This document shows, in pieces, positions 1-42,267 of a DNA stretch of 42,267 nucleotides. Each line of letters begins with the position of its first letter. Within the stretch, counting starts at the first letter, position 1. Source of the stretch: Ruminococcus sp. (GTDB taxonomy: Bacteria > Bacillota > Clostridia > Oscillospirales > Ruminococcaceae); contig JAAVHJ010000010.1 in the NCBI GenBank assembly GCA_014799805.1, positions 221,054-263,320 on the forward strand, in the 5' to 3' direction. Under the pieces are notes generated by a model. It had not been told where the DNA came from, searched no databases, and was given only the letters and a program-made list of their open reading frames with translations. The position numbers were made by a program, and so were the translations under genes.

Positions 1-2
1 TT

Positions 3-1316
3 GATATGATAGCTTTACTGGATAAAGAACAATATGATTTATCTAGTCTGCATTTACCATCTGCTGTTGGACTTTCTGACGAACAGGCAGAAGCAATTGT
101 ACAAATGCGTTTAGGTGCGTTGACTGGCTTAGAACGTAAAAAAATTACTGATGAATTATTTGGACTTTGTGAAAAAATTTCTGATTTTGAAGATACGCTT
201 CAGGATAAACAGAAAATTTATGAAATTATTTCCAGTGAAATGGAAGAAATCAGAAAAAAATTCAGTGATGAACGCCGTACAGAAATTACAGCGATTAGTG
301 GCGAAGTCGATATTGAAGAATTAATTGAAGTGGAAGACTGTGTTGTCACTTATACAAATAATGGCTATATCAAACGAATTGCTCTTGATGCGTATAAAAC
401 TCAAAAGCGTGGCGGTCGTGGTGTGCAGGGCATGAAACAACGTGAAGAAGATTTTGTTTCTGAAATGTTTATTTGCTCTACACATGATAATATTTTATTT
501 ATTACAAATAAAGGCTATATGCATAAATTAAAATGTTATGAAATTCCAGACGGTTCTAAAGCGTCCCGTGGTTTCCATTTTGCAAATTTATTGCAATTGC
601 AAGAGGGTGAAAAAATTACGGCTATGCTTAAAACAAGAACGTTTGACACAGATGATTTTGTTACAATGGTCACAAAATTTGGACAAATTAAACGTACGCC
701 ATTAACGGCTTATAAAAATATTCGCAAAAAAGGTTTAATTGCAATTGGTTTATACGATGGTGACGAAATTGTCAGTGTTCGTATGACAGATGGTTCTAAT
801 CAGTTGATGATTGCAACTAAAAACGGCATGGCTCTCAGACTAGAAGAAAATGCAATTCGCCCGTCAGCACGTTCTGCACATGGTGTAAGAGCAATTAAGC
901 TTCATGATGGTGATGAAGTCGTTTCTATGGCTAGAATCCGTGATGGTGCTAGTGTTCTGACGGTTTCGACTAAGGGTTACGGCAAACGTACTGCTCTTGA
1001 AAATTATAGAATTCAAGCCAGAGGTGGCTATGGTATTAAAAACTATCCTGTTGATGAGATGAGAGGCTCTGTTTGTGGTATTAAAGTCGTTGATGAACAA
1101 GATGATATTATTTTAATTTCTACAGAGGGCATTATTATTCGTATTCTGGCAAGTGATATTAGAATTATGGGCAGAGTTTCTAAAGGCGTTCGTGTGATGA
1201 AAGTTTCTGAAGATAATCAGGTTGTTGCTTTTACCAGAGCAGAACACGACAGCTCCGAAGAAATTCAGAAATTAGAAATACAGGAAATTGAAGAACAAGA
1301 GCAAGAACAGGAATGA
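3..1316 (+). CDS. gyrA: DNA gyrase subunit A, C-terminal part (5' end outside window)
   Basis: Type II topoisomerase subunit that introduces negative supercoils. The frame is open from the left edge, so the breakage-reunion domain with the catalytic Tyr lies outside. What remains is the end of the coiled-coil arm (AEAIVQMRLGALTGLE) followed by the DNA-wrapping beta-pinwheel, with repeated blades such as GYIKR, GYMHK, GQIKRTPL, GMALRL, GYGKRT and GIIIRI. The GyrA box that distinguishes gyrase from topoisomerase IV is present as QKRGGRGVQG. The protein ends in an acidic Glu/Gln tail (EIEEQEQEQE), common in gyrase tails. The next gene follows after 13 bases on the same strand. Identification is firm; only the missing 5' part limits it. 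Confidence 0.95.
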   Translation, partial: DMIALLDKEQYDLSSLHLPSAVGLSDEQAEAIVQMRLGALTGLERKKITDELFGLCEKISDFEDTLQDKQKIYEIISSEMEEIRKKFSDERRTEITAISGEVDIEELIEVEDCVVTYTNNGYIKRIALDAYKTQKRGGRGVQGMKQREEDFVSEMFICSTHDNILFITNKGYMHKLKCYEIPDGSKASRGFHFANLLQLQEGEKITAMLKTRTFDTDDFVTMVTKFGQIKRTPLTAYKNIRKKGLIAIGLYDGDEIVSVRMTDGSNQLMIATKNGMALRLEENAIRPSARSAHGVRAIKLHDGDEVVSMARIRDGASVLTVSTKGYGKRTALENYRIQARGGYGIKNYPVDEMRGSVCGIKVVDEQDDIILISTEGIIIRILASDIRIMGRVSKGVRVMKVSEDNQVVAFTRAEHDSSEEIQKLEIQEIEEQEQEQE

Positions 1317-1329
1317 TAAGCCGTAAAGA

Positions 1330-2103
1330 ATGTTTTCCCATAGCTGGATTAAAAAAAAAATTAGAATTTTGCATATTTCTGATGTGCATTTCAGTGTGAA
1401 TACTTCTTATGAAAAAAATCAGAAAATAATTGCTGAAATTCTTAGAAATACAGATTTTTGCACGGGTTTAAATTTAATTGCTGTTACAGGTGATTTAATT
1501 TCCAGAATACTTGGTGAAACAAGTATTTCTGATGCATTAGAATTATTAAATAAACTCAGACGCATTGCACCTGTGGTATATTCTCTTGGAAATCATGAAT
1601 CAGATTTGCCAAAAGATATACTTTCTGAATTTTTAAAAAATTGCAGAAAATCTGGTATTCTGGTATTAAATAACAGCTCTGTTTTAATACAGGATATGAT
1701 TGTTACTGGTTTGACTTTGCCTCGGGAAATTTATAAAAATCAAGACGGGCATTATTCTAATTTGATGCCTGTCACGGAAAAATTATTATTATCCTGCATT
1801 GGTGCCTGCATTTCTCACCCCTGTGTATTATTGGCACATTCTCCGATGGGATTTGAAACTTATGCACAGTGGGGAGCTGATGTTGTTTTATCTGGTCATG
1901 TACATGGCGGTATTATCAGAATGCCTGTAATTGGTGGAATTCTTTCGCCTGAACGCCGTTTTTTCCCAAAATATGCAAAAGGCGTTTATCAATCGAAAAA
2001 TATTAAAACTTGCTATATGAATGTTTCTGCTGGTATTGGCAAGTTTCGTGTGAATAATCCGTCAGAAATTGTTTGCATTGATTTAGTGCCAGTATCAGCT
2101 TGA
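1330..2103 (+). CDS. Calcineurin-like metallophosphoesterase (YaeI/YkuE-type)
   Basis: Predicted dinuclear-metal phosphoesterase. The family motifs appear in order: DVHF (about residue 18), TGDLIS, GNHES, LLAHSP and SGHVHGG, which together supply the Asp, Asn and His metal ligands. At 257 residues it has the usual length for the small YkuE/YaeI group, whose substrates are uncertain (some act on UDP-sugar lipids). No clear signal peptide or transmembrane anchor is seen, although members of this group are often membrane-associated. The ATG has only a weak purine stretch ahead of it, so the start is less certain than for its neighbours. Its stop lies within the SD of the CCA-adding enzyme gene, so the two are probably co-transcribed. 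Confidence 0.85.
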   Translation: MFSHSWIKKKIRILHISDVHFSVNTSYEKNQKIIAEILRNTDFCTGLNLIAVTGDLISRILGETSISDALELLNKLRRIAPVVYSLGNHESDLPKDILSEFLKNCRKSGILVLNNSSVLIQDMIVTGLTLPREIYKNQDGHYSNLMPVTEKLLLSCIGACISHPCVLLAHSPMGFETYAQWGADVVLSGHVHGGIIRMPVIGGILSPERRFFPKYAKGVYQSKNIKTCYMNVSAGIGKFRVNNPSEIVCIDLVPVSA

Positions 2104-2117
2104 GGAGGGGAATTTTT

Positions 2118-3431
2118 ATGTTTCCAGATTTTATTCATGCGATGTTGCAAAAGCTTTCTAAACAGGGATTTCAGGCTTATCTTGTTGGTGGTTGTGTCAG
2201 AGATGTTGTTCTTGGCATGAAACCTCATGATTATGATATTGCTACAAATGCTAGACCAGAACAAATTATTGAAATTTTTAGCCCTGAAAATTGTTCTGCT
2301 TATGGCAGAGCGTTTGGCACAGTTGGTGTGTATTATCATAACGGCTTTGCAGAAATCACAACTTATCGAACAGAATCAGATTATACGGATTATAGACATC
2401 CTAATCAAGTCTATTTTGCTGATGATATTTCGGAAGACTTGGCAAGACGTGATTTTACTTGTAATGCTATGGCTTGGAGTCCTGCAACAGGTTTACTTGA
2501 TAAATATCATGGCAAAAAAGATTTAGAACATCATATTTTGCGTTGTGTGGGTGTGCCTTCTGCCAGATTCCGTGAAGATGCACTTAGAATTTTGCGTGGC
2601 ATGCGATTTTCAGCAAAATTAAATTTAAAGCCTGAAATTGTCACACATTCGGCAATGCTTGCTGGTGCGTTCAGATTAAAATATATTTCTGCAGAACGTA
2701 TTTTTTCAGAACTTTGTAATATGCTTATGGGGGATAATATCACAGAAATTTTACTCACTTATCCAGAAATTTTAGCTGTCTGGATTCCTGAAATTTATCC
2801 CTGTATTGCGTTTTCACAGCATAGTAAACATCATGATTTTACAGTCTGGGAGCATATTGCAAGAGCTGTCGGAAATGCACCGAAAAATTTAACTGTCAGA
2901 ATGACTATGCTGTTTCATGATATTGCAAAACCTGCTTGTTATCAAGTTGATTCTAAAGGCGGGCATTTTAAAACACATGCAGAAAAAAGTGCAGTGCTGG
3001 CAAATGCTGTTTTACTGCGTTTGAAATCTGATAATTATTTAAGAAAACAAGTTTGCAGATTAATTACATTGCATAGAACAATACCTGATACTATGCCAGA
3101 AGTCAGGAAATTAATAGGCAATATCGGCTATGAAGAATTTGCTTTGTTTTTACAGGTTCTTGAAGCAGATAGAATTTCTAAATTAATAAATCAAGCAGAA
3201 TCTGATAGAAAAATAAAAAAACTTGCTGAATTGGCTGAAATCTGCAAAAATCAAAATCTTTGCTGTTCTATCAAAGATTTGGCAATTAATGGCAATGATT
3301 TATTAAAACTTGGTTTTCAAGGCAAGCAAATCAAATATATTTTAAATTCTGTTTTAGATGCGGTTATTTCTGAAAGTTGCCTGAATCAAAAACAAGTGTT
3401 ATTATCTTTTGTCAAGGAGAATTATTTATGA
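2118..3431 (+). CDS. cca: CCA tRNA nucleotidyltransferase
   Basis: Adds or repairs the 3'-terminal CCA of tRNAs without a template. The N-terminus carries the class II nucleotidyltransferase signature GGCVRDVVLGMKPHDYDIAT with its catalytic Asp pair, then TVGVYYHNGFAEITTYRTES. The neck region has RRDFTCNAMAW and RFREDALRILRGMRF. An HD domain follows (TMLFHDIAKP). The start was set at the ATG 9 bases after a strong GGAGGGG SD; this gives 437 aa, typical of Firmicute enzymes. An in-frame TTG lies further upstream but sits inside the preceding stop/SD region. The stop overlaps the response-regulator start (ATGA), indicating translational coupling. Confidence 0.93.
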   Translation: MFPDFIHAMLQKLSKQGFQAYLVGGCVRDVVLGMKPHDYDIATNARPEQIIEIFSPENCSAYGRAFGTVGVYYHNGFAEITTYRTESDYTDYRHPNQVYFADDISEDLARRDFTCNAMAWSPATGLLDKYHGKKDLEHHILRCVGVPSARFREDALRILRGMRFSAKLNLKPEIVTHSAMLAGAFRLKYISAERIFSELCNMLMGDNITEILLTYPEILAVWIPEIYPCIAFSQHSKHHDFTVWEHIARAVGNAPKNLTVRMTMLFHDIAKPACYQVDSKGGHFKTHAEKSAVLANAVLLRLKSDNYLRKQVCRLITLHRTIPDTMPEVRKLIGNIGYEEFALFLQVLEADRISKLINQAESDRKIKKLAELAEICKNQNLCCSIKDLAINGNDLLKLGFQGKQIKYILNSVLDAVISESCLNQKQVLLSFVKENYL

Positions 3432-4123
3432 TTTATTTTGTCGAAGATGATAACAGCATTCGTGAGTTAATTACTTATACGCTGAATAGTGCCAATATGC
3501 AAATTAAAAGCTTTGAAAAGCCGTCTTTGTTCTGGTCAGCTCTTGAAAAACAAATTCCAGATTTAATTTTATTAGATATTATGCTTCCTGAAGAAGATGG
3601 TTTGTCTATTTTAAAAAAATTAAGATTAAATTTTCATACAAAAAAAATTCCCGTGATGATGCTGACTGCAAAAGGCAATGAATATGAAAAAGTTATCGGC
3701 TTAGATGCTGGAGCTGATGATTATTTGCCAAAGCCTTTCGGCATGATGGAATTAATTGCCAGAGTCCGTGCATTACTCAGAAGAACACAAAATCCTGAAT
3801 CAAAACAAGATTATTATTTAGGCATATTATATGTCAATCCTGAAAAGCATATTGTACAAGTCAATCAGAAAAATATTAATTTAACACTGAAAGAATTTGA
3901 AATGCTTTGTTTTTTATTAAAAAATAAAGATATTGTCCTGACCAGAGAACAATTTTTAAATACTGTCTGGGGCTATCATTTTGACGGCGAAAATCGGACA
4001 GTTGATGTGCATATCAGAACATTGCGTCAAAAATTAGGCAAAGCAGGGTGTTATATTAAAACTATCAGAGGCATTGGCTATAAAATTCAGGAAAATTCTG
4101 GAGAATTTCCTGATGAGAACTGA
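3428..4123 (+). CDS. OmpR/PhoB-family response regulator
   Basis: Cytoplasmic two-component regulator of 231 aa. The receiver domain has the acidic pair ED-D at residues 6-8, phosphoacceptor Asp50 in LLDIMLPEEDG, the conserved Thr in MMLTAKG and Lys in YLPKPFG. A C-terminal winged helix follows (LTLKEFEMLCFLL through RTVDVHIRTLRQKLG and IRGIGYKI). The ATG overlaps the stop of cca and has an AAGGAG SD. It overlaps the downstream histidine kinase gene by 11 bp, which makes the kinase the likely partner. The family resemblance is PhoP/WalR-like, but target genes cannot be read from the sequence. Confidence 0.92.
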   Translation: MIYFVEDDNSIRELITYTLNSANMQIKSFEKPSLFWSALEKQIPDLILLDIMLPEEDGLSILKKLRLNFHTKKIPVMMLTAKGNEYEKVIGLDAGADDYLPKPFGMMELIARVRALLRRTQNPESKQDYYLGILYVNPEKHIVQVNQKNINLTLKEFEMLCFLLKNKDIVLTREQFLNTVWGYHFDGENRTVDVHIRTLRQKLGKAGCYIKTIRGIGYKIQENSGEFPDEN

Positions 4124-5462
4124 ATTAACAAAGCGGATTTTTATTGCTTGCATGATTGTTTTTTTAATGAGTTTCGGACTGGTTTTATATATGCTAAATT
4201 CTTATCTTGCAAAAAGAAATCTTGCTGAATTACAAGATAAAGCTTTGTATATTTCTTCTATGATTGAACAGAACAGCTGGGATTTTCTGAAAAATATGCA
4301 AAATACCAGCAATACCAGAACGACTATTATTGCATTAGATGGAACGGTATTATTTGACAGCATGTTTCCGTTAGAACAACTTGAAAATCATAGCAATAGA
4401 ATAGAATTTCAAGAGGCTTTGCAATATGGTTCTGGCAGTTCAGAACGCTATTCAGAGTCTTTGCTGAAAAAAACAGCGAATTATGCCTTATGTCTTGAAG
4501 ATAATTATATTATCCGTGTTTCTATGAATCAGGATAGTATCTGGGTATTATTCATTCAAATGCTAAGTCCCATGTTGGCAATTATATTTAGCATGATGAT
4601 TTTATCTATCTTGCTTGCTTTTTCCAGTACGAAAAAAATTATGTTGCCAATTAATAAATTAGACCCTGAAAATCCTGATGATAGAAATATTTATGACGAA
4701 ATGAAGCCTTTTGTCAGAAAATTAATTGTCCAGAATCAGCAGATTTATCATCAAATGGAACAGCTCCAGAATGAACATAAAAAACAAGATGCTATCAGAA
4801 GAGAGTTTACAGCAAATGTTTCTCATGAATTAAAAACGCCTTTGACTTCTATTTCTGGATTTGCTGAAATTATTCGTGATGGCTATGTACAGGAAAAAGA
4901 TATTTCGCATTTTGCTGATAATATTTACAAAGAAACGCAAAGAATGATTTCTCTTGTCAATGATATTTTAAAATTATCTAAACTGGAAGACGGAAATATT
5001 AATATTTATGAACGTGAATCTGTAAATTTATTAGAATTATGCCAGAATATTCAGGAACGGCTTGCTTTGCACGCTGAAAAAAAACAAATTGCTATTTCTT
5101 GTGAGGGTGAAACTATTTTTATCATTGGCATTCCTATTATGCTTGATGAAATTATTTATAATATCTGTGATAATGCAATTAAATATAATTTTTCTGGCGG
5201 TTATGTCAAAATTCTTGTGAAAAAACAAGATACACATGCCGTGATAGAAATTTCTGATAATGGCATTGGGATTCCTGAAAAAGACCAGGAACGTGTTTTT
5301 GAAAGATTTTACCGTGTTAATAAAAGTCATTCCAAAGAAGTTGGTGGTACTGGTTTAGGGCTGTCTATTGTCAAGCATGGCATGGCATTACATCATGCAA
5401 AAATTATTCTTGAAAGTCAAGAAAATAAAGGCACTTGTATGAAATTATATTTTCCTGTCTGA
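4113..5462 (+). CDS. Membrane sensor histidine kinase (PhoR/ResE-like)
   Basis: Partner kinase of the preceding regulator, about 449 aa from this ATG. Transmembrane helix 1 is at residues 8-30, an extracytoplasmic sensing segment of about 110 residues follows, and helix 2 is near 144-172. The HisKA dimerisation domain carries the phosphorylated His238 in NVSHELKTPLTS. The ATPase domain has the N box (IIYNICDNAIKYN), G1 (DNGIGIPEKD), F box (ERFYRVNKSHS) and G2 (GTGLGLSIVKHG). The start was chosen for the GGAGA SD inside the regulator's 3' end. No obvious PAS domain is visible. The stimulus is unknown; a phosphate or envelope-stress role would be inference from the family. Confidence 0.92.
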   Translation: MRTELTKRIFIACMIVFLMSFGLVLYMLNSYLAKRNLAELQDKALYISSMIEQNSWDFLKNMQNTSNTRTTIIALDGTVLFDSMFPLEQLENHSNRIEFQEALQYGSGSSERYSESLLKKTANYALCLEDNYIIRVSMNQDSIWVLFIQMLSPMLAIIFSMMILSILLAFSSTKKIMLPINKLDPENPDDRNIYDEMKPFVRKLIVQNQQIYHQMEQLQNEHKKQDAIRREFTANVSHELKTPLTSISGFAEIIRDGYVQEKDISHFADNIYKETQRMISLVNDILKLSKLEDGNINIYERESVNLLELCQNIQERLALHAEKKQIAISCEGETIFIIGIPIMLDEIIYNICDNAIKYNFSGGYVKILVKKQDTHAVIEISDNGIGIPEKDQERVFERFYRVNKSHSKEVGGTGLGLSIVKHGMALHHAKIILESQENKGTCMKLYFPV

Positions 5463-5499
5463 AATATTTCTAAATTATCGCTTGATTATAATTTTTCTC

Positions 5500-5528
5500 T
5501 TGACATTTTTTTCACTTTTGTATATAAT
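5500..5528 (+). promoter_or_regulatory. Sigma-A promoter for cysS
   Basis: Perfect -35 TTGACA and -10 TATAAT separated by exactly 17 bp. It lies 75 bases upstream of the cysS ATG and after the histidine kinase stop, so it starts a new transcription unit. Confidence 0.85.
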
Positions 5529-5539
5529 TAAAATAATGC

Positions 5540-5586
5540 ATCTTCTCTATATCATATATTATATATGCAGAGGAGATATTTTTTTG
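5540..5586 (+). promoter_or_regulatory. Leader hairpin followed by T-run before cysS (possible attenuator)
   Basis: ATCTTCTCT (5540-5548) pairs with AGAGGAGAT (5569-5577) with one G-U pair, around an AT-rich inner region that can also pair. It is followed directly by ATTTTTTT and then the cysS SD (GGGAGG). This looks like an intrinsic terminator placed between the promoter and its gene. The leader is only about 70 nt, too short for a T-box, and no T-box core sequence is visible. Confidence 0.5.
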
Positions 5587-5602
5587 TGGGAGGTTGTATA
5601 TT

Positions 5603-6991
5603 ATGATTCAGGTTTTTAATACACTTACGAATCAAAAAGAAGAATTTCAAACACTTGTGCCAAATCAAGTCAGCATGTATGTGTGTGGTCCAACAGTTTA
5701 TAATTATATTCATATTGGGAATGCACGCCCAATTTGTGTGTTTGATGTATTCCGAAGATTTCTGATATATCAGGGTTATGATGTTCGTTTTGTCCAGAAT
5801 TACACTGATGTCAATGACAAAATTATTAAACAGGCTAATCTTGAAAATATGACACCTGAGGCTTGTGCAGAAAAATATATTCAGGAATATTGCATTGATG
5901 CAAAAGGCTTAAATGTCCTGCTTGCAACGATTCACCCGAAAGTTTCAGAATATGTTCCGAAAATTATTGCATTTATTCAGAATTTAATTGACAAGGGCTA
6001 TGCCTATCAAGTACAACATGATGTTTATTATAGAACCAGAAAATTTTCCGAATATGGAAAATTGTCGGGTCAGTCATTAGATGACTTAAATGCGGGTGCC
6101 AGAGTTGAAATCAATGACTTGAAAGAAGATGCATTGGATTTTGCACTTTGGAAAGGTTGTCCTGATACAGAACAGCATTGGGATTCTCCTTGGGGAACAG
6201 GTCGCCCTGGCTGGCATATTGAATGCTCCTGCATGGCAAAAGATTGTTTAGGTGATACAATTGATTTGCACTGTGGCGGACATGATTTGATTTTTCCGCA
6301 TCATGAAAATGAAATTGCACAGTCTGAAGCTGGAAACGGTGTAAAATTTTCTAATTACTGGATGCATAACGGGCATATTAATATTAATCATAAAAAAATG
6401 TCAAAATCGGCAGGAAATTTTTTCCTGACTCGTGATGTCGCAAAACAATATGGCTATGAAGTAATCAGATATTTAATGATTCAGGCACAGTACAGAATGC
6501 CTATGAATTATAGCACTGATTTATTAGATGCTTGCAAAGCGTCTCTGGATAGATTATATCAATGCCGTGAAACACTGAAAAATGCAATTGCACATGCAAA
6601 TTCTGGTGAGAATCTTGCACAGGATATTTTCGACCATTATAAATCAGATTTTATTCAGGCATTAGAAGATGATTTCAATACAGCAGATGCATTGACGGCT
6701 GTTTTTGAACTTGTCAGAGAATTGAATATTATGTCTGCAAATCCCCATACTTCCAAAGAACAGCTTCAAGCTGGTTCAGATAGATTTGAAGAATTAATTT
6801 CTGTTCTGGGTTTGCTTTATGAACGCAAAGAAGAAGCCATTCCACAGGAAATTTTAGATTTAGTTGCATTGCGTACAGAAGCCAGAAAAGCAAAAAATTT
6901 TGCTGAGGCTGACAGATTGCGTGATGAAATTAAAAATCTTGGTTATGCTGTAAAAGAAACCCGTCAGGGCATTGAAATTAATAAATTATGA
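5603..6991 (+). CDS. cysS: Cysteinyl-tRNA synthetase
   Basis: Charges tRNA-Cys with cysteine. The class I synthetase signatures are present: YVCGPTVYNYIHIGNARP (HIGH-type motif with HIGNA), the zinc-binding set with Cys in YVCGP, ECSCMA and HCGGHDLIFPHHENE, and the KMSKS loop as KKMSKSAGNF. The C-terminal helical domain ends in LRDEIKNLGYAVKETRQGIE, as usual. Length of 462 aa is normal. The start was set at the ATG after GGGAGG rather than an in-frame TTG nine bases upstream. Its stop overlaps the next ATG by four bases, so it is coupled to the cyclophilin-like gene. Confidence 0.96.
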   Translation: MIQVFNTLTNQKEEFQTLVPNQVSMYVCGPTVYNYIHIGNARPICVFDVFRRFLIYQGYDVRFVQNYTDVNDKIIKQANLENMTPEACAEKYIQEYCIDAKGLNVLLATIHPKVSEYVPKIIAFIQNLIDKGYAYQVQHDVYYRTRKFSEYGKLSGQSLDDLNAGARVEINDLKEDALDFALWKGCPDTEQHWDSPWGTGRPGWHIECSCMAKDCLGDTIDLHCGGHDLIFPHHENEIAQSEAGNGVKFSNYWMHNGHININHKKMSKSAGNFFLTRDVAKQYGYEVIRYLMIQAQYRMPMNYSTDLLDACKASLDRLYQCRETLKNAIAHANSGENLAQDIFDHYKSDFIQALEDDFNTADALTAVFELVRELNIMSANPHTSKEQLQAGSDRFEELISVLGLLYERKEEAIPQEILDLVALRTEARKAKNFAEADRLRDEIKNLGYAVKETRQGIEINKL

Positions 6992-7815
6992 GAATACAGA
7001 ATTCTAAAAGTAAAACCCTTTCAAGATTAGGAATTTTTTTAATTGCGATGTCAATTATCAGTTTTATTATTTTTTATTTAATTACTATGATTTCTAATCA
7101 GGGTTATCGTTATATTAATATTGATAGTCTGGAATTTGTTCAGACAGAAGAAATTCCAGAAGGTTCTCCTACGGCAATTATTACAACTTCGCTTGGCGAA
7201 ATTCGTGCTGTGTTATATCCAGAACATGCACCTGAAACAGTGAAGCAATTTATTACACTCGCTGAAAATAGCTGGTATGATAACACATATATTTTTGAAG
7301 CAAAAAATGATGTCTATTTTGCAGGAGGCAGTATTGATAAGCAAGGAAATTTGCCTGATAACACGCCTGAATCTCAAGAGCGGTTGCCATTAGAATTACA
7401 CCAGAATTTATGGCCGTTTCGTGGTGCATTATGTTCCCTTACCACAGCAACAGATACTAGTTTTACAAAGCGTTTATTTAAAACAGAACAAAAATATACT
7501 GGCAGTCGGTTTATGATATTAAATTCAATTGATTTTTCAGATGAAGAATTTTTAGAACAATTTCAGGAAGCGTCTGGCAATGAGGAACTTGCAAATGCAT
7601 TTATTACCAGAGGCGGTGTGCCAAATTTTTCACAGCAAATGACTGTTTTCGGGCAGGCTTATTCTGGTTTGGATATTATTCAACAAATTTGTTCTGCTGA
7701 ATTATCAGAAACAAATACACTTGGTTATACAGCTCCAAAAGAAGATATTTTAATTATTTCTATTCAAATTTCTGAATATACACAACAAGATGCTATTTTA
7801 AATGAATTGCCATAA
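6988..7815 (+). CDS. Membrane-anchored cyclophilin-like protein (degenerate PPIase)
   Basis: A 275-aa protein with an N-terminal transmembrane anchor (about residues 12-36) and an outside domain resembling cyclophilin-type peptidyl-prolyl isomerases: TSLGEIRAVLYPEHAPETVKQFITLAEN, then a FAGGS stretch and a C-terminal VFGQAYSGLDIIQQI motif. The usual catalytic FHRVI..FMIQGGD segment is replaced by YIFEAKNDVYFAGGS, so the catalytic Arg appears to be missing. It may bind rather than isomerise prolyl bonds. It is translationally coupled to cysS (ATGA overlap). A second, better conserved cyclophilin follows downstream, suggesting duplication and divergence. Fold assignment is confident; catalytic activity is doubtful. 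Confidence 0.75.
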   Translation: MRIQNSKSKTLSRLGIFLIAMSIISFIIFYLITMISNQGYRYINIDSLEFVQTEEIPEGSPTAIITTSLGEIRAVLYPEHAPETVKQFITLAENSWYDNTYIFEAKNDVYFAGGSIDKQGNLPDNTPESQERLPLELHQNLWPFRGALCSLTTATDTSFTKRLFKTEQKYTGSRFMILNSIDFSDEEFLEQFQEASGNEELANAFITRGGVPNFSQQMTVFGQAYSGLDIIQQICSAELSETNTLGYTAPKEDILIISIQISEYTQQDAILNELP

Positions 7816-7911
7816 ATTCCTGAAATACAGCATTTTTTCACAAGGATTTCTTTTACATGAAGAATATTATTATTAAAATTTCTAAATACTTGATAAAATC
7901 ATGAATTTTAC

Positions 7912-7940
7912 TTTACAAATCTCTTAGAATGTTGTATAAT
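7912..7940 (+). promoter_or_regulatory. Promoter upstream of cyclophilin lipoprotein gene
   Basis: TTTACA and TATAAT with a 17-bp spacer, about 55 bases before the start codon. The 180-base gap between the two cyclophilin genes holds little else. Confidence 0.7.
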
Positions 7941-7995
7941 AATAATTATAAAATCATCTTACTGTATATTAGTTTAGAAAGAAGAATTATGAATT

Positions 7996-8751
7996 ATGAA
8001 ACACAGGATTCTAGCAACAGGTATTAGTCTTGTTTTATTCTGTATCGCATGTGTGGGCTGTGGCAGAAAATATATTGAAATTCAAGAATTACCTGTTCTG
8101 AATTATACTGCCCCCCAGGAGGGTGAAGAAATTGTCTGCATTCATGTGAAAGATTATGGCGATATTAAAATTAAGCTATTTTCAGATTTGCTTCCAGAAG
8201 CGTGTGAAAATTTTACCACACTTGCCAAACAGGGTTATTATGATGAATTAATTTTTCATCGGGTGATTGAAAATTTCATGATTCAAGGCGGTGACCCAAA
8301 TGGCGATACGACTGGTGGCGAAAGTTGTTGGGGTGGTTATTTTAACGGTGGTGTTTCTGAACAGTTAATTCATGTGCCAGGTGCAGTGGCTTATGCCAAT
8401 AGTGGTGATATTTCTACAGATGGCAGTCAGTTTTATATTGTCACTGGTATGTCTGTTACAGATGCTATGTTAGACGACTGGACAGAAAATAATGCGTTAT
8501 ATTTTACGAAAGAAGCGAAAAAATTATATACACAATATGGTGGTACACCTTGGTTAGATGGTAATTATACTGTATTTGGACAGGTTATAGATGGCTTAGA
8601 TATTGTCTATGAAATTTCAAAACTTGAAACAAATGCAAGTGATAAACCAAAAAAAGCTGTGTATATGGAAAGTGTGAGTGTAGAATATTATGATGGCAGT
8701 CAGGTTCGCTGGTATCCAGCGGAATATGGATTGGAATCAGGTGTGCAATAA
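7996..8751 (+). CDS. Cyclophilin-type peptidyl-prolyl isomerase lipoprotein
   Basis: Predicted surface foldase of 251 aa. A signal peptide ends in a lipobox-like ACVGC, giving a lipidated Cys around residue 22. The cyclophilin domain is well conserved: KDYGDIKIKLFSDLLPEACENF, then FHRVIENFMIQGGDPNGDTTGG with the catalytic Arg, then GSQFYIVTG and TVFGQVIDGLDIVYEI. It probably assists folding of secreted proteins at the outer face of the membrane. The ATG is preceded by a purine-rich AGAAAGAAG, a moderate SD. It has its own promoter and lies just upstream of murA. Confidence 0.88.
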   Translation: MKHRILATGISLVLFCIACVGCGRKYIEIQELPVLNYTAPQEGEEIVCIHVKDYGDIKIKLFSDLLPEACENFTTLAKQGYYDELIFHRVIENFMIQGGDPNGDTTGGESCWGGYFNGGVSEQLIHVPGAVAYANSGDISTDGSQFYIVTGMSVTDAMLDDWTENNALYFTKEAKKLYTQYGGTPWLDGNYTVFGQVIDGLDIVYEISKLETNASDKPKKAVYMESVSVEYYDGSQVRWYPAEYGLESGVQ

Positions 8752-8782
8752 AAATATAGCACATGTTAGAGGAGAGAAGAAC

Positions 8783-10087
8783 GTGGAGAAGTTTGTAATC
8801 AACGGCGGACATCCGCTGAAAGGAGAAATCTTGGTTAGCGGTGCGAAAAATTCCGCAGTGGCTATTCTTCCTGCAACACTGTTACTGGATGTTCCTTGTA
8901 TTATTGAAAATGTGCCAGATATTAGCGATGTGGAAATTTGTCTGAAAATTCTAAAAGGTCTGGGTGCAGAAGTAAAGCCTTTGAATCAACAGGGTGATAC
9001 TTATTGGATTTCTTGTCGGAATGTTTCTGATTTTTATGTTCCGTACAAAGAAGCTAAAAAAATGCGGGCATCTTATTATTTCTTGGGTGCTTTACTTGGA
9101 AGATGTGGCAATGCAAGAGCCGCTATGCCTGGGGGGTGTTCTCTTGGTGCAAGACCGATTGACCAGCATTTAAAAGCATTTGAAATTTTAGGAGCAAAGC
9201 AATTAATTGAAGACCAGCAGTCTGATATTGTAGAACTGCATGCTGAATCTCTCAGAGGCGGTAATATTAGCATGGACGTTGTTTCCGTTGGAGCAACTAT
9301 GAATGCAATTTTAGCCGCTGTCAAAGCTCCAGGGATTACTATTATTGAAAATGCGGCAAAAGAACCGCATGTCGTCGATTTAGCTAATTTTCTGAATTAT
9401 ATGGGTGCGAATATCAAGGGTGCTGGCACAGATGTGATAAAAATTGAAGGTGTGAAAAAATTAATGGGCAATGCTGGTGAAGGTTCTACTGTGGACTATC
9501 GCTATTCTATTGTTCCTGACCAGATTGAAGCTGGTACTTTTATGGTTGCCGCTGCTGCGACAAAAGGTGATGTGATTATTAAAGGCGTGATTCCTAAGCA
9601 TTTAGAAGCCATTACTGCGAAATTAATTGATTGTGGCGTGAATGTAGAAGAATTAGATAATATGGACGCAATACGGGTATCTGTAGAAAATAAAAAAATA
9701 TTTTGTCCAACGAATATTAAAACAGAGCCTTACCCTGGTTTTCCAACAGATATGCAACCGCAAATGGCAACACTCCTAACAATTGCAAATGGTGAAAGCA
9801 GTATCATGGAAAATGTCTGGGAAGACAGATTCCGTTATGTGCATGAACTTCGCAAAATGGGTGCGGAAATTAATATCACGCAAAATGGAGCAGTTGTTCG
9901 TGGTGGTGATTTGTTAACAGGTGCTTGTGTGAATGCCTGTGATTTAAGAGCAGGTGCGGCAATGATTATTGCTGGACTTATGGCAAACGGCTGTACAGAA
10001 ATTACTGAAATTCAGCATATTGAACGTGGTTATGCAGATATTGCCAAGAAACTCCGTGGAATTGGTGCGGATATTGTGAAAATATAA
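8783..10087 (+). CDS. murA: UDP-N-acetylglucosamine 1-carboxyvinyltransferase
   Basis: First committed step of peptidoglycan synthesis: transfers enolpyruvate from PEP to UDP-GlcNAc. The start was set at GTG because it follows a strong GAGGAGAG SD and opens the classic N-terminus VEKFVINGGHPLKGEI. The catalytic loop has the active-site Cys in GGCSLGARPIDQH, the fosfomycin target. PGFPTDMQPQ, VWEDRFRYVHEL and DLRAGAAMIIAGLMANG are typical. Length is 434 aa. ATGs further upstream lie within the cyclophilin gene and add non-homologous residues. A strong terminator follows. Confidence 0.96.
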   Translation: MEKFVINGGHPLKGEILVSGAKNSAVAILPATLLLDVPCIIENVPDISDVEICLKILKGLGAEVKPLNQQGDTYWISCRNVSDFYVPYKEAKKMRASYYFLGALLGRCGNARAAMPGGCSLGARPIDQHLKAFEILGAKQLIEDQQSDIVELHAESLRGGNISMDVVSVGATMNAILAAVKAPGITIIENAAKEPHVVDLANFLNYMGANIKGAGTDVIKIEGVKKLMGNAGEGSTVDYRYSIVPDQIEAGTFMVAAAATKGDVIIKGVIPKHLEAITAKLIDCGVNVEELDNMDAIRVSVENKKIFCPTNIKTEPYPGFPTDMQPQMATLLTIANGESSIMENVWEDRFRYVHELRKMGAEINITQNGAVVRGGDLLTGACVNACDLRAGAAMIIAGLMANGCTEITEIQHIERGYADIAKKLRGIGADIVKI

Positions 10088-10110
10088 TATCCTCACTTTA
10101 AGCAACTTTA

Positions 10111-10148
10111 GGCAGTGCAGTTTTTTTCTGTACTGCCACGAATTTTTT
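10111..10148 (+). terminator. Intrinsic terminator after murA
   Basis: Ten-base-pair stem (GGCAGTGCAG with CTGTACTGCC, one G-U), loop of seven T, followed by a T-rich tail. Confidence 0.85.
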
Positions 10149-10183
10149 TATCATTTTTTAATAACTGGAGGTGATTTTTTAGA

Positions 10184-10975
10184 ATGGCTAAATTTTATCC
10201 TTTGTTTAGCTCCAGTAAAGCCAATGCTTCTTATATTGGCACGAAAAATTCTGGTATTTTAATAGACGCTGGTGCAAGCTGTAAAAAAATTTTTGATGCG
10301 TTATCTTGTAATGATTTAAAACCAGCATGCATTCAAGGTATTTTTATTACACATACACATAGTGACCATATCAAAGGTCTGAAAACGCTTGTTAGTAAAC
10401 TTCATGTTCCTGTATATGCTTCTGAAATTACTCTGGAATTTTTAATCCATCAAGGGTATTTATCAGAACATACAGAAATGATTTCTGTTTCTACAGATTC
10501 AAAAATCATGCATTGTGGTGATTGTGAAATAAAAGCTTTTCCTACCATGCATGACGCAAAAGGAAGCTGTGGTTATCAGATACATACAAGTGATGATAAA
10601 TATTGTGCAGTTTGTACAGATTTAGGTATTGTTACGCCAGAAGTCAAGCAGGCACTTCATGGCTGTGATATGGTTTTGCTAGAGGCAAATTATGACCCCG
10701 ATATGCTTTGGCAAGGGACATATTCTTTTGATTTAAAACAAAGAATTACTTCTCAATATGGACATTTATCCAATCAGGATAGTGCAGAATTTGCAAATTA
10801 TTTAATTCATTCTGGTACAACCAGATTATTATTAGGACATCTTAGTCAAAATAATAATACACCAGAATTAGCTGTTTCGGCAGTGACTCGTGCTTTGCAT
10901 GAATTTATACCAGATATTGATTATTTATTAGGGGTTGCTCCTGTGGAAACAATGGGCGGAGCTGTTATTTTCTAA
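10184..10975 (+). CDS. MBL-fold metallo-hydrolase, YycJ/WalJ-like
   Basis: A 263-aa metallo-beta-lactamase superfamily protein. The metal-binding motif is THTHSDHIKGL (HxHxDH). Further ligands are seen in TMHDAKGSCGY, CTDLGIVTPEV and a late GHLSQNN, and the N-terminus FSSSKANASYIGTKNSGILIDAG matches the YycJ group. YycJ relatives are 5'-3' DNA exonucleases linked to mismatch repair in Gram-positives. The start is an ATG after GGAGGTGATTTTTTAGA, a strong SD with long spacing. Here it sits alone after murA, not in a wal operon. Confidence 0.85.
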   Translation: MAKFYPLFSSSKANASYIGTKNSGILIDAGASCKKIFDALSCNDLKPACIQGIFITHTHSDHIKGLKTLVSKLHVPVYASEITLEFLIHQGYLSEHTEMISVSTDSKIMHCGDCEIKAFPTMHDAKGSCGYQIHTSDDKYCAVCTDLGIVTPEVKQALHGCDMVLLEANYDPDMLWQGTYSFDLKQRITSQYGHLSNQDSAEFANYLIHSGTTRLLLGHLSQNNNTPELAVSAVTRALHEFIPDIDYLLGVAPVETMGGAVIF

Positions 10976-10990
10976 ATCGGGGAATTGTTT

Positions 10991-12117
10991 ATGGAATTTG
11001 TAAAAACGACATTGGGGGAATTATCTATTGATGGAAAAGGCAGTTATGGCATTGCGTCTTCTGCTGTTCCATATGATGAAAAATTATTTACATATTTACG
11101 GATTACCGATATTAATGATAATGGAACATTAAATAAATCAGGACTTATGTCTGTTAATGATAGTAAAGCTAAAAAATATTTGTTAAAACCAAATGATATT
11201 GTATTTGCAAGAACTGGAAATAGCACAGGAAGGAATTATTTTTATGATGGCACAGACGGCAATTTTGTATTTGCAGGGTTTTTAATTAAATTCAGTATTG
11301 ATGAAAAAAAGTCAATCCATATTTTATTAAATATTATTGTCTTTCACAGAGATATAAAAATTGGGTTCGTTCCTTTAGTACTGGTAGCACAAGAGGTAAT
11401 ATTAATGCTCAAACTTATGCGGATATGCCAATCATATTACCACCAAGAGAACAACAAAATTTGCTTGTTGATATATTATCTATCATTGATAATAAAATAG
11501 CATTAAATCATAAAATCAATCAAAATTTAGAACAACAGGCACAGGCTATTTTTGATAATTTTTTTCCTGATATATTAAGTAAAAACACTAATACTACAAT
11601 AGGAAATTATATTACTCCAAAACGTGGAAAAAATCTTTTATCTAAAAACGCAGTTGGTGGAAATGTTCCTGTTGTTGCTGGGGGATTAGAGCCTGCTACA
11701 TATCATAATATTGCAAATACAAAAGCACCTGTTTTGACAATATCAGCATCAGGTGCAAATGCAGGTTTTGTTAATTTATGGAATATTCCTGTTTGGTCAT
11801 CTGATTCTTCTTTTATTGATTCCAGTATGACAGATTATGTCTATTTTTGGTATATTGTTCTAAAAAAAAGACAGAAAGAAATTTTTGATGCACAAACGGG
11901 TTCTGCTCAACCGCATATATATCCTAAACAGATAACTATTATACCAATTAAAAATATTAGTATAAAAGAGATTGAAGAATTTACAAATGCAGTTAAATTT
12001 TTATTTGAATTAATAGGAAATAATAAGATAGAAAATTAAAAGCTTTCTGCATTGCGTGATTTGCTCTTACCAAAATTAATAAACGGTGAAATAGATGTGT
12101 CAAAAATTAAAATCTAA
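10991..12117 (+). pseudogene. hsdS: Type I restriction specificity subunit (hsdS), frameshifted and with an in-frame stop
   Basis: Remnant of a DNA-sequence-recognition subunit of a type I restriction-modification system. The first frame holds the N-terminal half of target-recognition domain 1 (YLRITDINDNG, DIVFARTGNSTGRNYFY). At A-run 11304-11310 the homology moves to the -1 frame, which reads NPYFIKYY, WVRSFSTGSTRGNIN and MPIILPPREQQ. The second domain and coiled coils follow (IDNKIALNHKINQNLEQQAQAIFDNFF). A TAA at 12037 then interrupts the usual C-terminus; the same frame continues as LSALRDLLLPKLINGEIDVS to 12117. No hsdM or hsdR is near. The A-run reads A AAA AAG, a classic slippery heptamer, so recoding or phase variation of the first break is possible, but the second lesion argues for decay. 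Confidence 0.85.
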
Positions 12118-12139
12118 TTTTTAGAAAAGGTGATGTTTT

Positions 12140-12613
12140 ATGTTCGTGCAATTGCTCACTGTCGGTAAACAAAAAGAACCACATTTAATTTCAGCTCAGG
12201 AAGTTTATACAAAACGCTTAACCCCTTTTTGTAAATTTCAATTTACACAACTTCCTGCCGTGAAACTTCCTGATAAGCCGTCAGAAAAAGAAATTCAAAA
12301 AGCCCTTGCACAAGAAGCAGATTTCATTCAGAAATCTAGCAAAGGCATATTAATTGCTCTTTGTATTGAGGGCAAGCAATTTTCCAGTGATAATTTTGCT
12401 AAGTTCTTCACGCAGGATTTGCCAATGCGTTCTAGTGCTGTGACATTTGTCATTGGCAGTTCTTTTGGCTTGCATGATACGATTAAAAAATTAGCATTTC
12501 AAAAGCTTTCTATGTCTAGTATGACGTTTCCACATGCATTGGCTTCTGTTATGCTCATGGAACAAATTTATAGAGCGTATCAGATTGCCAATCATACGGG
12601 TTATCATAAATAA
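12140..12613 (+). CDS. rlmH: 23S rRNA (pseudouridine-1915-N3)-methyltransferase
   Basis: SPOUT-family methyltransferase acting on helix 69 of 23S rRNA in assembled 70S ribosomes. Length of 157 aa matches the family. The SAM-binding knot is seen as VTFVIGSSFGL and the diagnostic C-terminus as LSMSSMTFPHALASVMLMEQIYRAYQI ending in YHK. The usual GGAxG of the knot appears as GSSFG. The ATG follows AAAAGGTGATG. It lies between the broken hsdS and a radical SAM gene. Confidence 0.93.
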   Translation: MFVQLLTVGKQKEPHLISAQEVYTKRLTPFCKFQFTQLPAVKLPDKPSEKEIQKALAQEADFIQKSSKGILIALCIEGKQFSSDNFAKFFTQDLPMRSSAVTFVIGSSFGLHDTIKKLAFQKLSMSSMTFPHALASVMLMEQIYRAYQIANHTGYHK

Positions 12614-12650
12614 TTTTAATAATTTTAATATTTTTTAGGAGATGATTTTT

Positions 12651-13289
12651 ATGCAAAAATCAATGACACTTAGTTATGAAGTTGGGAATAATTTATATTT
12701 AAATATTACCAATCAATGCCCTTGTCGTTGTGTATTCTGTATTCGTAAAAATGACGATGGTGCATATGGTTCTGATTCGCTTTGGTTAGAACATGAACCA
12801 ACTATGCTTGAAATGCAGGAAGATTTAAAAAAACGTGATTTAACAAAATATCAGGAACTTGTATTCTGTGGCTATGGTGAACCCCTCATGAGATTAAAAT
12901 TTGCTTGTGAATTAGCCAGTTATTTAAAAAATAATTATCCTGATATTTGCTTAAGATTAAATACAAACGGCTTAGCAGATATTTATAATCCAAAAGAAGC
13001 TTTGGCTGATAATTCTGATTCAGCAACGAAAATTTCTGCTGTATTTGATAAAGTTTCTGTTAGTTTAAATGCAGGTAGTCCTGAAATTTATCAGCAAGTC
13101 ACAAATCCTAAAAATTACCCAGAAAATGCTTTTGCAATTATGCTACATTTTGCTGAAACTTGTAAAAATCAGGGTGTAGATACTTGTTTTACTGTTGTTG
13201 ATGTGATTTCTGAATCTGAAATTGCAAAAGCACAGAAAATTGCAGATAAGTTGCAAATTCCGCTTAGTGTCAGAAAATATATTTGTTAA
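12651..13289 (+). CDS. TatD-associated radical SAM protein
   Basis: A 212-aa protein with the radical SAM 4Fe-4S motif CPCRCVFC (CxxxCxxC at Cys1, Cys5 and Cys8 of that string), preceded by LYLNITNQ. GYGEPLMRL and LRLNTNGLADIYNP match the SAM-binding part of the barrel, and VSVSLNAGSPEIYQQV the later strands. It resembles the small TatD-linked radical SAM family, whose substrate is unknown; a tatD gene is not in this window. The start was placed at the second ATG because the first one directly abuts the AGGAG SD, leaving no spacing. Confidence 0.85.
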   Translation: MQKSMTLSYEVGNNLYLNITNQCPCRCVFCIRKNDDGAYGSDSLWLEHEPTMLEMQEDLKKRDLTKYQELVFCGYGEPLMRLKFACELASYLKNNYPDICLRLNTNGLADIYNPKEALADNSDSATKISAVFDKVSVSLNAGSPEIYQQVTNPKNYPENAFAIMLHFAETCKNQGVDTCFTVVDVISESEIAKAQKIADKLQIPLSVRKYIC

Positions 13290-13311
13290 TTTTAATTTAT
13301 TAATTTTCGCT

Positions 13312-13351
13312 AAAATCAGCATTTTATTTTAGACAAAATGCTGATTTTTTT
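13312..13351 (+). terminator. Intrinsic terminator between radical SAM gene and phage cassette
   Basis: Perfect 14-bp stem (AAAATCAGCATTTT with AAAATGCTGATTTT), 9-base loop, then T's. It separates the housekeeping unit from the phage-derived genes. Confidence 0.85.
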
Positions 13352-13439
13352 GATTTATTTTTTGCAAAAGCAAAGGCTTGTATGGCTTGATACAAGTTTT
13401 TGCTTTTTTTTATGCTCTTGTGAAAGGAGGTTGTGTGTA

Positions 13440-13760
13440 ATGAAAAAAAAATCAGATACAGAGCTTGTGATTGAAGGGCTTAAAAAATTGGCATCTGGGA
13501 AAATTAATGACGCTGTTGCTCTTGTATTTGCAGAAGAAATTCCCCCTCCCGAACAACTTGCAAAATTGCAGTTATTTAATATTTCTTCTGTGAAACGTGT
13601 GAAAGGCGGTGGTGTGGAAGTGCAGTTTTTTGACAGACAAAAAGCATTGGAAAAACTTTATGAATATGCCCTTGCTGGTCAGGATGATTCTATTTCTGAA
13701 AGCTTATTAAAGGCTCTTACTGCAACAGAATCAGGTGCAAATTTCCATGAAGTTTCATAA
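13440..13760 (+). CDS. Phage terminase small subunit-like protein
   Basis: A 106-aa protein starting at an ATG after GAAAGGAGG. The segment VKRVKGGGVEVQFFDRQKALEKLYEYA matches the C-terminal oligomerisation and packaging part of small terminases, which carry a G(V/I)xVKxxDKxxALExL pattern. The usual N-terminal DNA-binding HTH region is short or absent. It overlaps the following large terminase gene by 14 bp, the expected order. In a phage, the small subunit recognises the packaging site and regulates the motor. Whether this shortened form still recognises a specific site cannot be judged. Confidence 0.65.
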   Translation: MKKKSDTELVIEGLKKLASGKINDAVALVFAEEIPPPEQLAKLQLFNISSVKRVKGGGVEVQFFDRQKALEKLYEYALAGQDDSISESLLKALTATESGANFHEVS

Positions 13761-14991
13761 ATTTTCAGCAAAACAAAAATTAGCTCTCCAATGGTGGGCA
13801 AATCCAGAATATCAAACTTATGATGCTATTATTTGTGACGGAGCTGTACGAAGTGGCAAGACTTTGTCCATGTCATTGGGATTTGTCTGTTGGGCTATGG
13901 TGACTTGTCAACATGCAAGCTTTGCCATTTGTGGCAAGACGATTACTTCTGTTGAAAGAAATTTAATCAGACCGTTAATAGCTGTTTTAGAAGATGCTGG
14001 TTTTGTTGTTCGGCAATTTCTAAGCAAGCATTATTTAGATATTACAGCTTATCATCATACAAATAGATTTTATTTATTCGGCGGTAAAGATGAAAGCTCT
14101 GCTTCTATGATTCAAGGTATGACGTTATATGGCGTTTTGCTTGATGAAGTCGCTTTAATGCCTCGGTCTTTTGTCGAACAGGCTCTTGCAAGATGTTCTG
14201 TCAATCATGCCAAACTTTGGTTTAATTGTAATCCTGAAAATCCATATCATTGGTTTTATCAGGAATGGATAAAAAAAGCAGAACAAAAACATGCTTTGTA
14301 TTTGCATTTTACAATGGATGATAATCCGTCTTTGTCTCAAACTGTCAAAGAACGTTATCAAAGAACTTATGGCGGTTTGTTTTATGACAGATTTATTTTA
14401 GGCAAGTGGACAATTTCAGAGGGCGTTGTTTATCCTATGTTTGATAAAAAAATTCATGTTGTGAAAACAATTCCAGAATGTAAAAAATATATTATTTCTT
14501 GCGATTACGGCACTGTAAATCCCACTTCTATGGGACTTTGGGGCGAATGTGATGGTATCTGGTACAGAATACAGGAATATTATTATGATTCACGGCGTGA
14601 GGGTATGCAAAAAACGGACGAAGAACATTATACAGGATTAGAATTATTAGCTGGTAATTATCCTGTAGAATGCGTTGTGGTTGACCCATCAGCAGCTAGT
14701 TTTATTGCTTGTATTCGTAAGCATCAGAAATTCAGGGTGATAAAAGCCCAAAATGATGTAATTTCTGGAATTCGACTTGTTGGCAATACATTAAGACAGG
14801 AACAAATTAAATTTCATGATTCTTGTAAAGATATTCTTCGTGAATTTACACAGTATTGCTGGAATTCTAATAGCATTGGTGATGCTCCAAAAAAAGAATA
14901 TGACCACGCTATGGACGATATGCGTTATTTTGTCAGTACGATTTTATATGGCAGACAGGATAATTTTATTGCTTTGAGTGTGAGCAGATAA
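13747..14991 (+). CDS. Phage terminase large subunit (PBSX/XtmB-type)
   Basis: DNA-packaging motor with ATPase and nuclease domains, 414 aa. Walker A-like GAVRSGKT at residues 32-39, Walker B LLDE near 131-134, a coupling motif WFNCNPENPYHWF, and nuclease Asp residues in IISCDYGTVNP, VVVDPSAASF and the late DHAMDDMRYF. The ATG was preferred over an in-frame GTG 12 bases upstream because the CAGGTG before it is a plausible SD. All key residues look intact, so the motor could be functional. Confidence 0.9.
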   Translation: MKFHKFSAKQKLALQWWANPEYQTYDAIICDGAVRSGKTLSMSLGFVCWAMVTCQHASFAICGKTITSVERNLIRPLIAVLEDAGFVVRQFLSKHYLDITAYHHTNRFYLFGGKDESSASMIQGMTLYGVLLDEVALMPRSFVEQALARCSVNHAKLWFNCNPENPYHWFYQEWIKKAEQKHALYLHFTMDDNPSLSQTVKERYQRTYGGLFYDRFILGKWTISEGVVYPMFDKKIHVVKTIPECKKYIISCDYGTVNPTSMGLWGECDGIWYRIQEYYYDSRREGMQKTDEEHYTGLELLAGNYPVECVVVDPSAASFIACIRKHQKFRVIKAQNDVISGIRLVGNTLRQEQIKFHDSCKDILREFTQYCWNSNSIGDAPKKEYDHAMDDMRYFVSTILYGRQDNFIALSVSR

Positions 14992-15021
14992 TAGAATAGC
15001 TAAGTGAGGTGAAAAAATATT

Positions 15022-16161
15022 TTGAAATTTAATTTTAAAAATTTTAAAAATTCCAGAAAACAAAAACCCGTTTTTTCGGCAGTTCAGACTGTTGGCACAA
15101 GAAAGCCAGAAGATTTTCCAGTCCAGCTTTATGCATATGATTTATTTGAAAAAATCCGCCGTACTGTGCCAATTATAGATGCTAGTATTTCTAAAATGAT
15201 TCGTTTAACAGGGTCATTTGAAATTCAATGCAGTGATGCCAGACAACAGAAATATTTAGATAATTTTTTAAAACATGTTCCTGTTGGTTTGACAGGGCAG
15301 TCTATTTATAGTTTTTTAGATTGTTATCTTGATAGTTTATTAGTTTGTGGTAACGCTGTTGGTGAAATTGTGTTAGATAAAAACTGTTCTCATATTGCTG
15401 GACTATGGAACGGTAATGTTGCGGATATTATTGTAAAAGCAGGAAGTTCCCCTATGGAACGGAAATATTTATTAAAAACAAGTAACGGTGAAATTGTTTT
15501 GAAACACCCTGAAAGAATTTTATTTTCTGCTTTGAAACCGCCAAGCGGTGGTATTTATGGCGTTTCACTGTTACAGGGACTGCCAGCTTTTGCAGAAATT
15601 TTGCTTAGAATTTATGAATGTGTCGGTCAGAATTTTGACAGAGCAGGAAATATTCGCTATGCTGTGACGTATAAGCCAACAAGTGAATCTGGTGATATGG
15701 CATATGCAAGAGAACGTGCCGAAGCTATCGCTAAAGAATGGTCTGCTGGTATGCAAGCGAGTAAATATGGCGAAATTAGGGATTTTGTTTCTGTTGGTGA
15801 TATTGATATTAAAGTAATTGGTGCAGAAAGCGAAATGCCTTTAACAGAAATTCCCGTGAGACAGCTTTTAGAACAAATGATTTCTAAGCTTTCTATTCCG
15901 CCGTTCCTACTTGGATTAAATTGGTCATCAACAGAGCGTATGTCCACACAGCAAGCAGATATTTTAACTTCAGAATTAGAATATTATCGCAGATTATTAG
16001 AACCTGTGATTTTTAAAATTGCAAAGACTTATCTGCAATTAAACGGGTCGTTTTCTGAAATAAATATTATCTGGGATAATATTAATTTACAAGACGAAGT
16101 CGAACTTGCACAGGCTCGGCTTTACAATGCACAGGCTGAAGAACTGGAAAAAAATAATTAA
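15022..16161 (+). CDS. Phage portal protein
   Basis: Forms the dodecameric ring through which DNA enters the capsid, 379 aa. RRTVPIIDASISKMIRLTGSF near the N-terminus, a core with YLDSLLVCGNAVGEIVLD, and the C-terminal LSIPPFLLGLNWSSTERMSTQQADIL followed by YRRLLEPVIFKI are typical of SPP1/PBSX-like portals. The start is a TTG, ten bases after GAGGTGA; no better start is in frame. It lies 30 bp after the terminase in standard phage order. Confidence 0.88.
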   Translation: MKFNFKNFKNSRKQKPVFSAVQTVGTRKPEDFPVQLYAYDLFEKIRRTVPIIDASISKMIRLTGSFEIQCSDARQQKYLDNFLKHVPVGLTGQSIYSFLDCYLDSLLVCGNAVGEIVLDKNCSHIAGLWNGNVADIIVKAGSSPMERKYLLKTSNGEIVLKHPERILFSALKPPSGGIYGVSLLQGLPAFAEILLRIYECVGQNFDRAGNIRYAVTYKPTSESGDMAYARERAEAIAKEWSAGMQASKYGEIRDFVSVGDIDIKVIGAESEMPLTEIPVRQLLEQMISKLSIPPFLLGLNWSSTERMSTQQADILTSELEYYRRLLEPVIFKIAKTYLQLNGSFSEINIIWDNINLQDEVELAQARLYNAQAEELEKNN

Positions 16162-16182
16162 TTTTTATGGAGGTTTATTTCT

Positions 16183-17157
16183 ATGTATAATTATACACAA
16201 GTAAAACTTGAAAAAGGTATGTATCATCTGGCAAATAAAAGCTTTTCACAGGCTTTGGAAGATTTGGACGCTACTGCACAATATGAAAATACACCACTTG
16301 CTAATTTAGATGCTTATGAACGTCAGTTAAAACGTTTTGATATTCATGTCAATGGCACATACTGCGACAGAGTAGAAAAATTTTTTACAACGACGGAAAG
16401 TGCAGTTCTGTTTCCTGAATTTATTCGCCGTGCTGTCATGCAGGGTATGAAAGAAACTGTATTATCTGGAATAACGGCTGTTGTTTCCAGAAGTGAATCT
16501 AATCGCTATCAGGGTTGCGTATTAAGTGATACGGTTGCTTATAGTACAACAAATGCAGGGCAGGAAATGCCTATTTCAACGATTATGGAAAGTGATGCTG
16601 TGACTACACTTGAAAAATATGGTCGTACTGTGAAAGCGTCTTATGAGGCAATCCGTCAGCAAAGATTAGATGTTTTTGCTGTTATGCTTCGTAGAATTGG
16701 AAAACAACTTGCGAATAGTGTCGTTTCTAAGGCTTTGCAGGTTTTAAAAACTTCTGCTAATACAAATAAAATTTCTGTAGATGAAAGCGATTTTTCTTAT
16801 TCTGATTTGGCTATGCTTTATGGTAATTTTAAAAGCTTTTCTATGAAAGCTCTGCTTGTTTCTCCAGCGGTAATGGCAAAAATTCTTGTGATGGAACAAA
16901 TGCTGGAAGCGTCTTCCAAAGATGTAACGGAAATTCGTCTGCCATTTGGAACAAAATTAATTAATTGTCCGCAATTAGATGATAATACAATTTTGGGACT
17001 GGATACAGATTTTGCTTTAGAACAAATTCAAAGTAGTGATATTGTATTAGAAACGGATAAATTAATTGACAGACAGCTTGATTGTATTGGCATTTCGGTT
17101 AATATTGGTTTCCGTACGCTTATGACAAATGCTGTTAGAATGATTGCGATTTCTTGA
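16183..17157 (+). CDS. Phage major capsid protein-like
   Basis: A 324-aa protein placed immediately after the portal. It is predicted to be a HK97-fold capsid protein from position, size and features such as the middle segment MPISTIMESDAVTTLEKYGRTVKASYEAIRQQRLDVFAVML, the KALLVSPAVMAKIL stretch and the late LPFGTKLINCPQLDDNTILGLD, which resemble the P and A domains of Bacillus/Clostridium phage capsids. The ATG has a GGAGG SD. A terminator-like hairpin follows it, a common arrangement after highly expressed capsid genes. Sequence recognition is weaker than for terminase and portal. Confidence 0.75.
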   Translation: MYNYTQVKLEKGMYHLANKSFSQALEDLDATAQYENTPLANLDAYERQLKRFDIHVNGTYCDRVEKFFTTTESAVLFPEFIRRAVMQGMKETVLSGITAVVSRSESNRYQGCVLSDTVAYSTTNAGQEMPISTIMESDAVTTLEKYGRTVKASYEAIRQQRLDVFAVMLRRIGKQLANSVVSKALQVLKTSANTNKISVDESDFSYSDLAMLYGNFKSFSMKALLVSPAVMAKILVMEQMLEASSKDVTEIRLPFGTKLINCPQLDDNTILGLDTDFALEQIQSSDIVLETDKLIDRQLDCIGISVNIGFRTLMTNAVRMIAIS

Positions 17158-17163
17158 TGTAAT

Positions 17164-17191
17164 AGCAGAGGATTTTTCCTCTGCTGTATTT
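17164..17191 (+). terminator. Hairpin after capsid gene
   Basis: Nine-bp perfect stem AGCAGAGGA/TCCTCTGCT with a TTTT loop, followed by GTATTTTA. It probably causes partial termination or stabilises the capsid mRNA 3' end. Confidence 0.6.
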
Positions 17192-17216
17192 TAAAATTCT
17201 GAAAGGATGATTTTTT

Positions 17217-18026
17217 ATGACGAATCTTGAAAAATTAAATCAATTCACCAGACGTGAATTGCAAGAAGATGAAGTCTATTTATTTGATGTAATTTTATGT
17301 GATAATAATATTGACCGTGATTTAGAATGCTTTTCTGATAAGGCGTTAGAACAGATGCAGGAATTATTTGTTGGCAAAACAGGTATTTTTGACCATAATT
17401 TAAAATCGAATAACCAAACTGCCAGAATTTATGACACGGAGCTTGTGACACTACCAGATAAATTTACAAAAGATGGCAGACCATTAATTGCTTTGAAAGC
17501 ACATGCTTATATGATTCGCACAGATTCTAATGCGGATTTTATCCGTGAAATTGATGCTGGCATTAAAAAAGAAGTTAGTGTTTCTTGTTGTGCAGAACGG
17601 CAGATTTGTTCTATCTGTGGAGCTGACAGACATGAAAGTGCTTGTAATCATATTGTCGGGAAACATTATGGCGAAAAATATTGCTATATTATTCTGGATA
17701 ATATTCAAGACGCTTATGAATGGAGTTTTGTTGCTGTTCCTGCACAGCCTAATGCAGGTGTAACAAAACATTTTCAGCATGAATCTATGCCACAGGCAAG
17801 TCCTGAATTAAATCAGCTCCTGTCTGAATTAGAATTACAAATGCGTACAGAAGTATTTCAACTTTGTGGCAAGCAATCTAATGGTGCGATTTCTAAAGCA
17901 CTTCGTACAGCGACTGATAAAATGGATTTACAGGAATTATTGCATTTTAAGCAAATGCTTCTGGAAGAACAAAAACAGGATATGTCACAGGCATATGTAC
18001 AGCTTGCTGATTTTCAGCAAAGATAA
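17217..18026 (+). CDS. Prohead protease-like protein with Cys/His cluster
   Basis: A 269-aa protein resembling phage head maturation proteases. His60 in GIFDHN and Ser121/Ser123 in KKEVSVSCC are candidate catalytic residues, and YEWSFVAVPAQPNAGVTK matches the SFVxVPAxPxA signature after the active site. A CSICG...CNH cluster (C131, C134, C143, H145) suggests a small zinc site inserted after the Ser strand. Unusually it follows the capsid gene instead of preceding it. The C-terminal 80 residues are helical and Gln-rich, possibly scaffold-like. The ATG is preceded by GAAAGGATG. Confidence 0.6.
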   Translation: MTNLEKLNQFTRRELQEDEVYLFDVILCDNNIDRDLECFSDKALEQMQELFVGKTGIFDHNLKSNNQTARIYDTELVTLPDKFTKDGRPLIALKAHAYMIRTDSNADFIREIDAGIKKEVSVSCCAERQICSICGADRHESACNHIVGKHYGEKYCYIILDNIQDAYEWSFVAVPAQPNAGVTKHFQHESMPQASPELNQLLSELELQMRTEVFQLCGKQSNGAISKALRTATDKMDLQELLHFKQMLLEEQKQDMSQAYVQLADFQQR

Positions 18027-18063
18027 AATATAAACTATAAAAATAAAAGTGAGGATTTAATTT

Positions 18064-18420
18064 ATGGATATGCAAATGATAGCTTCTTTGTTTGTTCTTT
18101 TTTCAGGCGAACATGACATAGATACCTATTCGCCTTTGTTGACTTCTGCTTCGCATGAAGTAAAGTCTATTCTATGCGAAAATGCAGAAGAAACTGATAT
18201 ACGGCTTTGTTATCTTGTCGCTTCCATTGCAAATTTGCGGTATACGCAAATTTACGGTGCAAGAGAAAAAGCACTTGCAACTTATGCAGGAACGATTGCA
18301 AGGGAATCTAATGCTGAACATCAGATACGCTTTGCAGAACAGCTTGTGAATTCTTATAGAAATTTGTGCCATGATTTATTAACGGAAACAAATGCATTTT
18401 TAATAGCTATCAAAGGATGA
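18064..18420 (+). CDS. Small phage head-completion/connector-like protein
   Basis: A 118-aa, mostly helical protein not recognised by sequence. It contains AREKALATYAGTIARES and IRFAEQLVNSYRNLCHDLLTE. Its place after the protease-like gene and before the tail-side genes is where head-tail connector proteins lie, so a connector role is inferred from position only. The ATG follows GTGAGGA; the next gene starts seven bases after its stop. Confidence 0.45.
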   Translation: MDMQMIASLFVLFSGEHDIDTYSPLLTSASHEVKSILCENAEETDIRLCYLVASIANLRYTQIYGAREKALATYAGTIARESNAEHQIRFAEQLVNSYRNLCHDLLTETNAFLIAIKG

Positions 18421-18426
18421 ATTATC

Positions 18427-18834
18427 ATGAATGAAATTTTAAATAATTTAATTTATATTTTAAAATCAGATAATCCAGAGTTTGAAATTTATACTTGTTT
18501 TGATGTAATTCCTGTTGCAAAAAAATCGAAACATAAATTTATTATTATTTCACCAGAAAAAATAAAATTAAATTCTGTTGTTTATGATAATAATAATAAT
18601 ATTTCAGAATTTACTGCTGATTTTAAAATTTCTGTATTAATGCCTATAACAACCCCTAGTGATAAAATATTAGAATTTTTCTATACTAGTATTTTTCCTA
18701 AAATGCATGATGCAGGCTGTTTATGTTATCAAATGCATGCGAGTTCCCCTGAAATAGATTTGAAACTTCAAAAATTAGTCTATCATGCGATATTTTCTTT
18801 GCATGGTGTTTATATTCCAGAGGTGAAACTATGA
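18427..18834 (+). CDS. Small phage-cassette protein, possible tail-terminator/neck protein
   Basis: A 135-aa protein with alternating strands (FEIYTCFDVIPVAKKSKHKFIIISP, FTADFKISVLMPI). The length and the early conserved-looking strand pair resemble tail terminator or minor capsid proteins of siphophages and myophages, but no specific motif is recognised. It overlaps the next gene by four bases (ATGA), so it is coupled to it. The function is inferred from position. Confidence 0.4.
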   Translation: MNEILNNLIYILKSDNPEFEIYTCFDVIPVAKKSKHKFIIISPEKIKLNSVVYDNNNNISEFTADFKISVLMPITTPSDKILEFFYTSIFPKMHDAGCLCYQMHASSPEIDLKLQKLVYHAIFSLHGVYIPEVKL

Positions 18835-19244
18835 GTTTTGTGATTCAGAATTTAAAAAAATTTCCTGTGCAAATTGGTGATTTGGTAATTTATTTATCTG
18901 GTTATCAAATTTCACAAAGTAGTTCTTTAAAAGAATCAGGCACAGCAGACGGCAGTAATGTATTAACTGCTTGTTGGGAAATGGGAACCAGAATAAAATT
19001 AAAAGGCAAAATTGCTCCTGATAAAACGCCTGAACAAGTAATTTATGCACTTTCACAGGCAATGCTTGTTTCTCAGAATGTTGCAATTCGGAATTTATTA
19101 TTTCAGGATGCCATGCTTTGTGGATATACAGTTCTTGAAAATCAGGAAATGCCAGAAATTTCTTTTATATTTTATACCAATCAAAAGCCTGTTCTTATGC
19201 AAGACCAGCCCGAACAATCAGAACAGGAGGAAATTTCCACATGA
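18831..19244 (+). CDS. Phage-cassette protein of unknown function
   Basis: A 137-aa protein with an N-terminal beta-rich half (FPVQIGDLVIYLSGYQIS, TACWEMGTRIKLKGKI) and an acidic Gln/Glu-rich C-terminus (QDQPEQSEQEEIS). It is coupled at both ends by ATGA overlaps and has an AGAGGTG SD. The position before the hub-like gene suggests a baseplate or tail accessory part, but I do not recognise the family. Confidence 0.4.
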   Translation: MSFVIQNLKKFPVQIGDLVIYLSGYQISQSSSLKESGTADGSNVLTACWEMGTRIKLKGKIAPDKTPEQVIYALSQAMLVSQNVAIRNLLFQDAMLCGYTVLENQEMPEISFIFYTNQKPVLMQDQPEQSEQEEIST

Positions 19245-20167
19245 AACAGAATTTATCTGCTTGTTTATTTTATCAGGACGCTTATGTTCAATATGCAAAA
19301 TGCATTGCATTTCGTTTAGAACGTGAGGCTTACACACCCTATGATGAAATCACTGCTACTTTTATTGCAGATGAAAATTTAGAAAATAATATTAGCAGAA
19401 TTGGCATTTTTTTAGATAATATCCGTATTTTTTTAGGTCTGGTAGATAGTATTCAAGTATATGATAAAAATAATATCAGATTTTTAAAAATTCATTCTAA
19501 AAGTTTTACTTCTCTATTGACACAGAACGAATTATCTTCTGGCTTGCATAGTAATTTGACCATTCAGAAATTAATCGAAGATTATTATTATTTTCCATAT
19601 ATTACTTATGATAATCTTTCTGAAACAGGTTATATTTTTGTAAAATCTGGTAATACCATGTGGGACGGTATTGTTAGTTTTGCTTATAAAATTACAGGTC
19701 GTTATCCTTATGTCAAGCAAAATCATATTTGCCTTTTTCAATCACAAGATGGTTTTTCTACAGAATTTACGAAAAATCAAGTTCTGGAATATGGGTCCAC
19801 ACAGGATTATTCTAAGCTTATCAGTCATTATCATATGAGTGATATATTAGATAATGCAAATGCCTATCAACAAGAAAATGCAATTGCAATTTCTGCTGAA
19901 ATTACCCGTCATAAACAGATTGATTTTGATAATTCTTTTCGTCATGCACCTGAAATGGCATTGACATTCCGAAATCTTTATTCCAGACGTGGCTGTCAGG
20001 CAAAATATCTTGTTTATGATGGGTTTGGCAATGAACAAATCGGGCATAAAATTAGTTTTCAGGATTTTTTGCAAAATCAAACGGTTTGCCGTATTTGTAC
20101 AACATTTGGAACACAAGGCTTTAGAACAAAACTTTGGTGTTATCAGGACGGATTTTATAATCATTAA
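19241..20167 (+). CDS. Baseplate hub-like protein (XkdQ / late control D type)
   Basis: A 308-aa protein resembling the hub protein of contractile-tail particles: an N-terminal FRLEREAYTPYDEITATFIADE with a beta-barrel start, then SFTSLLTQNELSSGLHSNLT, MWDGIVSFAYKITGRYPYVKQNHICLF (the LysM-like/hub middle region) and a C-terminal beta-rich segment. These features are shared with PBSX XkdQ and gpD-like proteins. It is the last gene of the cassette; no spike, sheath, tube, tape measure or fibre gene follows before the convergent terminator. The SD is AGGAGG. Confidence 0.65.
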   Translation: MKQNLSACLFYQDAYVQYAKCIAFRLEREAYTPYDEITATFIADENLENNISRIGIFLDNIRIFLGLVDSIQVYDKNNIRFLKIHSKSFTSLLTQNELSSGLHSNLTIQKLIEDYYYFPYITYDNLSETGYIFVKSGNTMWDGIVSFAYKITGRYPYVKQNHICLFQSQDGFSTEFTKNQVLEYGSTQDYSKLISHYHMSDILDNANAYQQENAIAISAEITRHKQIDFDNSFRHAPEMALTFRNLYSRRGCQAKYLVYDGFGNEQIGHKISFQDFLQNQTVCRICTTFGTQGFRTKLWCYQDGFYNH

Positions 20168-20304
20168 AATTTCAGTTTTCTGCACAGCTGTTTTTAATAA
20201 ATTATGATATTAGAATTATCTTTCTTGAATCGTGCAGATATGATAAAATAAATTAAAATAAATATATCATAAATTCAAAAAAATTTCTAATATTAAATAA
20301 AAAT

Positions 20305-20330
20305 CCCCCTGTTTTCAGGGGGTTTTTATT
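20305..20330. terminator. Convergent intrinsic terminator
   Basis: CCCCCTG/CAGGGGG stem with a TTTT loop and T-rich flanks on both sides. It lies between the phage cassette (+) and the LRR operon (-), and can serve both strands. The remaining 140 bases from the hub gene hold nothing recognisable. Confidence 0.85.
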
Positions 20331-21813
20331 ATTTATCTTCATCTTTTTCTAAATCTTCTAAAATTTTTACATATTTTTCGTCTTCTTCTTTTATTTCTGC
20401 TTGTTTGATTTCTTCTTGTTCTTCTGCTGTCATTTGTGTTTTGCGAATTAATTTTATTAAAATCATAATAATTGCAACTAAAATAATAATACCTAAGATA
20501 ATTAATAAAATTCCTGTTATATTGACAGCTCCATGCTTTTTAAAACCTGAAATTTTCACAGGAATATAATTGCCGTTTTCATCTGTTTCTGTACCGTCTG
20601 TATAGCCAAAGGCATAATCACCAATGGTTTTACAATTTTTTGGAATTGTTAATTCTTTCAGAGAATCACAGGCATAAAATACATAATTGCCCATGCCTTT
20701 TAAACTTTCTGGCAAATTCACTTGTGTTAGTCTTGTACAGTCTGCAAATGCATTTTCATATAAAATTTCTAAGCCCTCAGGTAAATCAATTTGTGTTAAT
20801 TCTGTGCAGTATTCAAATGCACCTGCACCAATATATTTCAGCGTAGACGGAAAATTTATTTCTTTCAAGTTGGGAGCTGAAAAAAATGCTGCATCATAAA
20901 CTGTTACGACACCCTCTGGAATTGTAAAGCTTGTATCAGATTTCCCACAGGGATAGGCATATAATGTTTCCTGATTATCTTTATAAAGCACACCATCTTG
21001 TGCCGTATAAGTCGGATTGCCTTCTTCTACATCATATTCTGCTAAATTTACACAACCCAAAAATGTCAACGTTCCTAAATTTTCAATTTGTTTCGGAACA
21101 GTGAATTCTGTAATATTAATACAGCCATAATATGACGCTGAACCAATACTAGTTACACTAGATGGCATTTTCGCCTGCGTAATTGCATAGCAAAATGCAA
21201 ATGCATAATCGCCGATAGATTCCAGACCCTCTGGCAATTCCGCATAATCAAATAAATTGCAATTATAAAACGCAGAAGAACCTATTGTTTTTAATTTATT
21301 TGGAAATTCTATGCTTTGCAGACCATAACAGCCATAGCATAACCCTTCGGGGATTTCTGTTAAATTTTTTGGTAATGTTAATTCTGTCAGGCTTGTACAG
21401 CTTGCAAATGCATATCTGCCAATACTTTCTACACTGTCTGGAATAGCAATTGCTTTTAAAGAACTACAATTTTGAAATGCAGATTCTCCGATTGTTTTAA
21501 CATATTTTCCCATTTCAACATATTCTAATTTCGTACAATCATAAAATGCACCGTCTAAAATTGCAACAATACGTCTGCCATTTGTTTCATCTGGCAAATT
21601 CACAGAAAGTGTTCCTACATCGCAGGAATATAATGCTAATCCGCCGTCTACATACGCATATGTAAAAATGCCCTCTGTATAGGTTTCTAATTCTGTTTCT
21701 GATTCAGAACTAGTATCTTCTGCCATAACAATACTAGATGACATTATAGTAATATTACTTGTAATTAGCATTAATCCTGTCATGCAGATTGCTAAAAATT
21801 TTTTTAGTTTCAT
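20329..21813 (-). CDS. BspA-like leucine-rich repeat membrane protein (fourth of operon)
   Basis: A 494-aa surface protein: signal peptide (MKLKKFLAICMTGLMLITSN), about twelve LRR_5/BspA-type repeats of the form IGxxAFxxCTSLTxLxLPxxL, a transmembrane helix near residues 430-455 (ILLIILGIIILVAIIMILI) and a highly charged cytoplasmic tail rich in Glu and Lys. A distinctive insert, DGVLYKDNQETLYAYP, occurs once and is shared with the other three paralogues. Such proteins usually bind host or microbial surfaces; the ligand is unknown. It starts with an ATG overlapping the previous stop and has an AGGAGG SD. Confidence 0.85.
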   Translation of the reverse strand: MKLKKFLAICMTGLMLITSNITIMSSSIVMAEDTSSESETELETYTEGIFTYAYVDGGLALYSCDVGTLSVNLPDETNGRRIVAILDGAFYDCTKLEYVEMGKYVKTIGESAFQNCSSLKAIAIPDSVESIGRYAFASCTSLTELTLPKNLTEIPEGLCYGCYGLQSIEFPNKLKTIGSSAFYNCNLFDYAELPEGLESIGDYAFAFCYAITQAKMPSSVTSIGSASYYGCINITEFTVPKQIENLGTLTFLGCVNLAEYDVEEGNPTYTAQDGVLYKDNQETLYAYPCGKSDTSFTIPEGVVTVYDAAFFSAPNLKEINFPSTLKYIGAGAFEYCTELTQIDLPEGLEILYENAFADCTRLTQVNLPESLKGMGNYVFYACDSLKELTIPKNCKTIGDYAFGYTDGTETDENGNYIPVKISGFKKHGAVNITGILLIILGIIILVAIIMILIKLIRKTQMTAEEQEEIKQAEIKEEDEKYVKILEDLEKDEDK

Positions 21814-22928
21814 GAATTTTCCCTCCTGCTTTTCAGAACTTTGCTAATGGCAATGCTTAAAATTATAATAATAATAATTAATATACTAATTAAAATAATA
21901 TAAATTAAATTATTATTTTTTATTATCTCATAGGCAATATGATTAGTAGACGCATAGCGTAAACCAACAGAATTTTTAGCAACATAAAGCGTAATATTAT
22001 CCTGTAATTTATAATCATCTGTATCAAAATCATAATAATAGCCAATACAATAAGCATTCACAGTTGTTAAATTTTTGGGAATGATTAAAGCTTGTAACTC
22101 TGTACAATGGCAAAATGCATAGGCACCAATTTTTTGAAGATTTTCAGGCAGATTAATATTTTTTAACGCAATACAAGAATAAAAGCATTTATCCCCGATG
22201 GCTTTTAAACTAGTTGGCAATGTTACTTGCTCTAATGTTTCACAGCAACCAAATACAGCACCTGTTAATTCTGTAATCCCCTCTGGAATTGTAATTTGTT
22301 TTAGGGCAACACAATAATAAAATGCATCTTCGCCTATGGATTTCACTTGTTTTAAATCTATTGTTTCTAAATATCTAGTTCCGATAAAAGCCCAATCTGC
22401 AATTGTTTGACAAGAATCTAATACAGCGTAGCTTGTATCTGGTTTCGATTCTGGATATTTTATCAGCGTTCCGCCAGTTTTGTCATATAACACACCATCT
22501 TGTGACTGATAAGATTTATTTTCAGAATCCACTTCAAATTTTGTCATATCTTCTGTTGTATCAAATACATAATCGCCGATTTGTGTCACACTTGCTGGCA
22601 AATAAATTTCTGTCAAATCCGAACAGCCTTGAAATGCATAATCTTCTATGCTTACTATACTATCTGGAATACTGACTTCTGTCATAGATGCACAGTTAGA
22701 AAAACAATTTTTTCCAATTGCGGAAACTTTATGCCCATCAATTTCTGATGGAATTTCTGCATTGATAATATTTTGATTTTTGCAAAAAATTTCAACTGTT
22801 CCATCTGATTTTAAACTATAATTAAAATCTTCTGTGCTGTCTGCTTTTGCAGAAATTGAAACAGGTATCAAAAAACTGCATAATATTATTATTACAGAAC
22901 AGAGTGCTAATTTTTTTAAAAATTTCAT
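21810..22928 (-). CDS. BspA-like LRR membrane protein (third of operon)
   Basis: A 372-aa paralogue from the ATG following GGAGGAAATAAC; an ATG 21 bases upstream is in frame but lies before this SD. Signal peptide, then an N-terminal SLKSDGTVEIFCKNQNIINAEIP segment, LRR_5 repeats (for example VSIPDSIVSIEDYAFQGCSDL), the shared DGVLYDKTGGTLIKYP insert, a C-terminal transmembrane helix (LIYIILISILIIIIIILSI) and a short basic tail. It lacks the long acidic tail of the neighbouring gene product. Topology implies the LRR domain is outside. Confidence 0.85.
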   Translation of the reverse strand: MKFLKKLALCSVIIILCSFLIPVSISAKADSTEDFNYSLKSDGTVEIFCKNQNIINAEIPSEIDGHKVSAIGKNCFSNCASMTEVSIPDSIVSIEDYAFQGCSDLTEIYLPASVTQIGDYVFDTTEDMTKFEVDSENKSYQSQDGVLYDKTGGTLIKYPESKPDTSYAVLDSCQTIADWAFIGTRYLETIDLKQVKSIGEDAFYYCVALKQITIPEGITELTGAVFGCCETLEQVTLPTSLKAIGDKCFYSCIALKNINLPENLQKIGAYAFCHCTELQALIIPKNLTTVNAYCIGYYYDFDTDDYKLQDNITLYVAKNSVGLRYASTNHIAYEIIKNNNLIYIILISILIIIIIILSIAISKVLKSRRENS

Positions 22929-22948
22929 GTTATTTCCTCCGTTTCGCA

Positions 22949-24205
22949 TTAAAATAATTCATGCTGTTTCTGATAACGTTTCTGCATGATAACTAAACCA
23001 ATGACCGCTAAAATAACTAGTATCACTATGCCAATCATAATATAAACAAATACAATGCCTTGTGTAATACCGCCTGTGCATTTAATACTATTTTCAGCAG
23101 CATATTCAAACGCTTTTGTGCCGTTATTTGCATCTATTTCAAAATTTGGTAAAATCTTATAAGAATCTTCTTGATTATCACTTGTATTGCTGTCTTCTCC
23201 ATAATACCAGCCCATCGCATATTTGCCAATAGATTTCACATTTTCAGAAACTGTCAAACTTTTTAAAGACGCACAGTTAAAAAATGCATAGTCATTGATA
23301 CTGGTCAGCGAATCTGGCAATTGTAATTCTTCCAGTGAAACGCAATTATAAAAACACCCTGAGCCTAAGCTAGTAATGCCCTCTGGTAAAATAACTGTTC
23401 TCAGACTAGTGCAATTGCCAAACATAGAGCCTTTTAATTCTGTAATGCTTTCTGGAATTGCTATGCTTTCAAGACTTGTGCAATAATAAAATATATCTTC
23501 GCCCATTTCCTGAACAGAATTTATATTAATTTCTTGTAAAAACTGATTTGCCATGAATGCATAGCTTTCTAATTTGACACAAGTTTCTGGTACAGTATAA
23601 CTGGTATCTGTTTTGGCACTGGGATATAAAAGCAATTCTGTTTTATCAATATCAAATAAAATGCCATCTTCATCTACATAATTCTGATTGCCTTTTGCAA
23701 CATGAATCGCTTCTAACGAATTACAGCCTTCAAATGCCCAACCTTCTATTTCTTTCACAGATGCAGGAATTGTTATTTCATGCAGATTGCAACCATAAAA
23801 TGCCTGAAATCCTATTTTTTCTACATTTTCTGGTATATTAATGCTCTCTAGTCCGAAACATTCATAAAATGCATAGTCTTCTATTACAGTAATTGTTGAT
23901 GGCAGAATTACTTTTTTTAAGCTTGTATTATCCTTAAAGCAATCTAATTCTACCATTGTAATAATATGCCCATCAATTTCAGCAGGAATTTCCGCTTCTG
24001 TAATCGTATTATCCTGACAAGTGACAGAAATTGTACCATCACCATAATCATTATATAACCAAAGTCCATCTTCTGAATAGCCATTCTGTGCCGTAATAAT
24101 TTCTTCTGCATGTGCGGGAATACAAGTTATTATAGATATAGCTAGTAAAATAAATATAATAAAATTTTTTAATTGATATAGTTTATTCTTCTTCATCTTC
24201 ATCAT
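22949..24205 (-). CDS. BspA-like LRR membrane protein (second of operon)
   Basis: A 418-aa paralogue with a signal peptide, about ten LRR_5 repeats, the DGILFDIDKTELLLYP insert, and a C-terminal helix (GIVFVYIMIGIVILVILAVI) with a basic tail. It overlaps the upstream gene by 23 bp. Two ATG clusters (24205 and 24196) are possible; neither has an ideal SD because the region codes for the acidic tail of the upstream protein. Translation probably relies on coupling. Confidence 0.85.
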   Translation of the reverse strand: MMKMKKNKLYQLKNFIIFILLAISIITCIPAHAEEIITAQNGYSEDGLWLYNDYGDGTISVTCQDNTITEAEIPAEIDGHIITMVELDCFKDNTSLKKVILPSTITVIEDYAFYECFGLESINIPENVEKIGFQAFYGCNLHEITIPASVKEIEGWAFEGCNSLEAIHVAKGNQNYVDEDGILFDIDKTELLLYPSAKTDTSYTVPETCVKLESYAFMANQFLQEININSVQEMGEDIFYYCTSLESIAIPESITELKGSMFGNCTSLRTVILPEGITSLGSGCFYNCVSLEELQLPDSLTSINDYAFFNCASLKSLTVSENVKSIGKYAMGWYYGEDSNTSDNQEDSYKILPNFEIDANNGTKAFEYAAENSIKCTGGITQGIVFVYIMIGIVILVILAVIGLVIMQKRYQKQHELF

Positions 24206-25487
24206 CTTTCACTGTCTTTTTATGTTTCGGTTTTTTTACTAACAAAACAATTAATGCAATTGCTAAAATAATCGCAATGCCTCCTACTGTTGCAAGTAAA
24301 ATTCTTAAAAACTGATTATTTTTTACTTCTGGTCCTAAAATATCTGTAATATTTGTTTCTGCAATTTCTGCTGGGACATCTTCTTCATTTTCATAATTTT
24401 CATCTGACTGCGAATCCGTTTCAATTTCTATATTTCCTGCATTATCCTGCTGGTCTTCTGTGGCAATTTCTTGTGGTTCGTCTGCATTGTTAATTTCAAT
24501 AAATGTAAAATCATTTTTATAATCATTTTCTGCATCTTCTTCTGTGCAATATGTCTGTGCCGCTGTTCCTGCTTCGCCATAAATTACAAAATCATTAATT
24601 TGATTCAGGTCTGCATTATAACCAAATGCACAATAGTCAATTTCATTCACAGAAGATGGAATTGTTACACTATGCATACTTGTTCCCGAAAATGCATATT
24701 GTCCGACATAAGTAAGTGTATTTGGCAAAGTAATTTGTTCTAAAGCCGAACAATTACTAAATGTCGCATCATAAATTGTCTCTACACCAGCTTGTAATTC
24801 AATATCATGTAATTTTTCACAATAAGCAAATGCATAATCATCAAGTTGCATACTGGCTATTACTACTTTTTCAAGATTAGAATAGGCAAAAGCCCACATG
24901 TCAATATAATTCACATGACTTGGAATTGTAATTTGTTTTAAATTCTGGGCAAAGCCAAAACAACCCTGTGCAATTTCATCTACAGTATCAGGAATCTGAT
25001 AACTTTCGCCTGCTTTATTCGCTGGATAGGCAACTAAAAATTGATTATTATCTGCAAATAATACACCATCTGTCACAGTAAAATAACTACTTCCAGATTC
25101 TACAGAAATTTTTTCAAGACTAGTACAGCCGAAAAAAACACTATTTCCCATATCTGTAACAGAGGCAGGAATTGTAATGCTTGTAATACCTTTTGCATTC
25201 ATAAAGGCGGCATTTCCGATATAGCCAACAGGACAACCATCTAATTCTGATGGAATAATTAATTCGCCCTCATAAGTGTCAGATGGTTTAAAATCATAAA
25301 TTTCAGCACGTCCTGCTGTATTAATACTAAACGTGTATAAATCTTCTACACGTGATTCTGCTTGTGCAGATTCCTGCGATTCTTCAGGAACTGATGTATT
25401 TTCTTCTGCATATGCAGGAATAGATAGACATAGTGGAGCTGTCGCCATAAGCATGGCAACAGCAACAGCTAAAAATTTTTTCTTCAT
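24183..25487 (-). CDS. BspA-like LRR membrane protein (first of operon)
   Basis: A 434-aa protein and the most divergent of the four. Signal peptide ending near IPAYAEE, a Glu/Ser-rich linker, LRR_5 repeats (IGNAAFMNAKGITSITIPASV and others), the DGVLFADNNQFLVAYP insert, then a long acidic low-complexity stalk, a transmembrane helix (ILLATVGGIAIILAIALIVLLV) and a Lys-then-Asp/Glu tail. The ATG is 13 bases after glmS and its AAGGAT SD overlaps the glmS stop, so it is co-transcribed with glmS. Confidence 0.85.
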   Translation of the reverse strand: MKKKFLAVAVAMLMATAPLCLSIPAYAEENTSVPEESQESAQAESRVEDLYTFSINTAGRAEIYDFKPSDTYEGELIIPSELDGCPVGYIGNAAFMNAKGITSITIPASVTDMGNSVFFGCTSLEKISVESGSSYFTVTDGVLFADNNQFLVAYPANKAGESYQIPDTVDEIAQGCFGFAQNLKQITIPSHVNYIDMWAFAYSNLEKVVIASMQLDDYAFAYCEKLHDIELQAGVETIYDATFSNCSALEQITLPNTLTYVGQYAFSGTSMHSVTIPSSVNEIDYCAFGYNADLNQINDFVIYGEAGTAAQTYCTEEDAENDYKNDFTFIEINNADEPQEIATEDQQDNAGNIEIETDSQSDENYENEEDVPAEIAETNITDILGPEVKNNQFLRILLATVGGIAIILAIALIVLLVKKPKHKKTVKDDEDEEE

Positions 25488-25500
25488 AAATTATTTATCC

Positions 25501-27330
25501 TTATTCTACAGTAACAGATTTTGCAAGATTTCTAGGCTTATCAACATCTGTGCCTTTGTGAACTGCTGTATAATATGCAATTAACTGCAATGGTACAACA
25601 GCTAGCATTGGCATTAATAAATCATCATAATCTGGCAAGCCAAATTTGAAATCTGCAATGTCCTGTTCAGGCGTATCATCTTCACGGCATACTAAAACTA
25701 CTTTTGCCCCTCTTGCTTTGACTTCTTTGATATTACTGATAGTTTTATCAAATAATTTTTTCTGTGTCGCAATGGCAATCACTGGCATATTTTCTGTTAC
25801 TAAAGAAATTGTCCCATGTTTTAATTCGCCTGCGGCATAAGATTCTGAGTGAATATAGGAAATTTCTTTTAATTTCAGAGAACCCTCCATGCTTAAAGCG
25901 TAATCCAAACCACGACCAATATATAACAAACTATCTGCTGTAATTAATTCAGAGGCAATTAATTGTGTCATTTCTTTATGATTTAAAATTTCTTCAATTT
26001 TTTCTGGTGTTTCTTGCAATAATTTTGTCAAGCGACGGCATTCTTCTTCATCAATTGCATGATTGGCAAGTGCTAATTCAAATGCAAATAAATACATCAC
26101 AGCAATTTGTACCATATAGGCTTTTGTAGAAGCAACTGCAATTTCTGGTCCTGCATGTGTATAAATTAACATATCTGCTTCTCTTGCAATAGAACTGCCC
26201 TTTGCATTAACAATCGCAAGTGTTTTTGCACCTAATTGTTTTGCAAGTCTTAAAGCTGCTAAACTATCAGCTGTTTCACCCGATTGTGAAATAATAATCA
26301 CTAAATCATTTTTGCTGACCAATGGTTCTCTATATCTGAATTCAGATGCAATATCAACATTGACTGGAATTCTTGCTAATTTTTCAATCACATATTTGCC
26401 AACTGTTCCTGCATGCATAGCTGTTCCGCAAGCGACTACGTGAATTTTATGAAATTCCATAAGTTTTTCTGGGGTAATGCCACATTCTTCCAAATTTGGC
26501 AAACCGTCTGTAATTCTGGGCGTAATGGTTGTTTTAATGGCTGTTGGCTGTTCATGAATTTCTTTTAGCATATAATGTTCATAGCCACATTTTTCTGCTG
26601 CACTAACGTCCCAGTCCGCAGTTTTTAATTCTTTCTGAATCTTCTGATAATGCAAATTATATACTTTTACTTGTTTTTTGCTTAGTACCGCAATTTCATC
26701 ATGTTCAAGCAAATAATAATTTTTCGTATATTGCAAAATTGCTGTCATATCAGAAGCGATAAAATTTTCATTTTCGCCGATGCCAATAATTAAAGGGCTT
26801 TCTTTTCGTAAAGCATAGACTTTATCAGGGAAATCTGCAAATACGACACCTAATGCATAAGACCCCTCTAATTCCTGCATAGTTCTAATAATAGCGTCAA
26901 TAGGGTTTCCATGATTTTCCTGATAATAATAATCCAGCAATTGTGCAACAACTTCTGTATCTGTATCAGATTCAAAAATTCTGCCTTGTGATAATAAAAA
27001 TTCTTTCAGACGCTTATAGTTTTCAATAATACCATTATGAACAAGTGTGACATTTCCTCCACCATGTGGATGAGAGTTTTTATCTGATGGTTCCCCATGG
27101 GTTGCCCATCTGGTATGACCAATGCCAGCATGTCCAGTTGGCTTTCCCTCTTGGGCAATTTTATTTTGCAAATCTGTCAATCTGCCTTTGGACTTAGCAA
27201 CTTTGATAACTTCATTTTCAAATACAGCAATTCCAGATGAGTCATAGCCTCTGTACTCTAATTTAGACAAGCCGTCTATTAACACATCTGTTGCGTCACG
27301 CCACCCAACATAGCCTACAATTCCACACAT
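25501..27330 (-). CDS. glmS: Glutamine-fructose-6-phosphate aminotransferase (isomerising)
   Basis: Makes glucosamine-6-phosphate, the entry to amino-sugar and peptidoglycan synthesis. The start is the ATG directly before CGIVGYVG, so that Cys becomes the N-terminal nucleophile after Met removal; an ATG 21 bases upstream is in frame but would block this. The Ntn glutaminase domain (GHTRWATHG, HPHGGGNVTLVHNG) is followed by two SIS sugar-isomerase domains (ACGTAMHAG, SQSGETADSLAA, GRGLDYALSMEGSLKLKEISYIHSES) and the ending DVDKPRNLAKSVTVE. Length is 609 aa. The leader is short, with no room for a glmS ribozyme. Confidence 0.96.
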   Translation of the reverse strand: MCGIVGYVGWRDATDVLIDGLSKLEYRGYDSSGIAVFENEVIKVAKSKGRLTDLQNKIAQEGKPTGHAGIGHTRWATHGEPSDKNSHPHGGGNVTLVHNGIIENYKRLKEFLLSQGRIFESDTDTEVVAQLLDYYYQENHGNPIDAIIRTMQELEGSYALGVVFADFPDKVYALRKESPLIIGIGENENFIASDMTAILQYTKNYYLLEHDEIAVLSKKQVKVYNLHYQKIQKELKTADWDVSAAEKCGYEHYMLKEIHEQPTAIKTTITPRITDGLPNLEECGITPEKLMEFHKIHVVACGTAMHAGTVGKYVIEKLARIPVNVDIASEFRYREPLVSKNDLVIIISQSGETADSLAALRLAKQLGAKTLAIVNAKGSSIAREADMLIYTHAGPEIAVASTKAYMVQIAVMYLFAFELALANHAIDEEECRRLTKLLQETPEKIEEILNHKEMTQLIASELITADSLLYIGRGLDYALSMEGSLKLKEISYIHSESYAAGELKHGTISLVTENMPVIAIATQKKLFDKTISNIKEVKARGAKVVLVCREDDTPEQDIADFKFGLPDYDDLLMPMLAVVPLQLIAYYTAVHKGTDVDKPRNLAKSVTVE

Positions 27331-27372
27331 AATTAAAAATTCTCCTCTCAAGTATTTTATGCAAGTAATACT

Positions 27373-27401
27373 ATTATAGCATATTCTGAAAAAAAATGCA
27401 A
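27373..27401 (-). promoter_or_regulatory. Promoter of the glmS-LRR operon
   Basis: On the minus strand, TTGCAT and TATAAT with a 17-bp spacer. The predicted leader is about 35-40 nt. Confidence 0.75.
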
Positions 27402-27480
27402 CTAGTTTCTAATTCTTTTCATGAAATTTACACCTGTATATCATAATCTATAAGCAACAAAAACTTGAAAAATAAATAAT

Positions 27481-27518
27481 CCCCTCTTTTCTTTTAAAGA
27501 GGGGGATTTTTTTTTAGT
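27481..27518. terminator. Terminator at the 3' end of the XRE gene
   Basis: CCCCTCTTT/AAAGAGGGG stem with a 6-7 base loop. The plus-strand tail is ATTTTTTTTT; the minus-strand tail is ATTATTTATTTTT. It overlaps the last codons of the minus-strand regulator gene and probably ends its transcript. Confidence 0.7.
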
Positions 27519-27823
27519 TTTTCAAGTACAAAATCCATGACCTCGACTTTTTCAGTAAAGCTTAGTTTATCGAAAACTGTTAAAAACTCTTGTTTAAGAG
27601 TATCTTCTTGATTTTCACTAGTACAAAAATTAGGATTTTTAGTTCTTCCTAAAATGTAATCAGCCGATACTCCGAAATAATCAGAAATTTTTTTCAGATA
27701 GTTTGAATTAATATTGCCTTTTTTCCATGTGGACAGATTACCTCTGCTTCCTGTAATTTTAAGGCATAAAGCAGTAATTGAAATTCCTTTTAATTCACAA
27801 AGTTTTTTTAATCTTTCATACAT
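27494..27823 (-). CDS. XRE-family HTH regulator next to mini-CRISPR A
   Basis: A 109-aa Cro/C1-type regulator: helix-turn-helix in the first 60 residues (ISITALCLKITGSRGNLSTWKKG, then LKKISDYFGVSADYILGRT) and a short helical C-terminus (LSFTEKVEVMDFVLEKLKK), probably for dimerisation. The ATG was preferred to an upstream in-frame GTG because the GTG lies in the AGAGGTG SD. It is divergent from mini-CRISPR A and their -35 elements overlap (TTGACA on +, TTGTCA on -). The intergenic region has AAAAATTAG...CTAATTTTT operator-like repeats. It probably represses itself and the array RNA; this is inference from layout. Confidence 0.85.
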   Translation of the reverse strand: MYERLKKLCELKGISITALCLKITGSRGNLSTWKKGNINSNYLKKISDYFGVSADYILGRTKNPNFCTSENQEDTLKQEFLTVFDKLSFTEKVEVMDFVLEKLKKNPPL

Positions 27824-27865
27824 AATTATCACCTCTTTTAATCAAAATGTACAAAAATATATTTT

Positions 27866-27930
27866 AAAAATTAGCTAATACACTAATTTTTATAAAAAAT
27901 AGCTTTTTCTCTTGACAAGTCCTAATTTTT
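27866..27930. promoter_or_regulatory. Operator-like repeats between XRE gene and mini-CRISPR A
   Basis: Inverted repeat AAAAATTAG (27866-27874) and CTAATTTTT (27883-27891), in the expected promoter region of the regulator, plus a third half-site CTAATTTTT (27922-27930) inside the 17-bp spacer of the array promoter. This suggests one protein controls both directions. Confidence 0.45.
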
Positions 27931-27940
27931 GTATTATAAT
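27912..27940 (+). promoter_or_regulatory. Promoter of mini-CRISPR A
   Basis: Perfect TTGACA and TATAAT with a 17-bp spacer, about 25 bases before the first repeat. No start codon with an SD follows, so it drives a non-coding RNA. Confidence 0.85.
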
Positions 27941-27964
27941 AAATATTGTAAGTTGACAGCAAGT

Positions 27965-28053
27965 CTTTTCCCCGCATGCGCAGGGGTGATCCTTGCACAA
28001 ATGCTGAATTCATAGAGATTGCTAACTTTTCCCCGCATGCGCGGGGGTGATCC
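27965..28053 (+). CRISPR. Mini-CRISPR A: two type I-E-like repeats, one 33-nt spacer
   Basis: Two 28-nt repeats (27965-27992 and 28026-28053) with 61-bp period, the hallmark of type I-E. They start CTTTTCCCCGC, end GGGGTGATCC, and the second contains a perfect CCCCGC/GCGGGG hairpin with ATGC loop. The first repeat has one change, A at 27982 for G, which breaks a stem pair. The spacer (27993-28025) begins TTGCACAAATGCTG. No cas genes lie in the window. Having only two repeats makes it a mini-array, not a typical immune array. Confidence 0.85.
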
Positions 28054-28085
28054 CCATAATTTTCTGTAGTTGACATCTCAAAAAA

Positions 28086-28118
28086 CCCCATCATAAAAAG
28101 ATGGGGAATTTTTTTTTT
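28086..28118 (+). terminator. Terminator of mini-CRISPR A RNA
   Basis: CCCCATC/GATGGGG stem with an ATAAAAA loop and a run of about ten T's. Confidence 0.85.
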
Positions 28119-28263
28119 ATGACATTGTAATTATTATAACATATCATAGGGCTTTTTGTCAACCGGCTTTTTTTAATTTTTGCAAACAATATCGTAAAAA
28201 TGCTAAATATTATTTGTTAAATTGCCTGTTACTTCGTCAAATTGTCATATTTTCAAGAATAAC

Positions 28264-28292
28264 TTGCAATTTTGAAAATTTTGTGCTATACT
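28264..28292 (+). promoter_or_regulatory. Promoter of bipA
   Basis: TTGCAA and TATACT with a 17-bp spacer, about 40 bases before the bipA start codon. Confidence 0.7.
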
Positions 28293-28330
28293 GAAAAAGC
28301 GAAATGATATTACGAAAGGATAGTAAATTT

Positions 28331-30151
28331 ATGATTAGAGAAGATTTAAGAAATGTCGCAATTATTGCCCATGTAGACCACGGCAAAACAACACTTGTTG
28401 ATGAAATGCTAAAACAAGGCGGTGTATTTCGTGAAAATCAAGCCGTTGCAGAACGTGTCATGGATTCTAACGAAATCGAGCGGGAACGTGGTATTACGAT
28501 TTTAGCGAAAAATACAGCTGTTCAATACGGTGATGTGAAAATTAATATTATTGATACACCAGGACATGCAGATTTTGGCGGAGAAGTAGAACGTGTATTA
28601 TCTATGGTTGATGGTGCAATTTTATTAGTTGACGCTGCCGAAGGTCCTATGCCACAAACTAGATTTGTATTATCAAAGGCTTTGGAAATGGGTCATAAAA
28701 TTATTATTGTTGTGAATAAAATTGACAGACCTGATGCCAGACTTGATGAAATCGCTGACGAAGTGCAATTATTATTATTAGATTTAGATGCCGATGATGA
28801 ACAATTAGAAAGTCCGATTTTATATTGTTCTGGCAGAAGTGGCACAGCGTCTTTTGATAAAGACACACAGGGCAAAGATTTAAAGCCTTTATTTGAAACG
28901 ATTTTAAATTATATTGCACCTCCAGAGGGCGAACCAGAAGAAGCTTTTCAAATGTTAGTATCTTCCATTGATTATAATGACTATGTCGGCAGGATTGCAG
29001 TTGGTAAAATTCAACGAGGTACTGTGAAAATTAATCAGCCTGTTGTGGTAGTTAATTCTAACTTGCCTGAAAAGCATAATCAAGCAAAAATAGTTTCTTT
29101 AGCACAAATGCAGGGGCTTGCACAAGTGAATACAGAAACTGCAACTGTTGGGGATATTGTAATTTTAAGTGGTATTCCAGATATTACGATTGGTGATACT
29201 ATCTGTTCCCCAGAAAAACCAGAAGCAATTCCATTTACACATATTAGTGAACCAACTGTTGAAATGACATTCTCTGTCAATGATAGTCCGTTTGCAGGAC
29301 GTGAGGGCAAGTATGTAACTTCCAGACAGCTCCGTGAAAGATTATTCAAAGAATTATTGCGTGATGTTTCACTTCGTGTAACTGAAACTGATAATACTGA
29401 TTCATTCAGTGTTGCAGGACGTGGTGAAATGCATTTGTCTATTTTAGTAGAAAATATGCGTCGTGAAGGCTATGAATTATCCGTCTCTACACCAAGAGTA
29501 TTATATAAAACTATCAATGGCAAACTCTGTGAACCGCAAGAACGACTTGTTGTTGATGTTCCCGAAGAATGCGTTGGAACAGTCATGGAAAAAATGGGGA
29601 CTCGTAAAGGGGAATTGCAATCTATGCAACCACAAGGCACTAGAACTAGATTAGAATTTTTAATTCCGTCAAGGGGATTATTTGGCTATAAAAGCGAATT
29701 CCTCACAAATACCAGAGGTGAAGGCATTATGAGCAGTGTTTTTGATAGTTATATTCCGTTTAAAGGCGATATTCCCAGGAGAAGTGTTGGTTCTCTGATT
29801 TGTCATGAATCTGGTGAAGCTGTCACTTATGGGCTTTATAATGCACAGGAAAGAGGGACTTTATTTATTGGTGCAGGTGTGCCTGTTTATGAAGGCATGG
29901 TTGTTGGTGTTTCTCCAAAATCTGATGATTTAGTTGTAAACGTTTGCAAAAGAAAGCATTTAACGAATACCAGAGCAAGTGGCAGTGATGACGCATTACG
30001 TTTAGTTCCGCCTAGAAACATGAGTTTAGAAGACTGTTTAGAATTTCTTGCTGATGATGAATTGCTGGAAGTGACACCTAAAAATTTGCGTATTCGCAAG
30101 CGAATTCTTGACAATGCACAACGTGCCAAAATGAGAGGAAAAAAAGCATGA
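28331..30151 (+). CDS. typA: Ribosome-associated GTPase BipA/TypA
   Basis: Translational GTPase that helps 50S assembly and stress or cold adaptation. G motifs: AHVDHGKTT (G1), [16 protein letters not shown] (G3), NKIDRPDAR (G4). Domain II and the EF-G-like domains follow, with the BipA-specific C-terminal domain ([43 protein letters not shown]). Length of 606 aa is standard. The ATG follows AAAGGA; an earlier in-frame ATG would add nine unlike residues. Its stop overlaps the next gene's ATG. Confidence 0.96.
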
Positions 30152-30867
30152 GAAAATTATTAATCATGATTGCATTATGTTCTGTAGGGTTTTGTGGTTG
30201 TCAGTCTGTGCCACAGGAAGATACAGGAGATATTCAGGCTGAAACACAAGAGAATCAGGAAATTCAGGAAACAATTAATTCAGAAGAATATCCAACTTCT
30301 AAGCCACCAGCAGAAACAATTGTGCCAAATGCATTAGATATTGATGCAGGTGCAACGCCTTTAGAACAATTTCAATATGAAATTCATACAGATGGAACAG
30401 CTGTTATTTTAGATTTTATTGGTTCTGATACAGAACTTGTGATTACTTCACAAATCGGCGGTTATCCTGTCACAGAAATTGCACAATATGCATTTGAAGC
30501 CTCTTGGAATGTAACTTCTATCACATTGCCTGATACGATAGAAATTATTAACGAACAGGCTTTTGCAGATTGTGAGAGTCTTACTAAAATTAATATTCCT
30601 GAACAAGTGAAATCTATCAAACGTGGTGCATTTTCTAATTGTATGAATTTAACAGAATTAACTTTGCCTGCTGGTCTTGCCGAAACACAAGAGGAAATGC
30701 TGACAAATTGTCTTGCTTTACAGGATTTATCTGTTTTAAATGCAAGTTTAAATTATAACAATTGGGGATTAGAAGATTTAGAAACTAAATGCACCATTCA
30801 TGCACCTGCTGGAGCTGAAATTTTAACATGGGCGGAAGAAAATGATTTCCCAATTGTAATAGAATAA
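30148..30867 (+). CDS. LRR (BspA-like) lipoprotein
   Basis: A 239-aa lipoprotein with signal peptide and lipobox ending in FCGC, a Glu/Gln-rich spacer (residues 25-60), and about three LRR_5 repeats (ITLPDTIEIINEQAFADCESLTKI and INIPEQVKSIKRGAFSNCMNLTEL). It ends in a HAPAGAEILTWAEEND motif that often closes BspA-type domains. It is translationally coupled to bipA by an ATGA overlap. It is related in fold to the four-gene LRR operon on the other strand, but anchored by lipid rather than a C-terminal helix. Confidence 0.8.
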   Translation: MRKLLIMIALCSVGFCGCQSVPQEDTGDIQAETQENQEIQETINSEEYPTSKPPAETIVPNALDIDAGATPLEQFQYEIHTDGTAVILDFIGSDTELVITSQIGGYPVTEIAQYAFEASWNVTSITLPDTIEIINEQAFADCESLTKINIPEQVKSIKRGAFSNCMNLTELTLPAGLAETQEEMLTNCLALQDLSVLNASLNYNNWGLEDLETKCTIHAPAGAEILTWAEENDFPIVIE

Positions 30868-30881
30868 TAATAATAATAATA

Positions 30882-30921
30882 TACCTCTGCTTATTTAAAG
30901 TTTAAATAACAGGGGTATTTT
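30882..30921 (+). terminator. Terminator after LRR lipoprotein gene
   Basis: Long stem: TACCTCTG and TTATTTAAA pairing with TTTAAATAA and CAGGGGTA (one G-U), followed by TTTTA. Confidence 0.75.
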
Positions 30922-31022
30922 ACATGGATTTAACATAACTATGCTATTATATTTTATATTATTCTGCTATGATGAAATTATTAAAATATTAGAAATTAAT
31001 TAAGAAAGAAGGAATGTATTTC

Positions 31023-31475
31023 ATGAATGTAGATATTTATGCGAAAGAAGAAATGCAGAAAATAATTGCAAATCAATTTCCTAAAAATACAGTTGTGATT
31101 AGTTTCTATGATAAGCGTAAATCTAAAAATTATAGCTATATTAATTATGATTCCGTTTGTCAAGATGTTTTTTATTGTGAAATTGACGATTTAGATTTAA
31201 AAGTATTAGAATATTACGGTTATACTTATGATACTTATTTCCCAGAAGCAGATAAATTAGCAGAATTTATTTATCATGCCTATCAGAATCATAAAAATAT
31301 CATTTGTCAATGCGATTACGGGCAAAGTCGCAGTGCTGGCTGTGCAAGTGCGATTTTAGAGCATTTTTATCATACAGGAATTTCTGTTTTTGCAGATTAC
31401 AGGCGTTCTCCTAATCAAGTTGTGTATCATAAAGTGTTTGATGCACTTGAAAAATATAAAAAAAATATTTCTTAA
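31023..31475 (+). CDS. Protein tyrosine/dual-specificity phosphatase-like protein
   Basis: A 150-aa protein with the Cx5R phosphatase loop CDYGQSR within IICQCDYGQSRSAGCASAI, which provides the nucleophilic Cys and phosphate-binding Arg. DDLDLKVLEYYGYTYDTYFPEADKLAEFIYHA is the usual helix before it. It resembles small predicted dual-specificity phosphatases of unknown substrate in Clostridia. The start was set at the second ATG; the first directly abuts AAGGA. It lies upstream of the Na/Pi gene, with a 29-base gap. Confidence 0.75.
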   Translation: MNVDIYAKEEMQKIIANQFPKNTVVISFYDKRKSKNYSYINYDSVCQDVFYCEIDDLDLKVLEYYGYTYDTYFPEADKLAEFIYHAYQNHKNIICQCDYGQSRSAGCASAILEHFYHTGISVFADYRRSPNQVVYHKVFDALEKYKKNIS

Positions 31476-31504
31476 TGTTAAATTTAGAAAGGCGGTTTTG
31501 ATTC

Positions 31505-33289
31505 ATGAGTGGTGCAAAGGAAATTGTGCTAGCAATTATTACTGTTATCGGAGGACTTGCATTTTTTCTATATGGCATGAATGTCATGTCTTCAGGCTTG
31601 GAAAAAATGGCTGGCGGTAAATTAGAACAGGCTCTGAAAAAATTAACTTCTAATACTTGGCTAAGTTTATTTTTAGGGACGTTTATTACAATCGTGTTGC
31701 AGTCTTCGTCATCTCTAACAGTTATGTTAGTAGGACTTGTCAATTGCGGTGTTATGGAAGTTAGTCAAACAGTTGTGATTATTATTGGTGCGAATATCGG
31801 CAAGACGTTTACAACATGGCTATTATGTCTCATGGGCGTTGATACATCAGGCTCTCTATGGCTGTCGTTATTAAATCCAGAATATTTTTCTTTGGTATTT
31901 GCCATGGTCGGAGCTGTGCTGATTATGATGTCGAAAAATGGAAGAAAAAAAGATATTGGTGCAATTTTAGTTGGATTTGCTGTCTTAATGTATGGCATGG
32001 TGCTGATGGGTGATGCGGTTGCTCCTCTCAAAGAATCAGAAGAATTTCAGCAAATGCTGACTAAATTTGAAAATCCTTTCTTAGGCGTTTTGGCTGGTAC
32101 TGTTGTAACTGGTGTCATTCAAAGTTCTGCGGCTTCGATTGGTATTTTACAGAGACTAGCAGACGCAACAGGGAATATCACTTTTGGCATGGCGATTCCG
32201 ATTATTATGGGGCAAAATATCGGGACTTGTGTCACGGCTGTGATTTCAAGCTTTGGTGTTACTAGAAATGCGAAAAAAGTAGGTGTGATTCATATTGCAT
32301 TTAATATTATTGGTACTGTGATTTTTCTGACGGTTTATGAGATTTTGGAAATGACAATCGGGTTCAGTTTTTCTAAATTGCCAATTACTTCCGTGGGTAT
32401 AGCAATTGTGCATACAGTTTTTAATATAGCAACTACTATACTATTGTTACCGTTTGCAAAATTGCTTGAAAAAATTGCAAATTGGGTACTGCCTGATAAA
32501 GATGACGAAAAAGAACCGCAGGAAGAGCATGCACTTTTGGACAAGCGTCTGCTGACAACACCTTCCGTTGCTATCGCAGAGTGTGACGAAGCGTCAAGAC
32601 GAATGGCGAAATTAGCAAAAGAAACCGTGCTTTTGAGTATTTCACTTTTGACAGAATACGACAAAAAGGTTGCCGAAAAGGTATCTAAAAATGAAAATAA
32701 ACTTGATAGCTATGAGGATCGAATTGGAACAACACTTGTACAACTCACATCACAAGCTTTATCAGAGCATGACAGTCAAGTTTCTTCTCGGGTTCTGCGA
32801 GCTATTGGCGATTTCGAGCGACTAGGAGACCATGCAATCAACCTATCAACAATTGCGAAACAAATTCATGATGAAAGAATCACATTTTCGGAACATGGCA
32901 CAAAAGAAATGGAAGTTTTAACGGAAGCTTTAGAAGATATTCTGGAGCGTGCGTATCGTGTCTATAAAACTGTTGATGAAGAACTAGCCACGCACATTGA
33001 ACCACTGGAGCAAGTGATTGATTATCTCACACGTGACATAAAAGCTAACCACGTAAAACGCTTGCAAAAAGGTTCTTGCACTATCGAAACAGGCTTTGTT
33101 TTGAGCGATATATTGACAAATTTCGAGAGAATTTCAGATCATTGCTCTAACATCGCTGTGTCTGTAATCGAAACTTCTCATAGCACTTTTGGAACGCATG
33201 AATACCTGAGCAAAATTAAGTTTGGCAATCAGAAATTTAATGATAATTTTGAGAAGTTTTCGCAACAATATAGCATTTCTAAAATATAA
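31505..33289 (+). CDS. Na/Pi cotransporter family protein with PhoU domain
   Basis: A 594-aa membrane protein. The N-terminal half has about eight helices with the two characteristic inverted motifs QSSSSLTVMLVGLVNCG and VIQSSAASIGILQRLA of the NptA/SLC34-type family. The C-terminal part (from about residue 350) is a PhoU-like helical bundle (RVLRAIGDFERLGDHAINL and ILTNFERISDHCSNIAV). It is predicted to import phosphate with sodium, or regulate phosphate signalling through the PhoU part. A c-di-AMP or nucleotide link reported for some homologues cannot be judged here. The SD is AGAAAGGCGG; a terminator follows. Confidence 0.9.
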   Translation: MSGAKEIVLAIITVIGGLAFFLYGMNVMSSGLEKMAGGKLEQALKKLTSNTWLSLFLGTFITIVLQSSSSLTVMLVGLVNCGVMEVSQTVVIIIGANIGKTFTTWLLCLMGVDTSGSLWLSLLNPEYFSLVFAMVGAVLIMMSKNGRKKDIGAILVGFAVLMYGMVLMGDAVAPLKESEEFQQMLTKFENPFLGVLAGTVVTGVIQSSAASIGILQRLADATGNITFGMAIPIIMGQNIGTCVTAVISSFGVTRNAKKVGVIHIAFNIIGTVIFLTVYEILEMTIGFSFSKLPITSVGIAIVHTVFNIATTILLLPFAKLLEKIANWVLPDKDDEKEPQEEHALLDKRLLTTPSVAIAECDEASRRMAKLAKETVLLSISLLTEYDKKVAEKVSKNENKLDSYEDRIGTTLVQLTSQALSEHDSQVSSRVLRAIGDFERLGDHAINLSTIAKQIHDERITFSEHGTKEMEVLTEALEDILERAYRVYKTVDEELATHIEPLEQVIDYLTRDIKANHVKRLQKGSCTIETGFVLSDILTNFERISDHCSNIAVSVIETSHSTFGTHEYLSKIKFGNQKFNDNFEKFSQQYSISKI

Positions 33290-33306
33290 CATAAAAAAGA
33301 AAAATC

Positions 33307-33340
33307 CCCGCTTTTTTGCAAGTGGGGGTTTAGTTTTTGT
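33307..33340. terminator. Shared terminator between Na/Pi gene and XRE gene B
   Basis: CCCCGCTT/AAGTGGGG stem with one G-U on the plus strand, then GTTTAGTTTTT. On the minus strand the same site overlaps the end of the XRE gene but has an A-C mismatch, so it is stronger for the Na/Pi gene. Confidence 0.7.
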
Positions 33341-33560
33341 GTGAGTTTGGGTTGTCGGTGCGACTTAGTAAGTAGTCAATGGAGCAATCGAGATAATCAG
33401 CGATTTTTTCAATAGTTGCCACAGAGGGTGTCCAGTCTCTTTTTTCAAGGTCATATATTAAGCTTTTCCTAATTTCACATTCTTTTAGCAGTCTTGAAAC
33501 AGGTAACTTTTTCTCCTTACATGTTTTTTTTATTATTATTGCAAGTTGTCCATTTTCCAT
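33330..33560 (-). CDS. XRE-family HTH regulator next to mini-CRISPR B
   Basis: A 76-aa Cro-like regulator made almost only of the HTH domain: LPVSRLLKECEIRKSLIYDLEKR, then SVATIEKIADYLDCSIDYLLSRTDNPNSH. The SD is AAAGGAG. It is divergent from mini-CRISPR B, in the same arrangement as XRE/mini-CRISPR A, but the protein is not a close copy of the other regulator. The intergenic region has an ATTTGT...ACAAAT inverted repeat and a related TTTGTG-ATATA segment overlapping the array -10. Repression of the array RNA is inferred from this layout. Confidence 0.85.
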   Translation of the reverse strand: MENGQLAIIIKKTCKEKKLPVSRLLKECEIRKSLIYDLEKRDWTPSVATIEKIADYLDCSIDYLLSRTDNPNSHKN

Positions 33561-33576
33561 AATAAAAACTCCTTTT

Positions 33577-33653
33577 ATTTGTGCATATATACAAATTTGC
33601 GAGATTTCACGTTATTTTTATTGACAAGCAGATTATTTTGTGATATACTTGTA
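33577..33653. promoter_or_regulatory. Operator-like sites between XRE gene and mini-CRISPR B
   Basis: Inverted repeat ATTTGT (33577-33582) / ACAAAT (33591-33596) with GCATATAT between, located just upstream of the regulator. A similar TTTTGTGATATACTTGTA lies over the array -10. This could let the XRE protein bind both promoters. Confidence 0.4.
33621..33649 (+). promoter_or_regulatory. Promoter of mini-CRISPR B
   Basis: TTGACA and TATACT with a 17-bp spacer, 28 bases before the first repeat, mirroring mini-CRISPR A. Confidence 0.8.
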
Positions 33654-33664
33654 CTTGTCAAGAG

Positions 33665-33813
33665 TTGACAGCAAGTCTTTTCCCCGCATGCGCGGGGGTG
33701 ATCCTCTACTAGCATTTTCGATATAGTAGTTTTTTTTCTTTTCCCCGCATGCGCGGGGGTGATCCTGCGCGGGGGTGATTGGATCCTGCTTGCTGTCAAG
33801 TACTTGCTGTCAA
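33665..33813 (+). repeat. Inverted motif flanking mini-CRISPR B
   Basis: TTGACAGCAAGT just before the first repeat (33665-33676) has two reverse-complement copies after the array: CTTGCTGTCAA at 33789-33799 and ACTTGCTGTCAA at 33802-33813. The transcript could fold so that the whole mini-array is a loop closed by a 12-bp stem. Mini-CRISPR A shares the upstream motif but not the inverted copies. Confidence 0.7.
33677..33779 (+). CRISPR. Mini-CRISPR B: two type I-E-like repeats, one 33-nt spacer, plus partial third repeat
   Basis: Repeats of 28 nt at 33677-33704 and 33738-33765, 61-bp period, identical to each other and to repeat 2 of mini-CRISPR A, with the intact CCCCGCATGCGCGGGG hairpin. 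Spacer 33705-33737 begins TCTACTAGCATTTTCG and ends in a run of T's. TGCGCGGGGGTGAT at 33766-33779 is a duplicated 3' part of the repeat. The 14 bases before the first repeat equal those of array A. No cas genes are in the window. Confidence 0.85.
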
Positions 33814-33888
33814 CTTTAGACACTATTACCTTTTAGTATACCATGATTTTTTTGAAAAGTCAAGATTTTTTCAGAAAGGAGCATTGCC

Positions 33889-34104
33889 ATGAACCAAGCC
33901 ATAGACATTCTATTTTCTAGCTGGTATGAGGCTCACTTTGATAATGATAAAGAAGCTAACTTGAAAGAGTATTTGACGGTTTATAATTCAGTTGACGCAA
34001 AAAGTTTAGAGTCCGTTTTCAAATGTATCGGAGTTGAGGCGAAATCATCTTTTCAGGCTGGCTTTAAAACAGCTGTACAGCTCCTACTAGAGAGTAAACT
34101 ATAA
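33889..34104 (+). CDS. Small phage-type protein (DUF6809-like) downstream of mini-CRISPR B
   Basis: A 71-aa, mostly helical protein. The C-terminal SFQAGFKTAVQLLLES recalls small phage or mobile-element proteins of the DUF6809 type (FxxGFxxGxxLLxE), but this is a resemblance only. The SD AAAGGAG is strong. There is no clear terminator between mini-CRISPR B and this gene, so the array may lie in its 5' leader. A terminator follows. The function is unknown. Confidence 0.55.
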   Translation: MNQAIDILFSSWYEAHFDNDKEANLKEYLTVYNSVDAKSLESVFKCIGVEAKSSFQAGFKTAVQLLLESKL

Positions 34105-34112
34105 AAAAAAAG

Positions 34113-34138
34113 TGTTCCTAAGGGAGCATTTTTTTTTG
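34113..34138 (+). terminator. Terminator after the small phage-type gene
   Basis: TGTTCC/GGAGCA stem with one G-U, loop TAAG, followed by about ten T's. Confidence 0.75.
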
Positions 34139-34145
34139 GAATCTG

Positions 34146-34174
34146 TTGCGGATTGTGAAAATATATGCTATAAT
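34146..34174 (+). promoter_or_regulatory. Promoter of the CPBP-SDR pair
   Basis: TTGCGG and TATAAT with a 17-bp spacer; the AAAGGAGG SD of the CPBP gene follows. Confidence 0.65.
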
Positions 34175-34196
34175 AAAAAAAAAGGAGGTTTTTTAT

Positions 34197-35174
34197 ATGA
34201 AGTTATACACGGATTATGCTTTGACAAAAACTGTTAAAAATGCAGAAAGATTTGTTACACCCAAAAATATGATTCTAAAAATTTTAATTTTTTTAGTTGT
34301 ATTTTATATCGGACAGATTGCCGAAAGCGTACCATTAATACTAGCAGTCATGCCGAGGCTTATGGCATGGGCAACGGAACAGATACAAATTACAGGTTCA
34401 CTTGATGAAACTGCATTGCAAGAAAAATTAACAAATTTATTAGCAGACCCTGCTAACACTAAAATTATGCTATATTGTACGATTTTTGCAACTTTGACTA
34501 CTTTGCTATTTTGCCGATTCATAGAGGGCAGAAAATTAGACACTTTGGGATTTCGCAAAAAACATGCCGTTTTGCATTATATTTCGGGCTTAGGTGTTGG
34601 ATTTTTGCTATTTAGTTTGGTTGTTTTACTATCACTTTGCATGGGTGGGATTACTTGGACTGGTTTGCAAAGCTTTTCGATTACTAGTATTTTAGTTATG
34701 CTGGGAGGGTGGCTTTTGCAAGGCATGAGCGAAGAAGTTATTTGTCGTGGCTATTTCATGACGACTATTTTAAGAAATTACAATCCAGTTTGGGCAGTTG
34801 TTGTAAATTCCGTCTTTTTTGGATTAATGCATGGCTTTAATAATGGCTTTTCTCTAGTGGCTTTTGTAAATTTAACATTATATGCGGTCATGATTTCGCT
34901 CTATGTTCTGAGGACAAATTCCCTATTTGGGGCATGTGCCATTCACAGCGTCTGGAATTTTGTACAAGGGAATTTCTATGGTTTGCCAGTCAGTGGCATT
35001 GATACGGGAGGAACAATTTTTTCTGTTTCTCTGGTAGAAAATGCGAATTTAGCAAATGGCGGAGATTTTGGACTGGAAGCAAGTCTGCCTTGTGCTATTG
35101 TCATGCTGATTGCAATTGCTGTATTATTATTTGTACCAATGAAATTTTTAGAGAATCAGGAGAAACAAGCATGA
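34197..35174 (+). CDS. CPBP-family intramembrane metalloprotease
   Basis: A 325-aa membrane protein with about seven helices. The Abi/CPBP motifs are complete: EEVICRGYF (EExxxR), FFGLMHGFNN (FxxxH) and CAIHSVWNF (HxxxN), the Glu and His being the predicted metal ligands. Such proteases process prenylated or peptide substrates, or protect against own bacteriocins; the target here is unknown. The ATG follows AAAGGAGG by eight bases. The gene overlaps the SDR gene by four bases (ATGA). Confidence 0.88.
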   Translation: MKLYTDYALTKTVKNAERFVTPKNMILKILIFLVVFYIGQIAESVPLILAVMPRLMAWATEQIQITGSLDETALQEKLTNLLADPANTKIMLYCTIFATLTTLLFCRFIEGRKLDTLGFRKKHAVLHYISGLGVGFLLFSLVVLLSLCMGGITWTGLQSFSITSILVMLGGWLLQGMSEEVICRGYFMTTILRNYNPVWAVVVNSVFFGLMHGFNNGFSLVAFVNLTLYAVMISLYVLRTNSLFGACAIHSVWNFVQGNFYGLPVSGIDTGGTIFSVSLVENANLANGGDFGLEASLPCAIVMLIAIAVLLFVPMKFLENQEKQA

Positions 35175-35884
35175 AAACAGTTTTCATTACAGGTGCAGGC
35201 GGTGGCATTGGGTCTAAAATGGCAGAATTATTTGCACAAGAGGGTTATTTTGTGATTTTGCATTATCATAACAATAAAAACACAGAACAGCTTGCAAAAA
35301 AATTACATGGTGTTGCTGTGCAAGCAGATTTAGCAGAAATTTCTGAAATTGAAACCATGATAAATGCTGTATTAAAAATCGCAGGGCATATTGATGTAGT
35401 AATTAATAATGCTGGTATCTCTATTTCAGGCTTATTGACGGATATTGCACCAGATACCAGAAAAAAATTATTTGCTGTGAATATTCTGGGAGCAATCGAA
35501 TGTACAAGATTATTATTACCACAGATGATTCATAGAAAATCAGGCTGTATTTTAAATATCAGCTCCATGTGGGGACAAGTGGGGGCTTCTTGTGAAGTGG
35601 ATTATTCCGCAACGAAATCTGCTATGATTGGCTTTACTAAGGCATTAGCACAGGAAGTTGCACCAAGTAATATTAGAGTCAATTGCATTGCCTGTGGTGT
35701 GATTCAAACGCCTATGCTAAATTGCTATGATAATCAGGTATTACAGCAACTTGCCGAAGAAACGCCTTTAGGACGACTTGGCATGCCAGAAGATATTGCA
35801 CAGACTGCTATTTTCTTATGTAGTGAAAAAGCTGGTTTTATTACAGGGCAAATTTTAGGTGTAAATGGGGGATTTGTGATTTAG
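35171..35884 (+). CDS. Short-chain dehydrogenase/reductase (FabG-like)
   Basis: A 237-aa classical SDR with cofactor motif TGAGGGIG, NNAGIS, catalytic Ser in LNISSMWG, YSATKSA (YxxxK) and the ending GQILGVNGGF. The closest resemblance is 3-oxoacyl-ACP reductase-like proteins, but the location away from fatty-acid genes leaves the substrate open. The ATG overlaps the CPBP stop, so the two are translationally coupled. A longer frame further upstream lies inside the CPBP gene and is not needed. Confidence 0.9.
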   Translation: MKTVFITGAGGGIGSKMAELFAQEGYFVILHYHNNKNTEQLAKKLHGVAVQADLAEISEIETMINAVLKIAGHIDVVINNAGISISGLLTDIAPDTRKKLFAVNILGAIECTRLLLPQMIHRKSGCILNISSMWGQVGASCEVDYSATKSAMIGFTKALAQEVAPSNIRVNCIACGVIQTPMLNCYDNQVLQQLAEETPLGRLGMPEDIAQTAIFLCSEKAGFITGQILGVNGGFVI

Positions 35885-35988
35885 TAAATGCGATATGTTT
35901 AATAAGTATTGATGCTAAACAGATAAAAATAAAATGACAAAGTGCAATCAAAGATTATTCTAAAAAATAAGAAAGGTTAATAATTAGT

Positions 35989-36423
35989 ATGGAGCTTGAA
36001 AAATTGCCTATCATAAATGGAATCATGTATTCAAATGGTAATATAGATAATATAGAAATATCCGTGCAAGACCGCAAAAGAACTTTGTGTAAACAAGAGT
36101 GTAATATATTATGTGACAATGAGATAGATTATACTTATGCTTATCCAAGTGCAGAACTCATAGTAGAAGAAATGAATTGCAAAATTATTTGTGGCGGAGG
36201 AAGTTATGGTGGAGATGGGTTTATTTTAGCTGTTTCTCTTGACTCAAATCAAATGATTTGGTTGGCTTCTTTTGATGAATCAAACCCATTTGTTAGTATG
36301 TATAGAGAGAAACAGCAGATATATGTTACCAATAACTGTGATGAGGTATGGAGAATTGATATCATTCATTCTCAGTGTATAGAAATAAGCATTGTGAAAA
36401 ATGGTTTCTATTTTGGACGATAG
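35989..36423 (+). CDS. Unknown 144-aa protein, immunity-like context
   Basis: Cytoplasmic by appearance, with no signal peptide or membrane segment. It is beta-rich (IWLASFDESNPFVSMY, IYVTNNCDEVWRIDII) with a glycine cluster ICGGGSYGGDGFILAV. It is not recognised as a named family. Small single-domain proteins of this style are common as immunity proteins in polymorphic toxin clusters, and the next gene resembles Imm50, so the same role is possible. The ATG has a GAAAGG SD. No toxin gene is in the window. Confidence 0.6.
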   Translation: MELEKLPIINGIMYSNGNIDNIEISVQDRKRTLCKQECNILCDNEIDYTYAYPSAELIVEEMNCKIICGGGSYGGDGFILAVSLDSNQMIWLASFDESNPFVSMYREKQQIYVTNNCDEVWRIDIIHSQCIEISIVKNGFYFGR

Positions 36424-36452
36424 TACTTGAAATATTGAAAGGGAGTAAAATT

Positions 36453-36859
36453 ATGCATGGTATTGTCAACTGGTTTGTATTATCTAATATATTTGGAAAT
36501 GATTTTCAGTTTACAGATGCCTTAATAGAATATGTACGGAGTGAACCGCTTTCAGGTAATATATATATATAGAATTTGTTATAAGTAATAAGGTGATTAA
36601 TCCGCCTGCCAGATGGAAACAATGGGATAAAGTTTATGTGAAGATTGATTTTTCATTTGTAAGAAAATTATATTATCGAATCGAAAATAAGCAATTTATG
36701 ATTCAACCATTTACGATTAGAACACAGGAACAAGCTTTTTTTATAAAGATTACAGATAGAAATTGCAATATAATAGAATTTGCATTTGAAGCGGCACGTA
36801 TACAAAATGTCAAACCATTAATCTATAAGGAAGAATATGGTAGATATGAAGTTTGTTAA
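36453..36859 (+). pseudogene. Imm50-like protein frameshifted in an AT repeat
   Basis: The first frame codes MHGIVNWFVLSNIFGNDFQF and stops 13 bases into an AT dinucleotide run (about 36559-36571). A second frame then codes EFVISNKVINPPARWKQW through to GRYEVC. Removing one AT unit joins them into a continuous protein of about 134 aa. The start (NIFGNDFQFTDALIEYVR) and the middle resemble the Imm50 immunity family. The SD before the ATG is GGGAG. The break could be decay or reversible slippage. Confidence 0.6.
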
Positions 36860-37130
36860 AATACTGCTACAAATCTAAAATTTTAGGAAGTGCTGATTAT
36901 ATTGCAGGAAGTTTGCGGTTTTTAGTTACGATGAAATTTAACGAAAAAATAAAGCGATTGAATTAATTGAGAAAGATTAATTCTTATATAATAATTTAAT
37001 GATTCACTCTGCTTGAAATTACTGTAATAATAAGTAAAATTATGAAAAAAGATGATGGGTTTTATTCAGCTTTGCAATTATTTTCGAGCATATATTGAAT
37101 CGCTTTGCTATAAAATTAATTTATCAAAAA
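36860..37130. other. Gene-free stretch
   Basis: About 270 AT-rich bases with only very short frames and no clear SD, promoter or repeat. It separates the immunity-like genes from the convergent lipoprotein gene. I see nothing I can name in it. Confidence 0.6.
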
Positions 37131-37158
37131 ACTGCATTGATGTATTTATCAATGCAGT
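37131..37158. terminator. Bidirectional terminator
   Basis: Perfect 11-bp stem ACTGCATTGAT/ATCAATGCAGT with a GTATTT loop, flanked by AAAAA and TTTTA so it works in both directions, mainly for the minus-strand lipoprotein gene. Confidence 0.8.
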
Positions 37159-37173
37159 TTTAGTTATGATTTA

Positions 37174-38517
37174 TCATGATTCAGCAACAGTATTTTCATA
37201 ATTATAAGTTTCTATATTTTTTGTCACACATTCATTAAACATGCTGTCTAAATCTGGATAGCCCTTGAATTTATAAAATACAGAAAATCCCCAACCGCTT
37301 GGGTAGCCATAATTACTCTCACAAGAATTATCGCACATCTTGCCAGAGCTTAAATCAACAGAACAAGTACCGTCTTCTAATAATTTAATATCTGAATAGC
37401 GATAGAATATATAATATGTTTCTTCGCCGTCAACTTTTTCATCACTGCTTCCACCACGAACATATGCATGAATGCCTGCTGTATAACGATATACAAGATA
37501 AATTGTATTATATGGATTTGCAGAGAAACCCTCTTTTGCTGTCAGAAGATAATAACCAATAAATTCAGATTTTTTCATAGAAACATCTTCTTCCCAACCT
37601 GCTGAATAGGATTGTAAACTATCATTGGCTTGACTCTGCAGTTTTTCCTGCATATCTTTTGGAATTTCATCAATTGCCATGACATAAGAAGTTAATCCAT
37701 CAACAGTATATTTTTTTTCAGATACAGTAGGAATTTTTCCTTTTTTCCTGCAATAATTTTTTAAGTTATTATCTATATTGCTATTATTATTTATAATATC
37801 TTCAAATCTATGAAAATCGCCATTGCTGTCAATATAACCCTCATAGCCTTCATCGTCAAGCTCATAGCCATAAATTTCAGATTCATCAACATAATCAGTC
37901 CACGCTGGAGAATTAGAAGAACTGTTATCAGAAGCACTTACTGTAATTGTTATCACATCGCCATTTTTTAAATCAGCAGTTTTATCTGCCGTATAAATCA
38001 AGCCATCTACGACAGCTCCGCTTGTATTAATATTTGCAGTACCATTTGGTGCAATGCCACTATATTCAATTGTAATATTCTCAAATGGGTCAAATTCTTC
38101 AGGTTGTTCTAATCCCGAAATTGTATAGCTTGTATCTTCATGACTGAAATCAACAGGATATTTTTCTTTCATAGATTCTTCATCAGAAATATTCCATTGA
38201 TAAGTAATACTGTCGCCATTTGATAAACCACTTGTTTGATTTAATGTTCCCTTGAGAGAATCAGAAATTTGCATTTCTACTTCCAGCAAATCCATTTCAG
38301 ACACTTCACTTTTTAGACCAAATGCAGACGGATTTTCTGTAATCATTTTGTCTAAATCAAAACTACTTGACGCTGTGCCAACTGTGTCATAGCCGCTATA
38401 ATCAACAGTCAAATAATCATTTAAATTTATTTTGGTTCTTCCGCACCCTGTTAAAACTGCACACATGCTTAAACTTAGCATTGTCATCGCAATACTACAT
38501 ATTTTATATTTTTTCAT
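37174..38517 (-). CDS. Large lipoprotein of unknown function
   Basis: A 447-aa lipoprotein. The signal peptide ends in the lipobox LTGC. The ATG at MKKYKICSIAMTMLS was chosen because it opens the signal peptide; upstream in-frame residues do not fit one. The first half contains two beta-sandwich-like segments (LTVDYSGYDTVGTASSSFDL and ITIEYSGIAPNGTANINTSG), repeated units of a type often seen in Clostridial lipoproteins and zinc-ribbon proteins. The second half is mixed with Tyr-rich strands (YYIFYRYSDIKLLEDG). No catalytic motif is recognised. It is probably co-transcribed with the small membrane protein gene upstream. Confidence 0.75.
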   Translation of the reverse strand: MKKYKICSIAMTMLSLSMCAVLTGCGRTKINLNDYLTVDYSGYDTVGTASSSFDLDKMITENPSAFGLKSEVSEMDLLEVEMQISDSLKGTLNQTSGLSNGDSITYQWNISDEESMKEKYPVDFSHEDTSYTISGLEQPEEFDPFENITIEYSGIAPNGTANINTSGAVVDGLIYTADKTADLKNGDVITITVSASDNSSSNSPAWTDYVDESEIYGYELDDEGYEGYIDSNGDFHRFEDIINNNSNIDNNLKNYCRKKGKIPTVSEKKYTVDGLTSYVMAIDEIPKDMQEKLQSQANDSLQSYSAGWEEDVSMKKSEFIGYYLLTAKEGFSANPYNTIYLVYRYTAGIHAYVRGGSSDEKVDGEETYYIFYRYSDIKLLEDGTCSVDLSSGKMCDNSCESNYGYPSGWGFSVFYKFKGYPDLDSMFNECVTKNIETYNYENTVAES

Positions 38518-38656
38518 AAAAAAATTATTTTTCCTTTCTGAACAATCTGCCGAATCACACAAATCATGTGCAAAAAACAGCTGGCTGAACAAGATACACG
38601 CTGTTTTTTTTCGCTTCACGTTCTGCCAGAAGTTTTCTGAAATCACTAATTTGAAT

Positions 38657-38908
38657 TTAATTATTTGAATAAGAATCCTGAGAGGTAAGCTTTTTCTTGA
38701 TATCTGAAATATTCTGACTGATTTCACAAATCATCATAATGCCAGATACACTGATGAATGCAATGACAACTCCTATAACAATCACCAGAATTCCCACTAG
38801 TGCATTATCTGCGCTGTTTCCGACAACGATTCCCGTAATCACCGAAGCAATTACACCAAGTCCGACTGTAATTTTTCCAAGACCTTTCATAATATTTGTC
38901 CAAAACAT
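38657..38908 (-). CDS. Small membrane protein
   Basis: An 83-aa protein with two transmembrane helices (about residues 11-30 and 36-60) and a short charged C-terminus (ISQNISDIKKKL). The strong SD AAGGAGG and a consensus promoter support it. It precedes the lipoprotein gene on the same strand by about 140 bases. No family is recognised. Confidence 0.75.
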   Translation of the reverse strand: MFWTNIMKGLGKITVGLGVIASVITGIVVGNSADNALVGILVIVIGVVIAFISVSGIMMICEISQNISDIKKKLTSQDSYSNN

Positions 38909-38980
38909 AATTTTTCCTCCTTGATTTAATTTAATTTAAATTTAAAAAATATTTTGGTTTGTCTGAAAAACCATGCTTGA

Positions 38981-39009
38981 ATTATAGCATAAAAATTTAT
39001 CTTATGCAA
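38981..39009 (-). promoter_or_regulatory. Promoter of the small membrane protein-lipoprotein unit
   Basis: On the minus strand, TTGCAT and TATAAT with a 17-bp spacer, about 70 bases before the start codon. Confidence 0.7.
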
Positions 39010-39062
39010 TAAAAATCAACAGTTTGTATTCCAAAAATCTACAAGTTGAGTACAAGTGAAAA

Positions 39063-39356
39063 TTATTTAGATTTTTTTCTTAATAATGCAATTGCCATTT
39101 CTAAAAATCTGATTTCTTCATCTGTTAAATCACTTACATCAAGTGCTTGTTTTTTATCTTCAATGCCCAGCAAATAATCTGTTGACACATGAAATACACT
39201 TGCAATTTTTACCAGAATTTCTGGCGGTGGCATTCTTTCATATAATTCATAATTACTAATCGTTGCTTTTGTTACCCAAATACATTTTGCAAGTTGTTTT
39301 TGTGTCATATTTGCTTCTTTGCGGAGCTGTTTTAATCGTTCACCAAATTTTGTCAT
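39063..39356 (-). CDS. XRE-family HTH regulator (paralogue 1)
   Basis: A 97-aa SinR/Cro-like regulator: GERLKQLRKEANMTQKQLAKCIWVTKATISNYELYERMPPPE is the HTH, followed by LVKIASVFHVSTDYLLGIEDK. A short C-terminal segment DVSDLTDEEIRFLEMAIALLR is likely a dimerisation helix. It is a clear paralogue of the next gene (shared NYELxERxPPP, STDYLLG, DVSxLxxxEIxFL). The SD is AGGAGA. Confidence 0.9.
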   Translation of the reverse strand: MTKFGERLKQLRKEANMTQKQLAKCIWVTKATISNYELYERMPPPEILVKIASVFHVSTDYLLGIEDKKQALDVSDLTDEEIRFLEMAIALLRKKSK

Positions 39357-39404
39357 AGAGACTTCTCCTATCGTTTTAAAATTTTCAGAATTTTACAATT
39401 TATC

Positions 39405-39434
39405 ATTATAACATGATTTCACAAAAAACGACAA
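39405..39434 (-). promoter_or_regulatory. Probable promoter of XRE paralogue 1
   Basis: On the minus strand, TTGTCG and TATAAT with an 18-bp spacer, about 50 bases upstream of the start. Confidence 0.5.
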
Positions 39435-39489
39435 GAGAAATCCACAAAATAAATACTGCAATAACACAAGATGAAAATTTTTAAAAATT

Positions 39490-39783
39490 TTATTTATGAT
39501 GTTTTTTCAATAATTTAATTGCAAGTTGCAAAAATTGAATTTCATCATTGGATAAACCGCTGACATCAAGCATTTTTCTTTTGTCACCAACCCCAAGCAA
39601 GTAATCTACAGATACACCGAATACCCTTGCAAGAGCAATTAAAACATCTGGTGGAGGTGTTCTCTCACCCAATTCATAATTGCTGACAGCTCCTTTTGTC
39701 ATATTAATGCTTTTTGCAAGCTGTTCTTGTGTCATGTTATGATTCTGACGTAATTTTTTTAATATTCTTCCGAAATCTGACAT
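39490..39783 (-). CDS. XRE-family HTH regulator (paralogue 2)
   Basis: A 97-aa paralogue of the downstream gene: GRILKKLRQNHNMTQEQLAKSINMTKGAVSNYELGERTPPPD (HTH) and VSVDYLLGVGDK, then SGLSNDEIQFLQLAIKLLKK. The SD is AGGAG with spacing of eight. Its promoter carries the palindrome CAACCGGTTG at the estimated transcription start, a likely autoregulatory operator. Tandem duplication explains the pair. Confidence 0.9.
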   Translation of the reverse strand: MSDFGRILKKLRQNHNMTQEQLAKSINMTKGAVSNYELGERTPPPDVLIALARVFGVSVDYLLGVGDKRKMLDVSGLSNDEIQFLQLAIKLLKKHHK

Positions 39784-39808
39784 AGGATTTCACTCCTGTT
39801 TTTTTATT

Positions 39809-39854
39809 CAACCGGTTGTATTTTTATCATAACACAAAAATTTTTCTTTGTAAA
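39809..39854 (-). promoter_or_regulatory. Promoter and palindromic operator of XRE paralogue 2
   Basis: On the minus strand, TTTACA and TATGAT with a 17-bp spacer. The 10-bp perfect palindrome CAACCGGTTG sits about seven bases after the -10, where a bound repressor would block initiation. Confidence 0.6.
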
Positions 39855-39911
39855 TGTGAAGTTGCGTATTTTCAAATTTACTTAAAACAGGCAAAAAAAT
39901 AATAATATCTA

Positions 39912-40005
39912 TTTTAAGTATAATAAATTATACTTAAAACAGACAAAAATAAATAGGCAAAAATAAATATCTGCTTTCAGTATAATCTATTATACTGAAA
40001 GCAGA
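39912..40005. repeat. Two large related palindromes
   Basis: Palindrome 1 (39912-39939) has a 13-bp stem with a 2-base loop; palindrome 2 (39970-40005) has a perfect 17-bp stem with a CT loop. Both contain AGTATAAT/ATTATACT and are followed on the minus strand by T-rich tails (TATTTATTTTTG and TATTATTATTTTTTT). They may be tandem terminators of the 608-aa gene or copies of a small mobile palindromic unit. Confidence 0.7.
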
Positions 40006-40036
40006 CAAATAGTAATTAAAATAACTAAAAATTTTT

Positions 40037-41863
40037 TTATTCATGTTCTGTTAATTCTATAATTTCCTCGGCACCATTGAAGACTTTTAAAATTTCAGCA
40101 TATATTTTTTTGGAATTGACATTCATGCCAATTTGAATTAATCCCCATAAATACCAATCTTCAGGATAGAATTTTAATTTATAAGAAATAATTTCTAAAA
40201 GATTTTCTAAATTTTCCTGTTTCATATTTGAAATTTTTTCTAAAAATCGTTGTTTATTTTTTTCTGAATAGGTAAATTCTTGTTCTAGCAAATCGGGAAT
40301 TGTTTCATAAGAGAGAGAATATAATTTTATATAAATCTCCAGAGATTCTTGAAGTTTAACTTGCTGAAGCTTCTCATGCATGTATTCATAAGAATATATT
40401 TTTCCTAGGCCATACATTGTACCATCTTCTTCATAATCCATAGTTAAGTTCCAGAGTAATCTTTCAAGAGCTTTGGATTCTATTTTTGTAATAACAGATG
40501 ATGTTAAATCATTTTTAAGTATTTTTTTCATAAATGGATATAAAATATGATTCTTAAATGTCCAAAAATGAAAATAAAAATAATCATCAAAATTAAAAAA
40601 CACAGAAGAATATTCCAGTAAAATATCTTGTAAGGCAGATGGAAACGAACAAAGCGATTTCACAATATCATCTATAGATGGCAATTTTTTTTGAGAGATT
40701 CTTTTCGCATTTGGCTTAGTATTGCCGACAATTGTTTGTAAGTCTCCAAATAATTTTATTTTGTCAGACTCTGTTAATTCTGTAAAAGCAATTTTTACTT
40801 GTTTGATAAATTCTATTTGTTCTTTTTTTGTTCCAAGTAATTGATAATTTACAACAGCTTCTAAATGCATTTGCAAAATAATATCATAATCTGATACAGG
40901 ATATTTATCAATTAAAATCTCTTGTTGCATTATTTTTTTTTCAAAAGCCATGATAATTTCATCTAAAATTTTTTCAAGCATTTTAATATATATTTCAGAA
41001 TCAAGATTCTGATAAATTTTATAAATACCAAATCTTTGTTGTTCCAAGGATAATATTTCTCTTTCTTTCTTAATAAGTTCTAACTGCTTCCCATGTTTAC
41101 GAAGTTGTGTGTATTCCAAAACTCTTAATTTTTCCTGGAATTCTGATGTTTCTAAGAGATTTGTACTACTTGGAAGAATTTCCGCAAATCGCAAACATGC
41201 TTCAAATTGTTTTTCAATCAAATGATGCAGTACAGGCGGATAATGTAATATATAAAATCTCATTTTTTTATCAATTTTTGAATAAATTTTTTTATTCTGC
41301 ATGAGCAAAAATAAATATTTTGCGTCCCATTCTTTTTGGAATAATATAAAATAGCCCAAATAATCAAATTTTCCATTTTTTAAATAGTTATTTACAAAAA
41401 TTTTATTTCCATCTGATGGGCTATATATTTCATCTATATTTTGACTTACAAAAAAATTTAAAATTTTATACTGTGTTTCAGCATTGAATTTCACATTAGA
41501 TTTGGGATTTAAATAAATACTAATTGTTTTTTGTGTTACCCCAATGAAGTCCCCTAACTGCTGTTGTAAGATTTTAATATTGCGTTTTTGATTCAGAAAT
41601 TTAAAATACTCTCTGAAAAATTTTAAAAAAATTCTATTATCAATATGATGATAAGTTTTAAAACAAGCTTTTTCCTGTACAAAAGAAATAATTTTTAGCA
41701 CAAGATTTATATTATTTTCCAAAGTTTTTGAATAATTATCATCATTTAAATAGCGTCCTACTGACCTTTTATCTCTGCCGATTGCTTCGCCAAGTTCCTC
41801 TTGTGTAATGACAAGTTCTATCATGCTAGTTCTTAGCCATTGTATAAAATATTTTCCGTTCAT
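40037..41863 (-). CDS. 608-aa protein with two N-terminal HTH segments, unknown function
   Basis: A large soluble-looking protein not recognised as a named family. Two predicted HTH segments lie in the first 130 residues: ITQEELGEAIGRDKRSVGRYL, with DDNYSKTLENNI following, and ILQQQLGDFIGVTQKTISIYL followed by NPKS. Their similar xxQxxLGxxIGxxxxxxxxYL pattern suggests duplication. The remaining 450 residues are helical, Lys/Glu/Ile-rich and have no visible catalytic motif; repeat-like helices (KEREILSLEQQR, SEIYIKMLEKIL) recall TPR-like sensor domains of RRNPP-type regulators, but no motif proves it. Promoter TTGACA-17-TATAAT is very strong. The SD is AAAGGA. Confidence 0.8.
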   Translation of the reverse strand: MNGKYFIQWLRTSMIELVITQEELGEAIGRDKRSVGRYLNDDNYSKTLENNINLVLKIISFVQEKACFKTYHHIDNRIFLKFFREYFKFLNQKRNIKILQQQLGDFIGVTQKTISIYLNPKSNVKFNAETQYKILNFFVSQNIDEIYSPSDGNKIFVNNYLKNGKFDYLGYFILFQKEWDAKYLFLLMQNKKIYSKIDKKMRFYILHYPPVLHHLIEKQFEACLRFAEILPSSTNLLETSEFQEKLRVLEYTQLRKHGKQLELIKKEREILSLEQQRFGIYKIYQNLDSEIYIKMLEKILDEIIMAFEKKIMQQEILIDKYPVSDYDIILQMHLEAVVNYQLLGTKKEQIEFIKQVKIAFTELTESDKIKLFGDLQTIVGNTKPNAKRISQKKLPSIDDIVKSLCSFPSALQDILLEYSSVFFNFDDYFYFHFWTFKNHILYPFMKKILKNDLTSSVITKIESKALERLLWNLTMDYEEDGTMYGLGKIYSYEYMHEKLQQVKLQESLEIYIKLYSLSYETIPDLLEQEFTYSEKNKQRFLEKISNMKQENLENLLEIISYKLKFYPEDWYLWGLIQIGMNVNSKKIYAEILKVFNGAEEIIELTEHE

Positions 41864-42195
41864 AAATTTTTTATCCTTTATGTAAATTAGGTCAAGTAAT
41901 TATATTATAAAAACATTAAAAAGTGATGTTTTAGTCATATTTTAAATGCAACATAATATAATTATATCATTTTTTTATAATATTGTCAATACAATTTAAT
42001 ATTATTTTCAGGGCAACCGCATGAAATTTTGGTAGAAATTTGTTTGTTATAAATAAAAAATAAACTTATATATTAGCTAAGTTAGATTATTCCATTTTGA
42101 AATGTATTTCTAGGCGGTCGCATTAATGTTATTCGTCAAAATTGTCAATTAACGTGAATTCGATGAAAAAAATAGAAAAAACCGCCAAAATCTGT
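41864..42195. other. AT-rich intergenic region with a promoter of the 608-aa gene
   Basis: About 330 bases with no gene. It holds the minus-strand promoter described separately, and further right only short AT-rich sequence. A GCAACCGCAT string and a GCGGTCGCAT string are loosely alike, but I cannot call them repeats or element ends. Confidence 0.5.
41961..41989 (-). promoter_or_regulatory. Consensus promoter of the 608-aa gene
   Basis: On the minus strand, perfect TTGACA and TATAAT with a 17-bp spacer, giving a leader of about 90 nt. Confidence 0.85.
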
Positions 42196-42201
42196 TATAA
42201 T
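42196..42201 (+). promoter_or_regulatory. Extended -10 promoter at right edge
   Basis: TGTTATAAT (TGn plus TATAAT), with no good -35, about 40 bases before the next ATG. Confidence 0.45.
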
Positions 42202-42243
42202 GAGAATAACCACAAACTCAAAGTAGCAGAAAGGCGGCTTTTT

Positions 42244-42267
42244 ATGGAACAAATAGCAATTTTTTGT
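42244..42267 (+). CDS. Start of a gene cut by the window edge (possibly an IS transposase)
   Basis: Only eight codons are visible (MEQIAIFC) after an AAAGGCGG SD. The opening recalls IS982-type transposases, which often begin with an IxxFCxIDDFC pattern, but eight residues cannot establish this. A GGCGG / ACCGCC inverted pair flanks the promoter region. Confidence 0.3.

Follow-up and report, generated by a model that had tools for sequence, protein, structure and literature searches.

Small XRE-linked CRISPR modules in a Ruminococcus clade, with many spacers resembling diverged orthologs of flanking genes

Organization of the two loci

What is the role of two single-spacer CRISPR-like loci that each stand beside an XRE regulator gene on a bacterial chromosome? 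The window analysed here, a stretch of 42,267 nt of a Ruminococcus genome (contig JAAVHJ010000010.1), contains two such mini-CRISPR loci, W1 and W2, 5.65 kb apart. Every part that a sequence-only reading had described in them was borne out. Both have a minus-strand XRE gene divergent from the array, a promoter with 17-nt spacing into the array, the identical leader motif AGTTGACAGCAAGT before the first repeat, two I-E-like repeats with a 61-nt period (pattern matches at 27970 and 28031 in W1, 33682 and 33743 in W2) and one spacer. The two XRE regulators share 28% identity and are thus not near copies. The search for AGTTGACAGCAAGT with up to 2 mismatches gave 7 matches (shuffle mean 0.37; 0/100 shuffles reached 7), and the mean number of such repeats expected by chance was 0.00. 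The E. coli convention for an I-E array is a 29-nt repeat and a 32-nt spacer. The W1/W2 repeat is of the I-E hairpin type with 32-nt spacers, and is the same as the repeat of the cas-linked array of the genome.

The W1 module (about 744 bp, 27448..28191) has no counterpart in the relative G027, where the syntenic site is empty: in the alignment with G027 C21, window positions 24500-27447 and 28192-28260 adjoin (L221 8499 and 8483). Its XRE regulator (27494..27826, minus strand) belongs to Pfam HTH_26 (E = 1.8e-6). On the plus strand follow the promoter-like site TTGACA-17-TATAAT (27912..27940, 12/12 consensus), the leader motif (27951..27964), repeat 1 (27965..27992, 1 base different from the consensus), the spacer (27993..28025, its first base being repeat position 29), repeat 2 (28026..28053) and a terminator-like site (28086..28117). 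A reverse promoter-like site, TTGACA-18-TATAAT (28133..28162, minus strand, 12/12), reads back through the array towards the XRE gene.

W2 has its XRE regulator at 33330..33560 (minus strand, HTH_26, E = 7.2e-8), followed on the plus strand by the promoter-like site TTGACA-17-TATACT (33621..33649, 11/12), the leader motif (33663..33676), repeat 1 (33677..33704), a hairpin-like spacer with a T run (33705..33737) and repeat 2 (33738..33765), which a half repeat follows (about 33766-33785). The leader motif recurs twice in inverted form 3' of the array (33788..33815, minus strand), once with 2 mismatches and once exactly. The reverse promoter-like site TTGACT-17-TATACT (33835..33863, minus strand, 10/12) points back into the array, and this stretch recurs in G000 C72a, G027 C174 and G031 C17. 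Downstream, a 71-aa ORF (33889..34104, plus strand) has homologs among the ORFs of further mini loci, with weak, sub-threshold similarity to DUF6809; no such ORF was found after W1. An Rfam search of 27000-34500 gave nothing reaching the gathering score.

The module family and the Cas machinery

The genome, which belongs to an uncultured Ruminococcus clade, has four further mini loci, two long arrays and one I-E cas operon, and three relatives carry other mini loci of their own. The modules consist of a regulator gene, a promoter, the leader motif and inverted copies of it, one to four type I-E repeats and, in many cases, a small ORF. With up to 1 mismatch, AGTTGACAGCAAGT occurs genome-wide only at the mini loci and one unrelated site. 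It is absent from both long arrays, so the leader is not common with the cas-linked array. The cas operon lies upstream of array C29 and encodes Cas8e, 11e, 7e, 5e, 6e, 1e and 2e-DEDDh; Cas3 domains were found in the preceding ORF, whose 5' end lies beyond the stretch examined. I-E Cas7e is present in G000 and G027. No Cas7e hit at E 1e-8 was found in G033 (95% complete) or G031 (79% complete), so some modules may be without a Cas partner. The window is syntenic with G027 around glmS, typA and a phosphate-transporter gene, which argues against carriage by a virus. Near typA, five other genomes gave loose repeat-like hits, which proved on inspection not to be I-E repeats.

Origin of the spacers

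Twenty mini-array spacers were compared with their own neighbourhoods. Fourteen resemble homologs of genes that lie no more than 1.4 kb from the array in question, at 23-32 of 33 nt: 12 with 25-32/33 identities (0/300 shuffles each), and two with 23/33 (0/300 shuffles) and support at the peptide level (0/200). None of 102 long-array spacers exceeds 22/33 against its own neighbourhood. The count of 20 leaves out the flanks following terminal repeats, the irregular gaps (the second gap of C10_186, 46 nt in G033_C4 and 38 nt in G033_C11p) and an array at a contig end in G017 (best 18/33); the spacers of C60 and C10_186 were trimmed to 33 nt, and a two-repeat array within the G005 cas operon was placed among the 102 controls. 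Between the spacers and their own genes there are 72 in-frame mismatches, 48 of them at codon position 3, and 14 amino-acid changes vs 48 expected (0/2000 simulations); the differences are largely synonymous and coding-like. The PAM A[AG]N is present at 11/14 local spacers (background 0.171, P = 8e-7). For G033_C11m2, the notion of a "hybrid spacer" was discarded, since the alignment showed plain orthologous variation. These sequence comparisons suggest that most of the mini-array spacers derive from diverged orthologs of the genes at their flanks, probably through capture of relatives' DNA, and that the small regulated CRISPR units might be memory against kin DNA rather than phages.

The exact I-E-like repeat was found in 19/396 family genomes (among the places listed, at most 10 per genome). 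The locality was not replicated in short arrays of other genera (best 21/33 among 21 rows, including terminal flanks and one spurious repeat, from seven stretches of six genomes). These stretches were taken from genomes with few listed repeats, and 4/7 end at a contig edge near the repeats.

Six of the 20 spacers have no local source, among them those of W1 and W2, which match their own neighbourhood neither at the DNA nor at the peptide level. Pieces of the W1, W2, C72b and G031_C17c spacers gave no exact match in the viral-origin search. The W1 spacer fits glmS at 21/33, which is chance level (41/300 shuffles). The W2 spacer fits the XRE gene of two relatives' loci at 24/33; a W2 shuffle also reached 24, and this candidate was rejected. 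A phage origin of the long array C76 was rejected: the many-piece matches of two "phage" records were read as CRISPR repeats, not as protospacers. For the two loci of the window, what is established is limited to their anatomy. The missing local match would fit small conventional I-E arrays with phage spacers, of another kind than the local-spacer loci. However, the rpsT- and GH94-side loci, which have local spacers, share the leader motif, the XRE gene and the promoter layout with W1 and W2, and an exact IMG/VR search with one 22-nt and one 24-nt piece of the W1/W2 spacers gave no hit. This explanation is extremely unlikely.

Donor and resident alleles

Several spacers show signs of a donor outside their own clade. 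C72b has 30/33 identities in G007 vs 26 in its own genome, G027_C174a has 28 in three other genomes vs 26, and G027_C109 has 33/33 in G000 vs 32. The G027_C174b peptide contains LKTM, as do all 20 out-of-clade loci read, where the own clade (G000, G027, G031) has LRTM (23/30 loci read). No exact foreign donor was found except in one 33/33 case, 1 nt away from self. The seed is intact in 0/29 sampled relatives per gene for the three rpsT spacers and in 3/29 for C72b, so that most of the sampled relatives are, like the own copies, no predicted targets. An old allele of the own lineage may be the source of three spacers: G031_C17c fits its own clade best, the own gene fits the G027_C174b DNA as well as any sampled relative, and the G033_C11p DNA fits its own gene at 29/33 vs 27/33 in G000, although the peptide is that of G000.

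Seed scoring used E. coli I-E positions 1-5, 7 and 8. By this measure, for 12/14 local spacers the own copy is mismatched in the seed (9) or offers no better than a poor PAM (3); C72b and G033_C11m1 retain an intact seed and PAM against their own gene. Natural CRISPRi, with the guides tuning resident flanking genes, would agree with these two spacers and with the general correspondence of guides to flanking genes. It is nevertheless very unlikely: the other 12 own copies are poor targets, and the targets differ between orthologous loci, with the same stretch inverted in one pair.

The captures might also be a by-product without function. A weak match, such as that of a terminal guide to its own leader, would trigger primed or break-associated capture of nearby self or incoming DNA; self-targeters would die out, and mainly captures mismatched to the resident allele would survive. 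Primed adaptation is reported to take spacers close to an existing protospacer (PMC6990116). The first 14 nt of the G031_C241 terminal guide are inverted leader, and the guide finds its own leader behind AAG; the G031_C17, G027_C174 and G033_C28 arrays each hold several spacers of nearby origin. Yet 12/14 spacers differ from self at 4-9 in-frame positions, with the amino acid mostly unchanged, which is more than escape needs; a diverged donor is therefore still required. Moreover, the long arrays of the same genomes have no local captures. We consider this by-product explanation rather unlikely.

Spacer turnover and regulatory readings

Orthologous mini loci carry different spacers. At the typA-side locus, G000 carries a single spacer and G031 lacks one. 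At the rpsT-side locus, the numbers are 0 (G000), 2 (G027) and 3 (G031), and no two of these spacers are alike. At the GH94-side locus, G000 carries a GH94 spacer; that of G027 is an amidohydrolase spacer, which G031 has in inverted orientation. Because of these differences, the mini arrays look adaptive. The sequence-only reading had proposed repressor-controlled guide-RNA genes rather than immune memory, with spacers varying between close relatives as the observation that would speak against it. That variation is seen at all three loci. What stands of the proposal is that the XRE-linked modules recur, are unlike ordinary long arrays and are linked to host genes; the denial of memory does not agree with the turnover.

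A CreTA/CrePA-like guard would have a crRNA-like guide and Cascade repress the promoter of the small ORF, a putative toxin, which loss or inhibition of Cascade would release. Its points of support are the 1-2 ectopic repeats beside a small ORF and a regulator, the presence of Cas7e in two such genomes (G000 and G027), the 14-nt leader match of the G031_C241 guide behind AAG, and a 9-nt match of the C10_186 guide to its own promoter region. However, the only other match of at least 9 nt (G033_C11m) falls in the downstream secG gene, W1 lacks such an ORF, and the spacers turn over. No rule of CreA-type seed matching to the own promoter emerged from 37 guides (mean 5.6 nt at their own vs 5.2 nt at other-genome loci). 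Two similarities spotted early by hand likewise did not generalize in this systematic test: terminal AATTTTGAT to a -10 region, where the preceding GTA does not fit A[AG]N, and W1 TGCACAAAT to the XRE2 5' region. A guard function is clearly unlikely.

Proposed function

The best explanation, to which we give a probability of about 0.5, is that W1 and W2 are two members of a dispersed family of mini-CRISPR modules, which use I-E Cas machinery encoded elsewhere for locus defence against homologous DNA, with spacers mostly from diverged flanking orthologs. The data under it are the anatomy, the cas operon, the local orthologous origin of 14/20 spacers, the PAM and the spacer turnover. The spacers would be captured, mostly with a normal PAM, from orthologs of a foreign donor. 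The arrays would be transcribed, presumably with a role of the regulator, and processed to 61-nt crRNAs with GUGAUCCN as the handle. These would guide Cascade-Cas3 to incoming alleles of the flanking genes from relatives, resident alleles would mostly escape through mismatches, and interference would keep homologous recombination from overwriting the module. In Haloferax, targeting by CRISPR is reported to shift recombination in favour of the strain that does the targeting (PMC12814878).

More tentatively, the modules may be natural allele-specific chromosomal CRISPR elements. Their guides would cut or block the flanking alleles of relatives, so that, in a cell with both versions, the modules would resist replacement and may spread by co-conversion from the flanks, in a homing-like manner with host Cas; this is possible, if doubtful. 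CRISPR memory is usually taken to record phages and plasmids, whereas the spacers here mostly resemble diverged versions of neighbour genes. Should the arrays act on such DNA, CRISPR would locally hinder, or else drive, the exchange of homologous genes among gut species.

Comparison with known systems

A close likeness is to the virus-borne mini-CRISPRs of the Sulfolobales viruses SPV1 and SPV2 (PMC6858448). These have 1-2 spacers, host-type repeats and no cas genes; the spacers are directed against a close relative, at sites not far from the array, the own orthologous copies are mutated or deleted, and different spacers occupy the same position. The proximity is left unexplained there. In the present family, different spacers also occupy the same position, 1-2 spacers with host-type repeats and no cas genes are found, and 14/20 match an orthologous region near the array with a mismatched own copy; the W1 and W2 spacers have no such match. 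The differences are the location on a bacterial chromosome between housekeeping genes, the XRE gene, the inverted leader copies and the type I-E repeat. Action of the arrays on such DNA would provide a testable explanation for the viral proximity, and the allele-specific element reading, if true, would account for it too.

CreTA/CrePA (PMC12737573) similarly has ectopic repeat units that borrow Cascade, and a small ORF beside a regulator; the present modules differ in that guides have no general match to their own promoter, and in spacers that undergo turnover and resemble flanking genes. For archaea, spacers directed at chromosomal genes of related species are reported (PMC3285040), and the present spacers would share this origin. 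Here they lie in small, dispersed arrays next to the resident homolog. In Haloferax inter-species mating work, by contrast, spacers from chromosomal genes of related species reportedly sit in ordinary arrays. Compared with the solitary repeat units and RNA anti-CRISPRs reported elsewhere (PMC10651486), the modules are chromosomal, and their exact leader-repeat pattern had 0 matches among IMG/VR viral contigs; the W1 ortholog in G031 resembles such units, being a single repeat inside a strong hairpin.

Spacers of the mini arrays and flanking genes

Twenty mini-array spacers were analyzed: five from G000 (the genome of the window), four each from its relatives G027 and G031, and seven from G033. 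The comparison was to sequence no more than 3 kb from each spacer (its neighbourhood), with the arrays masked and 300 shuffles per spacer. Twelve of them have 25-32 identities over 33 nt to their own neighbourhood, which was reached by 0/300 shuffles. Two more matched at 23/33 (0/300 shuffles), with supportive peptide comparison (0/200 shuffles). The matched genes, 280-1401 bp away from the spacer, are a GH94 phosphorylase, an amidohydrolase, ribosomal protein S20, a DUF378-like gene, an XRE gene, SecG, a histidine kinase, an S4-domain protein and its neighbour, and one further ORF. These names were read from translations; the XRE gene alone is backed by an HTH_26 match, in the G000 copies. 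Six spacers have no match within 3 kb: those of W1 and W2 (the two modules of the window), C10_186, C60, G027_C85, and G033_C28b. As a control, 102 long-array spacers gave at best 22 identities to their own neighbourhood and 23 to the mini-locus regions. No own-genome match of at least 25 identities was found outside the flanking genes in 133, 53, 20, and 63 kb of these four genomes (partly overlapping stretches). Two lineages show the locality, and their leaders differ: the G000 clade has the GTTGACAGCAAG type, and three of four G033 arrays have a GGGGTAC type accompanied by inverted GTACCCC. Because no locality was found in the short arrays of other genera examined, it appears to belong to these modules and not to short I-E arrays generally.

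The 14 spacer/gene pairs contain 72 in-frame mismatches, 48 of them at third codon positions. They cause 14 amino-acid changes, versus 48 expected under random placement (0/2000 simulations). Since the spacers encode nearly the peptide of the resident gene, the sequences indicate that they are derived from diverged, functional orthologs of resident genes. The PAM A[AG]N was present at 11 of the 14 matched sites (background 0.171, P = 8e-7), as expected for true Cas1-Cas2 capture. The exceptions are G027_C109 and G031_C44, which have one common protospacer window, and G033_C28c. By the seed positions of E. coli I-E, nine own copies of the matched sites carry a seed mismatch and three have a poor PAM alone; both are intact in two (C72b and G033_C11m1).

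Spacer turnover and donor

The sequence-only reading had proposed XRE-controlled guide-RNA genes, not immune memory. Fixed regulatory guides are not borne out, since orthologous mini loci hold different spacers, a variation that the sequence-only reading had itself named as refuting its proposal. The rpsT-side locus has no spacer in G000, two in G027, and three in G031. The GH94-side locus has a GH94 spacer in G000, and an amidohydrolase window in opposite orientations in G027 and G031. These two spacers (G027_C109, L058 3558-3590; G031_C44, L087 2168-2200, reverse strand) are the same 33-nt window, inverted, with one base different.

Sequence comparisons favour a donor outside the own clade. 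The C72b spacer has 30/33 identities to G007, 28 to G027, 28 to G031, and 26 to its own copy. The G027_C174a spacer has 28 in G000, G031, and G005, and 26 in its own genome; the G027_C109 spacer has 33/33 in G000 and 32 in its own. At the peptide level, LKTM is shared by the G027_C174b spacer and all 20 readable loci outside the clade; LRTM is found at this site in G000, G027, and G031 (23 of 30 loci read). The peptide of the G033_C11p spacer, KSHSKEVGGT, is the G000 version (window 5321), and the own gene of G033 encodes ESRSKEVGGT. Alternatively, the spacers might come from an old allele of the own lineage. The DNA of the same G033_C11p spacer is closer to its own gene (29/33) than to G000 (27/33), the G031_C17c spacer is best matched within its own clade (28/33 in G031 and G000), and the G027_C174b spacer matches its own gene (26/33) as well as any sampled relative. 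A foreign donor is also weakened by the seeds, which are intact in 0 of 29 sampled relatives per gene for the three rpsT spacers and in 3 of 29 for the C72b spacer. The donor species is absent among the sampled genomes, so a foreign donor is the better, though not the sole, reading.

Incoming homologous DNA from relatives is the best reading of both source and target. The I-E proteins would capture pieces of this DNA close to the module, and the putative guides would later act on the relatives' DNA and less on the resident copy. The locality may originate from priming, physical closeness during recombination, or selection. The terminal guide of G031_C241 is a hint of priming: its first 14 nt are those of the inverted leader, and it matches its own leader behind AAG. 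Medvedeva et al. (PMC6858448) report that the spacers of viral mini-CRISPRs are directed at array-proximal sites of a related virus and that the own copies are mutated or deleted, and they call the origin of the proximity unclear. Two other papers describe archaeal spacers against chromosomal genes of other organisms (Brodt et al., PMC3285040) and a recombination bias toward the CRISPR strain (PMC12814878). A full-text literature search, with most subscription papers outside its scope, gave no description of chromosomal mini arrays whose spacers match flanking-gene orthologs.

Organization of W1 and W2

Every part of the two mini-CRISPR loci described from sequence alone was recovered. Four I-E-like repeats, far above chance, show the claimed 61-nt period (W1, 27965-27992 and 28026-28053; W2, 33677-33704 and 33738-33765). 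Both first repeats are preceded by the identical AGTTGACAGCAAGT, also far above chance, and each locus has one promoter-like site with the 17-nt spacing. The minus-strand regulators are two HTH_26 genes and, as had been noticed, not near copies (28% protein identity). The W1 regulator shares 48-49% identity with the regulators of two further mini loci in the same genome. Inverted copies of the leader motif lie downstream of the W2 array. Back-pointing promoter-like sites occur at both arrays (consensus matches, W1 12/12, W2 10/12); at C72a, G027 C174, and G031 C17 the W2 stretch recurs, separating the array from the small ORF. A 71-aa ORF lies 3' of W2, and no family above cut-off was found for the small ORF. 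No similar ORF follows W1, and the forward ORFs between it and typA reach at most 26 aa. The W1 ortholog in G031 terminates in ATGAACCATAATTTTCTGTAG, preceded by a ribosome-site-like stretch, and this end is read as a decayed ORF. Compared with shuffles, module RNAs that carry inverted leader copies are more stably folded (C72a unit, z -4.8; G031_C241, z -7.2; W2, z -4.7); the W1 module RNA is not (z -0.9).

Repeats and cas genes in the own genome

The own genome (88% complete) contains 44 occurrences of the repeat core (at most three mismatches) and two long arrays of 11 and 23 repeats. The 11-repeat array sits 3' of an operon matching Cas8e, Cas11e, Cas7e, Cas5e, Cas6e, Cas1e, and Cas2e-DEDDh; a Cas3 ORF, starting beyond the stretch examined, precedes these genes. 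The AGTTGACAGCAAGT leader was found at neither long array; its sites (at most one mismatch) are W1, W2 (twice), C72a, and one unrelated site. The four further mini loci are located at C10:186552, C60:28778, C72:7472 (C72a, one repeat), and C72:11463 (C72b). By eye, both long-array leaders contain a degenerate repeat and then a cas2-3'-end-like sequence (L032 ~9223-9345; L035 ~9350-9478), as if they had originated from a duplicated cas2 end. The first spacer of C10:186552 opens with 9 nt common to its own promoter region (TAATACTGT; L031 reverse strand ~2350-2485), a possible CreA-like match. Comparison with CreTA, CreR, and CrePA is based on a review (PMC12737573).

Modules in relatives

Among 38 genomes of the genus, the leader-plus-repeat pattern was present in three, and the repeat (at most two mismatches) in seven, with G021 counted by a single 2-mismatch site only. 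Cas7e was found in three of the 38 (G000, G005, and G027); G031 (79% complete) and G033 (95% complete) gave no match. G027 (CAMWHN01) and G031 (CAMWUF01) are uncultured Ruminococcus MAGs; the named relatives are incomplete MAGs. The typA site carries a module in 2 of 30 loci viewed, G000 (two repeats) and G031 (one repeat between inverted leader copies). Loose repeat hits at this site in five other genomes were rejected as not being I-E repeats. The W1 site is empty in G027, where window 24500-27447 and 28192-28260 align side by side, leaving ~744 bp extra in the window. The W2 site in G027 is occupied by two different small ORFs (L221 2189-2871) and looks like a spot of variable small cargo.

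A mini array of two repeats and one spacer was seen by eye in G005, between cas6e-like and cas1-like ORFs (L082 reverse ~3865-3957). The G033 mini arrays (L088, L089, L090) differ in their leader and in the family of their small ORF; because G033 gave no Cas7e match, these arrays may be relics or depend on another effector. DUF6809-like small ORFs also occur with no CRISPR repeat within the 3 kb examined (L047, L064-L069, L074, L078, L080), several of them adjoining small RHH-like regulators (read by eye), which suggests that an older two-gene module acquired the repeats.
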